A stretch of DNA of 64,000 nucleotides from Haloferula rosea (GTDB lineage Bacteria > Verrucomicrobiota > Verrucomicrobiia > Verrucomicrobiales > Akkermansiaceae): NCBI RefSeq assembly GCF_016595525.1, contig NZ_JAENII010000002.1:1-64000 (forward strand). Direction: 5' to 3'. This document shows, piece after piece, positions 1-64,000 of the stretch. Numbering within the stretch: position 1 is the stretch's first letter; every line of letters begins with the position of its first letter. The notes below the pieces were generated by a model. It ran no database searches, had not been told where the DNA came from, and was given only the letters and a program-made list of their open reading frames with translations. Position numbers and translations under genes: made by a program.

Positions 1-591
1 CTCGAGCTCGAGGCACGTCCCTTCCACTACCTCACCGGCCAGACCAAGGACCGGAAAGGGGAGATCGAAAGCTTCCAGACGAGCAAGGATGCCTCGGTGT
101 TCATGCTTTCGCTGAAGGCGGGCGGTGCGGGGCTGAACCTGACCTCCGCCTCCTACGTGATCCTTTACGATCCATGGTGGAACCCTGCGGTGGAAAACCA
201 GGCGATCGACCGGACGCACCGGATTGGTCAGAAGAACAAGGTCATTGCATACCGCCTCCTTACCCGCGACACCGTCGAGGAGAAGATCCGGATCCTCCAG
301 CACCAGAAGACGCAGTTGGTGACGAACGTGCTCGGCGACGAGGGCTTCGCCTCGAACCTCGGTCTCGACGACCTGCACTTCATTCTCAGCCACGGCGGAG
401 AGGAAGACGAGGATGTCGCTGGTGAGCAGAAGAAGAAGGCGAAGGCCGAGGAACCTGCGGTGAGCGGTCTGCTCGACGAGATTCCAGCGGCTCCAGCCAA
501 GAAACTTCCAAAGAAGCTGCCCAAGAAGATCGCGAAGAAGGTAGCCAAGAAGGTGGCCAAAAAGGCCGCGAAGAAGTCGGACAGCAAGTAG
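1..591 (+). CDS. SNF2-family DNA-dependent ATPase/helicase, C-terminal part (5' truncated by window edge)
   Basis: The reading frame is open from base 1, so only the last 196 residues are present. They contain the end of the second RecA-like lobe of a SNF2/Rad54-type ATPase: motif V (LKAGGAGLNLT), the SNF2 signature DPWWNPAVENQA and motif VI (DRTHRIGQ) with the arginine finger. These enzymes translocate on duplex DNA and remodel protein-DNA complexes. After the helicase core there is an acidic linker and then a lysine-rich tail made of repeated KK-L/I/V-P/A units (last ~35 residues), resembling histone-H1-like DNA-binding tails. A strong hairpin terminator follows 40 bases downstream. Family assignment is firm; the N-terminal domains are outside the window. 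Confidence 0.93.
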   Translation, partial: LELEARPFHYLTGQTKDRKGEIESFQTSKDASVFMLSLKAGGAGLNLTSASYVILYDPWWNPAVENQAIDRTHRIGQKNKVIAYRLLTRDTVEEKIRILQHQKTQLVTNVLGDEGFASNLGLDDLHFILSHGGEEDEDVAGEQKKKAKAEEPAVSGLLDEIPAAPAKKLPKKLPKKIAKKVAKKVAKKAAKKSDSK

Positions 592-632
592 CCATTCCGG
601 TCCCCGCAAGGGAAGGGGAACGAATTTGAAGG

Positions 633-667
633 GGGGCGTCGATCGTAAGGTCGACGCCCCTGCTTTT
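633..667 (+). terminator. Intrinsic terminator after the SNF2 gene
   Basis: A perfect 10-bp stem, GGGGCGTCGA (633-642) with TCGACGCCCC (651-660), closes an 8-nt loop and is followed by TGCTTTTA. It lies 41 bases after the SNF2 stop codon and before the next plus-strand gene. Confidence 0.8.
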
Positions 668-710
668 ACCGGCATGATTGATTTTTGGCCGGGGCCGCGT
701 ATCCTGCGGC

Positions 711-926
711 ATGAAAAAGGCACTTGCTCTGGTTCTCGCGACGGCGTCCGGGATTGTTTTGTTCATTCCGGATCCGATTCCGTTGATCGATGAGGCGACG
801 GCGCTGCTGATCTTCGTGAGTTCCCTGGGTGCTTTGGGAATCAATGTTTCCCGCTTCCTTCCGTTCTTGGGGAAGAAGGTTCCGAAAACCAAGGGTCCCA
901 AGGAAGGTCCCGTGGTGGACGTGTGA
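711..926 (+). CDS. Small hydrophobic hypothetical protein (71 aa)
   Basis: I chose the ATG at 711 because it gives a basic N-terminus followed at once by a hydrophobic segment (residues 4-22); a TTG at 678 in the same frame is a less likely start. A PDPIPLIDEATALL motif around residues 23-36, then a second hydrophobic stretch and a basic C-terminus, suggest a small inner-membrane protein. The PDPIPLIDE pattern recalls the core of YkvA/DUF1232-like membrane peptides (IPDxIPVxGxxDD), but the similarity is short. It lies between the SNF2 terminator and a cytochrome-c membrane protein. No function can be assigned. Confidence 0.55.
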   Translation: MKKALALVLATASGIVLFIPDPIPLIDEATALLIFVSSLGALGINVSRFLPFLGKKVPKTKGPKEGPVVDV

Positions 927-1005
927 CTCAAGGGACAGGAATGGCCGGATTTCCTCTCCATTTCTGCGAAACATCCCTGCGGTGCCTACGTAATGATCCG
1001 CATCC

Positions 1006-2598
1006 ATGTCTGACCAAGAAGCTCCCTCCGCCAAACCGGCGATTTTCCTTACTGTCGTCGGTCTTTTGACCATCGTCGGCATGGTGGCCATGCCTTTGCT
1101 GGCGGGCGAACCCGACGGACAGACGGCCACCCAGTGGGTCCGCTATCTGGGACGTTACCATTTCATCATCCTCCACCTGCCGATCGGCATGCTGTCGTTG
1201 GTGATCCTGATGGAGCTGGGCAAGCTGTTCCGTTCGGAGAAAGGGAGTTCGACCTTGGTGCCGGCATTCTTCACCGCGGTTTCGGCGGTCGTGGCCGTCG
1301 TCGTAGGCTTCCTTCTCTACCAAAGTGGCGATGACAACTCCGAGCTGATCCAGAACCACATGTGGTGGGGCATCGGATTCGCTTCGGCCACGATCGTGGC
1401 GTTCTGCGTGAAGAACTGGGTCGACCTCGCCGGTGGCAAAGGGGGCTTCGTCTACTTCCTGAGTCTGCTCGCCAGCGCCGGCGTGATGACGGTGGCCAGC
1501 CACGATGGCGGTGAAAGCGTGCATGGGAAGGGGTATTTGCGGAAGGAAGAGCCACCAGCTCTTCGCGAATGGATCAATCAGCTCCCCGGCGCCGAGAAGT
1601 TGCCGATTGAGGAGGACGGGTCTTCGGACGAGCCGGCTGAGGGTTCTGGGGCCACCCAGGAACCGGTCGGCGTTCCGCTCGAAGAGCAAGTCGTTTACAC
1701 CCATCTCATCCAGCCGATCTTCGATCAGAAATGCGTGTCCTGCCACGGTGAGGACAAGCAGAAAGGCAAGTTGCGGATGGATACCTACGAACTGACCCTC
1801 GCAGGAGGGAAGGAGGGCGATGGCTTCGAACCGGGGAATGCCGAGGACAGCAACATCGTCTATCGAATCCACCTGCCGTTGGATGACGACGAGCACATGC
1901 CGCCGGAGGACAAGAAGCAGATGGAGGATCATGAGATCGCCGTGCTTGAGTGGTGGATCAATGCGGGTGCCTCGCCGGACCTGAAGGTGGTTGACGCCGA
2001 GATGCCTGCTGAGGTGAAGGAAGCGGTTTCGAAGCTGGTTCCGCCTGAAGTTGCCGCAGCGGAAGCGGCTGCAGCCACCTCGGCGCAGGAGGAAGAGGCC
2101 AAGGCGCGCGAGGCTCTGGCAGCGGAAGTCGAGAAACTCCAGGAGGTGTTCCCATCGGCCTTGAATTTCGAGTCGCAGCAGTCAAGTGGCGTGACCTTCA
2201 CCGCCGTCAGCATGCGCAAGAATTTCGGCGATGAGGAATTGGCCAAGCTGGCGCCCTTGGCACCTGCCTTGGTGTCGGTGGACCTGTCTGCGACCCAGGT
2301 CACGGATGCGGGGCTCCTCTCACTGGCCGATGCGTCGAAGCTGAAGATGCTTCGGCTGTCGGAGACCCAGGTCACCGACGCTGCACTCGAGGCGGTCGCT
2401 GGCATGGTGGCGCTGGAGTCATTGAACCTTTACGGTACGAAGGTGACCAACGAGGGCGTGCTGAAGCTGGTCGACCTGCCGAACCTGAAACGTCTCTACC
2501 TCTGGCAGACCGCGGTGGATGCGGCTGGCGCGGATGCGGTCCGTGCCAAGATGCCGGACTGCGAAGTGATCCTCGGCGTGGAGGTCGGTGGAGAGTGA
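1006..2598 (+). CDS. DUF2231-like membrane protein with cytochrome-c domain and leucine-rich repeats
   Basis: 530 residues. The N-terminal ~175 residues contain five hydrophobic segments with His-bearing motifs (FIILHLPIGML, SHDGGESVHG) typical of DUF2231 membrane modules. Next is a planctomycete-type cytochrome-c domain with one heme site C243-V-S-C-H247. An Ala/Glu-rich coiled-coil linker (~residues 330-380) leads to C-terminal leucine-rich repeats with a VTDAGLLSLA / VTDAALEAVA / VTNEGVLKLV pattern. This architecture is widespread in Planctomycetes and Verrucomicrobia and usually sits beside DUF1501/DUF1553 genes, which are absent here. A periplasmic electron-transfer or protein-interaction role is inferred; the partner is unknown. 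Confidence 0.85.
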   Translation: MSDQEAPSAKPAIFLTVVGLLTIVGMVAMPLLAGEPDGQTATQWVRYLGRYHFIILHLPIGMLSLVILMELGKLFRSEKGSSTLVPAFFTAVSAVVAVVVGFLLYQSGDDNSELIQNHMWWGIGFASATIVAFCVKNWVDLAGGKGGFVYFLSLLASAGVMTVASHDGGESVHGKGYLRKEEPPALREWINQLPGAEKLPIEEDGSSDEPAEGSGATQEPVGVPLEEQVVYTHLIQPIFDQKCVSCHGEDKQKGKLRMDTYELTLAGGKEGDGFEPGNAEDSNIVYRIHLPLDDDEHMPPEDKKQMEDHEIAVLEWWINAGASPDLKVVDAEMPAEVKEAVSKLVPPEVAAAEAAAATSAQEEEAKAREALAAEVEKLQEVFPSALNFESQQSSGVTFTAVSMRKNFGDEELAKLAPLAPALVSVDLSATQVTDAGLLSLADASKLKMLRLSETQVTDAALEAVAGMVALESLNLYGTKVTNEGVLKLVDLPNLKRLYLWQTAVDAAGADAVRAKMPDCEVILGVEVGGE

Positions 2599-2707
2599 AC
2601 CTGGCTTTGCCCGCCACCGTGACCGTGGGGCTTGAGTCTCCGTTCGTGGCGGCTGGCAAAGGTCGTCATTGAATTCTGTGCCGGGGCACCCTACGCCCTC
2701 GGGCCGC

Positions 2708-4336
2708 ATGTCCTCAGTCCCTGCCTCCGAACTCAAACGCGAAGTTTCACGTCGCCGGTCCTTTGCCATCATTTCCCACCCGGATGCCGGCAAGACGACG
2801 CTGACCGAGAAGTTCCTGCTCTACGGTGGTGCCCTCAATCTGGCGGGTAGCGTGACGGCGCGGAAGAATCAGCGGGCGACGACTTCGGACTGGATGGAAC
2901 TGGAGAAGCAGCGGGGGATTTCGATCAGTTCGACCGTCCTGCAGTTCGAGTACAAGGACTGCGTGGTGAACATCCTTGATACCCCCGGGCACAAAGACTT
3001 CTCCGAGGATACCTATCGAGTGCTGACGGCGGTGGATGCGGCCATCATGGTCGTGGATGCGGGTAAGGGGATCGAGAGTCAGACCCGGAAGCTCTTCGAG
3101 GTGTGCCGCAAGCGCGGTGTGCCGATCTTCACTTTCATGAACAAGCTCGACCGGCCGGCGAAGCCATCGCTCGACCTCCTCGATGAACTTGAGAGTGTCC
3201 TCGGCATCGCAGCCTATCCGCTCAACTGGCCGCTCGGCGATGGTCCGCGCTTCCGTGGCGTCTACGACCGTGAGAAGGGTGAGGTCCACCTGTTCGAGAA
3301 GACGCCGGGAGGGGCCTTCAAAGCGCCTGAAGAGGTCAGCGATATTTCCGATCCGCGCGTGAGGGAGAAGCTTGATTCCGATGTCTACGAGCAGGTGAGC
3401 GAGGAACTTGAGTTGTTGGATGGCGCGGGTGCGGACTTCGACCTCGATGCCGTCTCATCCGGCGAACTGACGCCGGTGTTCTTCGGCAGTGCCGCGAACA
3501 ATTTCGGGGTGCAGCTTCTGTTGGAGCGCTTCATCGACCTGGCCCCACCGCCGGCCGCGCGCCTCAGTGATGGCGACCGGATCGAGCCGACTTCTCCGGA
3601 GTTCTCCGCCTTCGTCTTCAAGATCCAGGCGAACATGAACCCGAAGCACCGCGACCGGGTCAGCTTCATCCGGATTGTCAGCGGCAAATTCGAGCGGGAC
3701 ATGAACGTGATCCACACCCGCACCGGACAGAAGGTCCGCCTCTCGAATTCCATGAGCCTCTTCGGTCAGGACCGCGAGACCGTGGATGATGCCTATGCCG
3801 GGGATGTGGCCGGGTTGGTCGGCAACCATGATTTCCTGATCGGAGACACCCTGTCCTCAAAGAAGAACCTGAGCTTCGACGAGATTCCGCGTTTCGCCCC
3901 CGAGTGCTTTGCTTATCTCCACAACTCGAGCACCGCGAAGTTCAAGCGCTTCCGCTCCGGCCTTCAGCAGATGCTCAAGGAAGGGGTGGTGACGGAGTTC
4001 AAGCCGCTCGATACCACCGGTGCCTATGTCCCCCTTCTTGGGGCTGTGGGGCCGCTGCAGTTTGAAGTGATGCAGCACCGCTTGCAGGGCGAGTATGATG
4101 CCGAGACCCGGATCGAGCCAGCCTCGTGGAGCTACGCCCGCTGGATGCGCAAGAAGGAGGGTGAAACCACCCCGGAGGATCTCCCTGAGCTATCGATGGA
4201 TGTCCGCCTGGTTCGTGATGCGCATGGGCACCTGGTGGCATTGATTCCCAGCGAGTGGACGCTTCGCACCTTCACCGAGAAGAACGAGGATTGGGAGGTC
4301 AGTGAGTCTCCGTTCTCGGCGCCTGCGGCAGAATAA
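2708..4336 (+). CDS. prfC: Peptide chain release factor 3 (RF3)
   Basis: A translational GTPase that removes RF1/RF2 from the ribosome after peptide release. The 542-residue product matches the usual ~530. Visible G-domain motifs: P-loop SHPDAGKTTL, the RF3 switch region MELEKQRGISI, DTPGHKDFSEDTYR (G3) and NKLDRP (G4), followed by the RF3-type domains II and III. The ATG at 2708 was preferred to an upstream TTG (2669) because family members start about 15 residues before the P-loop region. It is a single-gene unit; 270 bases with no recognisable gene separate it from the convergent FecR gene. Confidence 0.97.
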   Translation: MSSVPASELKREVSRRRSFAIISHPDAGKTTLTEKFLLYGGALNLAGSVTARKNQRATTSDWMELEKQRGISISSTVLQFEYKDCVVNILDTPGHKDFSEDTYRVLTAVDAAIMVVDAGKGIESQTRKLFEVCRKRGVPIFTFMNKLDRPAKPSLDLLDELESVLGIAAYPLNWPLGDGPRFRGVYDREKGEVHLFEKTPGGAFKAPEEVSDISDPRVREKLDSDVYEQVSEELELLDGAGADFDLDAVSSGELTPVFFGSAANNFGVQLLLERFIDLAPPPAARLSDGDRIEPTSPEFSAFVFKIQANMNPKHRDRVSFIRIVSGKFERDMNVIHTRTGQKVRLSNSMSLFGQDRETVDDAYAGDVAGLVGNHDFLIGDTLSSKKNLSFDEIPRFAPECFAYLHNSSTAKFKRFRSGLQQMLKEGVVTEFKPLDTTGAYVPLLGAVGPLQFEVMQHRLQGEYDAETRIEPASWSYARWMRKKEGETTPEDLPELSMDVRLVRDAHGHLVALIPSEWTLRTFTEKNEDWEVSESPFSAPAAE

Positions 4337-4606
4337 CACGTTGGCAAAAGGAAAGAGTCGGTCAGGACCCCATACACAGGCTCCCCACAGACAGCGGGTT
4401 GCGGAATCGTTCGCCGATGGACCAAGGTCCGAACGTTGCCAGAAAATCCGAATGGCTTCAGTTTTACTCCTTTTGGTAAACCCCGTCCGGCTGCCTGATC
4501 ATCAGTCTGCCCGGACTTCGCAGGGTCAAGATGGGCGAGTTCAATCTGATCTCGAAAATCGGACCCTCTGTGTCAGCAACCAACTCGTGGCGAATTGATG
4601 CGACCT

Positions 4607-6001
4607 CTATTGTTGCCCAGTCAAGTGACCAAATACATCGATCTCTCGCCAAACAAAGGCGTTGTCAACGGAACCCTCCACGTGACTGGCGGTGAATCTT
4701 ATGAACTCGATCCCGCCAGCCAGCACGCCATCCTTGTGCGTCAGGGTGACTTTGGTCGCCCCTCCGCCGTTAAGCGCCTGCAGATTGAGCGGGTGAAAGC
4801 TCACGGTGTGAAGAATACGGTAGTCACCACCGACGGGCTTGACCTCCACAGTCCATGCTTGGTTCCCGAAACCGGCATTGTTCCAGGAGGCGATCGACTG
4901 AATCGAAGTAATATCATAGCCCCGTCCGGTCGCACCTCGTCCAAGCTCGTATTCCGCAACGGCGCCAACCGTGGTCCACGCACCCTGAACCCTGTCACCG
5001 GGTACGACATCATTGTGATCTCCATGCACACCATCCGTGAGTTCAAGAGGTGAGGCATCGTTCTTCTGGTTCCAGCCAAAGGTGCGGGCTTTCAGGCCAT
5101 GCAGGAGGTCAGAATTGCTGACGTCATCGACAAAGGCAAACTGTGCATAGCTCGATTGTTCATGGGTCAGCACCTCAGGCTGGGTTTCAGTGATCGGAAG
5201 CTCATTTAGGAAGTGGTCGGGGCGAATGGGTATTTCTTTCCATCTTCCCGCCAGACCAGCGAATCGGGCCTGACCTTCTGTAAGCAACTCTTTGGTCATC
5301 AGCCCACTGCGGTTCTGGACTTCGACCATGCCGCTGAAGACATGAACCTCATCAAGAAAATTGGGAGCCGAGACGATTCCGAACTCAGTGCCGAGATCGG
5401 TGAGGAGTAAGTCTGGAGTGTTGACCTTGAAGCCAATCGCCTTGGCTGGCACCTCAAACCAAGCAGTCCCACTGGAGAACTCCAGGAGATCCTCCCGCTG
5501 AAGCGTCAGATCGGCCGGACCTCGGACAATTCCGCGAACCCCCGACGTGAAATCGAGCTCCACCGTGCCACTTTTCAGCTGAAGACGGGACCCTGGCTCC
5601 AGCACAAGCCCGTTGGGAGCTTCATCTCCGAGTCTTTCATGACCAATCGTGAAATCGGTGCCCGGACTCGCTGCAACGGACAGGGTTGGGGCGGGCGCCC
5701 GTGTCAGGATCAGTGCCATGGTCACTCCAACCAGAACGAGCAGCGCGGCTGCCGCCAGGCCGGCCTGCCGCAGCGTCCGGCGCTGCCCTCGTTCGATCAC
5801 ACGATCCATCGGCACCACGTTGAGTAGGTCCACCCCTGAACTGCGGAACTTCAGGGAATGATGGAGATGAAGATACTCCCGGTAGGCCTCGCGAGCTGAT
5901 GTATCCTTTCTCAGAGCAGTCTGGAGTTCTTCGAACGGAGCGCCTGTAAGTCGCCCTTCGAACAAGTCCTGCAGATGAATCTCAAGCTCTCGACGGTTCA
6001 T
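4607..6001 (-). CDS. FecR-domain membrane protein (probable anti-sigma partner) with C-terminal beta-sandwich domain
   Basis: 464 residues. The cytoplasmic N-terminus (1-75) has the RRELEIHLQDLFEGRLT start typical of verrucomicrobial FecR/anti-sigma proteins. A single membrane helix follows (~77-100), then a periplasmic FecR domain (~115-235; LVLEPGSRLQLKSGTVELDF, LTDLGTEFGI). The last ~190 residues resemble a discoidin/carbohydrate-binding-like beta sandwich (ITSIQSIASWNNAGFG, IEFIRFTASHV). Its ATG overlaps the TGA of the sigma gene by four bases (ATGA), so the two are translationally coupled. Likely role: transmit an extracellular signal to the sigma factor; the ligand is unknown. Confidence 0.82.
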   Translation of the reverse strand: MNRRELEIHLQDLFEGRLTGAPFEELQTALRKDTSAREAYREYLHLHHSLKFRSSGVDLLNVVPMDRVIERGQRRTLRQAGLAAAALLVLVGVTMALILTRAPAPTLSVAASPGTDFTIGHERLGDEAPNGLVLEPGSRLQLKSGTVELDFTSGVRGIVRGPADLTLQREDLLEFSSGTAWFEVPAKAIGFKVNTPDLLLTDLGTEFGIVSAPNFLDEVHVFSGMVEVQNRSGLMTKELLTEGQARFAGLAGRWKEIPIRPDHFLNELPITETQPEVLTHEQSSYAQFAFVDDVSNSDLLHGLKARTFGWNQKNDASPLELTDGVHGDHNDVVPGDRVQGAWTTVGAVAEYELGRGATGRGYDITSIQSIASWNNAGFGNQAWTVEVKPVGGDYRILHTVSFHPLNLQALNGGGATKVTLTHKDGVLAGGIEFIRFTASHVEGSVDNAFVWREIDVFGHLTGQQ

Positions 6002-6615
6002 GATTGGGCGCGGTAAAGCATCATTTCGCCGCTAATGCACTTCTTCAAGCCAGCTCTTACCCGGTAGAGTGTCACACGTAGGGTTTCAAGCGACTGACCT
6101 CGCACTGCGGCGAACTCATCAAGGTTGGCATCCGAAAAGTATCGATGCTCCACCAGGCTCCGCTCCCGTTCCCCCAATCTCCCCATACACTTCTCCAGGG
6201 CTCTCAGGCGAAAATCGAACTCGGCAGGTTCAGCGGCGCACTCCGTCGCGAGCTGCTCAGCCAATTCATCGTCAAACATCTGAAAACCAAGCTTGGCGAG
6301 CTTCCGCCGATGTCCCATCACCTTGAAACGCGCGATCGCACAAGCCCACGCCCGGAAATTCGAGCCCTGTTCGAAGGAAGTACGCTTTCCCCACAGGACC
6401 AGGTTGGTTTCCTGAAGAACATCGTCGACCCCATCCATTCCCGGCATCAAGGAAACAATGTATGCATGTAGGGCAGCCTGGTGGCGGGCGATCTGGCTTA
6501 CAAACTCAGCTTGTTGGGCGGCGTCTAGCTCCATATCAATGCTAATGTATTCTGGAAACTGGCGACCGTTAACGACAATCTTTGAGAATTCTTCGGAGTC
6601 TTGGGCGGAGCTCAT
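5998..6615 (-). CDS. ECF-type sigma-70 factor (Rhodopirellula/Verrucomicrobium group)
   Basis: 205 residues with a sigma2 region (LHAYIVSLMPGMDGVDDVLQ, then FRAWACAIARFKVMGHRRK) and a sigma4 helix-turn-helix (ERERSLVEHRYF, LETLRVTLYRVRAGLKKCI). Such factors occur in Planctomycetes and Verrucomicrobia together with FecR-domain proteins and exported polysaccharide-related proteins. The gene is first of a two-gene unit with the FecR gene (4-bp overlap) and is divergent from an exported esterase-like gene, which makes that gene a candidate target. The start is the only ATG that keeps the complete sigma2 region. Confidence 0.88.
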   Translation of the reverse strand: MSSAQDSEEFSKIVVNGRQFPEYISIDMELDAAQQAEFVSQIARHQAALHAYIVSLMPGMDGVDDVLQETNLVLWGKRTSFEQGSNFRAWACAIARFKVMGHRRKLAKLGFQMFDDELAEQLATECAAEPAEFDFRLRALEKCMGRLGERERSLVEHRYFSDANLDEFAAVRGQSLETLRVTLYRVRAGLKKCISGEMMLYRAQS

Positions 6616-6792
6616 CTAGCTCAAAGGTGAGCCGGTAGGCACTTATGTCTGCCAAATGAACAAATCAGACGAAAGTTGTTAACGCGACTCGCTGAGGGCG
6701 GATTGATCAGTAGCTCGATTGCCCGAGACCTGATTCGGACAACGATGGTTTACTTATTCGCACTGCCAGTGAACGCCAGCTCGCCAACGTCT

Positions 6793-9045
6793 ATGAAACA
6801 CCGTTCTTTACTTTTGCTCCTCATCTCCTGTTCGACGAACGCTTGGGGAGCCTTCCTCTATCACGACAGCGCATCTACGAATGGAGGGGAATTCAGTTCT
6901 GACTACCCGATTGAGAACCTCAAAAACGGTGGATATAGTTCGGCCGCCGACACCGAGAACGCCTCCATTCGGGCTGGAACCCGCTCATACGCCACGACAT
7001 CTCCTCCAGCAGGTGGATACCCGGTGACAATCACCTTTGAGTTCGATGTAGCCGTGTCCCTTGATGCCTTTCATCTATGGAATCATAGCAATGGTGCTAG
7101 CGCCGCCGCCAACCAAGGTGTGAATGCCTTTACCCTGACATTCTATGACGGGCCCAACGGCACCGGAAGTCAGATCGGATCACCCTACAGCAACAATGCG
7201 GCGAAGGCTCCGGCTTCCGGTTTGTATCCAGCCGAGACTTTCAATTTCGGAACGAGCTACAAGGGAGTTCGCTCAGTGACGCTTACGGCCGATAACCACA
7301 ATCCGGGTTCGCTTTTTGTAGGAATCCGGGAAGCTGCCTTCGAAGGCTCCCAGAGTTTCCTCTATCATAGCAGCGCTTCTACGGATGGCGGGGTGTTTGT
7401 CAGTGGCAACGGGCCCTTTCCTTTGGAAGATCTGAAGAATGCCAATCATTCCTCACCCCAGGACCTTGAGGACGCAGCCCTCGCCGGTGAGTCATATGCC
7501 ACGACCGATCCTCCCCTCGGTGGGTTCCCCGTGAACATCATGCTGGAATTCGATTCTCCAGCAATCCTGGAAGCGTTCCACCTATGGAATCACACGAACG
7601 GAAATGCGGTCGCAGCTCCCGGCAATGGTGTTGGGGATTTTTCCCTTACCTTCTACGACGGCCCTGGCGGGACAGGAAATCAAATTGGGTCGCCATTCAA
7701 TGGGAGTGCCTCTGCTGCCCCGGCGACGGGATCTTCCCCCGCACAAACCTTCGGCTTCGGAGCTGGCTACGAGGGTGTGAGGTCAGTGCTATTCCAGATC
7801 ACCGACAAAGCGAACAACACCACTGAGGGGTTTGTTGCCATGCGAGAGATTGGATTCGGCGGTTCGACCGTCCTAGTTCCACCAGCCAACCCGGACAGGG
7901 TCGTCGTGTATCTAGTGGGAGGTCAATCGAATGCGGACGGATACGGAGTCACAAGCGAACTTTCCGGCGGGCTTGAACTGATCCAGTCGGATATTGATCT
8001 CTTCCATGGCAATGGGGGCGGCAACAGTATGCTCCCGGCGAACCAGTTGATCCGCTTGCAGCCCGGAAGTGGTTCAATGACTGGTAATGCCGGTGGCTTT
8101 GGGCCTGAACTCAGCTTTGGTGTCGACATTCACGATGCCCTCGGCTCCGAAAGGGCCCGCATCGCTATTATCAAGCATACTCTCGGTGGCACCAGCCTCC
8201 ACAGCAACTGGTTCCCTGGTGGTGACGGCACCACTGCAGGTGATGGATCGATCTATCAGAACTTCCAGACCACTGTTTCAAGTGGTCTTGCCGCTCTCGC
8301 CTCCGTCTACCCTGGGGCTGCCATCGAAATTGAAGGAATGATTTGGCATCAGGGCGAAGCTGACGCAGGGAGCAGCACCAATGCCGGCAACTACCAGACT
8401 AACCTGACCAACTTCATCGCTGACGTCCGGTCCACCTACGATAGCGATCTCAAATTTGGTATCGTCCAGCTCTCCGACAATCAAACGGCGCTTGATCCGG
8501 TCAACCGCGCGACAGTGAAGGCGGCGCAAGCTGCGGTGGCCAATTCCGATGTGCTAAGTTATCTCGTCGAAACGGATGATCAGTCGATGGGCGGGTCCAG
8601 TAGTATCCATTTCGGAACCAGCGGAAACCTGGCAATTGGATCGCGGCTCGCTACCGGAATGCAACAGGTCGCAATCAAGGATGTTGAGGAGAATGGTCTC
8701 GATGACGACTGGGAGGAGCTTTACTGGGGAATTGGGAATACCGGTCAGGATCCGGCCGGGGATGATGACAAGGACGGTCTGAGTAACTTGGAGGAGTTTC
8801 TTTGGCTCACCAATCCTTTGGTTTCCAACGTGGTTGTGTCGCAGTTGCAGACTTCACCGGTTACGACCCTGACGTGGCCGTCGTCCCCGGATCGCCGATA
8901 CCTGATCGAGGTCAGTTCGGACATGCAGGGGTGGACGCGACTCGATTCCTTCATCCCGGCAGGCATCGGCCCAAGCACCAGCTATTTACTTCCAGAAGAT
9001 CCGGTTGAAACTCGACGATTCTTCAGAGTTGGCGTGCATCGATAG
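6793..9045 (+). CDS. Exported sialate O-acetylesterase/CE6-like protein with two N-terminal beta-sandwich repeats
   Basis: The ATG at 6793 gives a clear signal peptide (MKHRSLLLLLISCSTNAWG); the frame extends upstream but without a plausible start. Two homologous ~150-residue modules follow (beginning FLYHDSASTNGGEF and FLYHSSASTDGGVF, residues ~20 and ~180), discoidin-like by pattern. An SGNH-type esterase domain has GGQSNADG with the nucleophile Ser at about 379, WHQGEAD at about 518, and an IHFG His near 606. A Ca-binding-like segment (DPAGDDDKDGLSNLEEF) and a C-terminal beta domain typical of verrucomicrobial secreted proteins end the protein. Probable role: removal of acetyl groups from extracellular glycans. 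Substrate unknown. Confidence 0.82.
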   Translation: MKHRSLLLLLISCSTNAWGAFLYHDSASTNGGEFSSDYPIENLKNGGYSSAADTENASIRAGTRSYATTSPPAGGYPVTITFEFDVAVSLDAFHLWNHSNGASAAANQGVNAFTLTFYDGPNGTGSQIGSPYSNNAAKAPASGLYPAETFNFGTSYKGVRSVTLTADNHNPGSLFVGIREAAFEGSQSFLYHSSASTDGGVFVSGNGPFPLEDLKNANHSSPQDLEDAALAGESYATTDPPLGGFPVNIMLEFDSPAILEAFHLWNHTNGNAVAAPGNGVGDFSLTFYDGPGGTGNQIGSPFNGSASAAPATGSSPAQTFGFGAGYEGVRSVLFQITDKANNTTEGFVAMREIGFGGSTVLVPPANPDRVVVYLVGGQSNADGYGVTSELSGGLELIQSDIDLFHGNGGGNSMLPANQLIRLQPGSGSMTGNAGGFGPELSFGVDIHDALGSERARIAIIKHTLGGTSLHSNWFPGGDGTTAGDGSIYQNFQTTVSSGLAALASVYPGAAIEIEGMIWHQGEADAGSSTNAGNYQTNLTNFIADVRSTYDSDLKFGIVQLSDNQTALDPVNRATVKAAQAAVANSDVLSYLVETDDQSMGGSSSIHFGTSGNLAIGSRLATGMQQVAIKDVEENGLDDDWEELYWGIGNTGQDPAGDDDKDGLSNLEEFLWLTNPLVSNVVVSQLQTSPVTTLTWPSSPDRRYLIEVSSDMQGWTRLDSFIPAGIGPSTSYLLPEDPVETRRFFRVGVHR

Positions 9046-9184
9046 TCTTCTCCGAATCGCGTCGAGAGGCATTTGAATGGTCCTGAATTCAAGACCCAAT
9101 GGGTGCTCCTCGACGTAAATCTCCTCCTATCTGTCTCCCGTCCCGCGAGGGATCAATCACAACAAATACATACGAAATAATACC

Positions 9185-9958
9185 ATGAAGATTGAGTGCA
9201 TACTAATGATTATGGGCCTGACCGGTTTGGCCTCTCACGCAGCGGTGCTGAGTCACTACTCGTTCGATTCCGATTATACTGATGGTTCTGGTAATGGAAA
9301 CGACGCCACGCTGACGGACGTCGGCACCGTTGGTAACTCAGGGATTACGACAACCATCGGAGAGTCTGTGTTTGGTGGTGGAGCGATGGAGTTCAGCACG
9401 GATCGGGATTATCTGGCATTTTCTGCCCAAGCTTTGAATGGCGATTATACCATCAGCTTCTGGGCACAGCAAGATGACGCCGCGAGGGGGTGGAACATGG
9501 CCATTGGCGAGCGTGATACCAATGTCAGCTTCATCAGTTTGAGAGGGACGGGCGATGACGTCGTCCGGTGGCGTGGTTCAGAATGGGTGAATACAAGTCC
9601 GGCTTCGTCCCAAGAGGAGTTTGCCTCCGTTTCCGACACCGCGTGGCATCACTACGCGGTTGTCGGGGCCGGTACTACCATCAGTCTCTATCGAGATGGC
9701 ACCCTTGTGAATACCGTCGCGGGGGAGAATACAGATTTCACCGTTGATACGATTGGCGCGGCTTTCTTTTCTGCGAATGACTTCGACTTTGAAGGACGCA
9801 TCGACGAAGTCTGGATACTGGACGAGGCTGCAGATGCCACCACAGTCTCAAATCTCTACACGACGAATACCCTGAACGGAGTGCCGGAACCAAGGACAGC
9901 CATGCTTGCGTCTGTTGCGGTTCTTTTTCTTGCTCGTCGTAGAAGGAAGTCAGTCTGA
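9185..9958 (+). CDS. LamG-like domain protein with PEP-CTERM sorting signal
   Basis: 257 residues: signal peptide (1-19), a concanavalin/LamG-type fold (about 20-225; HYSFDSDYTDGSGNGNDATL, then ITISLYRDGTLVNT-like strands, RIDEVWILD) and a C-terminal VPEPRTAMLASVAVLFLARRRRK sorting tail in which a Pro-Glu-Pro motif precedes a membrane helix and an Arg cluster. PEP-CTERM proteins are processed by exosortase and displayed or released at the envelope together with exopolysaccharide. It follows the esterase gene after 139 bases of AT-richer DNA. Ligand unknown. Confidence 0.88.
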   Translation: MKIECILMIMGLTGLASHAAVLSHYSFDSDYTDGSGNGNDATLTDVGTVGNSGITTTIGESVFGGGAMEFSTDRDYLAFSAQALNGDYTISFWAQQDDAARGWNMAIGERDTNVSFISLRGTGDDVVRWRGSEWVNTSPASSQEEFASVSDTAWHHYAVVGAGTTISLYRDGTLVNTVAGENTDFTVDTIGAAFFSANDFDFEGRIDEVWILDEAADATTVSNLYTTNTLNGVPEPRTAMLASVAVLFLARRRRKSV

Positions 9959-10366
9959 ACCAGGCGTTTCTTGGCGCATCTGGCTGAAGGGAGGCCGCCG
10001 ACCACCTCATCTGCCGTGCGCTGGGGATTTCATCTCAAAAGGGTTTGGTAGTTGTGCCGCCTCATCAAGCAACCATGTTCCTTCCGAGTGGTGGCGTGTT
10101 GGGTCTTTGAAAAGTTCTGATAATCAGTCATTTCAGAGTTGAAAACACGTCATTTCCCTCCGCTCCGGGCGTATTGAATGGCCAACTGGGCACCTGGTGG
10201 CATCAAGGGTCGTGCCGCCAAGGGTTGATCCCCCAGTACGTTTCACAGGCTGGAGCAAACTCGTGCTGTTCTAGGTGCTACCTCGAAAGACTTCCACGTT
10301 CAAGAAGGGTTGTGTCTGTCACCCGGCAGTCTTCCTTGCTGGCCGAGCTCGGCGCCATCATTCGTC
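9959..10366 (+). other. Gene-free interval between two convergent genes
   Basis: Read in six frames it shows only short shadow frames with no family pattern. No T-tract terminator, tRNA or repeat stands out. It separates the LamG PEP-CTERM gene from the convergent small exported protein gene. Confidence 0.5.
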
Positions 10367-11128
10367 TCACGGGAACGGAGCATATTCCCGGAAGGATAGA
10401 TATCCAACCGAGTTTCGATTGGGGTCGGGAACAAAGAATAGGTAGATCCGGGCACTGCGTGAGATCGGCCAACGTGTGTCGTTGAAGATTCGAGCCTTCC
10501 CCTCGAATTGGAAGTAGAAGCGGCTTTGGTAGACCCGTGCTCCCGAGGGGGCTGGCAGGGGTGTGACGATTTCCGATGCATTCGGTGACAGGTTGAACTT
10601 GGCTGTGCCGAGAAGCCCTCCGATCTGAAGTGACGTAAGGTTGGAGAGATAAAGGTCAGAGACGCCGAACCTCTGATCGTCGGTACGGATGAGCCTGTAG
10701 AGATAAGGTTGCTCTCTCTTGCCCCCAGGCGCGGGAAAGAGCACGAGAACAAAGCGTTTGCCAGATTCCGGGATCTTCAGATCAAGCACCGGAGCAACAC
10801 CACTCTCGGTTTCCGAAGGTTCTTCTCGAGTGATCAGCAGATTGCCGCGTGCAATGGGTAGGGGGTCACTTGTGAGGGGCGCCGATAGGTCGAGTTCGTG
10901 CAGAATCTTCTTGCCTTGAATGATCTTGAGTTCGCTCGCGCCATTCACCCCTTGTTTGCACATCACCCTCAAGAGAATCGCTCCGTCGTTTCTGGCTTGC
11001 GCTTGTTCTGGTTTCTCCTGACATCGTCCTGAATCGGCAACTGTCAGAAGAGCGACCACAGTCGCCAAAAGGCAGGGCAGGCTCCTGAAGTTGCGAAGAT
11101 TCATTGGGTTCTCAATCTTAGATTTCAT
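10367..11128 (-). CDS. Exported hypothetical protein downstream of Verru_Chthon cassette protein
   Basis: 253 residues from the ATG at 11128; an internal ATG at 11104 (MNLRNFRSLPCLLATVV) gives a better signal peptide and could be the real start. After the signal peptide the protein alternates short beta-prone stretches (FVLVLFPAP, YLYRLIRTDD, IYLFFVPDP) and looks like a periplasmic all-beta protein. If 11128 is used, it overlaps the upstream pseudopilin-like gene by 11 bases, so the two are probably co-transcribed and may act together. No family recognised. Confidence 0.65.
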   Translation of the reverse strand: MKSKIENPMNLRNFRSLPCLLATVVALLTVADSGRCQEKPEQAQARNDGAILLRVMCKQGVNGASELKIIQGKKILHELDLSAPLTSDPLPIARGNLLITREEPSETESGVAPVLDLKIPESGKRFVLVLFPAPGGKREQPYLYRLIRTDDQRFGVSDLYLSNLTSLQIGGLLGTAKFNLSPNASEIVTPLPAPSGARVYQSRFYFQFEGKARIFNDTRWPISRSARIYLFFVPDPNRNSVGYLSFREYAPFP

Positions 11129-14100
11129 CAGAAGTCAGCCAGCGGAAGCCAACCAGGTCCAGCTTCCTGCCGAAGACGCGGTTTGCTGCCGAACTCAGCA
11201 AAGACTGGGATGTGCCCGGTGCGTCGGTCCCTTCGATGTAGTCCGGGACTCTTTGAACGATGGCCTCGCACCAAGCCCGGGCGATGACAGCGCCATTGTT
11301 GTCTGTGGCACTGCCGTATGCGCGAATCGTGAAGGTGTCCGACCTTGCCTGTAACGTAGGTCCTAGCGGGGTAAGCAGGTCGGCCTGCCCGATATAGCCC
11401 GGCATCCCAGCTGCTTTGGAGCCCTTGCCGGCATCGGGGAAGGGCACTGAGGCTAGTGGTCCCGTTGTCCGAGTTCCTTCTTCGAGCTCCTGATTGATGC
11501 CTGAGCGTTCGATGGCAGCCTGCAGGGTGCCTTGGCGGGCAAAGGCAGTGTTGCGCCCTGGACGCCGATTGATGAAGTCAGACAGACATAGAAATGGACC
11601 ACGAAGTTTGATTTCTTCGACGAGGGACTCTGCAAGTTCACCGATCTCACGATCGTCGAGAGTCCGGAATCCTGTCCACTGGTTTGGCTCTTGGGGGTCA
11701 CCTGACGGCTTGGAATATGGGCCGTTGGCAATGATCAAGCCGTTCACCACGGTTTCGGCATATGAACCGGATTCAAGCCTGACGCTGCGGTCACCACGAT
11801 CACGCCGCACCGCATTGTGGCCGCGCAAACTTCCCAGGATTGCCTTCCACGCGGTAACAGAGGTTGAGTTGACGTTGAAGGCTCCATCAACCATCAAGTG
11901 ACCGGCGACCTGGCGATAGGCGTCATCGGAAGCTATGCTGTTGCGAATCAGCTCTTGGGGATCCTGGTTCATCGTTCGGTACGGACGCATACGGGCTGAA
12001 GGCAGTGGGACAGGCTGTTTCTCGGCAGTGTCAGTGAAGAAGTCGTCGAAGACCTGTTGCAGATCACGCCGATTGTCGCCGTAGGCTTCCACCGTCTGGG
12101 GAGCGAGAGAGGAAAAGTACCATGAGTCCCAGAGTGCAGCGTTTGCGAGGTAGGCGTGGTCGGCGATCGTATGATTGCGTGCGGCTGAGGAATTCTTATC
12201 GCCGAGATGAGCGAATAATTCGCCATCCGTGCGATCCTCCGCGATCAGTGGGTGGGCAAACGAATTGCCGATCGCCTTTGAGACTTTTGGTGCCAGATAC
12301 TGGTATCCGTCCAGGCTCTCCGCATCCTGTGGGAATGTGCCGGGTCCGCCAGTGCTGATTGGGCTGTCTTTCCAATAGCGGCGGAAACCATTCGCGCAAG
12401 AGTGCTGTAGGGCAGCGAGTGATAGCGGAGGCGTGAGCGGGATACTGCGATGGGTGAAGAATGGGACGCCGAAGTCGGCTCTCACACCACCGCCCCAGTA
12501 TGCCTGGTTGTCTGGGGTTACCTGCACATAGGGGTTCTCCCATGTGTCGATCCCTACCACCTTCATCTCGAACTGACGATGAACTCGACTCGAGATCGAG
12601 CCATCGGCCGGCCAGCGGTAGACAATGGCGGGATTGTTCCAGATCCAAGGTCGAGACGCCGTTTCGGTGTCGTTCTCGGGGCGAAGGTAGTAGCTGAACA
12701 GCATGAGTGGCACCTTTTCCTCGTTTGTGATCGTTGATACGCTGTAAGCCTGAGGTGTTATGATCTCGGGTAGTGTCTTGCCGATCACCATATCCTGCCA
12801 GAGGGAGATCGTACCTGCCTGAAGCGCTGGGTCCGGCGAGCGCGGTCCGAACCAGTAGGTGATGTAATCTTGTCTTGTGGACGCCACAGGCTTCAACGTG
12901 ACTTTGACCCGGTCCTGGGAACTCAAACCTGTCGGGAAGGTCGAGTCAGAGAATAGTGCGCCAGTTGTGAAATCCCAGCCCGACTCCAGATCCACGGTGA
13001 TGGACTTGCCTCCTGTCTTGTCTGCCGCAGGCGAGAATACACGACTCTCGCCAGGTCCGAGCACGATGCGGTGCGCCTTCCCGACTTGTGCGGCCACTCC
13101 ATTCACGGTGGAGAAAAAGTTGCTGAATGGAACGGCGGTCGTTTTCGAGCCTGCGCTACTGCTCACTTCGAACACACACTCATACGGCAGTGAAGAGAAC
13201 CCGACGGTCGAGTAGCCGCCGACCTGATACTCAAGTGCCACGTTATTGGGGTTCCACAGCACAACGACCGGATCCACGGAGATTCGCAAATCATACTTAC
13301 CCTGTTCCACACTGCTCGGAACAGTGGCGAGGGAGAGGATGTACTTCACTTGTGAGAAGATTTTCCTCTTGTAGATGTAGAATCGGTCGCGAATCACATC
13401 GTCGCGGGAGTTTGGCGAAAGCAGGGTCGGGTAAGCTGCGGGAAGTACTCCGACCTTCATGTCCTCACTGGAAGGGCGACTATACGCAACCTCCCGATAG
13501 AGGTTGTAGTACAACCAGAGCTCCTCCATCGTGATGCCCGAATGTTCGTCGAGCGTATCCCAAAGGCTGGCATCTTCGGAATCGGGTGAAAAATTCACGG
13601 TTGAACCACTTTGGACGTCGTAGAGCGGTTGGCGCAGGCGCCTATCAAATTCTCGCCCTAGATAGAGCGAGAGGTCGCGTTTCAGGCCTCCGACCCGAAC
13701 GTCCGTGAGCACCCCGAATGACTCAGTGGTAATGTCATGGAAGTTGCTTCCGACATTGCCATTGCCCCCTGATAGAAGATCAGCCGAACCAAAGGACACA
13801 ACCTTGGATCGCAAGTTGTCGCCCAGGTCCCAATCTGCCCTTCCTGTTCCGTTGACGCCGGCGAGAGAATCGACCAATTGGAAGCCCGTCCCCGGCGCAG
13901 ATTGGGCAGCATGCTGGGCGAGCAATTCAGGGCCGACCTCTTCGGGCACACGCTGCCCTGCCGTAATCTTGGCCTTCGAATTTTCATCGCCGACCCACCA
14001 CGCATATTGCCCGACTTTTTCGCCGTCGTCATTCGTCATCGGAATTAGCCCAGCCACAACCTGTTTGTGTGGCTCCGGAGTTCCGAGAGTTCCACTTGAG

Positions 14101-14582
14101 ACCAGTTCAATCGACTCACCCGTCAGCTGTTTGGCGGCGGCATCCCGCTCATGCATTCCTTCTCCTGATACCAGGTAGCCGCGGAACTGATTATCCAATT
14201 CCGGGCGCTCCGATTGATCGGAATTCCATGCATCGTAGACGCCAAGCCAATTGCCCTGGCCTGAGAGGGCCAGGCCGTCGATTCCGCTTTGGCAGTTGAT
14301 TCTCCGGTCTGGGCCCAGCTCTCGTTGTAGTTCGCCAACAGCCAGAAGCAGAGCAAGTCTTGCATTTGATCTCGCCTCTGCCGCCGCCTTGCCCGCTGTT
14401 GTTCCTCGGAGAGAAATGCTTGAGAGCGAGAGCAGTCCTACGGCGAGTAGGACCAGAATCACCATCATCAAGATCGTCGCCACCAAGGCAAAGCCGCCAG
14501 AATGAGGTTCACAATTTCGCCCTCGCGATCCGATGTTCACCGTTCGAGTTGGTATGAAGGTAACGAGATTCTTGTCACACAT
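11118..14582 (-). CDS. Verru_Chthon cassette protein A-like, pseudopilin-type N-terminus (1154 aa)
   Basis: Residues ~29-60 carry a type IV prepilin-like signal: a Gly (GFALVATILMMVILVLLAVG) followed by a ~22-residue hydrophobic helix and then a helical, Ala/Arg-rich segment (EARSNARLALLLAVGELQRE). This start and the very large, tryptophan/proline-rich secreted remainder match the Verru_Chthon cassette A family of Verrucomicrobia and Chthoniobacter. The usual B, C and D cassette partners are not adjacent; only a small exported protein follows. Presumed to be assembled or exported by a type II/IV pilus-like machine; molecular role unknown. The family call rests on the N-terminal pattern. Confidence 0.78.
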   Translation of the reverse strand: MCDKNLVTFIPTRTVNIGSRGRNCEPHSGGFALVATILMMVILVLLAVGLLSLSSISLRGTTAGKAAAEARSNARLALLLAVGELQRELGPDRRINCQSGIDGLALSGQGNWLGVYDAWNSDQSERPELDNQFRGYLVSGEGMHERDAAAKQLTGESIELVSSGTLGTPEPHKQVVAGLIPMTNDDGEKVGQYAWWVGDENSKAKITAGQRVPEEVGPELLAQHAAQSAPGTGFQLVDSLAGVNGTGRADWDLGDNLRSKVVSFGSADLLSGGNGNVGSNFHDITTESFGVLTDVRVGGLKRDLSLYLGREFDRRLRQPLYDVQSGSTVNFSPDSEDASLWDTLDEHSGITMEELWLYYNLYREVAYSRPSSEDMKVGVLPAAYPTLLSPNSRDDVIRDRFYIYKRKIFSQVKYILSLATVPSSVEQGKYDLRISVDPVVVLWNPNNVALEYQVGGYSTVGFSSLPYECVFEVSSSAGSKTTAVPFSNFFSTVNGVAAQVGKAHRIVLGPGESRVFSPAADKTGGKSITVDLESGWDFTTGALFSDSTFPTGLSSQDRVKVTLKPVASTRQDYITYWFGPRSPDPALQAGTISLWQDMVIGKTLPEIITPQAYSVSTITNEEKVPLMLFSYYLRPENDTETASRPWIWNNPAIVYRWPADGSISSRVHRQFEMKVVGIDTWENPYVQVTPDNQAYWGGGVRADFGVPFFTHRSIPLTPPLSLAALQHSCANGFRRYWKDSPISTGGPGTFPQDAESLDGYQYLAPKVSKAIGNSFAHPLIAEDRTDGELFAHLGDKNSSAARNHTIADHAYLANAALWDSWYFSSLAPQTVEAYGDNRRDLQQVFDDFFTDTAEKQPVPLPSARMRPYRTMNQDPQELIRNSIASDDAYRQVAGHLMVDGAFNVNSTSVTAWKAILGSLRGHNAVRRDRGDRSVRLESGSYAETVVNGLIIANGPYSKPSGDPQEPNQWTGFRTLDDREIGELAESLVEEIKLRGPFLCLSDFINRRPGRNTAFARQGTLQAAIERSGINQELEEGTRTTGPLASVPFPDAGKGSKAAGMPGYIGQADLLTPLGPTLQARSDTFTIRAYGSATDNNGAVIARAWCEAIVQRVPDYIEGTDAPGTSQSLLSSAANRVFGRKLDLVGFRWLTSDEI

Positions 14583-14807
14583 TCTTACCTACATATCTTC
14601 GTCGCACGTTCCACGTTAACGGAAATTCGAGCCTCGGTGTGCCAGATCGCCACTAGATCTTTGATTGTCCCGTAATCCCGGACGCAATGAAACGTAGAAA
14701 GGCCGTTTGAGCGAAAGGTCTCAATAGGGCGCGGGGATCGTTTCTTATGTGGGGTCAGTCGGGGTGTGAGTGGTGAGAGGTCACCTGCTCTCGGTCGCAA
14801 CCGAAAG

Positions 14808-15662
14808 CTAGCGAATCAGGTCCTCATGAGGAACCGCCATCCAGCCGGCAGCGGGTTTGACCGGCCAGCCGGGGTCGGCGGGCGTGCACACGATCTTTTC
14901 CTGATCGGGGCGGATCCATGCCGCCCACCAGCTGAATGAACTGTTGGCGACGATGGCGTGTCGACACGAGGACATCAGTCGGTAGTCGCGGAGTTCGTCC
15001 GAGTCCTCGCTGTCGTGAAAACGGACGTCGTGCTCACCGAAGTCCAATGCCCTGCGGGCCCACCCGATGTCATCTCCGAAGACCTCGAATCGGGGGCGGC
15101 CGAGCTTGTCCGCCATCATGGAGATACTGGATTGATAGTAGTCGACCGGCAGGGCGGGGGAATAGCGCACCCGGCGGACGTGGACGAAAACCGATGGACT
15201 GAGGGCGAGCTCGGCTTCCAGCACTGGGTCGCAGACCGGTGGCGTCAATTCATCCCGGATGATTCGGGCGTGGTCCTTGAAGTATTCCTCGGATTGCCAG
15301 TAGCCGTTCAGGTGGACAGCGGGGGCGGTGGAATCGAAGTCCAGCAGTTGCTCGGCCCCCTTGTCCGGGCATTCGCGCAGGTAGCTGCGGCGCTTTCCGG
15401 GGAGACACTTGTTCCAGGTTCGGGTCCACTTGTGGTGGATCGCCTTGGGGTCCCCGAGGCGCAGCTTGGCCGGTGCTGGCTTGGCCGAAATGGGAAAATG
15501 GTTGAGTCGGAAACTCCGGCCATATCCGTCCCGCAGGAAGCCTGAATCGTCGTCGATGAAGAGCTCGCGGCCGCTCCGCTCGGCGAAGGCGCGGGCGGCG
15601 GCATAGGAAAAGAGCTGGTTGCCCAGTCCTCCCTTGATGATGGCGACGACACACGGGTTCAT
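14808..15662 (-). CDS. Glycosyltransferase family 11 (alpha-1,2-fucosyltransferase-like)
   Basis: 284 residues. GT11 hallmarks: N-terminal IIKGGLGNQLFSYAAARAFA (GxGNQLFxYA), the donor-binding VFVHVRRVRY motif (HxRR) near residue 162, and NSSFSWWAAWI near the C-terminus. These enzymes transfer fucose from GDP-fucose to galactose-containing acceptors. It is the last gene of a five-gene operon and its ATG overlaps the previous stop by four bases. In that context it should decorate a surface glycan. The expected D of HxRRxD is replaced (RRVRY), as happens in some members. Confidence 0.88.
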   Translation of the reverse strand: MNPCVVAIIKGGLGNQLFSYAAARAFAERSGRELFIDDDSGFLRDGYGRSFRLNHFPISAKPAPAKLRLGDPKAIHHKWTRTWNKCLPGKRRSYLRECPDKGAEQLLDFDSTAPAVHLNGYWQSEEYFKDHARIIRDELTPPVCDPVLEAELALSPSVFVHVRRVRYSPALPVDYYQSSISMMADKLGRPRFEVFGDDIGWARRALDFGEHDVRFHDSEDSDELRDYRLMSSCRHAIVANSSFSWWAAWIRPDQEKIVCTPADPGWPVKPAAGWMAVPHEDLIR

Positions 15663-16825
15663 GGTTTCGGGCGGTAGCGGTCGAGGGATTTCTGCAGGAA
15701 GGCGACATCCTCGGGTCGGGTTTCCCGGTAGGCTGCAAGGCCAGCGCGGATGTCCTCAAGGCGGGCGTCGATGGTGTCGGTGGTCAGCCTGACACCGAAG
15801 TCGCCGGGTTCGCCTGCAATGCGATCAAGCATGAGGTTTCCCACCTCGGGAGTGGCGTGGAACAGGTCGATCCAGTAGCGGAGGTGAGCACTCGATGGTT
15901 CGGCGGGCGGCAGGGGCTCCGAGTTGATGGGGTGGGCATCGAGGAAGTCCCAGACTTCCACCCCGTGGGTGGCTCGCTCCGCCAGCGCGCGGCGGTCGGC
16001 TTCGAAGATGGGGTCGGGATCGCCGAGTTCCTCGTAGCTGAGTTGGAAGAGTCCGTGATTGGGAGTGAGGAGAATGACGAGCCGGCAGTCTTCCGTCCGA
16101 CACCTTTCGATGACGTCATCGAGCAGGTCCAACTTGGTCGGATCGAGTTGGCCGTATCGGGTGCGCCCTTTCACCATGCGCACGGTGGTGGCGAGGTAGA
16201 GGCCGGCGATGAGTTGGCGTTGGTTGTCGGGGAATGGGGCGTCGCGCCGGAAGCCCTGCGGAGTGTGCTCGGCGGGTTTGTGCTGAAGTCGGCGCTGGAT
16301 GGTGTCGAAGGAAGCAGCGAGGGTCGAGATGCCTTCGCGGTAGCGGAGTTCCCGCTCGATCGGATCGGCGTCGGGATTCAGCGGGGACAGCGAGAAATCT
16401 GTCAGGTTGAAAGTTGAATGGGGTGTGGTGAGGTCGCCGGGGTCGATGGCGAAGACGAGCAACTCGGGATCGTGGTGATCCATGAAGTAGCTGAAGATCC
16501 GGTGGTTTTCGGAGATGCTGGCGGCGTTCAGGCCGAGGTTGGCGCAGTTCCTTCCCTCGAACAGTGAGTGCTCGGGGTCGAAGGCGATGTCGACCCGGGA
16601 TGAACCGAACAGGGCGGCGTCCCAGTCGCCGGATGCGGCCAGGCCTGCCTTGGCGGTGCGGTTCCATTCATTGTCGATGGCCCGGTAGTCATCGAAGGCG
16701 GCCGACGACCAGGCGGTCGGGGTCACTCGCCATGGATTGACCCAGGTATTGAGCGCGTAGCCGAGCACCGCCGTGCCCATCACGAGGATGAGCAGGAATT
16801 GTTGGTAACGGAGCAGGGCCTTCAC
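15659..16825 (-). CDS. SGNH-like membrane-anchored protein associated with MBOAT acyltransferase
   Basis: 388 residues. One N-terminal membrane helix (~8-26), then an extracytoplasmic domain beginning with ALFGSSRVDIAFDP, a GSSR block that stands in for the GDS block of SGNH enzymes; DPGDL and LVILLTPNH strands follow, and a late DLFHATPEVG segment supplies an H resembling block V. Proteins of this kind sit next to MBOAT acyltransferases and are thought to accept acyl groups and pass them to extracytoplasmic glycans (compare AlgJ/AlgX, PatB). The gene starts three bases after the MBOAT stop and overlaps the GT11 start by four bases. Catalysis is not proven by the motifs alone. Confidence 0.7.
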   Translation of the reverse strand: MKALLRYQQFLLILVMGTAVLGYALNTWVNPWRVTPTAWSSAAFDDYRAIDNEWNRTAKAGLAASGDWDAALFGSSRVDIAFDPEHSLFEGRNCANLGLNAASISENHRIFSYFMDHHDPELLVFAIDPGDLTTPHSTFNLTDFSLSPLNPDADPIERELRYREGISTLAASFDTIQRRLQHKPAEHTPQGFRRDAPFPDNQRQLIAGLYLATTVRMVKGRTRYGQLDPTKLDLLDDVIERCRTEDCRLVILLTPNHGLFQLSYEELGDPDPIFEADRRALAERATHGVEVWDFLDAHPINSEPLPPAEPSSAHLRYWIDLFHATPEVGNLMLDRIAGEPGDFGVRLTTDTIDARLEDIRAGLAAYRETRPEDVAFLQKSLDRYRPKP

Positions 16826-16828
16826 GGA

Positions 16829-18379
16829 TCAGAATTGGAAATAGATGAATTCGCTGACCTTGTCGAACTGGCGCCCGATGACGACCAGAAGGACGACGGT
16901 CGCAAGCGCGTAGGGAAGGGTGGGGCGCCATTGCCACCACGCCGGTGAGGGTCGCGTGAAGCGGGTGATGGTGGGGCGGTAGCGGGCGAAGATCTGTTGG
17001 GTGTTCGGCAGGATCCAGCAGGCGATGGCCGGGATCAGGATGAGCAGCGGATCGCGGCTGGCGATGACCCTTTGGGCCTTGTCAGGCAGTCCTTCGAAAC
17101 CGTGGAAGCCGAACATGGAGGAGAAGATCGAGCGGCTGGCGCGCAGGGCGTCGCCGGTCGTGCCGGCGGGATCGAGTTCGAAGTTCCCTGCGCGGAAAGG
17201 AACCCATGCGATGACGACCGCGATGAAGGTGAGACCGATGGCGACCGGTTTGGGCAGGCTTCTGAGCTGGAACTTTTTCTTCAGGTGGATCCAGCCGTGG
17301 TTGATGCAGAGGTAGGCTCCGTGCAGGCCGCCCCACAGGACGTAGGTCCAGCCGGCGCCGTGCCAGAGACCGCCGAGAAGCATGGTGGCCATCAGATTGA
17401 GATAGCGCCGCGAGGGACCGCGTCGGCTGCCTCCCAGGGGGATGTAGAGGTAGTCCCGGAGGAATCGGGAGAGCGTCATGTGCCAGCGGCGCCAGAAGTC
17501 GATGATGGAGGTGGCCTTGTAGGGGGAGTGGAAGTTGAGCGGCAGGCGGATGCCGAACAGCCGGGCGGCACCGATGGCCATGTCCGAGTAGCCGGAGAAG
17601 TCGAAGTAGATCTGCATGGAGTAGGCCACGCCTGCGGTCCACGCCTCGCCCATGGTCAGCTCCCTTCCGCCCTCGGCTGCGGCGGTGGCGAAGAGCGCGT
17701 TGGCGATCACCGCGGAGGGGTCGGCCACGACGACCTTCTTGAACAGCCCGATGGCGAAGATGCCGAATCCGATGGGGAGATGACGGTGCCAGCCGATGCC
17801 GCCGCGCATCCTGAACTGGGGCATCATCTCCTTGTGGTGGACGATGGGGCCGGCGATCAGCTGGGGGAAGAAGGAGACGAACAGCAGGTAGTCGCTGAAG
17901 TGATACTCCTCGGTTTCGCCGCGGGCGGCGTCGATCAGGTAGGCGATCTGCTGGAAGGTGAAGAAGGAGATGCCAAGCGGGAGAATGAACCCGGGTGCTG
18001 GAATTCCCGTGGCCCCCAGCCACTCCGCGGTTTTGGCGAACAGGCCGGCATACTTGAAGATTCCCAGCAGGGTGAGGTTGGCGATGACGCCGAGGATCAG
18101 CAGGGGAGGCTTGCCGGAGGGCGGGTGCGTGCGGCGGGAGGCATGACGTGCGAGATGCCTTCCGATCAGGAAGTTGAAGACGCAGGAGCCGAGGATGAGG
18201 CCCAGCCACTGAGGTGACCACGGGGCGCCGGGATCGGGATTCCAGTATCCGTAGTAGGCGAGGCTGGCGAGGCCGAGCCAGACCACGGTGAGTCGATACG
18301 ATGAGCGCCGTAGTAAGAGGAATCCACCGAGGGCGAGCGGCAGGAAGAGGAGCAGGAACGTGTAGGAATTGAACAGCAT
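16829..18379 (-). CDS. MBOAT family O-acyltransferase (AlgI-like)
   Basis: 516 residues with about ten hydrophobic segments. AlgI-type signatures: LFNSYTFLLLFLPL at the N-terminus, FVSFFPQLIAGPIVHHKEMM, YFDFSGYSDMAIGAARLFG, FWRRWHMTLSRFLRDYLYIP and the catalytic-His block GGLWHGAGWTYVLWGGLHG (about residue 345). These proteins move acyl groups, usually acetyl, across the inner membrane onto extracytoplasmic polysaccharide. It is flanked by two SGNH-type proteins with gaps of three bases each, the classic arrangement for a glycan O-acetylation module. Confidence 0.94.
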   Translation of the reverse strand: MLFNSYTFLLLFLPLALGGFLLLRRSSYRLTVVWLGLASLAYYGYWNPDPGAPWSPQWLGLILGSCVFNFLIGRHLARHASRRTHPPSGKPPLLILGVIANLTLLGIFKYAGLFAKTAEWLGATGIPAPGFILPLGISFFTFQQIAYLIDAARGETEEYHFSDYLLFVSFFPQLIAGPIVHHKEMMPQFRMRGGIGWHRHLPIGFGIFAIGLFKKVVVADPSAVIANALFATAAAEGGRELTMGEAWTAGVAYSMQIYFDFSGYSDMAIGAARLFGIRLPLNFHSPYKATSIIDFWRRWHMTLSRFLRDYLYIPLGGSRRGPSRRYLNLMATMLLGGLWHGAGWTYVLWGGLHGAYLCINHGWIHLKKKFQLRSLPKPVAIGLTFIAVVIAWVPFRAGNFELDPAGTTGDALRASRSIFSSMFGFHGFEGLPDKAQRVIASRDPLLILIPAIACWILPNTQQIFARYRPTITRFTRPSPAWWQWRPTLPYALATVVLLVVIGRQFDKVSEFIYFQF

Positions 18380-18382
18380 GGC

Positions 18383-19258
18383 CTACACGGGCACGCAACC
18401 TGGCGGCAGATAGCCGATCTCGGCCAGCTCCCGCAATGCCAGGGGCATCAGTCTCTGGGAGAGGTGGGTTCCATCGTGGAAGAAGCTGGTGTCGGGTTTG
18501 GCATCCCTCGGGTGGTATTTCCCGGCCAGCGCGACAAACGGGATTCCGCTGATGTTGCAGCGGTTCCGGAGCTGCTCGATGTATGAGTAGGTGATGTCCC
18601 GGCGCATTTCCCAAGGACCGACGAAGGGAAAGGACTCCGCTTGGTTCTCGTCGTTCGGAATGATCTGGGGTGGTCCCCAGACCAGCGGGCGGTAGCCGAT
18701 CGACTGGATCCACTGGGGAAGCCGGATGAACTTGTCGGCGGTGGCCGCGGTCACTCCCTCGATCTTGCGCCCGCCCTTCACGGCGCGGGCCATGTGGATC
18801 CGGCAATCGATTTCGCCAAAGGACAGGATGACCTTGGAGCCGCGTGGAACGTCCCGCTTGAAGAGGATCTCAAGCTTCTCACGCGACCGGGTCGAGGATC
18901 CGGGGTCACCTGCTTTCCAGGCGGTGGCGGGGCCGACATGGAACACGCGGAAAACGGGAAGCAGGTCCAGACCGCGGTTGATCCAGTTTGGTTTCAGCAG
19001 GGCGCTGCGGCGGTAGCGGATGAAGCGAAGCCGCTCCGAGCCGGCGAAGAACATGGTGTTGCTGTCGCCGATGCAGTTGATGGGCTTCAGATCGGCGGGC
19101 GGGGTGTCCTCGAGGTATTTTCCCAGCAGGAGACGACGTCGGTCTTCGAGCTCGGGCGCACCCTGACGCGGACGCTTCGTCAGAACGGCGTCGAGATCGT
19201 CGGAAAGGCTGTCAATCTCCGCACGCAGGGCGTCGGAGAGCGGGGGATACGCGTTCAT
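18383..19258 (-). CDS. SGNH/GDSL hydrolase-like protein of the glycan operon
   Basis: 291 residues from the ATG at 19258, chosen because it overlaps the FkbM stop as ATGA and because upstream in-frame sequence is antisense-like. SGNH blocks: INCIGDSNTMFF (GDSN, block I), ILSFGEIDCRIH (block III with a G-E-x-D pattern) and FFHDGTHLSQR (DGTH, block V Asp-His). There is no signal peptide, so it may act in the cytoplasm or as a glycan-processing esterase/transferase partner of the MBOAT protein encoded three bases downstream. Confidence 0.78.
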   Translation of the reverse strand: MNAYPPLSDALRAEIDSLSDDLDAVLTKRPRQGAPELEDRRRLLLGKYLEDTPPADLKPINCIGDSNTMFFAGSERLRFIRYRRSALLKPNWINRGLDLLPVFRVFHVGPATAWKAGDPGSSTRSREKLEILFKRDVPRGSKVILSFGEIDCRIHMARAVKGGRKIEGVTAATADKFIRLPQWIQSIGYRPLVWGPPQIIPNDENQAESFPFVGPWEMRRDITYSYIEQLRNRCNISGIPFVALAGKYHPRDAKPDTSFFHDGTHLSQRLMPLALRELAEIGYLPPGCVPV

Positions 19259-20178
19259 GTGGCGATCGTCCATTCGGGTGCCAGCCAACCGTCGGGTGTC
19301 TGCTTGGCCACGAGGATGAGGTCGACGTGGACGCGGTTGGCATCGCCGTGAAGTTTCGGGATTTCCTCGAAGCGGTCGACGGCGCGGATCGTCTTGCTCT
19401 TGATCGAGACGAGGCGGTAGGTGTGAAAACGTTCCTGGAGCCAATCGAGGTAGTCATTCGGATCCTCGCCGGCCCAGCGGATGTACTGGCCGTCGAACTC
19501 GATGAATCCGATCGCTCCGGCGGCCTGCTCGATGCAGCGGGTGAATCCCTTGAGCGCCCGGCTCTCGTAGCCCTCGATGTCCATCTTGAAAAGGATGGTG
19601 GCGTCCTTGGCGAGCTCCTCCGGGACGATGGAGTCGACGGTCTTGGCGGTCAGCTTGAACTCGATGGTGCGAGGTCGGTCATTCAGCTCCCTCACGGCGG
19701 ATGAGCTGCCGCTCCAGTCGGGATTGACGAGAAAGGGCACGTCCTCGGCCGGGCTGTCGGAGACGAGGCAGTTGGTGAGGGTCATGCGGTCTCCGGCAGG
19801 GTGACCGTCGCGGCTCTTCTCGAGGTGGGGGATGAGGCGGGGATTCGCTTCGAATCCGAAGAACCGCACCTTGTCGGCGTAGTCGCAGCCGAACAGGCAT
19901 TCGCCGTAGTTCAGCCCGACATCGACGATCAGGTCCGGGTCGAGGTGGCGGTTGAAATCGCGCCAGAAGATGAGGTTGTCGGAAACCTTTCGACGGAGGG
20001 GTTCGTGCACGACTTTCTTGATCGCGCAGGGGTCCTCCGGGTCGATGTAGATCCAGTGCTCGCTGCCGTGGAGGCGGGCACGGTCGGGCTTCAACGTGCC
20101 GTAGCGCAGGAGAGTGAGGGGCGTCAGATAGGCTTCCTTGAAGGCCTTCTCGAATCGCTTGTAAGGGGAAACGTTCAT
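19255..20178 (-). CDS. FkbM-family SAM-dependent methyltransferase
   Basis: 307 residues. LIVDVGLNYGECLFG is the SAM-binding motif I, FFGFEANPRLIPHLEK is motif post-I, and ILFKMDIEGYESRALKGF is the FkbM signature. The family O-methylates sugars of polyketides and polysaccharides. It is the first gene of the five-gene operon and its stop overlaps the next start by four bases. Together the operon could make a methylated, acylated and fucosylated surface glycan. The plus-strand metallophosphoesterase gene is divergent, 98 bases away. Confidence 0.87.
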   Translation of the reverse strand: MNVSPYKRFEKAFKEAYLTPLTLLRYGTLKPDRARLHGSEHWIYIDPEDPCAIKKVVHEPLRRKVSDNLIFWRDFNRHLDPDLIVDVGLNYGECLFGCDYADKVRFFGFEANPRLIPHLEKSRDGHPAGDRMTLTNCLVSDSPAEDVPFLVNPDWSGSSSAVRELNDRPRTIEFKLTAKTVDSIVPEELAKDATILFKMDIEGYESRALKGFTRCIEQAAGAIGFIEFDGQYIRWAGEDPNDYLDWLQERFHTYRLVSIKSKTIRAVDRFEEIPKLHGDANRVHVDLILVAKQTPDGWLAPEWTIAT

Positions 20179-20275
20179 CCAGAGGTGCTGGAGGGATGCT
20201 GGACGAGGATCGCCTGTCTTGTCGACCCTTCATGCGGGCGATAGGGGGACCGGGGGAGGTGCGTAGGGGACCAGC

Positions 20276-21433
20276 ATGAAATCGTTGGAATCGCTCCCTC
20301 GCGAGCTGGATCGCCGTGAGTTTCTGGGGCTTTGTGCCGGGGCTGTGGTTGGTTCAGGGGGGATCGCCAGCGGTCTTGAGGAGGTGGATGATTTCCCGGA
20401 TCCTGCGACTGGCCCGGGTGAGGGCTGGTCGATGGTGGTTTTTCCAGACACTCAGAATTATGCGAAGTTTGCGAAGAATCAGGCCAATTTCAAATTGATG
20501 ACGCGTTGGGTGGCCGATCACGTCGGGGCTTGGAACCTCAAGCTAGGTTTGCATGTCGGCGATTTTGTGGAGCAGAACGACATTGCGGTTGGTGGTGGGC
20601 GCGGTTGGGGAGACCAGAATAGTGCTGAGCAATGGGCGTCGGCAAAGCGGGCGATGTCGGTCTTGGACGGGGTGTTGCCGGTGGTGTGTGCGACGGGGAA
20701 CCATGACTACGGCGAGCGCAATGCGGAGGATCGCAGGACTCGTTTCAACAACCATTTCGGTCTGACGGACAACCCGCTGGTCTGCGATGGCCAGGGTGGT
20801 GGGATCTGGAGAGAGAGCCCGCCGAACGTTCGCGGGGCGAGGACGCTTGAGAATGCGGCTTATGTGGTTGATGTCCCGGGCAAGCGGAAGCTCTTGGTGA
20901 TTTCTCTCGAGTGGGGGCCTCGCAAGGCGGTGGTGGACTGGGCTCGTGAGCTGTTGACGCGGCCGGAGTTCAGCGGGCACTTGGGATTATTGCTGGTGCA
21001 TTCTTACATGCATGATGACAACCGCCGTGAGGGTCAGCGCGACCGACCGGGGAATCCTCACCATTATGGGACGGGCAAAGGGGGAGATACGCACGACGGC
21101 GAGGATTTGTGGAAGGCGTTGGTTCAGCCATCCAAGCAGATCAAGCTGGTCATCAGCGGGCACGTCATGGGCAGGCATGTGGGGTACCGGGTGGACACGA
21201 ATACGAGGGGAACGGAGGTGCACCAGATGCTGTTCAATGCTCAGGGGCTTGGTGGAGGGTCCGACGAGAAGGGCAATGGCGGCGATGGATGGTTGCGTCT
21301 GATTACCTTCTTGCCCGATGGGCAGAGTATTCAGGTGCGCACCTTTTCGCCGCTACGGCTTGCGCAGGGAAAGGATCCGTGGCTCCGCGGCCCGGGTCAC
21401 GCATTTCGCATCCGGCTCGGCTCGCGAGAGTGA
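20276..21433 (+). CDS. Tat-exported metallophosphoesterase
   Basis: 385 residues. The N-terminus has a twin-arginine signal (LDRREFLGLCAGAVVGSGG). Calcineurin-type metal motifs follow: FPDTQN (D at the first site), LHVGDFVEQND, CATGNHDYGERN and, later, LVISGHVMGRHVG (GHx). The spacing fits the exported metallophosphoesterases of Planctomycetes and Verrucomicrobia that act on unknown phosphoesters. No clear operon partner; the next gene, galE, is convergent 25 bases away. Start chosen at the ATG that keeps the Tat signal ~13 residues from the N-terminus. Confidence 0.88.
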   Translation: MKSLESLPRELDRREFLGLCAGAVVGSGGIASGLEEVDDFPDPATGPGEGWSMVVFPDTQNYAKFAKNQANFKLMTRWVADHVGAWNLKLGLHVGDFVEQNDIAVGGGRGWGDQNSAEQWASAKRAMSVLDGVLPVVCATGNHDYGERNAEDRRTRFNNHFGLTDNPLVCDGQGGGIWRESPPNVRGARTLENAAYVVDVPGKRKLLVISLEWGPRKAVVDWARELLTRPEFSGHLGLLLVHSYMHDDNRREGQRDRPGNPHHYGTGKGGDTHDGEDLWKALVQPSKQIKLVISGHVMGRHVGYRVDTNTRGTEVHQMLFNAQGLGGGSDEKGNGGDGWLRLITFLPDGQSIQVRTFSPLRLAQGKDPWLRGPGHAFRIRLGSRE

Positions 21434-21458
21434 GATCCCTCAATCCGCGGTCGAAGAG

Positions 21459-22376
<918 letters not shown>

Positions 22377-22400
22377 AGAATGTGAACTGAGGAGCGCGCT

Positions 22401-23561
22401 TCAGACCACTGCCGATTCGACGCGCCCTGCGATGGTTTGCACCAGGTCTTCCATTTCAGGAAGCCTCTTCTCGATGGCCTTGACCAGAGCGAACTGGCTG
22501 CGGCAGCGGTCGAGGTTGTGGTTCGGGCGCTTGATCTTGAAGTAGACGTCCCCTTCGAGGAAGTCGGTGAGGAAGCGCATGCCACACTCGAGGGTGAGCA
22601 GCTTGCCGGAGAAGGCGAGGTGATCGATCTCGCACTGGTTGAGGAAGCTGGATGCGGAACTCAGGTAGCCCTTGAGCAGGGCTTCGAGGCGGTCGGTGCG
22701 CAGGTCGATCTTGCGCAGGTCGACTTCATCTTCGCGGGTGGTCGGGCAGGCGGTACGGATCATGTCACCGAAGTCGTAGAGCACCGAACCGGGCATGGTG
22801 GTGTCGAGGTCGATCACGCAGACGCCTTCCGAGGTGACATCGTCGAGGAGGACGTTGTTGAGCTTGGTGTCGTTGTGAGTGACCCGCTCAGGAACCGCGC
22901 CGCTTTCGATCAGGTCGGTGACCTTGTGGCAGTCGCCGGAGCGGGAGAGGGCGAACTCAATGAGGTCCGCGGCGGCCTCACGACGATCCGGGTCGGCCGC
23001 CACGATGGCTTTCTCGAGGTTCTCCAATCGAGTCGGAGTGTGGTGGAAGTTGGGGATGGTTTCGTTCAGGCGCTCACCACCGAGGTCGGCCGTGAGCTTC
23101 TGGAATTCACCGAAGGCCTTGGCGGCTTCCTGCGCCTGCATCAGAGACTCAATCTCGTCATAGCCGCGTGCGCGCTCGATGAATGGGTAGGTGCGCCAGC
23201 AGTTGCCATCGGCATCGAATGCCCAGGCGGAGCCGTCCACGGATGGGATGCAGGTCAGGGTCCGGCGATAGGCTTCCGGATGATTCGCTTCGAGAAGGCG
23301 GCTGAGGGCATGTTGGGTGACCCGTTCCACATTTTTCATCAGAGCGACGGGGTCCTTGAAGACGTTGTGGTTGATCCGCTGGTGGATGAACCGAACCCGC
23401 TTGCCAGAGAGATCATACCACGCGCAGTAGGTGTCGTTGATGTGGCCGGATCCGTAGGGGTGGGCGTGAACGAAATCGGCCCTCATGTCGAAGAGGGAGG
23501 CGATGGCGCGCAGGTCGTGCATGCCGGATGGTGACGGAACAATGCGCATCATTGCACGCAT
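22401..23561 (-). CDS. APH-fold sugar kinase, N-acetylhexosamine 1-kinase (NahK)-like
   Basis: 386 residues. The protein has the choline-kinase/aminoglycoside phosphotransferase pattern: RVTHNDTKLNNVLLDD (catalytic loop H-N-D-x3-N) and VIDLDTTMPGSVLYDFGDMI (DxD metal site). The N-terminal YGSGHINDTY and FIHQRINHNVFKDP blocks match NahK, which phosphorylates N-acetylhexosamines at C1. Several ATGs lie at the start (23561, 23552, 23549); the first is used. It precedes galE by 24 bases and is divergent from a helix-turn-helix regulator 35 bases away that may control the pair. Confidence 0.8.
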   Translation of the reverse strand: MRAMMRIVPSPSGMHDLRAIASLFDMRADFVHAHPYGSGHINDTYCAWYDLSGKRVRFIHQRINHNVFKDPVALMKNVERVTQHALSRLLEANHPEAYRRTLTCIPSVDGSAWAFDADGNCWRTYPFIERARGYDEIESLMQAQEAAKAFGEFQKLTADLGGERLNETIPNFHHTPTRLENLEKAIVAADPDRREAAADLIEFALSRSGDCHKVTDLIESGAVPERVTHNDTKLNNVLLDDVTSEGVCVIDLDTTMPGSVLYDFGDMIRTACPTTREDEVDLRKIDLRTDRLEALLKGYLSSASSFLNQCEIDHLAFSGKLLTLECGMRFLTDFLEGDVYFKIKRPNHNLDRCRSQFALVKAIEKRLPEMEDLVQTIAGRVESAVV

Positions 23562-23596
23562 AAAGTGACTTTGGCGGCATTTTCTCGCAAAACACC

Positions 23597-24346
23597 ATGG
23601 GGCATGAGGTTTTGAGCGCGTTCGGGAGGGCTGAATTCGCTAATTGGATTGATTCCGGGGCGACACGCAATGAGCCTGCGCTTGTGTTCGTACGGGGATT
23701 CCGAGATTTGGTCAAAAAGCAGTGGGTTCGCATTGTGGACGAGCTGAAGTGCTCAGGAGGTTTGCCGGTTCCGGAGTTGAAGAGGCGGCTCGGCGGCAGC
23801 TACATGGGGATCAAGGATCAGTGTGAGGCGTTGAAGAAATTGGGCTATGTGGAGACCTGGCGCATGCCGCGGGTTGGGATCGGTCGGCCGGAAATCATGT
23901 ATCGTCTGACGCCGAAGGCGGACTGCCTGTTTCCGGATGCCGGTGGGGATCTCTCGTTGAGGATGCTGGAGACGGCGAAGCAGTTGTTCGGCGATACGGC
24001 TCCGGAACGGATGCTGATGCTCCATTTTCAAACCCTTCGGGATGAGTGGCGTCCGCGGATTTCGAAGGCGAAGTCGCTGGTCGAGAAGGCGACCCTGTTG
24101 TCCGCGTTGCGGGAGAAGGTCGGGTGTTTTGGCCGTTGCAAGTATGACCCGGAGGAGGGCTTCAGGATCGAGGAATTCCACCATCCGCTGATGCCGATCT
24201 TCGAGGCCTACCCGAATGCCATCCAGTTCGAGGTGCGGATGATGGAAGAGCTGCTGAGCACCAAGGTGGTGCGACGCGAGATCCCTGGCGGTCGTGGGGG
24301 TCCGGCGCGGGTTGACTACGAAGTGGCGACTCTCGGCGTGCGGTAG
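23597..24346 (+). CDS. Winged-helix transcriptional regulator (SufR/DeoR-like, COG2345 type)
   Basis: 249 residues. Residues ~35-95 form a winged helix (QWVRIVDELKCSGGLPVPEL, then YMGIKDQCEALKKLGYVETW, with a RVGIGRPEIMYRLTPKA wing). The C-terminal half includes VGCFGRCKYDPEEGF, two cysteines three residues apart, and an HHPLMP motif resembling the region where SufR-type proteins bind an iron-sulfur cluster, although the usual third Cys is not obvious. It is divergent from nahK-galE across only 35 bases, implying shared control. Confidence 0.75.
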   Translation: MGHEVLSAFGRAEFANWIDSGATRNEPALVFVRGFRDLVKKQWVRIVDELKCSGGLPVPELKRRLGGSYMGIKDQCEALKKLGYVETWRMPRVGIGRPEIMYRLTPKADCLFPDAGGDLSLRMLETAKQLFGDTAPERMLMLHFQTLRDEWRPRISKAKSLVEKATLLSALREKVGCFGRCKYDPEEGFRIEEFHHPLMPIFEAYPNAIQFEVRMMEELLSTKVVRREIPGGRGGPARVDYEVATLGVR

Positions 24347-24352
24347 GGAGCC

Positions 24353-24363
24353 GCCCTTCGGGC
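24353..24363 (+). terminator. Short hairpin after the SufR-like gene
   Basis: GCCC-TTC-GGGC lies seven bases after the stop codon and is followed by AGAAAGGTTGAA, without a T-tract. Its three-base loop is like the hairpins found in the dnaE2 region. Terminator or repeat; weak. Confidence 0.3.
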
Positions 24364-24423
24364 AGAAAGGTTGAATAAGGAGGGGCGGCGGCGAGTCTGA
24401 GGATAGATTCCTCGGATTTTCCC

Positions 24424-26676
24424 ATGATGCGCTTCCCCTTTTTCCTGCTTGCTCCTTCGCTGCTGATCTTTTCCGCGTGCAAGCGCGAGGCGGATCCGGA
24501 CCCGGCGGTCGAAGCGCTGAGGGAGACGAGGCGGGAGCTTCAGGTGATGAAGCGTGACTTGGAGCGTGCTCAGGATGAGATCGAGGCCGAACGCAAGCGG
24601 CTGGAGGATGAGAAGGCGGCGGTGAGGGAGCGATTGGCGTCCGTGAGCGAAAGCCAGATGCAGACCTATGAGGGGCAGCTGGCCCGGGAGGAGGATCTGG
24701 ATCTGCGTTCCGATGAGTCTGAGGTGCGGGAAGAGGTGTTGAAGCAGTGGGAGGAGACGCTTTTCGAGAGAGAGAGGGAGGTGGCGGGGCAAGAGGCTCT
24801 GGTGGATTGGATTCCAGAGGAGCCTGTGGAATTCGAGGAGCCTGTGGCGGACTATGGGTTGTTCTACGACGAGCTGAGCGACTACGGAAGTTGGTATGAG
24901 AGCGCGGATTACGGGTATGTGTATCAGCCCTTGATTGTGGTTCAGGACAACTCGTGGCGCCCCTACACCTGCGGTCGCTGGGTATGCACGAGCCAGGGGT
25001 GGTGCTGGGTATCGGACGAGCCTTTCGGGTGGGCATGTTATCACTACGGGAGATGGTGTGAGATCCCACGGCGGGGATGGTGCTGGGTTCCCGGGAAAAA
25101 GTGGGCGCCATCGTGGTGTGCGTGGCGGGAGGGGAACGGCCACGTCGGATGGGCGCCGCTGCCGCCCGAGAGCATGGCGGGACGGGGAAGGGCCTGGGGG
25201 CGTGGCGCGGATCGTGAACTGTGCATTCCGGATGAGGCCTTCTGTTTCGTCGAGTCCCGGCACATGGCCGACAGCGCGTGGAAGCACTGCCTGCCCCGAG
25301 GAAGAAATGCTTATTTGAGAGCCCGGACGAAGTGCTGCACCAACCTCCATCATCGAGGTGGGCGCATCATCTCGGGAGGGCCGAAGTGGTGTCTGCTTCG
25401 CGAGGCCGTGGGAAGACCGTGGCCGATCAATGAGCTCGCGTTCGATCCCGTTGGCGGCCTGCGCAGTGAGCGTGCCCGACATGGTTTTTCGGAGGGACGG
25501 ACCTGGAATGTTTTCAATCCGAGTGTGGATGTTCCTTGGAATCTCCGGCTGGGCCCGGATCGGGTGGCTGGCCGCATCGAAGAGATTCCGAGTCCGTTGG
25601 AAACACGGTCGGAATCGTGGCTGGCCCGGTACCGGGATGATCGGCGTCATGAGTCCCAGCAGGCCGATGTCTGGCAGGGTCGAGACAGCTCGGAGCTGGA
25701 GGCCAACCGCAAGGCGGTGGCGACGGCCCAGTTGGCCTACCGTGACCGGATGGCTGGACTGAAGGAATCCTTGTCAAAACGACCGCGGACGCCCGTCGCG
25801 CCGCGTGCCTCCGCTCCGGTTGTGGTGGATCGTCGGCAGGAGCCGACGAGGCCCCGGGCGAATGTGCCGCCTGCGCTGGGTGAACTCCTGCCGCCCGGCG
25901 TGGTGGCGCTTCCGGAGGAGGGACGGAGTGCAGAAGAATCCATCGTGGCCCGTGCTGAGCCTCTGGGCACCGGTCGCCGGTCGGTTCCAGTGGTCGGACA
26001 GGTGGATGAGCGCGCCCCTGAGCCTACTGCCAGCCGGGGCCGGGAGGGTCGAGGTGAAGTGCCCACAGGTCCGGTTGCCACCATCGGGCGTCCCCTTCCC
26101 GAACCTCAGCCCCGGCCGCGGCCGGTCCCGGGAAGCTCGGCTCCGATGGATGGGGTTGCCGAAGCTGAGAGCGTGAGTCCTCCAGTGGCACCGCCGGTGG
26201 CGGCGGGGAATGGACGGTCCGCGAATGGTCAAGCCGCCGTGAATCCGCGTCAGGCCCAGCTGAAGGAAGCGATGGTCCGTCAGCAGCAAGCCATGCAGGC
26301 GGCCTGGGCTGCGCAAGCGCAGAGAGCCGCCCAGCAGCAGACGACGACCAACCGCCGCATGCAGCAGACTCAGAACCAGACACGGGCGGGGATCGTGAGC
26401 CCATCCACACCGCTACCGCGAGTCACCCCAACGACCCGGGCCAACCCGAGTTCCGGTCGAAATCAGAGCCGTCCACCATCGACCGCGGGGAACCGGGTGA
26501 ATCCGCCGCAGGCCGCTCGTCCGGTGAGTCCTGCACCACGGGCAGTTCCCTCATCAGGGAACTCACGTGCACGTGCCACGACGACAAGCCCGGCGCAGCG
26601 GGGGCGTGGTAGTACGGTATCTCCCGTATCCCCGATGTCACCGACCACGCGTTATTCCCGCAATCGGGCGAGGTGA
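24424..26676 (+). CDS. Lipoprotein with coiled coil, Trp/Cys-rich DUF6600-like region and Pro/Arg-rich tail
   Basis: 750 residues. A lipoprotein signal ends at LLIFSAC (Cys ~19). A charged coiled coil (~25-120) is followed by a DUF6600-like block (~140-260) with repeated GRWVC, GWCWVSDEPFGWACYHYGRW and GWAPLPPES patterns; Trp and Cys are very frequent there. The last ~350 residues are low-complexity, rich in Pro, Arg, Ser and Gln, without a fold I can recognise. DUF6600 proteins are envelope-associated and of unknown function. The gene stands alone, 77 bases after the regulator. Confidence 0.78.
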   Translation: MMRFPFFLLAPSLLIFSACKREADPDPAVEALRETRRELQVMKRDLERAQDEIEAERKRLEDEKAAVRERLASVSESQMQTYEGQLAREEDLDLRSDESEVREEVLKQWEETLFEREREVAGQEALVDWIPEEPVEFEEPVADYGLFYDELSDYGSWYESADYGYVYQPLIVVQDNSWRPYTCGRWVCTSQGWCWVSDEPFGWACYHYGRWCEIPRRGWCWVPGKKWAPSWCAWREGNGHVGWAPLPPESMAGRGRAWGRGADRELCIPDEAFCFVESRHMADSAWKHCLPRGRNAYLRARTKCCTNLHHRGGRIISGGPKWCLLREAVGRPWPINELAFDPVGGLRSERARHGFSEGRTWNVFNPSVDVPWNLRLGPDRVAGRIEEIPSPLETRSESWLARYRDDRRHESQQADVWQGRDSSELEANRKAVATAQLAYRDRMAGLKESLSKRPRTPVAPRASAPVVVDRRQEPTRPRANVPPALGELLPPGVVALPEEGRSAEESIVARAEPLGTGRRSVPVVGQVDERAPEPTASRGREGRGEVPTGPVATIGRPLPEPQPRPRPVPGSSAPMDGVAEAESVSPPVAPPVAAGNGRSANGQAAVNPRQAQLKEAMVRQQQAMQAAWAAQAQRAAQQQTTTNRRMQQTQNQTRAGIVSPSTPLPRVTPTTRANPSSGRNQSRPPSTAGNRVNPPQAARPVSPAPRAVPSSGNSRARATTTSPAQRGRGSTVSPVSPMSPTTRYSRNRAR

Positions 26677-26730
26677 ACCTCGACGAGGAGTGGCTTGGCA
26701 AGGTGGGCTTCCTGCTTCAGCGTTGGTTTC

Positions 26731-27192
26731 ATGAGACCCCAAGTAGGTGACAAGGCACCTGATTTTACGGCTGAGGTGGTGGGCGCTGAAACCGGTGAAG
26801 TCAGCTTGGCTGGCTTGAAGGGCAAGCGCGTGGTCCTGGTGTTCTATCCGAAGGATGCGACGCCGGGGTGTACTACTCAGGCGTGTGCGCTGCGGGACGG
26901 ATGGGACGAGCTGAGAAACAAGGCTGAGATTTTCGGTGTGAGCGTGGATGATGCGAAGAGCCACGCCCGCTTCATCGAGAAGCAGCAGTTGCCTTACCCG
27001 CTCCTCGCCGATCCGGAGAAGAAGATGGTTGATGCCTACGGCGTCTGGGTTGAAAAATCGATGTATGGCCGGACCTTCATGGGCACCGAGCGGACGACCT
27101 TCGTGATCGATGCCGAGGGGCGGGTCGAGACGGTGCTCGCCAAGGTCAGGCCGAAGGAACACTTCGACAAGTTACTCGCCGCGCTGTCCTGA
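26731..27192 (+). CDS. bcp: Thioredoxin-dependent peroxiredoxin, BCP/PrxQ type
   Basis: 153 residues from the ATG at 26731 (MRPQVGDKAPDFTAEVVG); an upstream ATG at 26695 adds a non-conserved leader. The peroxidatic Cys47 and resolving Cys52 sit in DATPGCTTQACALRD, the C-x4-C arrangement of PrxQ/BCP enzymes, which reduce H2O2 and organic peroxides using thioredoxin. YPKD, SVDDAKSHARF and GTERTTFVID match the family. Usual length is about 155. No operon partner on this strand; the lipase gene is convergent. Confidence 0.95.
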   Translation: MRPQVGDKAPDFTAEVVGAETGEVSLAGLKGKRVVLVFYPKDATPGCTTQACALRDGWDELRNKAEIFGVSVDDAKSHARFIEKQQLPYPLLADPEKKMVDAYGVWVEKSMYGRTFMGTERTTFVIDAEGRVETVLAKVRPKEHFDKLLAALS

Positions 27193-27208
27193 AGGCCGGA
27201 CGAGAGAT

Positions 27209-27913
27209 TCACCGCCGGTGAGGTGGACCCATCACGGTCCGCGTCTTGATCGGTGGAGCCACCCGGGGAAACTCGAAGCGGGTGAATAGGTCGGCTCTGA
27301 CCTGATCCGAGTCACTCATCAGGGCATGGAGCGGGCAGCGGACCACCACGTTCTCCGCCCGGTCCCATTCGGCATTCCGACTCGGCACAATGACGAGGTC
27401 CATGGGGGTGCGATAGGTAACCACCGGAAGGTCCCCCAGAACATCCTCGGTCTGAGCGAGCTTGCGAAGAAACGGGCTGTCCGGACGCATCTGGCGCGTG
27501 CCCTCTCCGGGGTGGAGGAATGCGGTGCGGGTTCCTTGATGGGGTGAGGAAATGGTGACGAGGGCCTGACACCTTGAGGCTCCTTCGAGACTCTGAAGGT
27601 AGGCCCGGCTGACGATGCCACCCATGCTGAAACCAATCATGAGGAACTCCTGATCGGGGCCGAAGGCGTCATCGATTTCCGACTTCAATTGCTCGGCGAG
27701 GGGCATGAGCCCGTTGTGGGCGGTGGCCGGTCGCAGGCTGGGGACGAGGCATTCGACGCCACTAGCCTCGAGCTGCTTGCGCAGATCGGTGAAGGTATAC
27801 TTCCCACTCTCCCAGATCCCATGCACGAGGACGGCATGGGTGACGTGCGGGCGCGCCTCCTGAGCGAGGGCAGGTCGGAGCAGAAGGGTGAGAACGAGAA
27901 GGAAACGGATCAT
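27209..27913 (-). CDS. Exported alpha/beta hydrolase (lipase/esterase, PGAP1-like)
   Basis: 234 residues from the ATG at 27913, which gives a signal peptide (MIRFLLVLTLLLRPALAQ) and avoids overlapping the HIT gene. VLVHGIWESG supplies the oxyanion-hole HG, GFSMGG the nucleophilic Ser96, and a late HALMSDSDQV region may provide the catalytic His. The pattern fits periplasmic triacylglycerol lipase-like or PGAP1-like enzymes; substrate unknown. Downstream of the HIT gene by 11 bases, so probably co-transcribed. Confidence 0.82.
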   Translation of the reverse strand: MIRFLLVLTLLLRPALAQEARPHVTHAVLVHGIWESGKYTFTDLRKQLEASGVECLVPSLRPATAHNGLMPLAEQLKSEIDDAFGPDQEFLMIGFSMGGIVSRAYLQSLEGASRCQALVTISSPHQGTRTAFLHPGEGTRQMRPDSPFLRKLAQTEDVLGDLPVVTYRTPMDLVIVPSRNAEWDRAENVVVRCPLHALMSDSDQVRADLFTRFEFPRVAPPIKTRTVMGPPHRR

Positions 27914-27924
27914 GGAAATGAGGG

Positions 27925-28275
27925 TCAACCCGGAGGCCATTCGAGGGGGCGTCCCGCGAGGATGTGAACGTGAAGGTGGGGCACGGCTTCTCCGCCATCG
28001 GGACCGTTGTTGATGACCAGGCGGAATCCGCTTTCATCGAAACCCTGCTGGCGGGCGACCTGCGCCGCGGTAAGAAGCAGGTGTCCGAGGACGTTCCGAT
28101 CTTCAGGTGAAGCCTCGGCAACGCGTACGATCGGTTTGCGCGGAACGACCAGATAATGGACGGGAGCCTGGGGCGAGATGTCCTTGAAGCACACGCAGAG
28201 GTCGTCCTCGTGGAGGATCTCTGCGGGGATCTCTTTGTCGCAGATCTTCTGAAACAGTGTCTTTTCGTCCTCCAT
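27925..28275 (-). CDS. HIT-family nucleotide-binding protein (HINT type)
   Basis: 116 residues, the usual length. The catalytic triad HLHVHIL (H100, H102, H104) is at the C-terminus, with FQKICDKEIPAEILHEDD at the N-terminus and HYLVVPRKPI in the middle, typical of HinT purine nucleoside phosphoramidases that hydrolyse AMP-lysine-type substrates. It is the first gene of a two-gene unit with the exported lipase. Confidence 0.96.
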   Translation of the reverse strand: MEDEKTLFQKICDKEIPAEILHEDDLCVCFKDISPQAPVHYLVVPRKPIVRVAEASPEDRNVLGHLLLTAAQVARQQGFDESGFRLVINNGPDGGEAVPHLHVHILAGRPLEWPPG

Positions 28276-28356
28276 TGAATTGCACGGAAGTTGACACGGG
28301 CCTGTTGGTTAGGCAAGTGGGGGATCTACGAACAGACTGGCTCCGGGAGAGATCGG

Positions 28357-30585
28357 CTAACGGACGAGCGTGAGTTGTGCCGGCGCGGCTTGGAAGGTCT
28401 TGCCGTCGGAGCACCGGATCTCAATGGGCTCGGAGCCGAAGTTGTAGGCCGCGTAGGTCTTGCGGCCGTCCTTGATGAAGACATTCAGGTAGGGGTGGTC
28501 CGACATCACGGAGGCATCGAGTGTGCCCAGCTCATTGAGGGTATGGATCCAGTGGGACATGAATGCATGGGTGTTTCCGCCCTCGAGTTTGCAGTCCGGA
28601 TGGTCGCGAAGGTGGTCGGCGGCCATCTTCGGGTCGCTCAGTGCGTTGAACATGACGACGAGATCCCCCCAGCCGGTATTGTAGTCATCGCGTCCGGGCC
28701 GTTTCTCGACGATGCGGTCATGGTTCCTCTTCACGTAGTCCGGGTGGCGTCCCATGTAGATGGATGCCGGGGTGAATGGGAGCCAGTTGATGCCGTGGAT
28801 GCAGTCGATGTCTCCGGAGAACCAGGTGGCGAATGCTCCCTTGCCGCCCCAGACCATGCCGAGAGCGACTTGCGGGAATGATTCAGGGAAGGTGGTGTCC
28901 GACACGTCGAACCAGTATTCCTCCACGGCGGTGCGTTCGATGTTGTAGAGCGAAAGCCCGAGGTCGCGGATGGTGTCGTTGCCAGTGACTTCCCCCCAGA
29001 GGGTGAGCCCATACCAGGCGTTCATCGATTCGGAGGATGACTCCTGGTTGTTTCCATCCGCGAAGTCCGCGTGCCCCGAAGCCCAGGAGTGTCCGGCATA
29101 GGGGTCGAAGCAGCGGATGTAGGGAAACATGGGGTCGTTCCGGTCGGGGGAGGCGATGTCGCGGATCAGGAGTTCCACCATGGGGCCCCACTTCCGGGCC
29201 CATGCAGGATCCCTCCGGGCGACCTCGGCGGCAGCCCGGATGAAGTATCCATAGTGGAAGTGGTGGTCGTTGAGTTGTTCGTCGCTGCCGTAGGACGGCT
29301 TGTTTCCGATCAGGGTGCCCCAACGGGAGTTGTAGTAGAAGAGGGGTGATTCTTCGCCGACGCCGGCGGTGAACCAGTTTTCCAGCCGGAGCTTGATCTC
29401 ATCCATGTAGGCGGTCTCGATCTCCTCTTCACCCATGGCTTCGGCAATGCCGCCCAGGGTCGCGAGTTTGCCGAGGTGCTTGCCTTCCCAGTAGGTGTCG
29501 CTGAAGGAGGGGCTGGTGGTCGGCTTGACTTGCACGAGGTAGGCGAGCATCTGCTCCCGGTCGGGGATGCCTTCCTTCGGGAAATGCGGGAGCACCCCCT
29601 GGATGGGAATGCGGGTGGTGAATGACTCGCCACGACCGAGTTTCATCGGGCCCCGGACGGATCGGTATCCGGAGTCGGTGACGGGAGTCTCCGTGTATTT
29701 CCACTGATGCGGGTAGAGCGCGAAGAAGGTGTCGGATCCCTTGCCTTCCATGGGCTCGATCACGAAACGGAAGTTGGATTCGACGTGCCCCTTCCGGATG
29801 CGGTGGTCGACGCGGGTGCTCACCACGTGGTGGTGGGCGACTTCCCGAAAGGCAGCGAGGGTTGCGGGTTGCTTGTCGGGAAGAAGGGCGACCGAAAAGT
29901 AATCGGACTTCGAGTGGTTGGTCAGTGTGGTGGGATCACTGAATTTCCATTGCGATTGGGTGGGGCCGAAGAGGGCGTAGTGGTTTCCTCGGATGGTCAC
30001 ACCGAGCACGGCCTCGCCTTCCTCGCCGGACCATACCTGGGGTTTGTCGGTGAATTTCACCGTGGGTGAGCCGCCCTGCTGACGACCGTAGATGAACGGA
30101 CTGCCGTGGCCGAAGCTGGTGGTGAGGCTGGCGTCTCCCTGTTCGAAGTGAGCGGTGATGAACCAATCCGAGCTGGCGGCCAGTTTGGCATCAGGAAACG
30201 CCTCGCCCTTCGAGTGTCCGATGATGAAGTCGCCCGTAGGGGTCACGCCTCCGCCCATGATGGCGGTTTCCGCGCCCACGATGCCTGCGCCTGGGTAGGT
30301 GACGGCGAGGCCTTGCTCATGGCAGACCATGGCCAGTGGGTGAGGGAAGAGGTTCTGGGAAAATGGTTTCCAGACCAACGAACTCCACCATTGGTTGGTC
30401 GGGGTGGGGCCCTTCAGTGACTCTACCTTGTGGATCCGGGTCGGAAGCGGCTTGCAGGAGGACGGGCGCTCGTCGGTATAGCTGCCAGCTCCAACGCTGA
30501 CCTCCTTGGCTGAAGCCAGAAGTGAGAGGAGGAGGGTGGTGGACCCGGTCAACCGGAGGATCTTGTTCAGGGAATGAAATTTCAT
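28357..30585 (-). CDS. Glycoside hydrolase family 81, endo-beta-1,3-glucanase
   Basis: 742 residues from the ATG at 30585, which is followed by a signal peptide (ILRLTGSTTLLLSLLASA); the open frame extends 113 codons upstream without support. GH81 features: TNQWWSSLVWKPFSQNLFPH near the N-terminus, LNDHHFHYGYFIRAAAEVAR (catalytic Asp region) and DGNNQESSSESMNAWYGLTL (catalytic Glu region), then an alpha/alpha-barrel rich in Trp and Gly. The enzyme would cleave laminarin or curdlan-type beta-1,3-glucans outside the cell. Monocistronic by spacing. Confidence 0.93.
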   Translation of the reverse strand: MKFHSLNKILRLTGSTTLLLSLLASAKEVSVGAGSYTDERPSSCKPLPTRIHKVESLKGPTPTNQWWSSLVWKPFSQNLFPHPLAMVCHEQGLAVTYPGAGIVGAETAIMGGGVTPTGDFIIGHSKGEAFPDAKLAASSDWFITAHFEQGDASLTTSFGHGSPFIYGRQQGGSPTVKFTDKPQVWSGEEGEAVLGVTIRGNHYALFGPTQSQWKFSDPTTLTNHSKSDYFSVALLPDKQPATLAAFREVAHHHVVSTRVDHRIRKGHVESNFRFVIEPMEGKGSDTFFALYPHQWKYTETPVTDSGYRSVRGPMKLGRGESFTTRIPIQGVLPHFPKEGIPDREQMLAYLVQVKPTTSPSFSDTYWEGKHLGKLATLGGIAEAMGEEEIETAYMDEIKLRLENWFTAGVGEESPLFYYNSRWGTLIGNKPSYGSDEQLNDHHFHYGYFIRAAAEVARRDPAWARKWGPMVELLIRDIASPDRNDPMFPYIRCFDPYAGHSWASGHADFADGNNQESSSESMNAWYGLTLWGEVTGNDTIRDLGLSLYNIERTAVEEYWFDVSDTTFPESFPQVALGMVWGGKGAFATWFSGDIDCIHGINWLPFTPASIYMGRHPDYVKRNHDRIVEKRPGRDDYNTGWGDLVVMFNALSDPKMAADHLRDHPDCKLEGGNTHAFMSHWIHTLNELGTLDASVMSDHPYLNVFIKDGRKTYAAYNFGSEPIEIRCSDGKTFQAAPAQLTLVR

Positions 30586-30719
30586 GGGGGAGAGAGCTGA
30601 ATGGAAGCCGATGAGGCAAGGTCGACCGCAATCGATGCCCGCCGCGGACGCTGGCAGTGATCCCAGCAGGGGGGAACCCTCTATATGGGTTTCCTTGGTG
30701 CGGTGGAGTGGGGAATGGC

Positions 30720-31016
30720 TCAGTCTGATCCCAGCTTGGTAATCCTGGCTGAGCGCTGGCATTCCGGGCAATGGAAGACCCTCCAGCTGTTTCCGTCTGG
30801 ATCGTGAAGGTCGGGCCGTCGTTGAAGCTTGTTCATCCCGCAGTTCGGCCGGGATGGGCGTGCCATCGTGGCCCGCCAAATCAACCACCCCATGACGAAG
30901 AGTCCGAGGCCACCGCCGACCCAAGCGGATACGGAGTGGAAGGCTTCGGATTCGATGACATGAGCAATGCCCGCATAGATCAGACCGATCATGATCGCTG
31001 CCAGCGCCACCATCAT
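30720..31016 (-). CDS. Small two-helix membrane protein with Cys-rich C-terminus
   Basis: 98 residues from the ATG at 31016 (another ATG is one codon later). Two membrane helices (~1-20 and ~29-48) are followed by a tail with C at NCGMN and an FHCPECQRS zinc-ribbon-like pair. The upstream part of the open frame overlaps dnaE2 and was discarded. It is 79 bases downstream of the dnaE2 stop on the same strand, so it could be the last gene of that operon. No family recognised. Confidence 0.55.
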   Translation of the reverse strand: MMVALAAIMIGLIYAGIAHVIESEAFHSVSAWVGGGLGLFVMGWLIWRATMARPSRPNCGMNKLQRRPDLHDPDGNSWRVFHCPECQRSARITKLGSD

Positions 31017-31095
31017 GGTGTGCCTGTGGAATCCAGGGTGCGAGTTGATGAGCTGGTATATGGAGGGGGGAATTCTGGCAAGCGAAGGCCGGCGG

Positions 31096-34000
31096 TCAGT
31101 GGAAGTCGTGGGAGGGGGCTGGGGTGGTATGGTCGCTGCCGGGAAGGGGTTCGATGTGGGTGATGTAGACGGTGGGCTGGTTGCCTTCGGAGATCTGCAG
31201 CCGGCCATGACAGAGGAGGAAGGGCTCGGTGGTGATGGTGAGCTTGTGCTGCTGGAAGGTGTCGCGGGGGACGAAGAGGTTGGCGATGCCGGTTTCGTCT
31301 TCGAGGGAGATGAAGCAGTGGCCTTTGGCGGTGGACGGGCGCTGGCGGCAGATGACCATGCCGGCGACGCTGATCGGGGTGCCGTGGCGAAGGTGGTGGA
31401 GGTCGGTGGCCGCCTTCGGCGGAGTGGAAAGTAAAAAGTGGGAAGTAGAAAGTGATGATTGGTGGTGATTGGCGCCGGGGGTGGGGGGCTCGGGTTGGAG
31501 AGGGGCTTGGGGGCTGGGGCTGGCTTCCTCTTTCGCCGACGCTACGGCGGACAGGGATGCTCGTGGTCCGGTGGGTGCGGGGTGGGGAATTGCTTGGGTT
31601 ATGGGGCGAGCTGAAGCTCGCGGTCCGGTGGGTGCGGGGTGGGGAGCGGCTTGGAAAGCCGCGCTCCATGATTTTCGCCAGAGGGCCATCGGATGGGGGC
31701 CGGTGGTGGATCCGGTGAGGGTGAGGTCGGTGGCGAGGCGTTCTGAATCGGACATGGGGGGGAGGGGGCCGCCTACGGCGGAGTGATGAGTGGAAAGTGG
31801 AAAGTGAGAAGTGGAGGAAGGTGTCGCTTTGCGACGGGGGGAGGGGCGCTCGGGTTCCGGGGTGCGACTGGAGTCGTGCGGTCCAATCGGCTCGGGTTGT
31901 GAAGCGGGTTGGAAACCCGCGCTCCATAGGTCGTCGTGGAGGGGGAGTTCGGATTGCCAGAGGGCGTGGCGGCGGTGCTCGATTTCGGGAAGGGGATTGA
32001 GGGCACCGGAGGCGGCGAGGAGGCGGCGTTCCTTGTCGTTGGGCTGGACGCGGCGGAGGAAGTCGGGGAGGGATTCGAAGGGGGCTTCGTTTCGCTCGTG
32101 GACGATGCGCTGGGCGGTGGATTTTTTGAGGCCTTTGAGGCGGTGGAGGCCGAGGCGGAGGTAAGACGGGGGCTGTGGAGTTTTTTCACCGCCAAGACGC
32201 GAAGGACGCAAAGTTTTTTGAGGTTGTTTTTCTGGGCTTTTGATTTCCGGGTCCTCGACGGTGGTTTGGTAACTACTATGAACGACGGAGATGGGTCGGG
32301 TGCGGACGCGGTGGCGTTTGGCGTCTTCGAGCAGGGTGTTGACGGAGTAGAAGCCCATCGGTTGGTTGTTGATGAGGCCGCAATAGAATTCGGCGGGGTG
32401 GTGGACCTTCAACCAGCAGGACAGGTAGGCGATGAGGGCGAAGGAGATGGCGTGGGATTCGGGGAAACCGTAGAGGGCGAAGGAGCCGATGGACTGGATG
32501 ACCTTCTGCTGGGTGGGCGCGGGGATGTTTTTTGCGGTCATGCGCTGTTGGAGTTTGTGGGCGACTTTCTCCATTTTTTCATCGGCGCGCTTGAAGGCCA
32601 TGGCGCGACGGAGTTCATCGGCCTCGGCGCCGGTGAAGTCGGCGAGGGTCATGGCCATGCGCAGGACCTGCTCCTGGAAGAGGGGGACGCCGAGGGTGCG
32701 CTCGAGAATGGGGGCGAGATCGGGATGGATGAGGTCGACGGGTTCGCGACCGTTGCGCCGGTTGAGGTAAGGGTGAACAAGGTCGCCGACGATGGGGCCG
32801 GGTCGGATGATGGCGACTTCGATGGCGAGGTCATAGAAGGTCTGGGGGCGCATGATGGGCAGGGTGGCCATCTGGGCGCGGGACTCGACCTGGAAGGTGC
32901 CGATGGTGTCGGCGCGGCAAAGCATGTCGAAGACGGCGGGGTCGTTCTTGGGGATGGTGGCGGGGTCGATGGGGTGGCCGCGTTTCTCGCAGAGGTACAG
33001 GGCGTCCTCGATGGCGGCGAGCATGCCGAGGCCGAGCAGGTCGACTTTGACGATGCCGAGGTCCTCACAGTCGTCCTTGTCCCACTGGACGATGGTGCGT
33101 CCGGGCATGGTGGCGGGTTGGAGTGGGACGATGTGGTCGAGTCCGCGGTCGCAGATGATCATGCCGCCGGAGTGCTGGCCGAGGTGGCGTGGCATGGTGA
33201 GGACGGACTGGTAGAGGTGCAGGAGGGCGGGGAGGCGTGGATGGGTTCCGGGGATGCCGGCTTTGATGAAGACGTTGGTGAGGGCCTGCTGCGCAGGAGT
33301 GCTGAGTGTTGGGTAAAAAGTAGAAAGTGGAAAAGGAGTCGGTTTAGGCGCTGCCGGTATCGCTTGGCCTCTGACGCCTGACCCTTTTGCTTGGGTTGGG
33401 GGCTGGGGTTGCGTTCCTTCGCCGGGGCTTCGGCGGGTTGGTGGGGGGGGAGCCGGAGCAGGATGCTCCGGCGACGGACTGGAGCGGGACGCTCCAGCCA
33501 CGGGGCCACCGCGGGAGAGTTCGGAGAAGCGGTCGGCGATGGCGGGAGGGAAACCGAGGACCTTGGACATTTCGCGGAAGGCGGAGCGGGGGCGGTAGGT
33601 GATGACGTTGGCGGTCATGGCGGCACCGCGTGGGCCGTATTTTTCGAAAACGTGCTGGATGACGAGTTCGCGTCGGTCGCCGGAGGGGAAGTCGATGTCG
33701 ATGTCCGGCCAGGAGCGTCGGTTCTCGGAAAGGAAGCGCTCGAAGAGGAGGCCGCCGCCGACGGGGTCGACATTGGTGATGCCGAGGGCGTAGCAGACGG
33801 CGGAGTTGGCGGCGGATCCGCGGCCTTGGCAGAAGATGCCGTGGGCTTTGGCGAATTCCATGATCTCGTGGACGATGAGGAAGTAGCCGGGGAAGCCGAG
33901 TTTGTGGATCAGGTGGAATTCGTGTTCGAGCTGGGTTTTGACTTTTCTACTAATGCTGCCGTAGCGGCGGTGGGCGCCGGCGTAGGTGAGGCGCCGGAGG

Positions 34001-34917
34001 CGGGTGGTCTGCTCTCCGAGGGTGAGGGGGAATCCGTCGGGGGCATGGGCATCGGGGAAGCGGTAGCCGAGGTTCTCGAGGGTGAATTCCAGCCGGTCGG
34101 TGACGCGCTGGACATTGGTGAGGGCCTCGGGGAGGTCGGCAAAGAGGTCGCGCATTTGCCGGGGGGACTTCAGGTGACGTTCGCCATTGGGGGCGAGCAG
34201 GGCGCCGGCCTGATCAAGGGTGGTGTGGTGGCGAAGGCAGGTGAAGGCGTCGCAAAGCAGGCGGTCGGCCTTGGTGGCGTGGAGGGGGGAGTTGGTGGCG
34301 AGAAGGGGGAGCTTCAGATGGTGGGCGAGCTCGATGAGCAATCGGTTGATGCGGGCATCGTCCCGCAGGTGATGACGGGTGAGCTGGATGTAGAGGTTGT
34401 CGTGACCGAAGCGCTCGATGAGGAGGCGTGTGAAGTCCTCGGCTTCCTGTCTTTTTCCCTGGAGGAGAAGTCGGGAGAGGTGGAAGTCGCGGTCGCCGGT
34501 GAGGGCGATCACTCCGTGATCGAATTTCCAATTTTCAATGTTCCAATGATCAATGAGGAGTGTCGCTTTGTGAGGGGGAGAGAGAGCAGGAGCGAGACGC
34601 TCCTTACACGGACTGGAGCGAGACGCTCCAGCCACGGTGGTGAGGTGCTGGCAGAGGTGGGCGTAGCCGGTGCGGGTGGTGGCGAGGGAGCTGACGAGTG
34701 GGGTGCCTTCATGGGATTCCAAGGTGGTGCCGACGAGGGCGCGGATGCCATGCTGACGAGCGGCGGCATGGGCGCGTGGGCTGCCTTGGAAACCGAGATG
34801 ATCGCAGAGGGCGATGGCTGGATAGCCAAGTTCGGCCGCTCGGGCGACGAGGGTTTCAGGTTGGCTGGCTCCGCGCAGGAAGGAGAAGGCGGAACGTGCA
34901 TGGAGTTCGGAGAACAA
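31096..34917 (-). CDS. dnaE2: Error-prone DNA polymerase III alpha subunit, DnaE2, enlarged by in-frame repeat inserts
   Basis: 1273 residues. N-terminal PHP domain (FSELHARSAFSFLRGASQPE), polymerase palm with PDIDIDF (Asp405, 407, 409), the FALYGFPESHAISFALIAYL helix-hairpin-helix region and a C-terminal OB fold (ISVAGMVICRQRP) identify DnaE2, which extends damaged primer ends together with ImuB during SOS mutagenesis. The usual length is about 1000-1080. Five Pro/Ser/Thr-rich stretches (residues ~95-132, 471-541, 890-917, 998-1050, 1083-1170) interrupt conserved sequence without breaking the frame; removing them leaves ~995 residues. It is third in imuA-imuB-dnaE2. Whether the enlarged protein is active cannot be told. 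Confidence 0.95.
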   Translation of the reverse strand: MFSELHARSAFSFLRGASQPETLVARAAELGYPAIALCDHLGFQGSPRAHAAARQHGIRALVGTTLESHEGTPLVSSLATTRTGYAHLCQHLTTVAGASRSSPCKERLAPALSPPHKATLLIDHWNIENWKFDHGVIALTGDRDFHLSRLLLQGKRQEAEDFTRLLIERFGHDNLYIQLTRHHLRDDARINRLLIELAHHLKLPLLATNSPLHATKADRLLCDAFTCLRHHTTLDQAGALLAPNGERHLKSPRQMRDLFADLPEALTNVQRVTDRLEFTLENLGYRFPDAHAPDGFPLTLGEQTTRLRRLTYAGAHRRYGSISRKVKTQLEHEFHLIHKLGFPGYFLIVHEIMEFAKAHGIFCQGRGSAANSAVCYALGITNVDPVGGGLLFERFLSENRRSWPDIDIDFPSGDRRELVIQHVFEKYGPRGAAMTANVITYRPRSAFREMSKVLGFPPAIADRFSELSRGGPVAGASRSSPSPEHPAPAPPPPTRRSPGEGTQPQPPTQAKGSGVRGQAIPAAPKPTPFPLSTFYPTLSTPAQQALTNVFIKAGIPGTHPRLPALLHLYQSVLTMPRHLGQHSGGMIICDRGLDHIVPLQPATMPGRTIVQWDKDDCEDLGIVKVDLLGLGMLAAIEDALYLCEKRGHPIDPATIPKNDPAVFDMLCRADTIGTFQVESRAQMATLPIMRPQTFYDLAIEVAIIRPGPIVGDLVHPYLNRRNGREPVDLIHPDLAPILERTLGVPLFQEQVLRMAMTLADFTGAEADELRRAMAFKRADEKMEKVAHKLQQRMTAKNIPAPTQQKVIQSIGSFALYGFPESHAISFALIAYLSCWLKVHHPAEFYCGLINNQPMGFYSVNTLLEDAKRHRVRTRPISVVHSSYQTTVEDPEIKSPEKQPQKTLRPSRLGGEKTPQPPSYLRLGLHRLKGLKKSTAQRIVHERNEAPFESLPDFLRRVQPNDKERRLLAASGALNPLPEIEHRRHALWQSELPLHDDLWSAGFQPASQPEPIGPHDSSRTPEPERPSPRRKATPSSTSHFPLSTHHSAVGGPLPPMSDSERLATDLTLTGSTTGPHPMALWRKSWSAAFQAAPHPAPTGPRASARPITQAIPHPAPTGPRASLSAVASAKEEASPSPQAPLQPEPPTPGANHHQSSLSTSHFLLSTPPKAATDLHHLRHGTPISVAGMVICRQRPSTAKGHCFISLEDETGIANLFVPRDTFQQHKLTITTEPFLLCHGRLQISEGNQPTVYITHIEPLPGSDHTTPAPSHDFH
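31408..31671 (-). repeat. In-frame repeat insert 5 in dnaE2 (residues ~1083-1170)
   Basis: Holds several plus-strand elements: hairpin GCGGCTT-GGA-AAGCCGC (31646-31662), two identical 24-base copies starting GGTCCGGTGGGTGCGG (31565-31588 and 31622-31645), hairpin GCGAGC-TGAA-GCTCGC between them, and hairpin CCGCC-TTC-GGCGG (31410-31422) followed by GAGTGGAAAGT and AAAGTGGGAAGT tracts. The encoded peptide is Pro/Ala/Ser-rich and unlike DnaE2. Boundaries are estimated from where DnaE2-like sequence stops and resumes. Confidence 0.75.
31768..31926 (-). repeat. In-frame repeat insert 4 in dnaE2 (residues ~998-1050)
   Basis: Contains hairpin CCGCC-TAC-GGCGG (31769-31781) followed by GAGTGATGAGTGGAAAGTGG and further AAAGTGAGAAGT units, and at the other end GCGGGTT-GGA-AACCCGC (31904-31920) followed by GCTCC. 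Both are variants of elements in insert 5, with paired base changes that keep the stems. The insert lies between the helical C-terminal part and the OB fold region of DnaE2. Confidence 0.75.
32167..32250 (-). repeat. In-frame repeat insert 3 in dnaE2 (residues ~890-917)
   Basis: Contains CACCGCCAAGACGCGAAGG followed by ACGCAAAG on the plus strand (32187-32213), flanked by T-runs. From memory this sequence is a common intergenic repeat in environmental bacterial genomes. It is read here as a Lys/Pro/Gln-rich loop just before the conserved LRLGLHRLKGL segment. Confidence 0.65.
33295..33507 (-). repeat. In-frame repeat insert 2 in dnaE2 (residues ~471-541)
   Basis: Begins (plus strand) near CCTGC-TGC-GCAGG (33285-33297) followed by GAGTG and AAAAAGTAGAAAGTGG tracts, and ends with GCCGGAGCA-GGA-TGCTCCGGC and GACTGGAGCGGGACGCTCC (33477-33495) followed by AGCCACGG. 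The last element is the same as one in insert 1 with one difference in 27 bases and is read in the same frame (VAGASRSS). Confidence 0.75.
34522..34635 (-). repeat. In-frame repeat insert 1 in dnaE2 PHP domain (residues ~95-132)
   Basis: Two copies of GGAGCG-AGA-CGCTCC (34589-34603 and 34615-34629), the second inside GACTGGAGCGAGACGCTCC plus AGCCACGG, are followed on the other side by an AT-rich stretch (TTCCAATTTTCAATGTTCC) read as WNIENWKF. The insert separates TGYAHLCQHLTTVA from GVIALTGDRDFHLSRLL, which are contiguous in ordinary DnaE2. Confidence 0.75.
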
Positions 34918-35031
34918 GGGAGATTTGGAATTTGAACTGCGGAGGGCGTGGGGATTGCGGGAGCGAAGTGGGGGAGAGGGAACTGCGAAAAGGGCGCTAA
35001 ATTTGCTGGGGTTGTGTGCTGGGGTTGTGAA

Positions 35032-35048
35032 GCGGCTTGGAAAGCCGC
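35032..35048. repeat. Intergenic copy of the GCGGCTT-GGA-AAGCCGC hairpin
   Basis: A perfect 7-bp stem with a GGA loop, followed by GCTCC, in the 204-base spacer between imuB and dnaE2. The same 17 bases occur at 31646-31662 inside dnaE2, and a stem-compensated variant at 31904-31920; all three share flanking GCTCC, and two share GGGTTGTGAA in front. Confidence 0.8.
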
Positions 35049-35121
35049 GCTCCTGATTTGACTGGCATCGCTTGGGCCGGGAGCCTTGGCCTCTGCCCCT
35101 GATGGAGTGCCTTGGTTTTTC

Positions 35122-36669
35122 TCACGAATAGCGGCCTTGGAGCTGCCAGGTTTTCGGTGGGTGGTGGGCGAGGCGAAGCAGGTGGCCGGAATCGAGTTGG
35201 AGGTCCCATTCCAGGTGCTGCCATTGCTTGTCGGGATTCCACCATTCGCCGGAGAGTGGAAACGGGCCGTGGAGGTGGGCGATCTGTCCTCGGTGAGGAC
35301 CGGTCAGCAGGGCCAGGGGGTGTGGGTGGCGTCCCCGTTTCTCACTGGCGACGGCGACCTCTGGAGGAGGGCGGAAGCGCTGGAGCGGTAGACTGAAGTG
35401 GTCTGTGGAAAAGTGAGCGGGAGGGGGACTGGGACGTTGGAAGAGGGACTGGGGTGGTGTGAGGTCGAAGCTGTCCGGTCGGTGCGTGAAATGGGGGCGG
35501 GGGAAGCCGATGTGATCTTCGCCGAGAAGGGCGGCGAGGCGTACGAGTGTGTCGGCAAGCCGGTGAGGTTGGCGGACGCCACGCTCGAAGAGATCGTGCT
35601 GGCCGCTGGGGGGCTCACAGGGGGTGAGGCTGATTTCCAGGCCGGTGACGGGGGCCCCGAGGGTGAGCTGCTCAAGATGGGTGGCGAGGGGGCGAAGAAG
35701 GACTTCGAGCGTGTTGCTGGGTTCAGGAAGCCGTACCCGGTAATGGTGTTCGGGGGGCTTCTCGAGAATCAGTTTCAAATGAACTTCAGAAATGAAGCGA
35801 TAGTTTGAATTGGCGCGGGAAACTAAAGTTTGAAGGATTCTCTTTGCTTTGAATATCAGTGATTCACAGTTCTCCAACGAATGTTCCAAGTGGATGCATG
35901 AAACAAAAGATTCCAAGGGTTTGAAGGTGTGAAGCAGTCGTTGTTGGTCTTGGAGGAGGAGGGCGTGGAGTTGGTGGATGGAGGGGCCGAGTCGTTCGCT
36001 GAGTTCCTTTCGTGGGAGGCGGGCGAGGTCGCCGAGGTGACGGATGCCCCAGGGCTCGAACAGTTCGATGGTGGCTGTGGGGATCTGGAGTGATGGCAGC
36101 TGCTGGATGAGTTGGAGAGGGAGGAGGTCGAGTTGATCGAGAAGGGGAAGCTCGGGGTGTCGGGGGGCTTTCCAGCGGAACTCGGGGCCGCGGTAGATGA
36201 GGGCGTGGCTGGTGGCTGGGGAGAGGGCGAAGAGGTGGGCGAGATCGGGAGTGGGGGCGGTGGCGAATTGGGCGGGGAGGCCGAGTGGGGGGAGTCGCGT
36301 GCGGGAGAGGGATTCGGTGGCTTGGGTGGAGGTCCGATGGAGGTCGAGGATGAGGGTGTCGGGGGTGGTGAGTTCGAAGTCGGGAGTCAGGGATTCGGTG
36401 AGGGTGAGGAGGTCGCGGAAGGCTTGGATTTCGGCCTCCGGGTCACGGGCGATGAGGGCGAGGTCGGGGCAGCGGGCAAGGGCTCGGGTGATGGAGAGTC
36501 CGGAGCGGACACCTTGGGCGGTGGCGCGTCGGTTCGGGTGGAGGATGTGGGGGGCTTGGTGCTGGTTTCGGGGTGATGAAACGGTGGCGCAGGGGGTCAG
36601 GCGGTTCTGCGGTTGGTGGCGCAGGATCGCTTCAAGGGGGAGGGCGGGAAGGTGGAGGGCGAGGAACAA
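35122..36669 (-). CDS. imuB: ImuB, catalytically inactive Y-family polymerase-like mutagenesis factor
   Basis: 515 residues from a TTG at 36669; family members begin with LxLALHLPxLPLEA, exactly what this start gives, while the longer open frame upstream reads through a simple repeat and imuA. The Y-family fold is visible (VRSGLSITRALARCPDLALI, WGIRHLGDLARLPRKELSERLG), but the acidic metal ligands near the N-terminus are missing, as is usual for ImuB. It acts as the hub linking ImuA, DnaE2 and the beta clamp in damage-induced mutagenesis. It lies 62 bases after imuA and 204 bases before dnaE2. Confidence 0.9.
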   Translation of the reverse strand: MFLALHLPALPLEAILRHQPQNRLTPCATVSSPRNQHQAPHILHPNRRATAQGVRSGLSITRALARCPDLALIARDPEAEIQAFRDLLTLTESLTPDFELTTPDTLILDLHRTSTQATESLSRTRLPPLGLPAQFATAPTPDLAHLFALSPATSHALIYRGPEFRWKAPRHPELPLLDQLDLLPLQLIQQLPSLQIPTATIELFEPWGIRHLGDLARLPRKELSERLGPSIHQLHALLLQDQQRLLHTFKPLESFVSCIHLEHSLENCESLIFKAKRILQTLVSRANSNYRFISEVHLKLILEKPPEHHYRVRLPEPSNTLEVLLRPLATHLEQLTLGAPVTGLEISLTPCEPPSGQHDLFERGVRQPHRLADTLVRLAALLGEDHIGFPRPHFTHRPDSFDLTPPQSLFQRPSPPPAHFSTDHFSLPLQRFRPPPEVAVASEKRGRHPHPLALLTGPHRGQIAHLHGPFPLSGEWWNPDKQWQHLEWDLQLDSGHLLRLAHHPPKTWQLQGRYS

Positions 36670-36731
36670 GGATTTCGGATTTCGGATTGGGGATTTCGGA
36701 TTGGGGATTGGGGATTGGGGGGATTGGGGGA
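36670..36731. repeat. Short tandem repeat filling the imuA-imuB spacer
   Basis: The plus strand reads GGATTTCGGATTTCGGATTG and continues as GGGATTTCGGATTGGGGATT and GGGGATTGGGG units, ending in GGGGGATTGGGGGA. Units of 7-14 bases (GGATTTC, GGATTGG) fill the whole spacer from the imuA stop codon to the imuB start codon. It is G-rich on the plus strand and C-rich on the coding strand. Repeats of this kind are common between verrucomicrobial genes; here it replaces any normal ribosome-binding region for imuB. Confidence 0.8.
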
Positions 36732-37451
36732 TTATCCGGCGATGCGGGTTTTGGTGGTGAGGCGGGTGGTCCGGGCGGTGATGGATTTCTGGAGTTCGGA
36801 ACGGGGCAGGAGGAGGTCGGCGAGGGTGAGGTGGTGGGACAGGGTGAGTCGCAAGGCGGTGCCGGGGATGAAGGGGGTGGGGGTGAGTGCGAGCAGGGTG
36901 GTTTGGGTGGACTCGGCCAACTGGCGGAGTCGGTGCCAGGAGGAGCGGGGGATGCGCTGGAGTTCGCGCGGGGGCAGGGAGGAGAGGTCGAGAAGGACGA
37001 GGGGGAGGTTGCCGTCGCGCAGCAGGAGGTCGGCGGACTTCAGGGCCAGCTGGGTCTCGTGGCATCGGAGCCAGAGGATTTTCTGGCAGTCCTCGGTGCT
37101 TAAGGATCCGGGGTCGAACTGGTCGCGTGCGTCGATCAGCGCGAGTGGGAGTCCTGGGTGGGGGGCGTTGTCTTCCTCGGAGGCGAGAAGGGTGCTGACC
37201 AGCAGGGAGATTCCGCAGGTCGGGTGCTCCGGTGAGATTTCGGTGATGGCGCCGGAGGGGAATCCGGTGTCACGGGAGCACCAGGTGTGGAGAGGAAGGT
37301 GGGCCGGGTGGTCCCGGGGAGCTTCGGGTGGAAGGTCCCGAGGGTGGGGTGGAGGCCGGCGTTCCTGTGTGGAGGCGGGGGTGTTGCGATGAGCGGCGGG
37401 GAATTTCTCCCGGAGCTGTTTTCGCAGGTTGATGACCGTTTCGCTTGGCAT
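36732..37451 (-). CDS. imuA: ImuA, RecA-like mutagenesis accessory protein
   Basis: 239 residues. The RecA-like core is recognisable from GAITEISPEHPTCGISLLVS (degenerate P-loop region), LPLALIDARDQFDP, the RCHETQLALKSADLLLRDG segment and the LVLLDLSSL Walker-B-like strand. A proline-rich N-terminal stretch (~25-50) is unusual. ImuA joins ImuB and DnaE2 in SOS mutagenesis. It is the first gene of imuA-imuB-dnaE2, and a LexA-type palindrome lies 35 bases upstream of its start codon. Confidence 0.88.
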   Translation of the reverse strand: MPSETVINLRKQLREKFPAAHRNTPASTQERRPPPHPRDLPPEAPRDHPAHLPLHTWCSRDTGFPSGAITEISPEHPTCGISLLVSTLLASEEDNAPHPGLPLALIDARDQFDPGSLSTEDCQKILWLRCHETQLALKSADLLLRDGNLPLVLLDLSSLPPRELQRIPRSSWHRLRQLAESTQTTLLALTPTPFIPGTALRLTLSHHLTLADLLLPRSELQKSITARTTRLTTKTRIAG

Positions 37452-37486
37452 GAGGTGCGACGGGCATCTTGGCGGGGGATTTCAAA

Positions 37487-37500
37487 TGTTCAAGTGAACA
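37487..37500. promoter_or_regulatory. LexA-box candidate for imuA-imuB-dnaE2
   Basis: TGTTCAAGTGAACA is a perfect TGTTC-N4-GAACA palindrome, the LexA-binding motif I recall being reported for Verrucomicrobia. It is 35 bases upstream of the imuA ATG and overlaps the last three bases (stop codon) of the preceding tatD gene. This position fits repression of a promoter inside the end of tatD. Confidence 0.82.
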
Positions 37501-38266
37501 GTAAAAGGTGCTGGGTGTTTTCTGAGCACTGGTGGATGAGTTTTTCCGGATCCTGTTTCAGGTGGCTGGCGAGGGATTGGCCGATGGCGGGGAGGTTGGC
37601 GGGGTGGTTCCGGGCTTCGGACAAGGGGTGGGTGATGCTTTCCTCAGGGGGAAGCATGTCGGGGGCGTCGGTCTCGAGGAGCAGGCGGTCTGGGGGGACG
37701 TGTTTGAAGGTTTCGAGGACTTTGGATTTCTTCGGCTGGAGGAAGTAGCCTGAGAAGGAAAAGCGCGCTCCGAGGGGGAGGAGTCGGTCGATGAGTTCGC
37801 GGCTACCGCCAAAGGAGTGCATGAGGAATCCGCGCTTGGGTGGTGGCTCCTGCTGCAGTGCTTCGAGCAGAGGGCCCCAGGCTTTCAGGGCGTGGATGGT
37901 GAGGGGGAGTTGGCGCTCGCGGGCGAGTCGGACCTGCGGCAGGAAGACATCGAACTGCTCGGTGGTGGTGGGGTGGTCGATCCAGCGGTCGAGTCCGCAT
38001 TCGCCGATGGAGGCGTGGGGGTAGCGGTCGAGGAGGGCCTGGAGGGTGTCGAGCCAGGTCGAACTACGCTGATGGGCGAACCAGGGATGGAGGCCGAAGG
38101 CGGGGTGGACGAAGCCGGGGTGGGCATCCGCGAGGGCGGCGACCTCGGGCCAATCGCTCTCCGAGGTGCCATTGACGATGCAGCCGGTGATCCCGGCGGC
38201 CTTCATCTCGGTGATGATGCGGTCGGGATTGGGAAATTTCTGAAGGTGGTTGTGGGCGTCGAGCAC
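37490..38266 (-). CDS. TatD-family metal-dependent deoxyribonuclease/hydrolase
   Basis: 258 residues from a GTG start (38266), needed to keep the first metal motif LDAHNHL (HxH). Other ligands: ASIGECGLDRW (Glu), LTIHALKAWG (His), FLMHSFGG (His) and LLLETDAPDML (Asp). TatD proteins are TIM-barrel 3'-5' exonucleases or related hydrolases of about 260 residues. It precedes imuA on the same strand; the LexA box overlaps its stop codon, so the two units are probably separately controlled. Confidence 0.93.
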   Translation of the reverse strand: MLDAHNHLQKFPNPDRIITEMKAAGITGCIVNGTSESDWPEVAALADAHPGFVHPAFGLHPWFAHQRSSTWLDTLQALLDRYPHASIGECGLDRWIDHPTTTEQFDVFLPQVRLARERQLPLTIHALKAWGPLLEALQQEPPPKRGFLMHSFGGSRELIDRLLPLGARFSFSGYFLQPKKSKVLETFKHVPPDRLLLETDAPDMLPPEESITHPLSEARNHPANLPAIGQSLASHLKQDPEKLIHQCSENTQHLLLFT

Positions 38267-38577
38267 GGGTGGGAAGATGGAAGCTCAAAGTCGGCACGGC
38301 GCAAAGGAAGATGATTCCGCTATGGGTCGGGGCGATCCCGGGTGGAGGATTGGCGTTCTAACAGCTTTCGGGCCGGATCCGAGGTCGGCATGGGAGCGCG
38401 GCAACTTGATGCCGGGAGCTCAGGCAATCATGGATGCCTGTTGCTCCGTTCGATCAAGGGCTGGAGATGTCTGCGTTGGGTGTTGCGCAACCCACCGGCA
38501 ACCCATCGATGTCCGCTCCGATCTGGAGCGGAATCTCTGGGGAGTTCTTCCGGGTGATGAGGGCTGGAGAGGCGAGG
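38267..38577 (-). other. Intergenic interval upstream of tatD
   Basis: Between the stop of the DUF5060 gene and the tatD start. I see no conserved reading frame, no clear hairpin with a T-tract and no repeat. It must hold the tatD promoter. Confidence 0.5.
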
Positions 38578-41046
38578 TTATTTGCGGATGACCGCCAGCC
38601 AGTCGTTCTTGTCCGGGGCTTGGATGGTATTTCCCTCAAGTGCGGATGGCTGGGCCATGGCTCCGGTCCGGGGATTGAACCAAGCGATGTTGAACGACTT
38701 GCCAGAGGGGAGTTTGATCTGGGCCGATCCGCCGTCGGGAAGGTAGACGAGGTAGATTTCGCCTTCCTTGGCGAAGCAGTAGCGGGAGTTGTCGAACTTG
38801 GTGTTGCCGACGAGTTCATCCTGACAGGTCATGTCCTGGAAGGGGATGTCCTGATCGCGGAAGAATTCGAGAGCGTGGCGGGCGTAGTCCCAGCTCAGGT
38901 CGCGGGAACGCCAGTCTTCCGCGATGAGGTCGTTCTCGGGGAGTTTGTAGCCGAAGTAGTATTCCACGCCGCCACCTCCTGCGAGGATGGTGCCCCAGAG
39001 GGTGTATTTGCGGACGTCATCGACGGTTGGAGCTTTCGCGGCTTTCCCGGATTTCCTCAGTTCCGCCATGTTGGCGTAGCTGTCATCGGGTGGCATGCCG
39101 AAGCCGGCATCGCCGGGTTCATCGAAGCTGACGACCCATGGCTTGCCTGCCTTGGCGGATTTCCGGGCCCACCTGACCACCTGCTGGTGGCAGTGTTTCA
39201 CGTTGCTGTTCTGGAGCGAGAGGCCGTGAAGGTTGGAGTTCTTGCCGAGGTGGGGTCCATAGACCTTGTCCTGCTGGGGTGGGAAAGTATGCAGGACGAT
39301 CGGGTGTCCGTAGGCGTCCATGGCCTCGATCCACTCCATCATGTCTTTCTGCTGTCGGGTTGTCTGGGTGTTTTCCTCACCGAGATTCCAGTTCAGTGCG
39401 AGGTTGTGGCCGTAGCGTGCGATGATTTCCCGGAGATAGAGTTTGCGTTCCGGGCCGCAGTCGCCGCCGTCGAGTGACTGGGCGGCTCCAGGGCCGTTGA
39501 GGTCATCGTTCTCGGTTTCCTGCAGTTTGAAGTGGAGGAAGAGTCCCTTGTTCGTGCCGTGGTCGAAGACGATTCCCCACTGGTCCAATTTACTGCAGTC
39601 GTAGTGGAGCTTGTCGTTCCGTTCGACGAAGGGCCAGACGTTGTCTCCGTCGCCGCCGGCGTTGTAGGGCAGGAAGGAGAAGGCGTTCATGCCCTTTCCG
39701 GAAAGGTAGTTGAGCGCGCCGATGAGTCCCTTGCCCTTGTTCTGTTTCCAGGTCGGGTCACCGGGTTGCCAGTCGGCAAGGTGCTTGCTGAAGGTCTTGA
39801 GTGGCACCTTTCCGGGTTTGTTGGCGCGTGTGTTGTCGAAGTCCGTGTAGCCGAGAAGGGTCTCGGGGGCATCGGCTCCCGCCTTCAGGAAGTAGCTCTT
39901 GTCTTCGGCGAACTGCAGGTGGTGCTTGCCGACATAGCGAAGGCGGCCGCGAGCGCGGAAATCGGGGAGTCGGGCGTCGGATTGGCTGACGGTGAAGCGA
40001 CCGGTTTTGCCGTCGAATGGCTCCAGTGCGGTTCCTTCCTCGCCGAGGGCATCGTGCCGGCCGCGGGAAAAGTGGATCGTGTAGCTCCATTGGCCAGCCT
40101 TGTCGGGGGAGAGGTGGGCGCGCCATGTGGTGCCGGATTCCGCCGAGCTTTCCCCGGCATTTCCATCGGCAGCGAAGTAACCGGGGATCCGGTAGGTGGG
40201 GGCGCCGGATTCATGGGTGAAGGTCACACTGAAATCGTGGTCGGTGAAGGCGTTCGGCTGGTTGTCCAGCTCGTGGGCGTAGGGGCCGTTGAGGTCGACG
40301 GTGACCTTGTGCCATGTCTTCAGGTCGCCGCTGATGGTTACGGATCCGTCGCCGTCGGGTTGGCGGGGTTCGACAAGCGGGGGACCGGAAGGTTTGCTCG
40401 GGTTTTTCTTGGCGACCTGCGGCTTCGGCATGGCGGTGAGGGCCTTGGCGGTCTTCTGGTCCGCGGCGGTGAAGGTGAGTCCCGACCAGCGCGCGCGGGA
40501 TGACTGGTTGGCGCCGATGGATGCAATGGTGGATCGCACAGCGATGATGTCGTCCCTGCCGAGTTCGACGTTCTTCCAGGTCTTGTTGTAGGTGGGGCCC
40601 TCTTCGGTGGATTGCTTGGCGAGTGGTGCGGTGAAGGAGCCGAGTGCATCCGAGCCGATCTTGACCTGATAGGTCGAGCGGCCGTCGTTTTCGCCCACGG
40701 CGTGGAGGGTGATGTGGTATTTGCCCGCGGGGATGCGCGATACCGTGTTGGCTTCGGCCGTCTTGTGCTTGTCCGGGTCGATGGCGAGCCACTTGTTACG
40801 GTCCACGTAGTAGCCTTCACCGGCATCGAAGTCCTTGGCCGGGACGGTGTATGCTGCCTTGCCGGGTTTTGCCGACTCAGCTGCCTCCGTGGCGATCAGC
40901 AGGGTTCCATCCGGAAGGGTGGCGGGGGTTGCTGATGGGATTGGTTTCCTGGTGGGCTCCAAGAGAGGTTGCTGGACGGAGTCATCTGCATGGAGGGTGC
41001 AGAAAGTGACGAAGACTGCCGTCGTGAGCTGCAGGCTGGGTTTCAT
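38578..41046 (-). CDS. Secreted DUF5060 glycoside-hydrolase-like protein with C-terminal collagen-binding-like domain
   Basis: 822 residues with a signal peptide (MKPSLQLTTAVFVTFCTLHA). Residues ~35-210 form an N-terminal carbohydrate-binding-like domain; ~240-350 is DUF5060 (WHKVTVDLNGPYAHELD, YRIPGYFAADGNAGES, WSYTIHFSRG). A TIM-barrel-like region follows (LNYLSGKGMNAFSFLPYNAG, LALNWNLGEENTQ, PWVVSFDEPG, with Glu at strand ends). The last ~90 residues (YLVYLPDGGSAQIKLP, FNIAWFNPRTG) match the putative collagen-binding domain often fused to such barrels. Likely an extracellular polysaccharidase of unknown substrate. Monocistronic. Confidence 0.85.
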   Translation of the reverse strand: MKPSLQLTTAVFVTFCTLHADDSVQQPLLEPTRKPIPSATPATLPDGTLLIATEAAESAKPGKAAYTVPAKDFDAGEGYYVDRNKWLAIDPDKHKTAEANTVSRIPAGKYHITLHAVGENDGRSTYQVKIGSDALGSFTAPLAKQSTEEGPTYNKTWKNVELGRDDIIAVRSTIASIGANQSSRARWSGLTFTAADQKTAKALTAMPKPQVAKKNPSKPSGPPLVEPRQPDGDGSVTISGDLKTWHKVTVDLNGPYAHELDNQPNAFTDHDFSVTFTHESGAPTYRIPGYFAADGNAGESSAESGTTWRAHLSPDKAGQWSYTIHFSRGRHDALGEEGTALEPFDGKTGRFTVSQSDARLPDFRARGRLRYVGKHHLQFAEDKSYFLKAGADAPETLLGYTDFDNTRANKPGKVPLKTFSKHLADWQPGDPTWKQNKGKGLIGALNYLSGKGMNAFSFLPYNAGGDGDNVWPFVERNDKLHYDCSKLDQWGIVFDHGTNKGLFLHFKLQETENDDLNGPGAAQSLDGGDCGPERKLYLREIIARYGHNLALNWNLGEENTQTTRQQKDMMEWIEAMDAYGHPIVLHTFPPQQDKVYGPHLGKNSNLHGLSLQNSNVKHCHQQVVRWARKSAKAGKPWVVSFDEPGDAGFGMPPDDSYANMAELRKSGKAAKAPTVDDVRKYTLWGTILAGGGGVEYYFGYKLPENDLIAEDWRSRDLSWDYARHALEFFRDQDIPFQDMTCQDELVGNTKFDNSRYCFAKEGEIYLVYLPDGGSAQIKLPSGKSFNIAWFNPRTGAMAQPSALEGNTIQAPDKNDWLAVIRK

Positions 41047-41265
41047 GGTGGTGATGGTGTTTTTGGAGAGGTCAGGAAGGGTTTCCTGTGAGTCGGTCGA
41101 CCGGGATCAACGTGGAAGGATTACGGTTTCTTGCAGGTGTCTTGTGTCAGCACCCTTCAAGGGATTTCGATTCCGGCGGATCGTGCCACGGGGAACCGAG
41201 GTTGGAGGGATGCGAGAGCATCACGATAGGTGACATTTCGAGGGTGAGCGGGTGGATGCAAGCCC

Positions 41266-41302
41266 CTGGACGCAGAAACGGCCCGCCGTGATGGCGGGCC
41301 GT
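41266..41302 (-). terminator. Hairpin terminator downstream of tRNA-Leu, with CTGCGTCCAG-type tail
   Basis: On the minus strand a perfect 10-bp stem, ACGGCCCGCC / GGCGGGCCGT (plus coordinates 41278-41287 and 41293-41302), with a 5-base loop, is followed by TTCTGCGTCCAG (41266-41277). It is 21 bases beyond the tRNA 3' end. The same 12-base tail follows the hairpin at 57893-57928. Confidence 0.7.
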
Positions 41303-41323
41303 TCTCTCCGGATTTCCAGAAGA

Positions 41324-41408
41324 TGGTGCTCGAGGGGGGAATCGAACCCCCACGGGTTACCCCACATGATCCTTAGTCATGCGCGTCTACCAATTCCGCC
41401 ACCCGAGC
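41324..41408 (-). tRNA. tRNA-Leu, anticodon AAG, CCA encoded
   Basis: Acceptor stem GCTCGGG/CTCGAGC (one G-T pair), discriminator A and encoded CCA; D-arm GGCGGAATTGGTAGACGCG; anticodon arm CATGA-CTAAGGA-TCATG, all five pairs Watson-Crick, with U33 and anticodon AAG; long variable arm (GTGGGGTAACCCGT) as expected for class II Leu; T-arm GTGGGGGTTCGATTCCCCC. 85 bases including CCA. The fold leaves no alternative 7-base loop. An A at position 34 is rare in bacterial tRNA-Leu. Confidence 0.95.
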
Positions 41409-41549
41409 CGGTTGTGGAAATCGTGGACGGCGGAGATAGGAGGGAAGCCCGGTATTGGCAAGAGAATCTTTGACGAAAATGTGGAAATTCTCATCCGCTG
41501 CGATCAGGGCTTGCCACTGGGGGCTGGGCGACAAGCATGGGCGGCGATC

Positions 41550-42617
41550 ATGGATGCGATCCGCGCCGACAACGTCGTAAAGAAATTCGGGGACGTGACG
41601 GCCCTTGATGGGGTGAGCGTTGAAGTCGCAGCAGGGGAATTGTTTTTCCTGTTGGGTGCTTCGGGCTGTGGCAAGACCACGCTTTTGCGCTGCATTGCGG
41701 GACTGGAGCAGCCGACGTCGGGAGGGGTGTTCTTTGGAGACGAGGAGGTCACCGGGCTGCCGCCGCACAAGCGGGAAGCGGCGATGGTGTTCCAGAGCTA
41801 CGCGCTGTGGCCCCACTTGAACGTGGCTCGGAATGTCGGCTTCGGGCTCGAGGAGCGCAAGGTGGCCCGGGATGAGATCAAGCGGCGTGTCGATGAGGCA
41901 CTGGAATTGGTTCACCTCGGGGGCATGGGTGAGCGTGGTGTGGATCAGTTGTCCGGTGGTCAGCAGCAGCGGGTGGCGCTGGCGCGTGCCTTGGTGGTGC
42001 GTCCGAAGTGTCTGCTGTTGGATGAGCCCTTATCGAATCTGGATGCCAAGTTGCGGATCGAGATGCGGCGTGAGATCCGTCGGATCGTGAAAGAGGGTGG
42101 GTTGACGGCGATCTATGTGACGCATGATCAGGAGGAGGCGTTGGCGATGGCGGACCGGATGGCGGTCCTGAATCGGGGGACGATCGCTCAGTTGGGCACA
42201 CCGCAGGAGATTTACAGGGAGCCGCGCACCCCATTTGTCGCGGGATTCATGGGCGAGACGAACCTTCTCAAGGGCAAGGTGCGTGAGGTGCGTTCGGGAT
42301 TCGTCATGGCTGACACGGAGGCGGGAGCATTCGTCGGCCGATTGACGGACCCTTCATGGGAACCCGAGGCCGGTGAGTCGGTCCGGATCTCGGTGCGACC
42401 GGAGGCCTGGTTGTTGGACTCTCCCTCGGGTGGGAATACGCTGGTCGGGAAGATCGTCGAGCGAAGCTATCTGGGGCAGTGCATTCAGTATGAAGTCGAG
42501 ACCGCTCTCGGCAGGCAGGGGGTGGTCGAGCTCAACCCGATCCAGGTCCGGGATCCGGGTGAGGCAGAGGTGCGTCTCACCGCGAGGCACGAGGATGTGG
42601 TCGTCATGAAGTCCTGA
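41550..42617 (+). CDS. ABC transporter ATP-binding protein (PotA/FbpC type)
   Basis: 355 residues from the ATG at 41550; the open frame starts inside the tRNA and was trimmed. Walker A GASGCGKTTLL, Q-loop VFQSYALWPHL, signature LSGGQQQRVALARAL, Walker B CLLLDEPLSNLD and the H-loop IYVTHDQEEALAMADR are intact. The C-terminal TOBE-type domain (~residues 240-355) and the first gene position before a binding protein and a fused permease fit iron(III)/polyamine-type importers. The next gene starts after 4 bases. Substrate not determined. Confidence 0.94.
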   Translation: MDAIRADNVVKKFGDVTALDGVSVEVAAGELFFLLGASGCGKTTLLRCIAGLEQPTSGGVFFGDEEVTGLPPHKREAAMVFQSYALWPHLNVARNVGFGLEERKVARDEIKRRVDEALELVHLGGMGERGVDQLSGGQQQRVALARALVVRPKCLLLDEPLSNLDAKLRIEMRREIRRIVKEGGLTAIYVTHDQEEALAMADRMAVLNRGTIAQLGTPQEIYREPRTPFVAGFMGETNLLKGKVREVRSGFVMADTEAGAFVGRLTDPSWEPEAGESVRISVRPEAWLLDSPSGGNTLVGKIVERSYLGQCIQYEVETALGRQGVVELNPIQVRDPGEAEVRLTARHEDVVVMKS

Positions 42618-42621
42618 GGTC

Positions 42622-44085
42622 ATGTGGAAACGAGCACTTCCAATACTGATTCTGCTGATTGTGGTCGTGGCGGCGCCGCTGGTGCTTCGCCGTGATTCTG
42701 AAGTGGCCGAAGCGGGGCAAGGGGATGACCGTTTGGTGATCATCACTCCGCACAACGATTCGATCCGTGCTGAGTTTGGAGAAGCCTTCGCCGAGCATTG
42801 GATGGAAAAGACCGGCCGCAGCATCCACGTCGACTGGCGGGCGCCGGGTGGTGGTGGCGAGATCCGGAAGTTGGTCAATGGTGCCTTCGAAGCGGCGGAG
42901 GATCTGGGCAAGCAGGGCACCGAGTTCGATGTGTTTTTCGGAGGCGGGACGAAGGATTTCATTGGTCAGGCGAAGCTGGGGCATCTGGCGGAGCTGACGG
43001 TCTTTGAGGATGAACCGCAGTGGTTCCGCGATGATTGCGTGCCGGCTTCGTTTTCCGGGGAAACCTATTATGACCCGGACCACCATTGGGTGGGTGTGTG
43101 CGTGTCGCAGTTCGGCATTGTCTACAACAAGGACGCGGTCGAGTGGATCGATGTGGCGTCACCGCAGCGCTGGGAAGATCTCGGGGATCCGGCGTACTTC
43201 GGACGGTTGGCTCTGGCAGATCCCACCAAGAGCAGTTCGGTGACGCAGGCATTCGAGATGCTGATCCAGGAGCAGATGCAGTTGGTGCTGGCCGAGGAGG
43301 GAGACTCACCGGAAGCGCGGGCCAAGGGATGGAAGCAGGGGCTCAATCTGTTGCAGCGATTGGGGGCGAACGCGCGCTACTTCACGGATTCGGCAAGCAA
43401 GATTCCTCATGACGTGGCGCTGGGTGATGCGGCAGCCGGGACCTGCATCGATTTCTACGGTCGTTCGTTCGAGGACTCGGTGCGTTCACACGACGGTGAG
43501 AGCCGGCTGAAATGGATTTCGCCGATCGGCGGAACTTCGGTAAGTGTGGACTCGATCGCGGTGTTCCGGGGAGCTCCGCAGATGGAGATTGCGCAGGAGT
43601 TCGTGAGGTTCTGTCTGACCGAGCGTGGCCAGCTGCTCTGGAATTTGAAGCCCGGGGTGGAAGGCGGACCGAAGAGCCGGTCTTTGCGTCGTTTGCCGGT
43701 GAGAAGGGATCTCTACACTCCGGACCGCCTGGCCCAGTTCACCGACCCGGATGCGCTGCCGTTCGAGCGCGCGGGAAATTTCGTCTATCAGCCTGAGTTG
43801 ACCGGGGCGGCATTCGACGCCCTGAGGGTGATTTTCCGTGCGATGTGCATGGACCCGCACGATGAGTTGAAGGATGCATGGGAAGCGGCGGCCATCGATG
43901 GTCGGGGCAGCCTCGAGCGACTGTTTGATGTCGAGGTGGTTTCCTACGAGCGGGTCATGAACGAATTGCTACCCGTTCTCGATGGTGAGGATCGACTCGA
44001 ATCGGCCCGTGCCATGACTGAGATCTCGAAGCACTTCCGCAAGCAGTACCAGCAGGTGGCCAAGGGTGAAGGAGGGAAACCATGA
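42622..44085 (+). CDS. ABC transporter extracellular solute-binding protein
   Basis: 487 residues with an N-terminal membrane or signal helix (ALPILILLIVVVAAPLVL) and a family-1 binding-protein fold: LVIITPHNDSIRAEFGEAF, EFDVFFGGGTKDFIGQA, FGIVYNKDAVEWIDV, RLALADPTKSSSVTQAFEML, VSVDSIAVFRGAP. This resembles FbpA/PotD-like proteins for iron(III), thiamine, phosphonate or polyamine, but it is ~140 residues longer than FbpA because of a long C-terminal helical region. Its stop overlaps the permease start by four bases. Confidence 0.86.
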   Translation: MWKRALPILILLIVVVAAPLVLRRDSEVAEAGQGDDRLVIITPHNDSIRAEFGEAFAEHWMEKTGRSIHVDWRAPGGGGEIRKLVNGAFEAAEDLGKQGTEFDVFFGGGTKDFIGQAKLGHLAELTVFEDEPQWFRDDCVPASFSGETYYDPDHHWVGVCVSQFGIVYNKDAVEWIDVASPQRWEDLGDPAYFGRLALADPTKSSSVTQAFEMLIQEQMQLVLAEEGDSPEARAKGWKQGLNLLQRLGANARYFTDSASKIPHDVALGDAAAGTCIDFYGRSFEDSVRSHDGESRLKWISPIGGTSVSVDSIAVFRGAPQMEIAQEFVRFCLTERGQLLWNLKPGVEGGPKSRSLRRLPVRRDLYTPDRLAQFTDPDALPFERAGNFVYQPELTGAAFDALRVIFRAMCMDPHDELKDAWEAAAIDGRGSLERLFDVEVVSYERVMNELLPVLDGEDRLESARAMTEISKHFRKQYQQVAKGEGGKP

Positions 44086-45776
44086 AGCGTCGCAATGCCC
44101 TGGGAGTCACGGTGGTGGTCTCGATTCTGTTTCTTGTGTTCTTCATCTATCCGGCGCTGTCCGTGGTGGGGGAGGCATTCAGGACGCCTGACGGAGGGTT
44201 CACGCTGGGCTTCGTGGTTGAGGTGTTCAGGAATCCGGTGTATGTCGAGGGTTTGTGGAATGCGTTGTTGCTTGGTGTGGTCAGCACCTTGGCGACGTTG
44301 GCGATTGCGTTTCCCTTGGCCCTGCTTTCGCACCGTTATGACTTCTTCGGGCGCAAGATCCTTGGCGCGTTGATTCTGGTTCCACTTGTTCTGCCCCCAT
44401 TTGTGGGAGCGATCGGCCTGACCCACATTCTGAGTGTGACCGGGTCCTTGAATGCGCTGCTCATCGAGATCGGTCTGATGGATCCGGCGGATCGCATCGA
44501 CTGGTTGGCTCGCGGGCGGTTCTGGGGGATTGTGGCGATGAACGCGCTGCACCTTTACCCGATCCTCTACATGAACATCGTGGCCTCACTGGCGCAGCTC
44601 GATCCGGCGATGGAGCAGGCGGCGGAGAACCTCGGGTGTTCCCCCGGTCGCCGGTTGTTCCGGATCACGCTGCCGTTGGCCATGCCGGGAATCTTTGCGG
44701 GGGGATCGATCGTATTCATCTGGGCCTTCACCGAGCTCGGGGTTCCGCTGGTCTTCAATTACAGTCGGGTGGCTCCGGTTCAGGTCTTCCACGGCATCAA
44801 GGACCTTGGGGGGAATCCCGCGCCCTATGCGCTGGTGTCCGTGATCCTGTTGATCTCGGCGCTGGTCTTCGGTCTGACAAAATACTTCTTCGGGCGGGGA
44901 AGCTCGGTGACCCAGCCGCGGCCGAAGGGACGGAATGCGGAGAAGAAGCTGACCGGGCTGAACTCGCTCGGTTGTGCGATGATTTTTGCCGGGGTGTTCT
45001 GCGTGGCTTCGATCCCCCACGCCGGTGTCATCCTGCTTTCGCTGTCGGAGGACTGGTATGACTCGGTCATGCCGATGGTTCTGACGCTCGATCACTTCCG
45101 GGAAGCGCTGGGCGATCCACTGGTGGTTCCCTCGATCGAGAACAGCCTGATTTATGCGTCGGTGGCGACCATGATCGCGGTGATTGTGGGTGTGGCCATC
45201 GCCTGGGTCGTGGTCCGCAGTGACATCAAGGGTCGTGGGTTGCTGGATGCGCTGGTCATGTTGCCACTCGCCGTGCCGGGGCTGGTGATGGCCTTCGGGT
45301 ATCTCGCGCTTTCCCGTGAGGGAAAGCCATTGCATTTCCTCATCGGTGCGGGCGGGAGTCCGGCGCTTCTGCTGATTGTCGCGTATGCCGTACGACGTTT
45401 GCCGTATGTGGTCCGGGCTGCGGTGGCGGGGCTGCAGCAGAGCAATCCGGCGATGGAGGAGGCGGCTCGTTCGCTCGGGGCCAACCCGGTGCGCACGCTG
45501 CGGAGGATTTCGCTCCCATTGATTGGAGCGAATCTGGTGGCGGGCGGCATCCTTGCGTTCGCCTTTTCGATGCTTGAGGTCAGTGACAGCCTGATCCTCG
45601 CCCAGCAGGCCGAGCATTTCCCGATCACCAAGGCGATCTACACCCTGTTGAGCACCTTGGGGAACGGGCACGAGTTGGCCGCGGCCCTCGGGGTGTGGGC
45701 CATGGTGTTCCTCGGGATCGCGATTGTCGGTGCGGCCGGGATCGGCGGCAAGAAGGGTGGCCTGTTCAAGATGTAG
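44082..45776 (+). CDS. ABC transporter permease, two fused membrane domains (FbpB/ThiP type)
   Basis: 564 residues with about twelve membrane helices, made of two homologous halves. Each half carries the EAA loop for the ATPase: MEQAAENLGCSPGRRLFRITLPLA near residue 170 and MEEAARSLGANPVRTLRRISLPLI near residue 460 (shown here in part). The fusion is typical of iron(III)/thiamine/polyamine-type importers. The end overlaps the convergent rhamnulokinase gene by 11 bases (45766-45776). Confidence 0.93.
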   Translation: MKRRNALGVTVVVSILFLVFFIYPALSVVGEAFRTPDGGFTLGFVVEVFRNPVYVEGLWNALLLGVVSTLATLAIAFPLALLSHRYDFFGRKILGALILVPLVLPPFVGAIGLTHILSVTGSLNALLIEIGLMDPADRIDWLARGRFWGIVAMNALHLYPILYMNIVASLAQLDPAMEQAAENLGCSPGRRLFRITLPLAMPGIFAGGSIVFIWAFTELGVPLVFNYSRVAPVQVFHGIKDLGGNPAPYALVSVILLISALVFGLTKYFFGRGSSVTQPRPKGRNAEKKLTGLNSLGCAMIFAGVFCVASIPHAGVILLSLSEDWYDSVMPMVLTLDHFREALGDPLVVPSIENSLIYASVATMIAVIVGVAIAWVVVRSDIKGRGLLDALVMLPLAVPGLVMAFGYLALSREGKPLHFLIGAGGSPALLLIVAYAVRRLPYVVRAAVAGLQQSNPAMEEAARSLGANPVRTLRRISLPLIGANLVAGGILAFAFSMLEVSDSLILAQQAEHFPITKAIYTLLSTLGNGHELAAALGVWAMVFLGIAIVGAAGIGGKKGGLFKM

Positions 45777-47247
45777 CGCCCTTCAGGACGGCATCGTAGC
45801 GCTCGCGGGCGGCAACCCATGAACTGCGGTCCTGCGGGGAATACTGCTGGAACTCGAAGGAGTCGCGAATCAGCTGGCGCCCCGCGGCGAGGTCGGGGAT
45901 GTGTTTGGTGGCAATCATCTGCACGATGATGTTGCCGCAGGAGGTGGCCTCGATCGGCCCTGCCGTGACATCGATGCCCAAGGCACTGGCGGTGGCCTGG
46001 GCGAGGAACTGGTTCTGAATGCCGCCGCCGCCTGCGTGCAGGCGATCGAAGCTCTTGCCGGACAGGGAAGTGAAGCCATCGAAGACGACCGAGTATTTCA
46101 GAGCGAGGGACTCGGTCGCGATGCGGAGAATGGCGCCCTTGGTATCGGGAACCAGCTGTCCCGTCCGGGCGCAGTAGTCGCGGATCTTTTCGGGCATCCC
46201 ACCGGGAGCTGCAAACACCGCGTCATCCGGGTCGATGAATGCCGTGTGGGCCGGTGCCTCCATGGCGAGATCAGCCAGTTCGGCGTAGCTGAGGTCCTCA
46301 CCATCGAGTGCCCACTGGCGTTTGCACTCTTGGATGATCCAGAGGCCGGAGATGTTGCGGAGGGCACGGACCGTCTGGTTGGCTCCCAGTTCGTTGCAGC
46401 AGCGTGCATCGAACGCTTCGTCGCCGAGGATCGGGTCCGGAGTTTCGAGTCCCATGATCGACCATGTGCCGGATGACAGCCAAAGCTGGTTCGGGCCGGT
46501 CATCGGGATACCGGCGACGGCGGATGCCGTATCGTGGGATGCTGAGGCGATCACGGGAATCTCGCCGAGTCCGGTTTGCTTGCGGACTTCATCCCGAAGG
46601 GGGCCAAGCACCGTACCGGGATCGACCAACTCACCGAAGATGTTGCGCGGCAAGCCAAGGGCGTCGATGACTTCCCATGCCCAGTCCCGGGTGGATGGAT
46701 TGAGGAGCTGGGAGGTGGAGGCCACGGTTCTTTCCACGGCCTTGCGACCGCACAGCCAGTAGCTCAAGAGGTCCGGCACGAAGAGCAGGGTGGAGGCCGC
46801 CGCCAGAGCGGGGGATTCGTTGCGCTTCTCAGCGAGCAGGTGGACCGAGGTGTTGTAGAAGTTCGTGGCGATGCCGGTGTGGCGGTGGATCTCGGCCTCC
46901 GACATCAGGCAGTGCATCTTCTCGGGGATTCCCTCGTGGCGTGGGTCCCGGTACTGATGGGGCATGCCGAGTAGGCGACCATGTTGATCGAGGAGCCCGA
47001 AGTCGCAGCCCCAGGTGTCGACCGCCATCGAGACGATCGCGTCACCGTATTTCTCGGCGGCGAGGTGAAGGCCGGTCTGGATGTCGCGGAAGAGCCCGAT
47101 GATGTTCCAGTAGGATCCACCGGGGAGGTCGGTGCCCGGGTTGTCGAAGCGGTGGACTTCTTCGAGCGAGATTTTACCGTCGCGGTGAATGCCTGCAATG
47201 ACGCGGCCGCTGCCGGCGCCGAGGTCGATGGAGAGAAAAACGTTCAT
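45766..47247 (-). CDS. rhaB: Rhamnulokinase (FGGY family)
   Basis: 493 residues. FGGY features: FLSIDLGAGSGRVIAG, VDTWGCDFGLLDQHGRLLG, HDTASAVAGIPM, LWLSSGTWSIMGLE and the C-terminal GGGIQNQFLAQATA. Rhamnulokinase converts L-rhamnulose to L-rhamnulose-1-phosphate, the substrate for the aldolase in the neighbouring microcompartment operon; a related kinase acts on L-fuculose. It lies 28 bases after the DeoR gene on the same strand and is divergent from the shell operon. The rhamnose isomerase is not in the window. Confidence 0.92.
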   Translation of the reverse strand: MNVFLSIDLGAGSGRVIAGIHRDGKISLEEVHRFDNPGTDLPGGSYWNIIGLFRDIQTGLHLAAEKYGDAIVSMAVDTWGCDFGLLDQHGRLLGMPHQYRDPRHEGIPEKMHCLMSEAEIHRHTGIATNFYNTSVHLLAEKRNESPALAAASTLLFVPDLLSYWLCGRKAVERTVASTSQLLNPSTRDWAWEVIDALGLPRNIFGELVDPGTVLGPLRDEVRKQTGLGEIPVIASASHDTASAVAGIPMTGPNQLWLSSGTWSIMGLETPDPILGDEAFDARCCNELGANQTVRALRNISGLWIIQECKRQWALDGEDLSYAELADLAMEAPAHTAFIDPDDAVFAAPGGMPEKIRDYCARTGQLVPDTKGAILRIATESLALKYSVVFDGFTSLSGKSFDRLHAGGGGIQNQFLAQATASALGIDVTAGPIEATSCGNIIVQMIATKHIPDLAAGRQLIRDSFEFQQYSPQDRSSWVAARERYDAVLKGATS

Positions 47248-47275
47248 GTGGGAGTGGTGTCAGGGTTTGAGGGTG

Positions 47276-48037
47276 TCAGGGGGCGAGTATCACCTCGGTG
47301 CCGATTTTCTGTAAGGCGGCAACAAAGGTGGGGTCAGCATCGAAGTTTGTAATCAAGGTGTTGATTTCGCGGGCGGAAGCAAAGAAGAAGGATGCCATCG
47401 TTCCGAGTTTCGAGGAATCCGCGAGAAAGCAGACTTCGCCGGAGCAGGGGATTACCCGTTCCTTGAAGGCGGCTTGCCGTGGGTTGGTTTCCGACACGCC
47501 GCGTTCCAGGTCGAATCCGGTGGCGGAACAGAACATGCGGTTGATGTTGTAGCGCTTCAGCGAGGCTTCGGCGGAAAGGCCGACGTATGACTTGGACCGC
47601 ATCTCGTAAAGACCGCCGGTTGAGAATACCTCCAGATGATCCCGACCGGACAACGCGGTGACCACGTTGTGGGCATTGGTTAGAACCGTGAGCGGGACTT
47701 CGGGAAGAAATTCCGTGAGGGTGAGTGCGGTCGATGATGCGTCCAGGAAGATGATTTCCTTCGGCCGGATGCGCTGAGCGGCTTGTCGGGCAATGGAGCG
47801 TTTGGCTTCGAGGTTGACCTTCTGCCGTTCCGTGAGGCTCAGGTCCAGTCGCGGGGTGGAGGGGGGGACGGCGCCGCCGTGGACGCGAACGAGTTCTCCG
47901 CGTTGTTCCAGTACCTCGAGGTCCTTGCGAATGGTCTCGTCGGTGACCTCGAACGCCGCCGCCATGGCAGTCGTCCGCAACGCGCCATCGGCAGCGAGGC
48001 GTTCCAAGAGTTGGGCGTGGCGTTCGGTGGCTAGCAT
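47276..48037 (-). CDS. DeoR-family sugar-responsive repressor of the microcompartment locus
   Basis: 253 residues. N-terminal helix-turn-helix (RHAQLLERLAADGALRTTAM, VTDETIRKDLEVLEQRGELVRVHGG) and a DeoRC sensor domain (IFLDASSTALTLTEFLP, LTVLTNAHNVVTAL, SATGFDLERGVSE, FLADSSKLG) typical of regulators that bind phosphorylated sugars. It is divergent from the pduL-led operon across 103 bases containing three TTGGGAAWA repeats, and upstream of rhaB. Likely represses both units until a sugar phosphate (rhamnulose-1-P or fuculose-1-P) is present. Confidence 0.94.
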   Translation of the reverse strand: MLATERHAQLLERLAADGALRTTAMAAAFEVTDETIRKDLEVLEQRGELVRVHGGAVPPSTPRLDLSLTERQKVNLEAKRSIARQAAQRIRPKEIIFLDASSTALTLTEFLPEVPLTVLTNAHNVVTALSGRDHLEVFSTGGLYEMRSKSYVGLSAEASLKRYNINRMFCSATGFDLERGVSETNPRQAAFKERVIPCSGEVCFLADSSKLGTMASFFFASAREINTLITNFDADPTFVAALQKIGTEVILAP

Positions 48038-48047
48038 TTCAGAGTGG

Positions 48048-48090
48048 AATTGGGAAAATCTTTGGTTGGGTTGGGAATAATTGGGAAAAT
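48048..48090. promoter_or_regulatory. Operator candidate: three phased TTGGGAAWA repeats between deoR and pduL
   Basis: AATTGGGAAAAT occurs exactly twice (48048-48059 and 48079-48090), and a variant TTGGGAATAA lies at 48071-48080. The three TTGGGAAWA cores start at 48050, 48071 and 48081, spaced 21 and 10 bases, that is two and one helical turns. Position and phasing fit the DeoR binding sites controlling both divergent operons. Confidence 0.65.
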
Positions 48091-48140
48091 AATTGACGAT
48101 ATCCGAAAGGCCAAGTAAATCTTGCCCAGCTTTTCAGGAA

Positions 48141-48815
48141 ATGCTGCCAAAATCCAATACTCCCCGAGCCGTTGTCGAGCACGTCGTGCGTGAGCAGGTC
48201 TATCGTTCCATGGGGTTGACGCCGCCCGCTTCGGCGGCTGCGCCCAATGCGTTTGTGGTCAATGTCAGTGCCCGCCACTGCCACCTTTCCCCGGCTGCGG
48301 TCGAGGCGCTGTTCGGTCCCGGCTACGAGCTGACCCCGATGAAGTGGCTCTATCAGGAAGGTCAATACGCCGCCAAGGAGACCGTCACATTGGTCGGTCC
48401 ACGCAGCCGTGTAATCTCCAACCTCCGCATTCTCGGTCCTTGCCGTGACTTCGATCAGGTCGAACTCGCCTACACCGATGCGATCGCACTCGGCTTCAAC
48501 ATTCCGATGCGCGCTTCCGGCGACACCGCGGGCACTCCCGGCTGCATGCTGATGGGCCCGCACGGTTTCTTCGAAATGAACGAAGGCGTGATCCGCGCCA
48601 TGCCTCACGTGCACATGCACCCGGACGATGCGGCCTTCTACGGAGTGGAGCACAAGGACATCATGAAGATGAAGGTCCACGGCGACTGCCCGGTCACTTT
48701 CGACAACATCCTCGTTCGCGTGGACGAGAGCTTCAAGCTGGAGGCCCACATCGATACCGATGAGGGCAACGCCTGCGGTCTGAAGCCCGACACCTTCTGC
48801 GAACTCATCAAGTAA
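48141..48815 (+). CDS. pduL: PduL-type phosphotransacylase of the microcompartment
   Basis: 224 residues from the ATG at 48141; a TTG at 48093 would place the start next to the operator repeats and adds no conserved sequence. Residues ~8-25 (RAVVEHVVREQVYRSMGL) form an amphipathic helix typical of encapsulation peptides. The catalytic domain has the zinc-ligand motifs VSARHCHLSPAAVEALFG and PHVHMHPDDAAFYG. PduL exchanges CoA for phosphate on acyl-CoA, recycling CoA inside the shell. First gene of the shell operon, followed 34 bases later by a BMC-H gene. Confidence 0.95.
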   Translation: MLPKSNTPRAVVEHVVREQVYRSMGLTPPASAAAPNAFVVNVSARHCHLSPAAVEALFGPGYELTPMKWLYQEGQYAAKETVTLVGPRSRVISNLRILGPCRDFDQVELAYTDAIALGFNIPMRASGDTAGTPGCMLMGPHGFFEMNEGVIRAMPHVHMHPDDAAFYGVEHKDIMKMKVHGDCPVTFDNILVRVDESFKLEAHIDTDEGNACGLKPDTFCELIK

Positions 48816-48849
48816 TCAACCAACTAGAATCCCAAACCAAACCAATACC

Positions 48850-49122
48850 ATGAGCCAAGCCCTTGGACTGATTGAAACGAAAGGCTACGTGGGCAACGTG
48901 GAGGCATCCGACGCGATGACCAAAGCTGCCGACGTAGAACTTGTGAAGCAGGTGCAGATTGGCGGCGGCTTCCTCACCATCCTCGTGCAAGGGGATGTGG
49001 GAAGCGTGAAAGCCGCTGTCGACGCCGGAGCCGAAGCCGCAAGCCGTGTCGGTGAGCTGGTCGGTTCGCACGTCATCGCGCGCCCCCATGAAGGACTGCT
49101 GAAGCAATTCGGCCTCGCCTGA
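48850..49122 (+). CDS. BMC-H hexameric shell protein 1
   Basis: 90 residues, a single Pfam00936-type BMC domain: QALGLIETKGYVGNVEASDAM, conserved Lys in MTKAADVEL, pore loop around QIGGGFL, and GELVGSHVIARPHEGLL at the end. Such proteins form hexagonal tiles of the shell with a small central pore. It ends shortly after the RPH motif. It is followed after 33 bases by a second BMC-H gene. Confidence 0.97.
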   Translation: MSQALGLIETKGYVGNVEASDAMTKAADVELVKQVQIGGGFLTILVQGDVGSVKAAVDAGAEAASRVGELVGSHVIARPHEGLLKQFGLA

Positions 49123-49155
49123 TCATCTAACTGAACTCTCCAACAACCATATATT

Positions 49156-49431
49156 ATGGCCAAACAAGCACTTGGAATTATCGAAGCCAAAGGACTGGTT
49201 TCCCTCATCGAAGCCTCTGACGCCGCCCTCAAGGCCGCCGACATCACCATGGTCGGCTGGACCAAGATCGGTTCCGGCATGGTGACCGGTTTCTACGAAG
49301 GTGACGTGGCTGCCGTGAAGGCAGGCATCGACGCCGGAGCAGACGCTGCTTCGCAAGTCGGTGAAGTTGCCTCCGTGCAAATCATCCCTCGTCCACACGA
49401 CGATCTCGAGGGCTTCGTTCCGTTCGTCTGA
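49156..49431 (+). CDS. BMC-H hexameric shell protein 2
   Basis: 91 residues, BMC domain: KQALGIIEAKGLVSLIEASD, ALKAADITMVGW, pore loop TKIGSGMVTG and VGEVASVQIIPRPHDDLEGF. The pore motif KIGSG is the common form in PduA/EutM-like tiles and differs from IGGG in the first BMC-H. The high similarity to BMC-H 1 and 3 suggests tandem duplication. The acetate kinase gene starts 28 bases later. Confidence 0.97.
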   Translation: MAKQALGIIEAKGLVSLIEASDAALKAADITMVGWTKIGSGMVTGFYEGDVAAVKAGIDAGADAASQVGEVASVQIIPRPHDDLEGFVPFV

Positions 49432-49459
49432 CCTGACTCCGACCCACTGTTCCGGATCC

Positions 49460-50656
49460 ATGCTCGTTCTCATCGCCAATCTTGGTTCGACCTCGTTCAA
49501 GTACCGCCTGTTTGACATGGCGGACGGGGATGGTCGCGTCCTGGCACAGGGTGGATATGAGCGGGTGACGGACCATGGGGAAGTCATTGAAGACGCGCTG
49601 AAGGAGCTCGAATCATCCGGGGCGGTTTCTTCCCGTTCCGAGATTGATGCGGTTGGATTCAAGACGGTGCTCGGACGGAACCTGAGCGGATGTGTCGAGG
49701 CGGACGACCGGGTGCTTGAAGCGCTCGAGGGTTTTGCCGACGTTGCACCCGCCCACAATCCACCGTATGCCGCGGGGATCCGCCAGTTTTCGAGGATCCT
49801 TCCCGATGCCAAGCTGGTCGCCCTTTTCGAAACCGCCTTCTACCAGTGGGTCCCTGAGGAGGGAGCCCGGTATGCGGTGCCGGAAGCGTGGCACGAAGCG
49901 GGCATCCGTCGCTACGGATTCCACGGCGCGAGCCACAAGTTCATTGCCGAGCGCTCCGCGGAGTTGCTGGGTCGTGAGGATGTGGCGGCCTGCGCACGCG
50001 GTCTCTATCAGGACGGGCCTCAGCCCATCGACAAACCGCTCCGCGTGATCTCCTGCCACCTTGGTGGCAGCAGCTCGGTCACGGGCATCCGCAACGGAGT
50101 GGCTGTGGGCACCAGCATGGGGTTCTCGCCCCAGAGCGGGTTGCCGCAGAACAACCGGGTCGGTGATCTCGACTCCGGCGCGATTCCCTACGCCGCGAAG
50201 GTGCTGGGTCTCGAGATGCCGGAAATCGAACGCCAACTCACCAAGGAAGCAGGGCTTCTGGGGGTCTCGGGTGTCAGCAATGACCTCCGTGACATCCATG
50301 ATGCCGCCACCGCCGGCAATGCACGTGCCCAGCTGTCGATCGACATGCTGATTCACGAAGTCCGGCGTTGGGCCTCCTCCTTCCTTTTCCAACTCGGCGG
50401 CATTGACGGCTTCGTCTTCACCGCAGGGATCGGAGAAAACGGTCCACTCCTTCGCGAGAAGGTCTGCGCCGGCCTGGAAGAGTTCGGAATCAAGATCGAT
50501 CCCGAACGCAATGCGGCATGTGCCGCGAAGGAATGTGAGATCAGCACCGCGGACTCGCGGGTGAAGGTCTTCGTCATTCCCGCCAATGAGGAACTTGTTC
50601 TCGCGAACGAGGTCTTCCGCAAAATCTCATCAAACAACTCAACTCAAACACAATAG
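49460..50656 (+). CDS. ackA: Acetate/acyl kinase of the microcompartment operon
   Basis: 398 residues from the ATG at 49460 (MLVLIANLGSTSFKYRLFD). ASKHA motifs: YGFHGASHKFIAERSAELL, VISCHLGGSSSVTGIRNGVA, TSMGFSPQSGLPQNNRVGDLD, GVSGVSNDLRDIHDA and FTAGIGENGPLLREKV. It converts acyl phosphate plus ADP to the acid plus ATP, the ATP-yielding step after PduL. The pocket could fit acetyl, propionyl or lactyl phosphate; context favours lactate from lactaldehyde. Inserted between BMC-H genes; the next BMC-H starts 4 bases downstream. Confidence 0.95.
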   Translation: MLVLIANLGSTSFKYRLFDMADGDGRVLAQGGYERVTDHGEVIEDALKELESSGAVSSRSEIDAVGFKTVLGRNLSGCVEADDRVLEALEGFADVAPAHNPPYAAGIRQFSRILPDAKLVALFETAFYQWVPEEGARYAVPEAWHEAGIRRYGFHGASHKFIAERSAELLGREDVAACARGLYQDGPQPIDKPLRVISCHLGGSSSVTGIRNGVAVGTSMGFSPQSGLPQNNRVGDLDSGAIPYAAKVLGLEMPEIERQLTKEAGLLGVSGVSNDLRDIHDAATAGNARAQLSIDMLIHEVRRWASSFLFQLGGIDGFVFTAGIGENGPLLREKVCAGLEEFGIKIDPERNAACAAKECEISTADSRVKVFVIPANEELVLANEVFRKISSNNSTQTQ

Positions 50657-50660
50657 AACC

Positions 50661-50966
50661 ATGGCTAAACAAGCAGTAGGACTCCTCGAAACACGCGGCC
50701 TTTGCTGTCTCGTTTCCGGTATTGACGCAGCCCTCAAGTCGGCTGACGTGAAGCTCGCCGGACCAATGAAGAACGTCGGCAGCGGGCTTTGCAACGCCGT
50801 CGTCTCCGGTGACGTGGCTGCCGTCAAGGCAGCGATCGACGCCGCCGCTGATGCCGCCTCGCAACTTGGTGAAGTCGTCAGTGCCCACGTGATCGCCCGT
50901 CCTGACGACGCGACCACCGGCCTTGTGACTCCTGAAGCCAAGCCTGCAGCAGCACGCCGCAAGTAA
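50661..50966 (+). CDS. BMC-H shell protein 3, divergent pore and C-terminal tail
   Basis: 101 residues. BMC domain with KQAVGLLETRGLCCLVSGID, ALKSADVKLAGP, pore loop KNVGSGLCN and VSAHVIARPDDATTG. It differs from the other two tiles by two adjacent Cys near residue 15, an NVGSG pore, replacement of the RPH His by Asp (RPDD), and a Pro/Ala/Arg-Lys tail (VTPEAKPAAARRK). This suggests a different pore selectivity or a contact with cargo or neighbouring tiles. Start at 50661, 4 bases after the kinase gene. Confidence 0.95.
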   Translation: MAKQAVGLLETRGLCCLVSGIDAALKSADVKLAGPMKNVGSGLCNAVVSGDVAAVKAAIDAAADAASQLGEVVSAHVIARPDDATTGLVTPEAKPAAARRK

Positions 50967-50984
50967 GCACCCGCCCGAATTCCG

Positions 50985-51296
50985 ATGTTTCTGGCAGAAG
51001 TCATCGGCCACATTGTGGCCACCAAGAAGGACGAGAGCATGAAGGGGCGGAAGCTCCTCTTGCTCCGGCCCCGGCTTGTCGACGAAGCCAAGCCCACCCA
51101 GTTCCGCAACGGCGTCAATACGATCGTCGCTGTGGACACGGTGGGGGCGGGTGAGGGGGAACTGGTCATGTTTGCCCAGGGAAGCTCCGCGCGTCAGGCA
51201 CAAGGAATGAAGACCCTCCCGGTCGATGCCGCCGTGGTGGCGATCGTGGACACCGTGGACGTGCTGGGTAAGCGCATCTACGGCAAATCTAGTTAA
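50985..51296 (+). CDS. BMC-P pentameric vertex protein 1 (EutN/CcmL family)
   Basis: 103 residues: MFLAEVIGHIVATKKDESMKG, KLLLLRPRL and IVAVDTVGAGEGELVMFAQGS match the EutN/CcmL beta-barrel; the family seals the twelve vertices of the polyhedral shell. VDAAVVAIVDTVDV near the C-terminus is the final helix and strand. It is the first of three BMC-P genes in the operon and lies 9 bases before the aldehyde dehydrogenase gene. Confidence 0.95.
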   Translation: MFLAEVIGHIVATKKDESMKGRKLLLLRPRLVDEAKPTQFRNGVNTIVAVDTVGAGEGELVMFAQGSSARQAQGMKTLPVDAAVVAIVDTVDVLGKRIYGKSS

Positions 51297-51305
51297 TAGG
51301 AACCC

Positions 51306-52793
51306 ATGAGTGGATTGGATCAACAAGCCCTGAAGGGGGTGGTGGAAAAGGTGCTCGCCGAGCTCGGCAAGACGGGAGCTGCTCCGGCGGCTGCCGCTCC
51401 GGCACCCGCCAAGGCAGCGTCGGGCGATTCCTGCGGATGTTCGTGCAATGGCACGGGTGCCGGTCAGGAAGGCGTGTTCGGCTGTGTCGACAAGGCTGCG
51501 CAGGCTGCGCACGATTCCTTCCTCCAGCTGAAGAAGCTGGGAGTGGAAGGCCGTGCCCGGGCGATTGAGATCGTCAAGGGTGTCTGCGCTTCCAACAAGG
51601 AAGCCTGGGGCAAGTTCGAACTGAACGAGACCGGTATCGGCCGGCTCGATCACAAGATCGCCAAGCTCGACATCATGGACCGCGTGCCGGGTGTGGAGTG
51701 GCTCCGTCCCGACGCCATGAGCGGCGACTTCGGCATCACTCTTGAGGAGTTTGCTCCTTATGGTGTGGTCGGTGCGATCCTCCCCGTGACCCACTCGGTT
51801 CCCACACTGACCGGCAACGTGATCAACATGGTTGCAGCCGGAAACTCGGTGCTTTTCAATCCCCACCCGGGCGGTGCCAAGAGTGCTGCGATGGCGGTGA
51901 GGGAATACAACCGCGCGATCAAGCGTGAGTTGGGCATCGAGAACCTGATCTGCACGATTGAGGAGCCTTCGATCGAGTCCTTCGATCTGATTTGCAAGAG
52001 CGAGCAAGTGGACATTCTGGCCATCACCGGCGGCCCTGCCGTGGTGAAGGCTGCGATGAAGTCCGGTAAGCGATCGATTTGTGCCGGTCCGGGCAACCCG
52101 GTGGTTGTCGTGGATGAGACCGCTGATCTTGCCCGGGCCGCACGTGCCATCATTGAAGGTGGTGCCTTCGACAACAACCTGCTCTGCATTGGCGAGAAGG
52201 TGGTGTTCGTCGTCGGATCCGTTTTCACCCGGTTCATGGAGGAACTTGAGAAGGCCGGTGCCGGCCGCCTCAACTCCCAGCAGCTCGAACGTCTCACCGC
52301 TGAGGCCTTCACCTACAAGGAAGATGGCGGTGGTTGCTCCCATCCGGTGCTCAACCGCGACCTCGTGGGTGCCAGCCCGGAAGTGCTTGCCCAGCGTGCA
52401 GGTGCGTCGATCCCATCCGGCTGCGAGCTCCTGTTCGCCGAGACCGATGCCGATCACGCCTACGTCCAGGAAGAGCAGATGATGCCGATGATGCCCATCG
52501 TGTCGGTTCCCGACTTCGAAACGGGTGTCCGCGAGGCCAAGCGCGCCGAGCACGGCTACCGTCACTCCGCGATCATTCACTCGACCAATGTGGATCACAT
52601 GACCCACATGGCGAAGGAGATGGATACGACCATTTTCGTGAAGAACGGAGCCTGTGTCACCGGCCTTGGTCTTGGTGGCGAGGGTTACCTCAGTTACTCG
52701 ATCGCCACGACGACGGGTGAGGGCATCACCACACCGAAGACCTTCACGCGCATTCGTCGCTGTGTGATGGTCGAGAACCTCCGCATCATCTAA
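51306..52793 (+). CDS. pduP: CoA-acylating aldehyde dehydrogenase (PduP-like), lactaldehyde-oxidising
   Basis: 495 residues. The N-terminal helix DQQALKGVVEKVLAELG (~5-21) is an encapsulation peptide, joined by an Ala/Pro linker containing SCGCSCNG, an unusual Cys cluster. The dehydrogenase domain has ITGGPAVVKAAMKSGKR (NAD binding), GGAFDNNLLCIGEKVVF (catalytic Cys) and HSAIIHSTNVDHM. It oxidises an aldehyde to acyl-CoA with NAD+ inside the shell; in PVM compartments the substrate is L-lactaldehyde from fuculose/rhamnulose phosphate cleavage. Confidence 0.96.
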   Translation: MSGLDQQALKGVVEKVLAELGKTGAAPAAAAPAPAKAASGDSCGCSCNGTGAGQEGVFGCVDKAAQAAHDSFLQLKKLGVEGRARAIEIVKGVCASNKEAWGKFELNETGIGRLDHKIAKLDIMDRVPGVEWLRPDAMSGDFGITLEEFAPYGVVGAILPVTHSVPTLTGNVINMVAAGNSVLFNPHPGGAKSAAMAVREYNRAIKRELGIENLICTIEEPSIESFDLICKSEQVDILAITGGPAVVKAAMKSGKRSICAGPGNPVVVVDETADLARAARAIIEGGAFDNNLLCIGEKVVFVVGSVFTRFMEELEKAGAGRLNSQQLERLTAEAFTYKEDGGGCSHPVLNRDLVGASPEVLAQRAGASIPSGCELLFAETDADHAYVQEEQMMPMMPIVSVPDFETGVREAKRAEHGYRHSAIIHSTNVDHMTHMAKEMDTTIFVKNGACVTGLGLGGEGYLSYSIATTTGEGITTPKTFTRIRRCVMVENLRII

Positions 52794-52798
52794 CGCCC

Positions 52799-53059
52799 AT
52801 GCTTCTATGCCGTGTCGTTGGGAATGCGGTTGCGACCTGCGCTCATCCCAGTCTGAAAGGATTCACCATGCTTCTCTGCCAGAAAGAAGATGAACAAGGC
52901 GTGCCGGCCGATGAGCCGCCATTCGTCGCCATCGATCTTTTCGGCGCGGGGATGCACCAGCGTGTATTCGTCAGCACCGACGGCATTGGAGCCCGGGGGA
53001 TCGTCAATGACGACCATTCCCCGATTCGAAACTACGTGCAGGGAGCACTCGACGACTGA
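52799..53059 (+). CDS. BMC-P pentameric vertex protein 2 (EutN/CcmL family)
   Basis: 86 residues: MLLCRVVGNAVATCAHPSLKG, FVAIDLFGAGMHQRVFVSTDG and SPIRNYVQGALD match EutN/CcmL. It starts 5 bases after the dehydrogenase gene and its stop overlaps the next start by one base (TGATG). Compared with the first BMC-P, the internal loop is short. Cysteines at residues 4, 14 and 27 are unusual for the family. Confidence 0.94.
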   Translation: MLLCRVVGNAVATCAHPSLKGFTMLLCQKEDEQGVPADEPPFVAIDLFGAGMHQRVFVSTDGIGARGIVNDDHSPIRNYVQGALDD

Positions 53060-53373
53060 TGAGAATCGGGCAAGTCATCGGCAAAGTGGTCATGAGCCAA
53101 CAGGATCCTGCCTTCAAGGCGGCGCGTTGGTTGGTGATCAGTCCGGTCGACAGCGCCGACCTCTCTACGGCCTGCAAGAAGACTCCGCCCCTCGGCAAAC
53201 AACCCTCGATCATCGCCTACGACCAACTCGGTGCCGGCATGAACGACGTGGTCGGATTTGTGGAAGGTGCCGAAGCGACCGCGCCCTTTGACAAACCCAC
53301 CCCCATCGATGCGATCACCGTCGCATTGTTCGATCAAATTCACTACAGCCCCTACCCGGGCAAAACCGCTTAA
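53059..53373 (+). CDS. BMC-P pentameric vertex protein 3 (EutN/CcmL family)
   Basis: 104 residues: MRIGQVIGKVVMSQQDPAFKA, RWLVISPVD, IAYDQLGAGMNDVVGFVEGAEA and IDAITVALFDQIHY. The loop between the first strands (DLSTACKKTPPLGKQ) is longer than in the second paralogue. Three BMC-P copies with no BMC-T is the shell set reported for PVM-type compartments. It overlaps the previous gene by one base and precedes the aldolase by 6 bases. Confidence 0.95.
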   Translation: MRIGQVIGKVVMSQQDPAFKAARWLVISPVDSADLSTACKKTPPLGKQPSIIAYDQLGAGMNDVVGFVEGAEATAPFDKPTPIDAITVALFDQIHYSPYPGKTA

Positions 53374-53379
53374 ACGACT

Positions 53380-54462
53380 ATGAAGAAGGTATTCACAGGA
53401 AAAGATGTTGAAGCCCTGCTTGCTGCAGGGAAGGGCCTGAACGCCATCCCGGCGGGAGTGCTCCTGACTCCTTCCGCCAAGGACGCGATCCGGGAAGCGA
53501 AGAAGTCGACATCGACCGGCTCGGCCCAACCGGCCGCGGCCGTTTCACAGGAGCCGATCCTTCCCGACTACGAGTATCACTGGACTCCCGGTGGTGATCC
53601 GAAGTCCCCGGCCGAGATTCAGGCGTTCTTCAACTCTCCGGAGATCACGGTGATCAAGGAACGCATGGTGGAGATCGGCGAGCGGATGTGGGCTCGTGGA
53701 TACACCGATGGCAATGGCGGCAACCTGACCGTCCGTGTCGGTGACAACCTGGTGCTTTGCACGCCGACCTTGGTTTCCAAGGGGTTCATGACCGTTGAGC
53801 AGATCGCTCTGGTCGACATGGAAGGGGTGCAACTCGCCGGCAAGTTCAAGCGTACGAGTGAGTGCATGACGCACCTTGCGATCATGAAGCGCCAGCCGAA
53901 GGCCAAGGCCTGCTGCCACGCCCACCCGCCGCACGCGACTTCGTTCGCCGTCGCCGGTGTCCGCCCTCCCACCTGCATGATTCCCGAGGCCGAGGTGTTC
54001 CTTGGTCAGATCGGGATGGCGCAGTACCGCACGCCCGGCACTCCAGCGAATGCCGAAGTGGTCGGCGAAGAGGCGGTCAACCACATGTCCGTCCTGATGC
54101 TCAATCACGGCGTGATCTGCTGGGGCAAGGACATCGAGGATTCCTACTGGAAGATGGAGAACACCGATGCTTACTGTCAGACGGTGCTTCTTGCCACCCA
54201 ACTCAAGGGTTCCGACCTGCTCACCATTACCGGTAGCCAGGCGAAGGAACTCATCGATCTCCGGGGCTCCCTCGGCATGGATGACAAGCGCAAGGATTGG
54301 AAGGAGTGCGAGCTCTGCGACAATGCCGAGTTCCGTCCAGGGGTCGTTTGCCAAGTGCCCGATGCCACTGCGGCATCCGGTGGCAGCGAGCCACGGGACG
54401 CGAATGCCGAAGCGGTCGTCCAGGCCGTGACCAACGAAGTGCTCAAGCAGCTCAATTCCTGA
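53380..54462 (+). CDS. Class II aldolase, L-fuculose/L-rhamnulose-1-phosphate aldolase type, with N- and C-terminal extensions
   Basis: 360 residues, against ~215 for FucA. The core (~95-290) has GNGGNLTVRVGDN, SKGFMTVEQI, the Glu-containing TSECMTHLAI and the zinc-binding CCHAHPPHAT. An N-terminal domain (VFTGKDVEALLAAGKGLNAI, GVLLTPSAKDAIREAKK) and a C-terminal helix (EAVVQAVTNEVLKQLNS) flank it; both look like shell-targeting segments, and a WKECELCDN CxxC lies before the C-terminal helix. Expected reaction: cleavage of fuculose-1-P or rhamnulose-1-P to DHAP and lactaldehyde inside the compartment. Confidence 0.93.
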   Translation: MKKVFTGKDVEALLAAGKGLNAIPAGVLLTPSAKDAIREAKKSTSTGSAQPAAAVSQEPILPDYEYHWTPGGDPKSPAEIQAFFNSPEITVIKERMVEIGERMWARGYTDGNGGNLTVRVGDNLVLCTPTLVSKGFMTVEQIALVDMEGVQLAGKFKRTSECMTHLAIMKRQPKAKACCHAHPPHATSFAVAGVRPPTCMIPEAEVFLGQIGMAQYRTPGTPANAEVVGEEAVNHMSVLMLNHGVICWGKDIEDSYWKMENTDAYCQTVLLATQLKGSDLLTITGSQAKELIDLRGSLGMDDKRKDWKECELCDNAEFRPGVVCQVPDATAASGGSEPRDANAEAVVQAVTNEVLKQLNS

Positions 54463-54475
54463 ACCCTACCCGATC

Positions 54476-55402
54476 ATGAAAGTAACCATCATCGGCGGCG
54501 GTGGCCGCGTGGGCTCGAATGCGGCATTCTGCATGCAGTGTGCCGGCATCGTTTCTGAAATCCAGATCCTCGATCACAATACCGATCTCGCTGACGGTGA
54601 GGCGCTCGACCTGCTTCATGGTGCTGCCTCCCTCGCGGATCAGCGGATCTATTCCGGCGACTACGATCGTGCCAAGGATTCCGATATCTTCATCATCACT
54701 GCGGGTCTCCGCCGCAAGCCGGACGAAACGCGTCTCGACCTGATGAACCGCAATGTCGGTCTGTTCTCGCAGATCATCAGCGACATCAAGTCGGCCGGAA
54801 TGAAACGTGAAGCCATCGTCTTCGTCGTTTCCAATCCGGTCGACATCCTGACGCACCTCGCCGCGAGCTTCCTTGATCTGCCGAGCAGCCAGGTCATCGG
54901 TCTGGGGACGATGCTTGATACCGCACGTTTCCGCTCGCTGATTGCGAATGATCTCGACCTCGCACCGACCCAGGTGCGGGCCCTGATCCTGGGCGAACAC
55001 GGTGACAGCATGTTGCCGGTCTGGTCGTCCGCCACCGTGGGTGGTCTGCCTCTCACCGAGGTTCCCGGCTGTGATTCGAACTACCAGCGTCAGATCTTCG
55101 AGCGCACCAAAAAGAGCGGTGCTGAAGTCATCAGCCGCAAGGGGGGTGCAGGTTGGGCCGTCGGGGCGACCATCGCCGAGACGGTTCACGCCATTGCGCT
55201 TGACCGGAAGCAGTTGCTGCCGGTGTCGTCGCTTCAAAATGGTTGCTACGGGCTCAAGGACGTATGCCTGAGCGTGCCGACCGTGGTCGGTCGCGGTGGT
55301 GCGGAGAAGCACATCCAGCTCAAGCTCTGGCCGAAGGAAGAGCAGGCGCTCAAGGCATCGGCCAAGGCGCTGCAAGCGATGCTGTCCAAGGTCGGCAGCT
55401 GA
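54476..55402 (+). CDS. Lactate/malate-type dehydrogenase of the microcompartment operon
   Basis: 308 residues. KVTIIGGGGRVGSNAAFC is the NAD-binding loop; catalytic residues by LDH numbering are R109 (in DETRLDLM), D168/R171 (GTMLDTARFR) and H195 (LGEHGDSM). The residue that sets substrate choice (position 102) is Arg (RRKPDETR), as in malate dehydrogenases, not the Gln of lactate dehydrogenases. It ends the operon. In this setting it may recycle NADH made by the aldehyde dehydrogenase; its true substrate (oxaloacetate, pyruvate or another) is uncertain. Followed by a terminator. Confidence 0.88.
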   Translation: MKVTIIGGGGRVGSNAAFCMQCAGIVSEIQILDHNTDLADGEALDLLHGAASLADQRIYSGDYDRAKDSDIFIITAGLRRKPDETRLDLMNRNVGLFSQIISDIKSAGMKREAIVFVVSNPVDILTHLAASFLDLPSSQVIGLGTMLDTARFRSLIANDLDLAPTQVRALILGEHGDSMLPVWSSATVGGLPLTEVPGCDSNYQRQIFERTKKSGAEVISRKGGAGWAVGATIAETVHAIALDRKQLLPVSSLQNGCYGLKDVCLSVPTVVGRGGAEKHIQLKLWPKEEQALKASAKALQAMLSKVGS

Positions 55403-55456
55403 CCCGGAATCCGATACGATCAAGCGTGCCACGAAGAGGCATGGCTTTCGCCAAGC

Positions 55457-55489
55457 GGGGCTCCCATCCAAGGGAGTCCCTGTTTGTTT
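55457..55489 (+). terminator. Intrinsic terminator of the microcompartment operon
   Basis: GGGGCTCCC (55457-55465) pairs with GGGAGTCCC (55472-55480), one mismatch, 6-base loop, followed by TGTTTGTTT. It lies 54 bases after the dehydrogenase stop. Confidence 0.75.
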
Positions 55490-55632
55490 CCTACCGAGCG
55501 GCACGGCATGGCGGTGGGGCGTGGGTTCAGGTCGCGGGAGTTGATCGACGGAGGGCGTCCGCATTCGATGGGTGACAAAGTCCTGGTAATTCGACTGGCA
55601 TTGCCGTGAGTCCGTATCACTGTGCCGCGCAA

Positions 55633-56649
55633 ATGAACCGCTTCCAGAAACTTGCCGCTGCCGCGCTCGTCTCGGTCCTGATCCTGATCTTTGTTGGAGC
55701 GATCGTCCGGGTGACCGGAGCGGGTCTTGGGTGTCCCGATTGGCCGAAGTGCTGGGGCTGCTTGATCCCGCCGTGGAAGGTTGAGCAGGTGGACATCAGC
55801 AAGATCGATTTGGATAAATTCCAGCAGAAGTACAAGCGGATGGGCGGAGATGTCTCGATGCTCACGGAGGAGAAGATCCTCGAGTCCTTCAACCCCCGCC
55901 ATGTGTGGACGGAATTCATCAACCGGCTGTTTTCGCTCCCGGTCGGGTTGTTTTCCGTCGCCACGATGATTGCGGCCTTCGGCCGGCCCCGCGACCAGCG
56001 GATCGTCTGGTGGACCTCGCTTTTGTCCCTGTTGCTGGTGCTGATCAATGCCTGGATGGGCGCCCGAGTGGTATACAGCGGCCTGAGTCCGGGGGTGCTC
56101 ACCACCCACATGGCGCTCGCCATGCTGCTGATTTGTCTGCTTTCGTTCACGGTGTGGCGGGGTCGGCAGAACCCGGCTTCCCTCCCAATTCGGCCCGGCC
56201 AGTCCGGGAAGATCCGGACCGCGGTGGTGGTTTTGCTGCTTCTGGTGGTGGCGGAGGGCATCATGGGCACCCAGATCCGCGAAATGACCGATGAAATGGC
56301 GAAAAGTCACGATGGTGAGCCCCGCGAGCAGTGGATCTCGGAACTTGAGCAAAGCGGCCTCTATCTTGCCCACCGCAGCTTCTCGTGGGCGATTCTGGTC
56401 GTCACGGTGCTCGCCTACGCGTGGACGCGGGCGGTGACGGGCGGCAGGCCGGGGGCCGCGGCCAAGGTGGTTCTGGCAATGGTGCTGGTGCAGATGGTCC
56501 TGGGCGTGGTCATGGCCCAGATCCACATTTACGCCGCCGTTCAGGTCCTTCACGTCGGATTGGCGGCGGTTTTGCTGTCCGGGGTGGTTTTCTGGCTCTG
56601 TCAAACGGTGCGGATTGGTTCACAAAATGCACACACAGTGGGCCATTGA
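55633..56649 (+). CDS. ctaA: Heme A synthase, CtaA/COX15 family
   Basis: 338 residues from the ATG at 55633 (a GTG at 55606 is possible). Eight hydrophobic segments; VGAIVRVTGAGLGCPDWPKC is the COX15 signature at the first helix, and the other heme-ligand histidines appear in NPRHVWTEFINRL, TTHMALAMLLI, LAHRSFSWAIL and QVLHVGLAAVL. The enzyme makes heme A for cytochrome oxidase, so the organism respires aerobically. A ~50-residue hydrophilic insert after the first helix (WKVEQVDISKIDLDKFQQKY) is typical of Bacteroidetes/Verrucomicrobia-type members. Confidence 0.95.
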   Translation: MNRFQKLAAAALVSVLILIFVGAIVRVTGAGLGCPDWPKCWGCLIPPWKVEQVDISKIDLDKFQQKYKRMGGDVSMLTEEKILESFNPRHVWTEFINRLFSLPVGLFSVATMIAAFGRPRDQRIVWWTSLLSLLLVLINAWMGARVVYSGLSPGVLTTHMALAMLLICLLSFTVWRGRQNPASLPIRPGQSGKIRTAVVVLLLLVVAEGIMGTQIREMTDEMAKSHDGEPREQWISELEQSGLYLAHRSFSWAILVVTVLAYAWTRAVTGGRPGAAAKVVLAMVLVQMVLGVVMAQIHIYAAVQVLHVGLAAVLLSGVVFWLCQTVRIGSQNAHTVGH

Positions 56650-57819
<1,170 letters not shown>

Positions 57820-57843
57820 TCTTCCGGTCAGGACCAATTTGGA

Positions 57844-57875
57844 AGCGTCCGCCCTTTAGGGGGTGGGCGCTTTTT
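57844..57875 (+). terminator. Intrinsic terminator after gap
   Basis: AGCGTCCGCCC (57844-57854) pairs with GGGTGGGCGCT (57861-57871), all eleven positions paired with two G-U wobbles, 6-base loop TTTAGG, then a T-run (57871-57875). Confidence 0.88.
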
Positions 57876-57880
57876 CGTGT

Positions 57881-57928
57881 CTGGACGCAGAACGGCCTTC
57901 CGATCCGTGGGGGCGGATTGGAAGGCCG
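57881..57928 (-). terminator. Hairpin terminator for the minus-strand PEP-CTERM gene, with CTGCGTCCAG-type tail
   Basis: CGGCCTTCCGATCCG (57893-57907) pairs with CGGATTGGAAGGCCG (57914-57928), a 15-bp stem with one G-T. On the minus strand it is followed by TTCTGCGTCCAG (57881-57892). The same 12 bases follow the tRNA-Leu hairpin at 41278-41302. Confidence 0.7.
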
Positions 57929-57958
57929 ATCGTTGCGGTTCGTCTGCTTTCGGGGGAG

Positions 57959-58591
57959 TCAGCGACGTCGCCGCAGAGGAAGAAGGGATCCGAGGACCAG
58001 GAAGATGGCGACTGAGGGTTCCGGAAGAGGATCCACAGGCACGACCGAAACAAACGAGTCACTTTCGTTGGCTGCATCATCCAGGCCTTGGGCGTGGACC
58101 GCAACCCGGACGGTCCCTTCGACAATGGCAGTCTCGAAGTCGTCGTAGGAGCCGGCGTAGTTCACTTGAAAGGCTCCCGTCTGATCCGGGCCAACGCTAT
58201 GGCTTGGGGGATTCGGGGAGTCGGCGTCGAAGCTGTAGGCGGTGACGAAGCCTGCGATGCCCGGGGGATGGGCAGGATCGCTGGGGTCGTCGAACATGAC
58301 ATTGGCCGAGGAGTGAACCGGATCAAAGGAGGCTCCAAGGACGGTTGTATCAGGTCCTTCGAAATACACGTTCCGCAGGAAACCCGCAAAGGTGTCACCA
58401 CGACTTAGTTCGAAGAGCGCCATTTGGGCGCCCAAGTCGGTGACTTCGAGTGCAATATCGCCTGCGATGTCGTCGTCGGCGTTGTCGGTGACTCTTACAA
58501 AGAAGAGTGTAAGAGCCTGAGCGGGGAGGCTGATCGCAATCAACGCGATCAAGCTACGGGCCGCTGGCCCGAGGGGGGAGTTGCGTTTCAT
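57959..58591 (-). CDS. PEP-CTERM protein of unknown function
   Basis: 210 residues from the ATG at 58591 (a further ATG at 58642 adds 17 residues before the signal peptide). Signal peptide AARSLIALIAISLPAQA, a ~150-residue acidic, Asp/Gly/Ser-rich beta-type region (SRGDTFAGFLRNVYFEG, GAFQVNYAGSYDDFETAIVE) and a C-terminal sorting signal PLPEPSVAIFLVLGSLLPLR ending in RRRR. Exported and exosortase-processed by inference. No family recognised. It is convergent with gap and closes with a hairpin 31 bases beyond its stop. Confidence 0.83.
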   Translation of the reverse strand: MKRNSPLGPAARSLIALIAISLPAQALTLFFVRVTDNADDDIAGDIALEVTDLGAQMALFELSRGDTFAGFLRNVYFEGPDTTVLGASFDPVHSSANVMFDDPSDPAHPPGIAGFVTAYSFDADSPNPPSHSVGPDQTGAFQVNYAGSYDDFETAIVEGTVRVAVHAQGLDDAANESDSFVSVVPVDPLPEPSVAIFLVLGSLLPLRRRR

Positions 58592-58951
58592 GGCTTTGGG
58601 GGGTAAAGCCCTTTTCAGAGCGATATGGACCTTAGCACCCATCCCGAGGCGTTTCGATGGATTCCGGTTCGGGAGAGGGACGCATTCGGGGCGGAATCGC
58701 GAGGGTCTTCACTCTGGTTAATAAGTAGGTTACGTTAACCATCTCTCCGCTGGTCTTGATGCCGCCAGCCATTGAGAATCAGCGGTTCACACGTTCTTCG
58801 TGCTTGAGAATCGCTGTGAATAACTTGCGAACAATCGAGAAAATTCCCCCAGCAACACCGTGCCGTTTTGTTCACTTCTCTTGAGCGTTATGCAGGCATG
58901 GCAGCTCGTTCGCGGTTGCGTGCTGCCTGCACTTTGGCAAATGCGATGCCC
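58592..58951 (-). other. Intergenic region upstream of the PEP-CTERM gene
   Basis: 360 bases without a supported gene. An inverted repeat GGTTAA (58716-58721) / TTAACC (58735-58740) with a 13-base spacer lies about 125 bases upstream of the PEP-CTERM start and could be a regulatory site. The region is AT-richer than its surroundings. Confidence 0.45.
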
Positions 58952-61900
58952 TCAAGGGAGCAGCCGAACCCGATAGAACCGGGTTGCTCCGGATCGCTGC
59001 AGCGTCGCATTCATCGAGAGATCCGAGGCACCGGCGGTCACAGGGCTGTCCATTACATCGGACCAGTCTTCTTCCGAGAGCGAGGTTGAAGACTGCACCT
59101 GATAGGAACGGCCCGGAAAGCAGTTCCAACTCAACCTCAGCCCGTCGACCGTTTCTGCGAAACCGGTAACCACAAAATCGCGGTTGGGTTCCAGCCGGTC
59201 AAAGGTCCCATTGGCGTCTTCGTCTCTCAATGCCTCAAGCGGGATCCCGAGATATTCGTCAGGATCCACATTGCCGTCATTGAGCGTGGGGGCCGGCGCT
59301 TGTGACCCGAGGAGGCCCGCATCCGGTGATTGATAGGCCAAGGCGGCGAGGTAGATGGTTTCAGGGAGATCACCCATCGCGGCGGCAAGATCGATGGTGG
59401 CCTCCATCTGTCCGCCGGGGTTGCCCCGGGTCACTTTGGCGTCCGCCCCGTTGCTATTGAACCAGCCGACATAGTCATTGTCAGCTTCCGCACCGACAAA
59501 GGGGGAGCCCGGAGGCAGGGCTGTCATGCCTTCCTTGGCCCATGGAGAAGGAGTGGATGGTCCCGCTTCCACACGGTCTCCGACGCACAGGAAGTGGTCG
59601 TTGCCGAAGTCTCCCGGCGCCCAGGTAGCCAGATAGAGAGTGGTTCCCCGCAACGCGGCGTAGATGGTCATGCCGGGGTTGGACAAGAGATAGCCCGATG
59701 AGTCCACGGTGCCATCCAGCACGAACGGAATCGGTCCAGTGAGCGTCGATGTGGTCGCGGAGACTTCACTGCTTGGTTCGGAGCGGCCACCACGGTTGGT
59801 GGCCACGACCTGATAGGCATAGTGGGTTGAGGGTTGGAGGGATGTGTCCAACCAGTCGGAGTTCGGGCTCGAACCGATCTCGAGCCCGTCTCTCAGAATC
59901 GAGTATGAAGTGGCCCCCTCCGTGTCGTCCCAGTCGAGGCTGACGGTGGTGGCCGCGGATTGGATCACGGCCAATCCGGTGGGTGTCATCGGTGGATCTA
60001 CAGGTTCTCCGCCACCGTCGTCTTCCACAAAGACGTGCTGGATGTCCGACTTCCGCACATTCCCCAGTTCATCCACTGCCTCGATGTAGTAGTCGAGCAA
60101 TCTGCCGCGAAACCCTGGAAGGGATGACTCATCGACCTTGGCGAAGAAGTAGTCGGCGAGTTCGGGGGGCGTGATGAAGTAGTTGATCTGGCCGTTGTCG
60201 GCGGCGGAGTTGAGGGATTCCCGGTCGTTCGGCAGCACGCGCCGTGTCATCGTGATTGATGCCCATGGTCCGACGTCACTGCCTCCTGCATAGGTCTCGT
60301 TGTCGGTCGTCGACAGGGAATTCGTGCCGTCGGCATCGATCCGTAGTTTCAGGGTCATGCTGTCGATGCCCGAAAGGTCGTATCCGTGGGTCCAGATGTA
60401 GAACTCCGATGGCATTTTCTTGAGATAGTTGTCGTCGCCTCCGGGTACGGAGTTGAACCAACCGAAGGTGTAGCCTCCCGGATTGTAGGGGAAGCGCTGG
60501 GGCTTGAGGATGGAGGGCCCGGTCCGGTCGTTGGTTCGGCGCTCCGAAGTCATCCATGGGCTCAGCTTCTGGATCGCCCGCGTGGTGGCGAGAGCGGGTT
60601 TGACTTCGTCGTCGTTGCCGAGCCCGCCATAGTAATTGAACCCGGAGTCCAGTCCTCCGAGGTAGATGTGCCAGGCGAGTTCGACATCATTCGCAGCGGT
60701 GTCGGTTCCGTCCCAATCGTAGGGCGCCTGGATTTTCCATGCCTGCACGGAGCCACCTTCATCTTCGAGGATTTGTTCGGCGGTCTCGCACCAGTTCGCT
60801 CCAGTGATCACTGGAGCCCATGACCAGAACTTGAGCGCAAAACCCGGCGTTTCCATGTCGATCAAGGTATCGGCAAACCGGTTGGCCGGGGTGGCGGATA
60901 CGGGGGGCTCGATCCACTTCAGGAAGTAGGGAGAGCCATAGTCGGATTCCGGGAAGATCCACGCGCCGTCCTCGATATGGATGGTGCCGGCCGCATCGCC
61001 GTGATCGTCGACGAACTTCTGGACGGGTGTCGGGGTGTAGCCGGAATTGAAGAACTGCGGTGTCGCCTCCATCCATGAGGAGAATCCGCCGCCCCATGCG
61101 TTGTCTCCGTCCGTCGCCGGCATCACGAGCGCGGGTCGCGACGGGTCGGTGGCGTGGGGCGCGATGTGATAGGAGATCTTCTGGACCCCTTCATTGGCGT
61201 AGCCGTAGCGGTATGAGAGCACGTCGTCGGACGGGACCGCGATGATGGATCGGGTGGTACCGGTCTCCGGGTTCACGTATTCCACCTTGTGAAGCTGGTA
61301 GGCGAAGGGGGAGACGTTCCACGCGGCGTTGCCCGGATTGGGCTGGGAATACCACCAGCCGGACGTTGGTGAGGGGCCGAGGAGGTCGGCTCGGTTCGGT
61401 GGGCTACTGAAGATCCCGTAGTTTCCATTCTCCAGGTCGAACTGGTCGAAGTAGCTCGGGCAGGTCCGGGAGAGGTGATGGCTGGCGACGATGGACCACT
61501 CATATCCCTCATCGACGAGGACATCGACGATGTGTCGGGAGAACGCCATCTCGGTGGGGAAGAATCCTTTTGAATGGTCCGAGAGATCGGGATTGCCGCC
61601 CCATGCCTTCCAGTAGGCTTGCTTGAAGATCTGGATCTCCTTGCGCAGGACTTCCTTGGGGATCAGTGGTGCGAGGGAGTGGTGATAGGTGAATCCGACG
61701 AGGTCGAGACGGCGGTGCCCTGAACTCGTCGTCCAGTTTCTGGCTGTCCGGTTCCCGTCCCACCAGCCGTTGCTGTAGTTCAGGTGTCCGCCGCCTCCGA
61801 GCTGGCGGATATTGTCGATCAACGAGCCTGAGTAGGAGACGCAGAAGCCTCCTTCCTGATGGCTCGCGGCCAGAGAATCCCTGGGGCGGGATTGGTAGGC

Positions 61901-62149
61901 GGAGCGCCGGTCATCGAGTCCGAAGATGTCGCTGAGGTTGTTCTCGGGGTGCTGGGAGTTGCTGCCGGCATAGGACCGGTTCGGCTTGAGGGAGATCGAG
62001 TCCCAGGCGTATTCGACCCGGTTTGTCTGACCGCCGTTGGTATTCCACTCCGGCCAGTAGAGCGGCTGGTGGTTGTGCCACATCCGGGAGACGAACACCG
62101 TTTGAGCGGCGCATGGTCCCAGGAGCAGGAGAAGGATGGAGAGACGCAT
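58952..62149 (-). CDS. Secreted glycoside hydrolase family 57-like protein with fibronectin III domain
   Basis: 1065 residues from the ATG at 62149, which precedes a signal peptide (MRLSILLLLLGPCAAQ). MWHNHQPLYWPEW is the GH57 first conserved region (HQP). KGFFPTEMAFSRHIVDVLVD carries the likely nucleophile Glu, and ATDGDNAWGGGFSSW a possible second acidic residue. After the barrel (to ~residue 600) there is a beta region, a fibronectin type III domain (~740-830; TPTGLAVIQSAATTVSLDWD) and C-terminal beta domains. It should act on alpha-glucan-like or other alpha-linked polysaccharides outside the cell; substrate unknown. Most GH57 members are cytoplasmic, so secretion is notable. Confidence 0.85.
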   Translation of the reverse strand: MRLSILLLLLGPCAAQTVFVSRMWHNHQPLYWPEWNTNGGQTNRVEYAWDSISLKPNRSYAGSNSQHPENNLSDIFGLDDRRSAYQSRPRDSLAASHQEGGFCVSYSGSLIDNIRQLGGGGHLNYSNGWWDGNRTARNWTTSSGHRRLDLVGFTYHHSLAPLIPKEVLRKEIQIFKQAYWKAWGGNPDLSDHSKGFFPTEMAFSRHIVDVLVDEGYEWSIVASHHLSRTCPSYFDQFDLENGNYGIFSSPPNRADLLGPSPTSGWWYSQPNPGNAAWNVSPFAYQLHKVEYVNPETGTTRSIIAVPSDDVLSYRYGYANEGVQKISYHIAPHATDPSRPALVMPATDGDNAWGGGFSSWMEATPQFFNSGYTPTPVQKFVDDHGDAAGTIHIEDGAWIFPESDYGSPYFLKWIEPPVSATPANRFADTLIDMETPGFALKFWSWAPVITGANWCETAEQILEDEGGSVQAWKIQAPYDWDGTDTAANDVELAWHIYLGGLDSGFNYYGGLGNDDEVKPALATTRAIQKLSPWMTSERRTNDRTGPSILKPQRFPYNPGGYTFGWFNSVPGGDDNYLKKMPSEFYIWTHGYDLSGIDSMTLKLRIDADGTNSLSTTDNETYAGGSDVGPWASITMTRRVLPNDRESLNSAADNGQINYFITPPELADYFFAKVDESSLPGFRGRLLDYYIEAVDELGNVRKSDIQHVFVEDDGGGEPVDPPMTPTGLAVIQSAATTVSLDWDDTEGATSYSILRDGLEIGSSPNSDWLDTSLQPSTHYAYQVVATNRGGRSEPSSEVSATTSTLTGPIPFVLDGTVDSSGYLLSNPGMTIYAALRGTTLYLATWAPGDFGNDHFLCVGDRVEAGPSTPSPWAKEGMTALPPGSPFVGAEADNDYVGWFNSNGADAKVTRGNPGGQMEATIDLAAAMGDLPETIYLAALAYQSPDAGLLGSQAPAPTLNDGNVDPDEYLGIPLEALRDEDANGTFDRLEPNRDFVVTGFAETVDGLRLSWNCFPGRSYQVQSSTSLSEEDWSDVMDSPVTAGASDLSMNATLQRSGATRFYRVRLLP

Positions 62150-62290
62150 GGGTTTTCCGGCAGCGGGACGGAACATCCACCCTGCCTACCTTCCACATGG
62201 CGAAGTCACCGTCATGGTTTACCTCGCAGGTGGGAAGCGAATGGCCGGTGGATTCCGAACCGGCCATTCGCCAAGCGTCTCAAAGCGGCA

Positions 62291-63394
62291 TCAGAAGGAG
62301 CACTGCCAGCCGATGGTGAAGGTGTAGTCCGTGCCGAGCCCGTAGCCATTGCGGTCCTGCCAAAGAGGGACGCGGAGGTCGGCGGCCAGACGCTGGCCTT
62401 CCAGTGGTCCGGAAGGGAGCAGGAAGTTGGCGCCGATGAGGGCCTCGATCCGCTGCCCGCCGTAGTTCGTTCCGAATGCGGTGGGAACCGTGAGTCGGGC
62501 GGGGGCAAATGGAGGGCGGAGCATCACATCGCTCTGCAGTCCGGCGAGCTCGTCTTCCCAGAGGTAGGACACCCCACCGCTGAGCGACATCCAACTCGCA
62601 AGGGAGTAGGAGAACCAACTGTCGATGCCGAAGCGATTGCCGAGGCGATAGTCGTGGTGGTTGGTGCCGGTCCGGAGCGTGGCATGGGCCTGGGCTCCTG
62701 CTGTCCACCGGTCGGCCGTGTAGACGTAGGTCAGGGAAGGAAGGACGTCGAAGGTGCCCGATCCCACCTGCATGGACGCGGGCAGTTGGCGCGGCAGCAG
62801 GCCCCCGGGTCCCGGAACGAGGTCCTTCTCGCCAATTGAGGCCGTAGGTAGGCTGAAGGAGAGTCCTCCATGAAGGTGGTTCGGACCGTTGTCGAGGATG
62901 CGGAAGAGAGCTCCAAGTTTGAGGTCGCCGATGCCGCTGCTCTTCGTGGTGAAGGTGCTGCTGCCTCCGTTGAGCATGACGAGCATGCCAGCGCGGGGAT
63001 CGATGCGGTGATCCATTTCCATGGTCGTGTAGGGCATCATGGCCATCAGCGTGACCTTGTCTGAGGGGGCATACATCAGGCCGAGCATGTGCATGTCCAT
63101 CTTCATCCGGGTGGGACTGACCACGTAGCCGGCGTTGTAGACTTCGGCCGGAGAAATGGCGTTGGATCCCTGATACATGCCGTCCATTTCCATGAACATG
63201 TAGCGGTAGGAGACCATCCACCCGCCCGCTTCGTGCATGTGGTCGCCCATGATGGAAATGGGAGCATGGCTGTCGGGCCTGAAGTGATCGTGATGCTGGT
63301 GGTGATCATGATCGCAGCTCTCGGTAATCGTGGGGGCTGCGGAGCCGGCGAATGCGGCGGAGACAAGTGAGGTGGATACAATAAGAGATTTCAT
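62291..63394 (-). CDS. Outer-membrane beta-barrel-like transporter with His/Met-rich N-terminus
   Basis: 367 residues: signal peptide (MKSLIVSTSLVSAAFAGSAA), a His-rich segment (CDHDHHQHHDHFRPDSH), a Met-rich block (ISIMGDHMHEAGGWMVSYRY and MEMDGMYQ), then alternating beta strands ending in aromatic residues (LGTDYTFTIGWQCSF) as expected of an outer-membrane barrel of the MetA-pathway/DUF transporter type. The His and Met clusters suggest binding of copper or other soft metals. The next gene on the same strand (a small HPCxLC protein) is 169 bases upstream. Function inferred from composition only. Confidence 0.75.
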   Translation of the reverse strand: MKSLIVSTSLVSAAFAGSAAPTITESCDHDHHQHHDHFRPDSHAPISIMGDHMHEAGGWMVSYRYMFMEMDGMYQGSNAISPAEVYNAGYVVSPTRMKMDMHMLGLMYAPSDKVTLMAMMPYTTMEMDHRIDPRAGMLVMLNGGSSTFTTKSSGIGDLKLGALFRILDNGPNHLHGGLSFSLPTASIGEKDLVPGPGGLLPRQLPASMQVGSGTFDVLPSLTYVYTADRWTAGAQAHATLRTGTNHHDYRLGNRFGIDSWFSYSLASWMSLSGGVSYLWEDELAGLQSDVMLRPPFAPARLTVPTAFGTNYGGQRIEALIGANFLLPSGPLEGQRLAADLRVPLWQDRNGYGLGTDYTFTIGWQCSF

Positions 63395-63562
63395 CTGAAA
63401 TTAGTGGTATTGAAGTTCGGGCGGGAATCCGCCCTTGGTAGGTCAAGTCAGGGGACCCGAAACGGCGGCATATGGGCGCGCTGCGGGTGGGCAACAACCC
63501 GTTGGAAGAACGGGTTGAGTCTTGTATGGAGCCGGCCAATGAGGACGGCGGTAGGCGTGGAC

Positions 63563-63970
63563 TCAAGCGTGCCTTGGTGGCGGCGAGTCGGGGGCGCTTG
63601 GCAGGAGCGGGGTGCTTGACGGGGGGCGAGGTCGCCCGGCGATGAGAAGGTCTTGCTCCGATGGGCTCTTGAGGTCCCAAGGACTGATGAGCGGGCAGGG
63701 TTTCAGTTCCAGTCCGGTTTCGAGTCCCCGGTGTCGCGGCCCCGGGCTGTCGGGGCCGTTGTCCTGCTGCTTGGCATCGGCGATGGCCACGCACAAGTCA
63801 CAGGGGTGTTCACCGTCAAAAGTCCGCCTCGCCCCCTCGACCCAGCCTTCGTCGGCGCTGTAGGTGATGAGCATCTGGGTCCAGGCGACTCCCTGAAGCA
63901 CGCCGTAGTGGCCGCCGCACAAGTGTAGGCAGCCGAGGAGGGCGACAATGAATCGGACAGGTGAACCCAT
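63563..63970 (-). CDS. Small protein with HPCxLC motif
   Basis: 135 residues from the ATG at 63970 (MGSPVRFIVALLGCLHLCGG); a start at 63997 is also possible, close to the window edge. A hydrophobic N-terminal helix is followed by FDGEHPCDLCVAIADAKQQ, a conserved-looking HPCxLC motif that I recall in small DUF2946-like proteins near metal-handling genes, and a Pro-rich tail. It lies upstream of the His/Met-rich barrel gene on the same strand, so a shared role in metal handling is possible. Confidence 0.6.
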   Translation of the reverse strand: MGSPVRFIVALLGCLHLCGGHYGVLQGVAWTQMLITYSADEGWVEGARRTFDGEHPCDLCVAIADAKQQDNGPDSPGPRHRGLETGLELKPCPLISPWDLKSPSEQDLLIAGRPRPPSSTPLLPSAPDSPPPRHA

Positions 63971-64000
63971 GGGCGCGGGAGGGCATAGGTCGGGCATGGG

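Follow-up and report, generated by a model that had tools for sequence, protein, structure and literature searches.

The dnaE2 gene of Haloferula rosea is interrupted by five in-frame inserts, and we consider it likely that these are repeats of the kind found in spacers, RAYT-type and others, which are translated in disordered loops of a working DnaE2 and tolerated there. Across the species of this group of verrucomicrobial bacteria, what fills these loops turns over fast, whereas the polymerase stays conserved. Spacer repeats look unusually dense in mutation-control genes, where they lie in disordered loops. The gene was found in the window, by which we mean the whole stretch of 64,000 nucleotides that was analysed.

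The 1273-residue product of positions 31096-34917 matches the NCBIfam model NF004225 'error-prone DNA polymerase' with 1066.8 bits (cut-off 939) and is a DnaE2 error-prone polymerase. Four acidic residues, D405, D407, D409 and D626, are invariant in 34 aligned sequences and presumably form the acidic active-site motif of the Pol III alpha fold. The gene belongs to an imuA-imuB-dnaE2 cassette, in which imuB was recognized by PF00817; the imuA-like gene gave no HMM match at E 1e-5 and owes its name solely to its place in the gene order and to its alignment with relatives:

dnaE2, 31096..34917, minus strand, 1273 codons, TTG start, five in-frame inserts
imuB, 35122..36669, minus strand, PF00817 (IMS), TTG start chosen by coding score
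imuA-like gene, 36732..37451, minus strand, named from gene order and alignment with relatives

The reading frame of dnaE2 contains no internal stop. Compared with the relatives G002 and E54 and with two fragments from G001, its backbone gives a dN of 0.134-0.174, a dS of 0.50-0.58 and a dN/dS of about 0.27-0.30; it is under purifying selection, and by these sequence measures the polymerase looks functional. A pseudogene or frameshift was dropped on the open frame and this ratio. Repeats can mislead assembly and the genome is a draft of 69 contigs, but misassembly or a decaying pseudogene is very improbable against the open frame, the backbone ratio, the intact conserved motifs and the enlargement of the same loops in other assemblies, including the single-contig G002.

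Five in-frame inserts had been claimed in the initial annotation, at about residues 95-132, 471-541, 890-917, 998-1050 and 1083-1170, and they are confirmed by alignment, with almost the same limits. The bounds listed here were drawn by eye on a 30-sequence alignment (the window sequence and 29 of 80 loci) and on a 20-row alignment with congeners. To describe the content of the inserts we use modules F1-F7, seeded from the dnaE2 operon, of which F1 is a pair of hairpins, F2a reads GGAGCGCGG-N-TTTCCAA-N-CCGC, F2b reads GGACCGCGAGCTTCAGCTCGC, and F3 is a CACTTTCCACTTTT-like tract with an end hairpin:

Insert 1, 34525..34641, minus strand, residues 93-131, in the PHP domain; F1 hairpin pair and F5 word
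Insert 2, 33274..33516, minus strand, residues 468-548; F1 hairpin pair, then F3 tract with end hairpin
Insert 3, 32158..32256, minus strand, residues 888-920; F4 word
Insert 4, 31768..31932, minus strand, residues 996-1050; F2a hairpin, F2b-like hairpin with another stem, F3 tract with end hairpin
Insert 5, 31408..31671, minus strand, residues 1083-1170; F2a hairpin, F2b REP, F7 word, F3 tract with end hairpin
F2b copy inside insert 5, 31594..31629, minus strand, the module that brackets a RAYT gene elsewhere in the genome
F2a copy, 35028..35053, minus strand, in the imuB-dnaE2 spacer
F6 tandem word, 36671..36719, minus strand, in the imuA-imuB spacer, its end adjoining the imuB start

By these bounds the inserts total 296 codons, part of which replaces short native loops, and relatives without inserts align across about 1030-1060 residues. 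The inserts differ from the backbone in composition (19.9% Pro and 13.2% Ser versus 6.8% and 4.7%) and in GC3 (0.54 versus 0.83), and the dicodon coding score is negative in all five of them and positive in all six backbone blocks. Read in the sense direction, each insert is free of stops in two frames out of three, so that a fitting copy would leave the gene intact; on the antisense strand one frame is stop-free in three of the five. It is hardly conceivable that the protein lacks the repeats because they are cut out of the RNA or passed over by the ribosome. Bypassing elements have hairpins of similar general shape, and the likeness extends to general shape only; all five inserts are in frame and stop-free, which removal or skipping would not need, and Rfam returned no family at gathering score over 31000-37500, on which ground a known RNA family in the operon was also dropped.

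Two AlphaFold models were used for the protein. In the model of residues 1-990 (mean pLDDT 82.8), pLDDT lies below 50 at 101-125, 395-397 and 472-539 and within 893-911; in that of residues 559-1273 (mean pLDDT 74.7), it does so within 893-911 and 1000-1048 and at 1100-1161, as well as at 708-710 and over much of the artificially cut N-terminus to about 622. The core of each insert is therefore predicted to be disordered inside an otherwise confident fold, and inserted folded domains were dropped on the low pLDDT in both models.

Much of the insert content recurs in the genome. The initial annotation had pointed to an element common to inserts 1 and 2, and indeed CTGGAGCG-N-GACGCTCCAG (window strand) occurs in both in the same frame, reading VAGASRSSP; the 4.68-Mb genome has 10 matches at one mismatch or fewer, six of them exact and two in dnaE2, compared with none for the reversed control. 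Genome-wide, the patterns for F1 and F2b found 10 and 24 matches at one mismatch or fewer and that for F2a found 24 at two or fewer, with 0, 2 and 0 matches, respectively, for the reversed controls. The in-gene/spacer classifier of these pattern hits was excluded, having mislabelled the known dnaE2 copies L007, L214, L233 and L234 because of other inserts in their flanks, and the in-gene labels L010, L013, L230 and L251 were likewise left uncounted.

We then surveyed the modules in 1.264 Mb (27% of the genome; 980 called genes, 90% coding), a sample in which contigs C44, C69, C5 and C6 had been picked for F1 matches and C66 and C33 for Y1 transposase matches. Of 74 non-overlapping hits kept, 55 fall in spacers, which make up far less of the sample than coding sequence does. 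The other 19 are inside genes, dnaE2 accounting for 11; an antisense F1 hit among the 19 may be chance. In co-directional spacers the modules are oriented with transcription 34 times and against it five times, counts that are not independent because modules form arrays. F6 matches the imuA-imuB spacer only, and F4 (insert 3), F5 (second half of insert 1) and F7 (middle of insert 5) match in dnaE2 alone within this sample. Repeats dispersed in the genome are present in four of the five inserts; insert 3, with no second copy in the 1.264 Mb, is repeat-derived by appearance only. The description of the inserts as repeats of intergenic type thus stands for the dispersed content of these four, and for the stretches F4, F5 and F7, single-copy in the sample, it lacks support in the genome.

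The end hairpins of F3 were compared in 13 distinct stem-loops, picked by eye among 20 F3 hits with repeats and unclear hairpins omitted. Compensatory change was seen (four of five pairs with double changes), and the covariation value was 0.544, as against 0.111 for shuffled and at most 0.047 for slid versions, which fits a hairpin role or a hairpin origin, as DNA or RNA. Seven of the 10 F3 tracts in co-directional spacers have their end no more than 10 nt from the start codon that follows (for example at C44:246231, C69:63572 and C6:88587), the expected position of a ribosome binding site.

Counts of F1-F7 are an unfair test of whether dnaE2 is special, because the modules were seeded from its operon. 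We therefore built a library from spacers only (51 segments from 42 of 633 spacers, those adjoining dnaE2 included), which matched inside seven of the 980 genes. dnaE2 ranks first, with seven segments covering 366 bp, followed by an FtsX-type permease and MutS with two segments each; four genes have one segment each (a 141-residue ORF, the antisense F1 site, a glycosyltransferase and an aldehyde dehydrogenase family protein). Since spacer libraries match other genes here and in the relative E54, dnaE2 as the sole affected gene was dropped. Neither imuA nor imuB of this genome is matched by the library; in alignments both have long variable peptides in the same linkers as their relatives, two such linkers in the case of imuB. 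A second repeat-rich operon was noticed at C44:227932-254000 (L105, L106), on one strand, with modules in many spacers and in-frame modules in the FtsX-type permease, the glycosyltransferase and the aldehyde dehydrogenase family gene.

One module, F2b, is tied to a transposase gene. The gene at C5:129286-129897 was called a REP-associated tyrosine transposase (NCBIfam NF047646, 99.2 bits, cut-off 80), and it is flanked by four F2b copies upstream and by three plus one inverted copy downstream:

RAYT gene with eight F2b hairpins, C5:129068-130084 (L159), copies about 55 bp apart within arrays

The genome has seven Y1 transposase matches, and the NCBIfam test was run on the C5 gene. For four of the five others in the sample, the surrounding 2.5 kb are free of modules, and the fifth, C44:251228, is accompanied by one F3 and two F2b copies; the match on C9 lies outside the sample. 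F2b, a short palindrome with many copies, is found mostly between genes (11 of 17 sampled hits), with six hits inside genes; besides insert 5 of dnaE2 it occurs in MutS, the permease, the glycosyltransferase and the aldehyde dehydrogenase family gene, translated as GPRASARP or DRELQLAP depending on the gene. By this gene context F2b, at least, is a REP associated with a RAYT gene, and its copies may have arisen by transposition. In being arranged around such a gene it resembles the REP/RAYT systems (REPtrons). It differs from them in that, by eye, the unpaired bases beside the stem are GGAC and no GTAG/CGTC tag of the REP superfamily, or listed variant, stands beside its copies; moreover, a transposase is assigned to F2b and to none of F1, F2a, F3 and F4-F7.

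Comparison with relatives shows the same loops with different content. The window genome forms a clade of four with G001, G002 and L014 ('Verrucomicrobiaceae bacterium E54') in the 20-row alignment. Sites 1 and 4 are filled in all four members, with differing peptides; site 2 is long in two of the four, site 3 is filled in the window genome only, and site 5 is long in one, shorter in two and absent in one. Such inserts are missing from dnaE2 of G003, G004, G005, G006, G007, G008, G010 and G011, apart from a Gly-rich stretch at site 4 in G011 and a somewhat longer, charged site 2 in G006 and G007. A moderate lengthening of sites 1, 2, 4 and 5 is seen in L016 and L018. The wider alignment shows TGWKPAA at site 1 of L019; in L062, site 4 holds NVEPPTPNVEH and site 3 a further peptide. 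Such words may be repeats in other genomes. At the DNA level, three of the four insert comparisons gave a pS of 0.65-0.77 and a pN of 0.57-0.66, values that mean not alignable, and the fourth, on a short piece (G001b), gave 0.31 and 0.40. The relatives do not share all five inserts as conserved, structured domains, a finding that the initial annotation had named as one that would refute its reading. Among other records, a second dnaE2-like copy in G003 (L138, G003:C9) lies in two frames, and four more (L033, L047, L070 and L086) have dnaE2-like sequence split across two frames.

E54 is the strongest independent case. Its dnaE2, used as a DNA query against its own genome, gave at least 77 matches at E<=1 and at least 56 at E<=0.001, self included, both lower bounds, with 40 of 320 first-look candidates scored. 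The matches listed sit at insert positions, except for self and one weak backbone match (query 1014-1214), and the gene has one further repeat word at residues 66-76. The imuA-like gene and imuB of E54 also contain repeat-derived inserts, and a spacer-only library from this genome (399,497 bases) matches four of 306 genes, namely dnaE2, imuB, the imuA-like gene and a U32 peptidase family gene, in a sample that includes contig C122 because dnaE2 sits there. A 116-bp element, 90% identical between its copies, lies at site 1 of dnaE2 and in imuA in different frames, which indicates that DNA, not peptide, spreads:

116-bp element copy in imuA of E54, L014:2590-2705
116-bp element copy in dnaE2 of E54, L014:5307-5422

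The U32 peptidase family gene (L301-L302, E54 C178:56780-61015) shows repeat-type peptides in three places, and its called frame has a doubtful N-terminal extension. For G002, a 400-kb sample yielded no spacer repeats and no match in 306 genes, a test of lower power with just 24 kb of spacers (162 in number); the enlarged loops of G002 would accordingly be relics or of other origin.

The mismatch repair gene mutS is affected as well:

mutS with two in-frame inserts, C69:1881-4598 (L146), minus strand, NF003810, 987.7 bits

The inserts lie around residues 387-430 and 648-680. G002 and E54 have MutS inserts in the same two loops, and a GPRASARP-like word is present in the second loop of all three species; both inserts are missing from MutS of G003, G004, G005 and G007 to G011, and the searches of G001 and G006 returned no MutS match. 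Inserts in two loops shared by three species point to an insertion older than their split that has been edited since.

These comparisons bear on whether the loops are simply old low-complexity linkers of the clade, diverging fast without constraint, with their likeness to spacers due to GC-rich simple sequence or to repeats amplified outward. We regard this as unlikely. It would accommodate the enlarged loops of G002 with no spacer repeats in the sample, the GPRASARP-like word kept in the second MutS insert of three species, which makes part of the content old, and the lack of other copies of F4, F5 and F7 in the 1.264 Mb surveyed. It sits poorly with specific hairpin modules that recur where reversed controls give 0 to 2 matches, with the at least 56 matches in E54, with the same element read in different frames in two E54 genes, and with a site 3 filled in the window genome alone among the four clade members.

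The reading we prefer, repeats translated in tolerant loops, would work as follows. Short, mostly hairpin-forming repeats of operon spacers would lodge in-frame in flexible loops of DnaE2 and be translated there, a copy of fitting length and phase giving an extra disordered loop without breaking the gene. The enlarged loop would then gain, swap and lose modules, events we infer from the comparison above, and this would leave close relatives with different peptides at the same sites. We think it most likely that the host tolerates these loops and that they are close to neutral. Tolerance in loops had been proposed in the initial annotation, and it is supported by the predicted disorder, the variation among relatives and the considerable share of dispersed repeats in the inserts.

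It had further suggested that proteins that raise the mutation rate may tolerate such repeats best, which finds support in part. The dnaE2 gene here and the whole mutasome in E54 agree with this; MutS, which lowers the mutation rate and is affected in three species, does not, and nor do the permease, glycosyltransferase and aldehyde dehydrogenase here or the U32 peptidase family in E54. Mutation-control genes look over-represented in both genomes surveyed, an excess that rests on the E54 operon, dnaE2 here and one old MutS insertion in non-random samples. The inserts might be selected because they alter how DnaE2, the mutasome or MutS works and thereby tune the mutation rate, in line with the mutator idea of PMC3733652, but we think this quite improbable. 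In its favour, three of the four E54 genes matched among 306 are the imuA-like gene, imuB and dnaE2, MutS is affected in three species, and repair genes are over-represented in PMC3733652; against it, those three E54 genes are not independent because they form one operon that was sampled owing to dnaE2, genes outside DNA repair are matched too, and insert content is not conserved.

The kind is not new: a paper of 2013 (PMC3733652) already described REPs that lie in-frame within repair genes, DnaE2 among them. According to the available part of that paper, in-frame REPs occur in several species, many of them in genes for DNA synthesis and repair, with DnaE2 named; the verrucomicrobium O. terrae is richest in intragenic GTAG repeats, and the authors propose a loop or linker location and a possible mutator effect of intragenic REPs in repair genes. 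The repeats described here are similar in being palindromic, mostly in spacers and in part in-frame in repair genes, DnaE2 among them. They are unlike the cases in that part of the paper in forming five composite inserts in a single gene from several unrelated modules, in occupying all three mutasome genes of one relative and MutS loops common to three species, in the differing content of the same loops in close relatives, and in an F2b without the GTAG/CGTC tag. Among the titles and abstract openings searched, a scope that leaves out most subscription papers, none dealt with a whole mutasome colonised by repeats.

The comparison with Rickettsia palindromic elements made in the initial annotation holds for behaviour, both being in-frame palindromic inserts in unrelated, apparently working genes (PMC10969869 and PMC3733652, as available). 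Membership does not follow, because the inserts combine several modules: as described in the available part of PMC10969869, a Rickettsia palindromic element is one unit of about 150 bp whose ORF encodes a conserved peptide, whereas the inserts here mix modules, and one module is read in different frames.

New here are the extent of the phenomenon, the involvement of a whole mutasome, the refilling of loops at fixed positions and the connection with a RAYT. The 2013 findings on REPs in repair genes are extended to a complete mutagenesis operon, in one species, and to a pair of MutS loops common to three, and one module is tied to a resident RAYT gene. The four relatives, with the same loops, different content and a backbone synonymous distance of about 0.5-0.6, form a natural series that allows testing whether selfish repeats alter an error-prone polymerase. 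It is possible, though we hold it doubtful, that RAYT-type repeats in this clade settle preferentially in the mutation-control genes as a set (imuA, imuB, dnaE2 and mutS) and that the constantly changing loops of these genes provide an evolvable means of adjusting SOS mutagenesis and mismatch repair; if so, a selfish element and the mutation rate of its host would evolve together.
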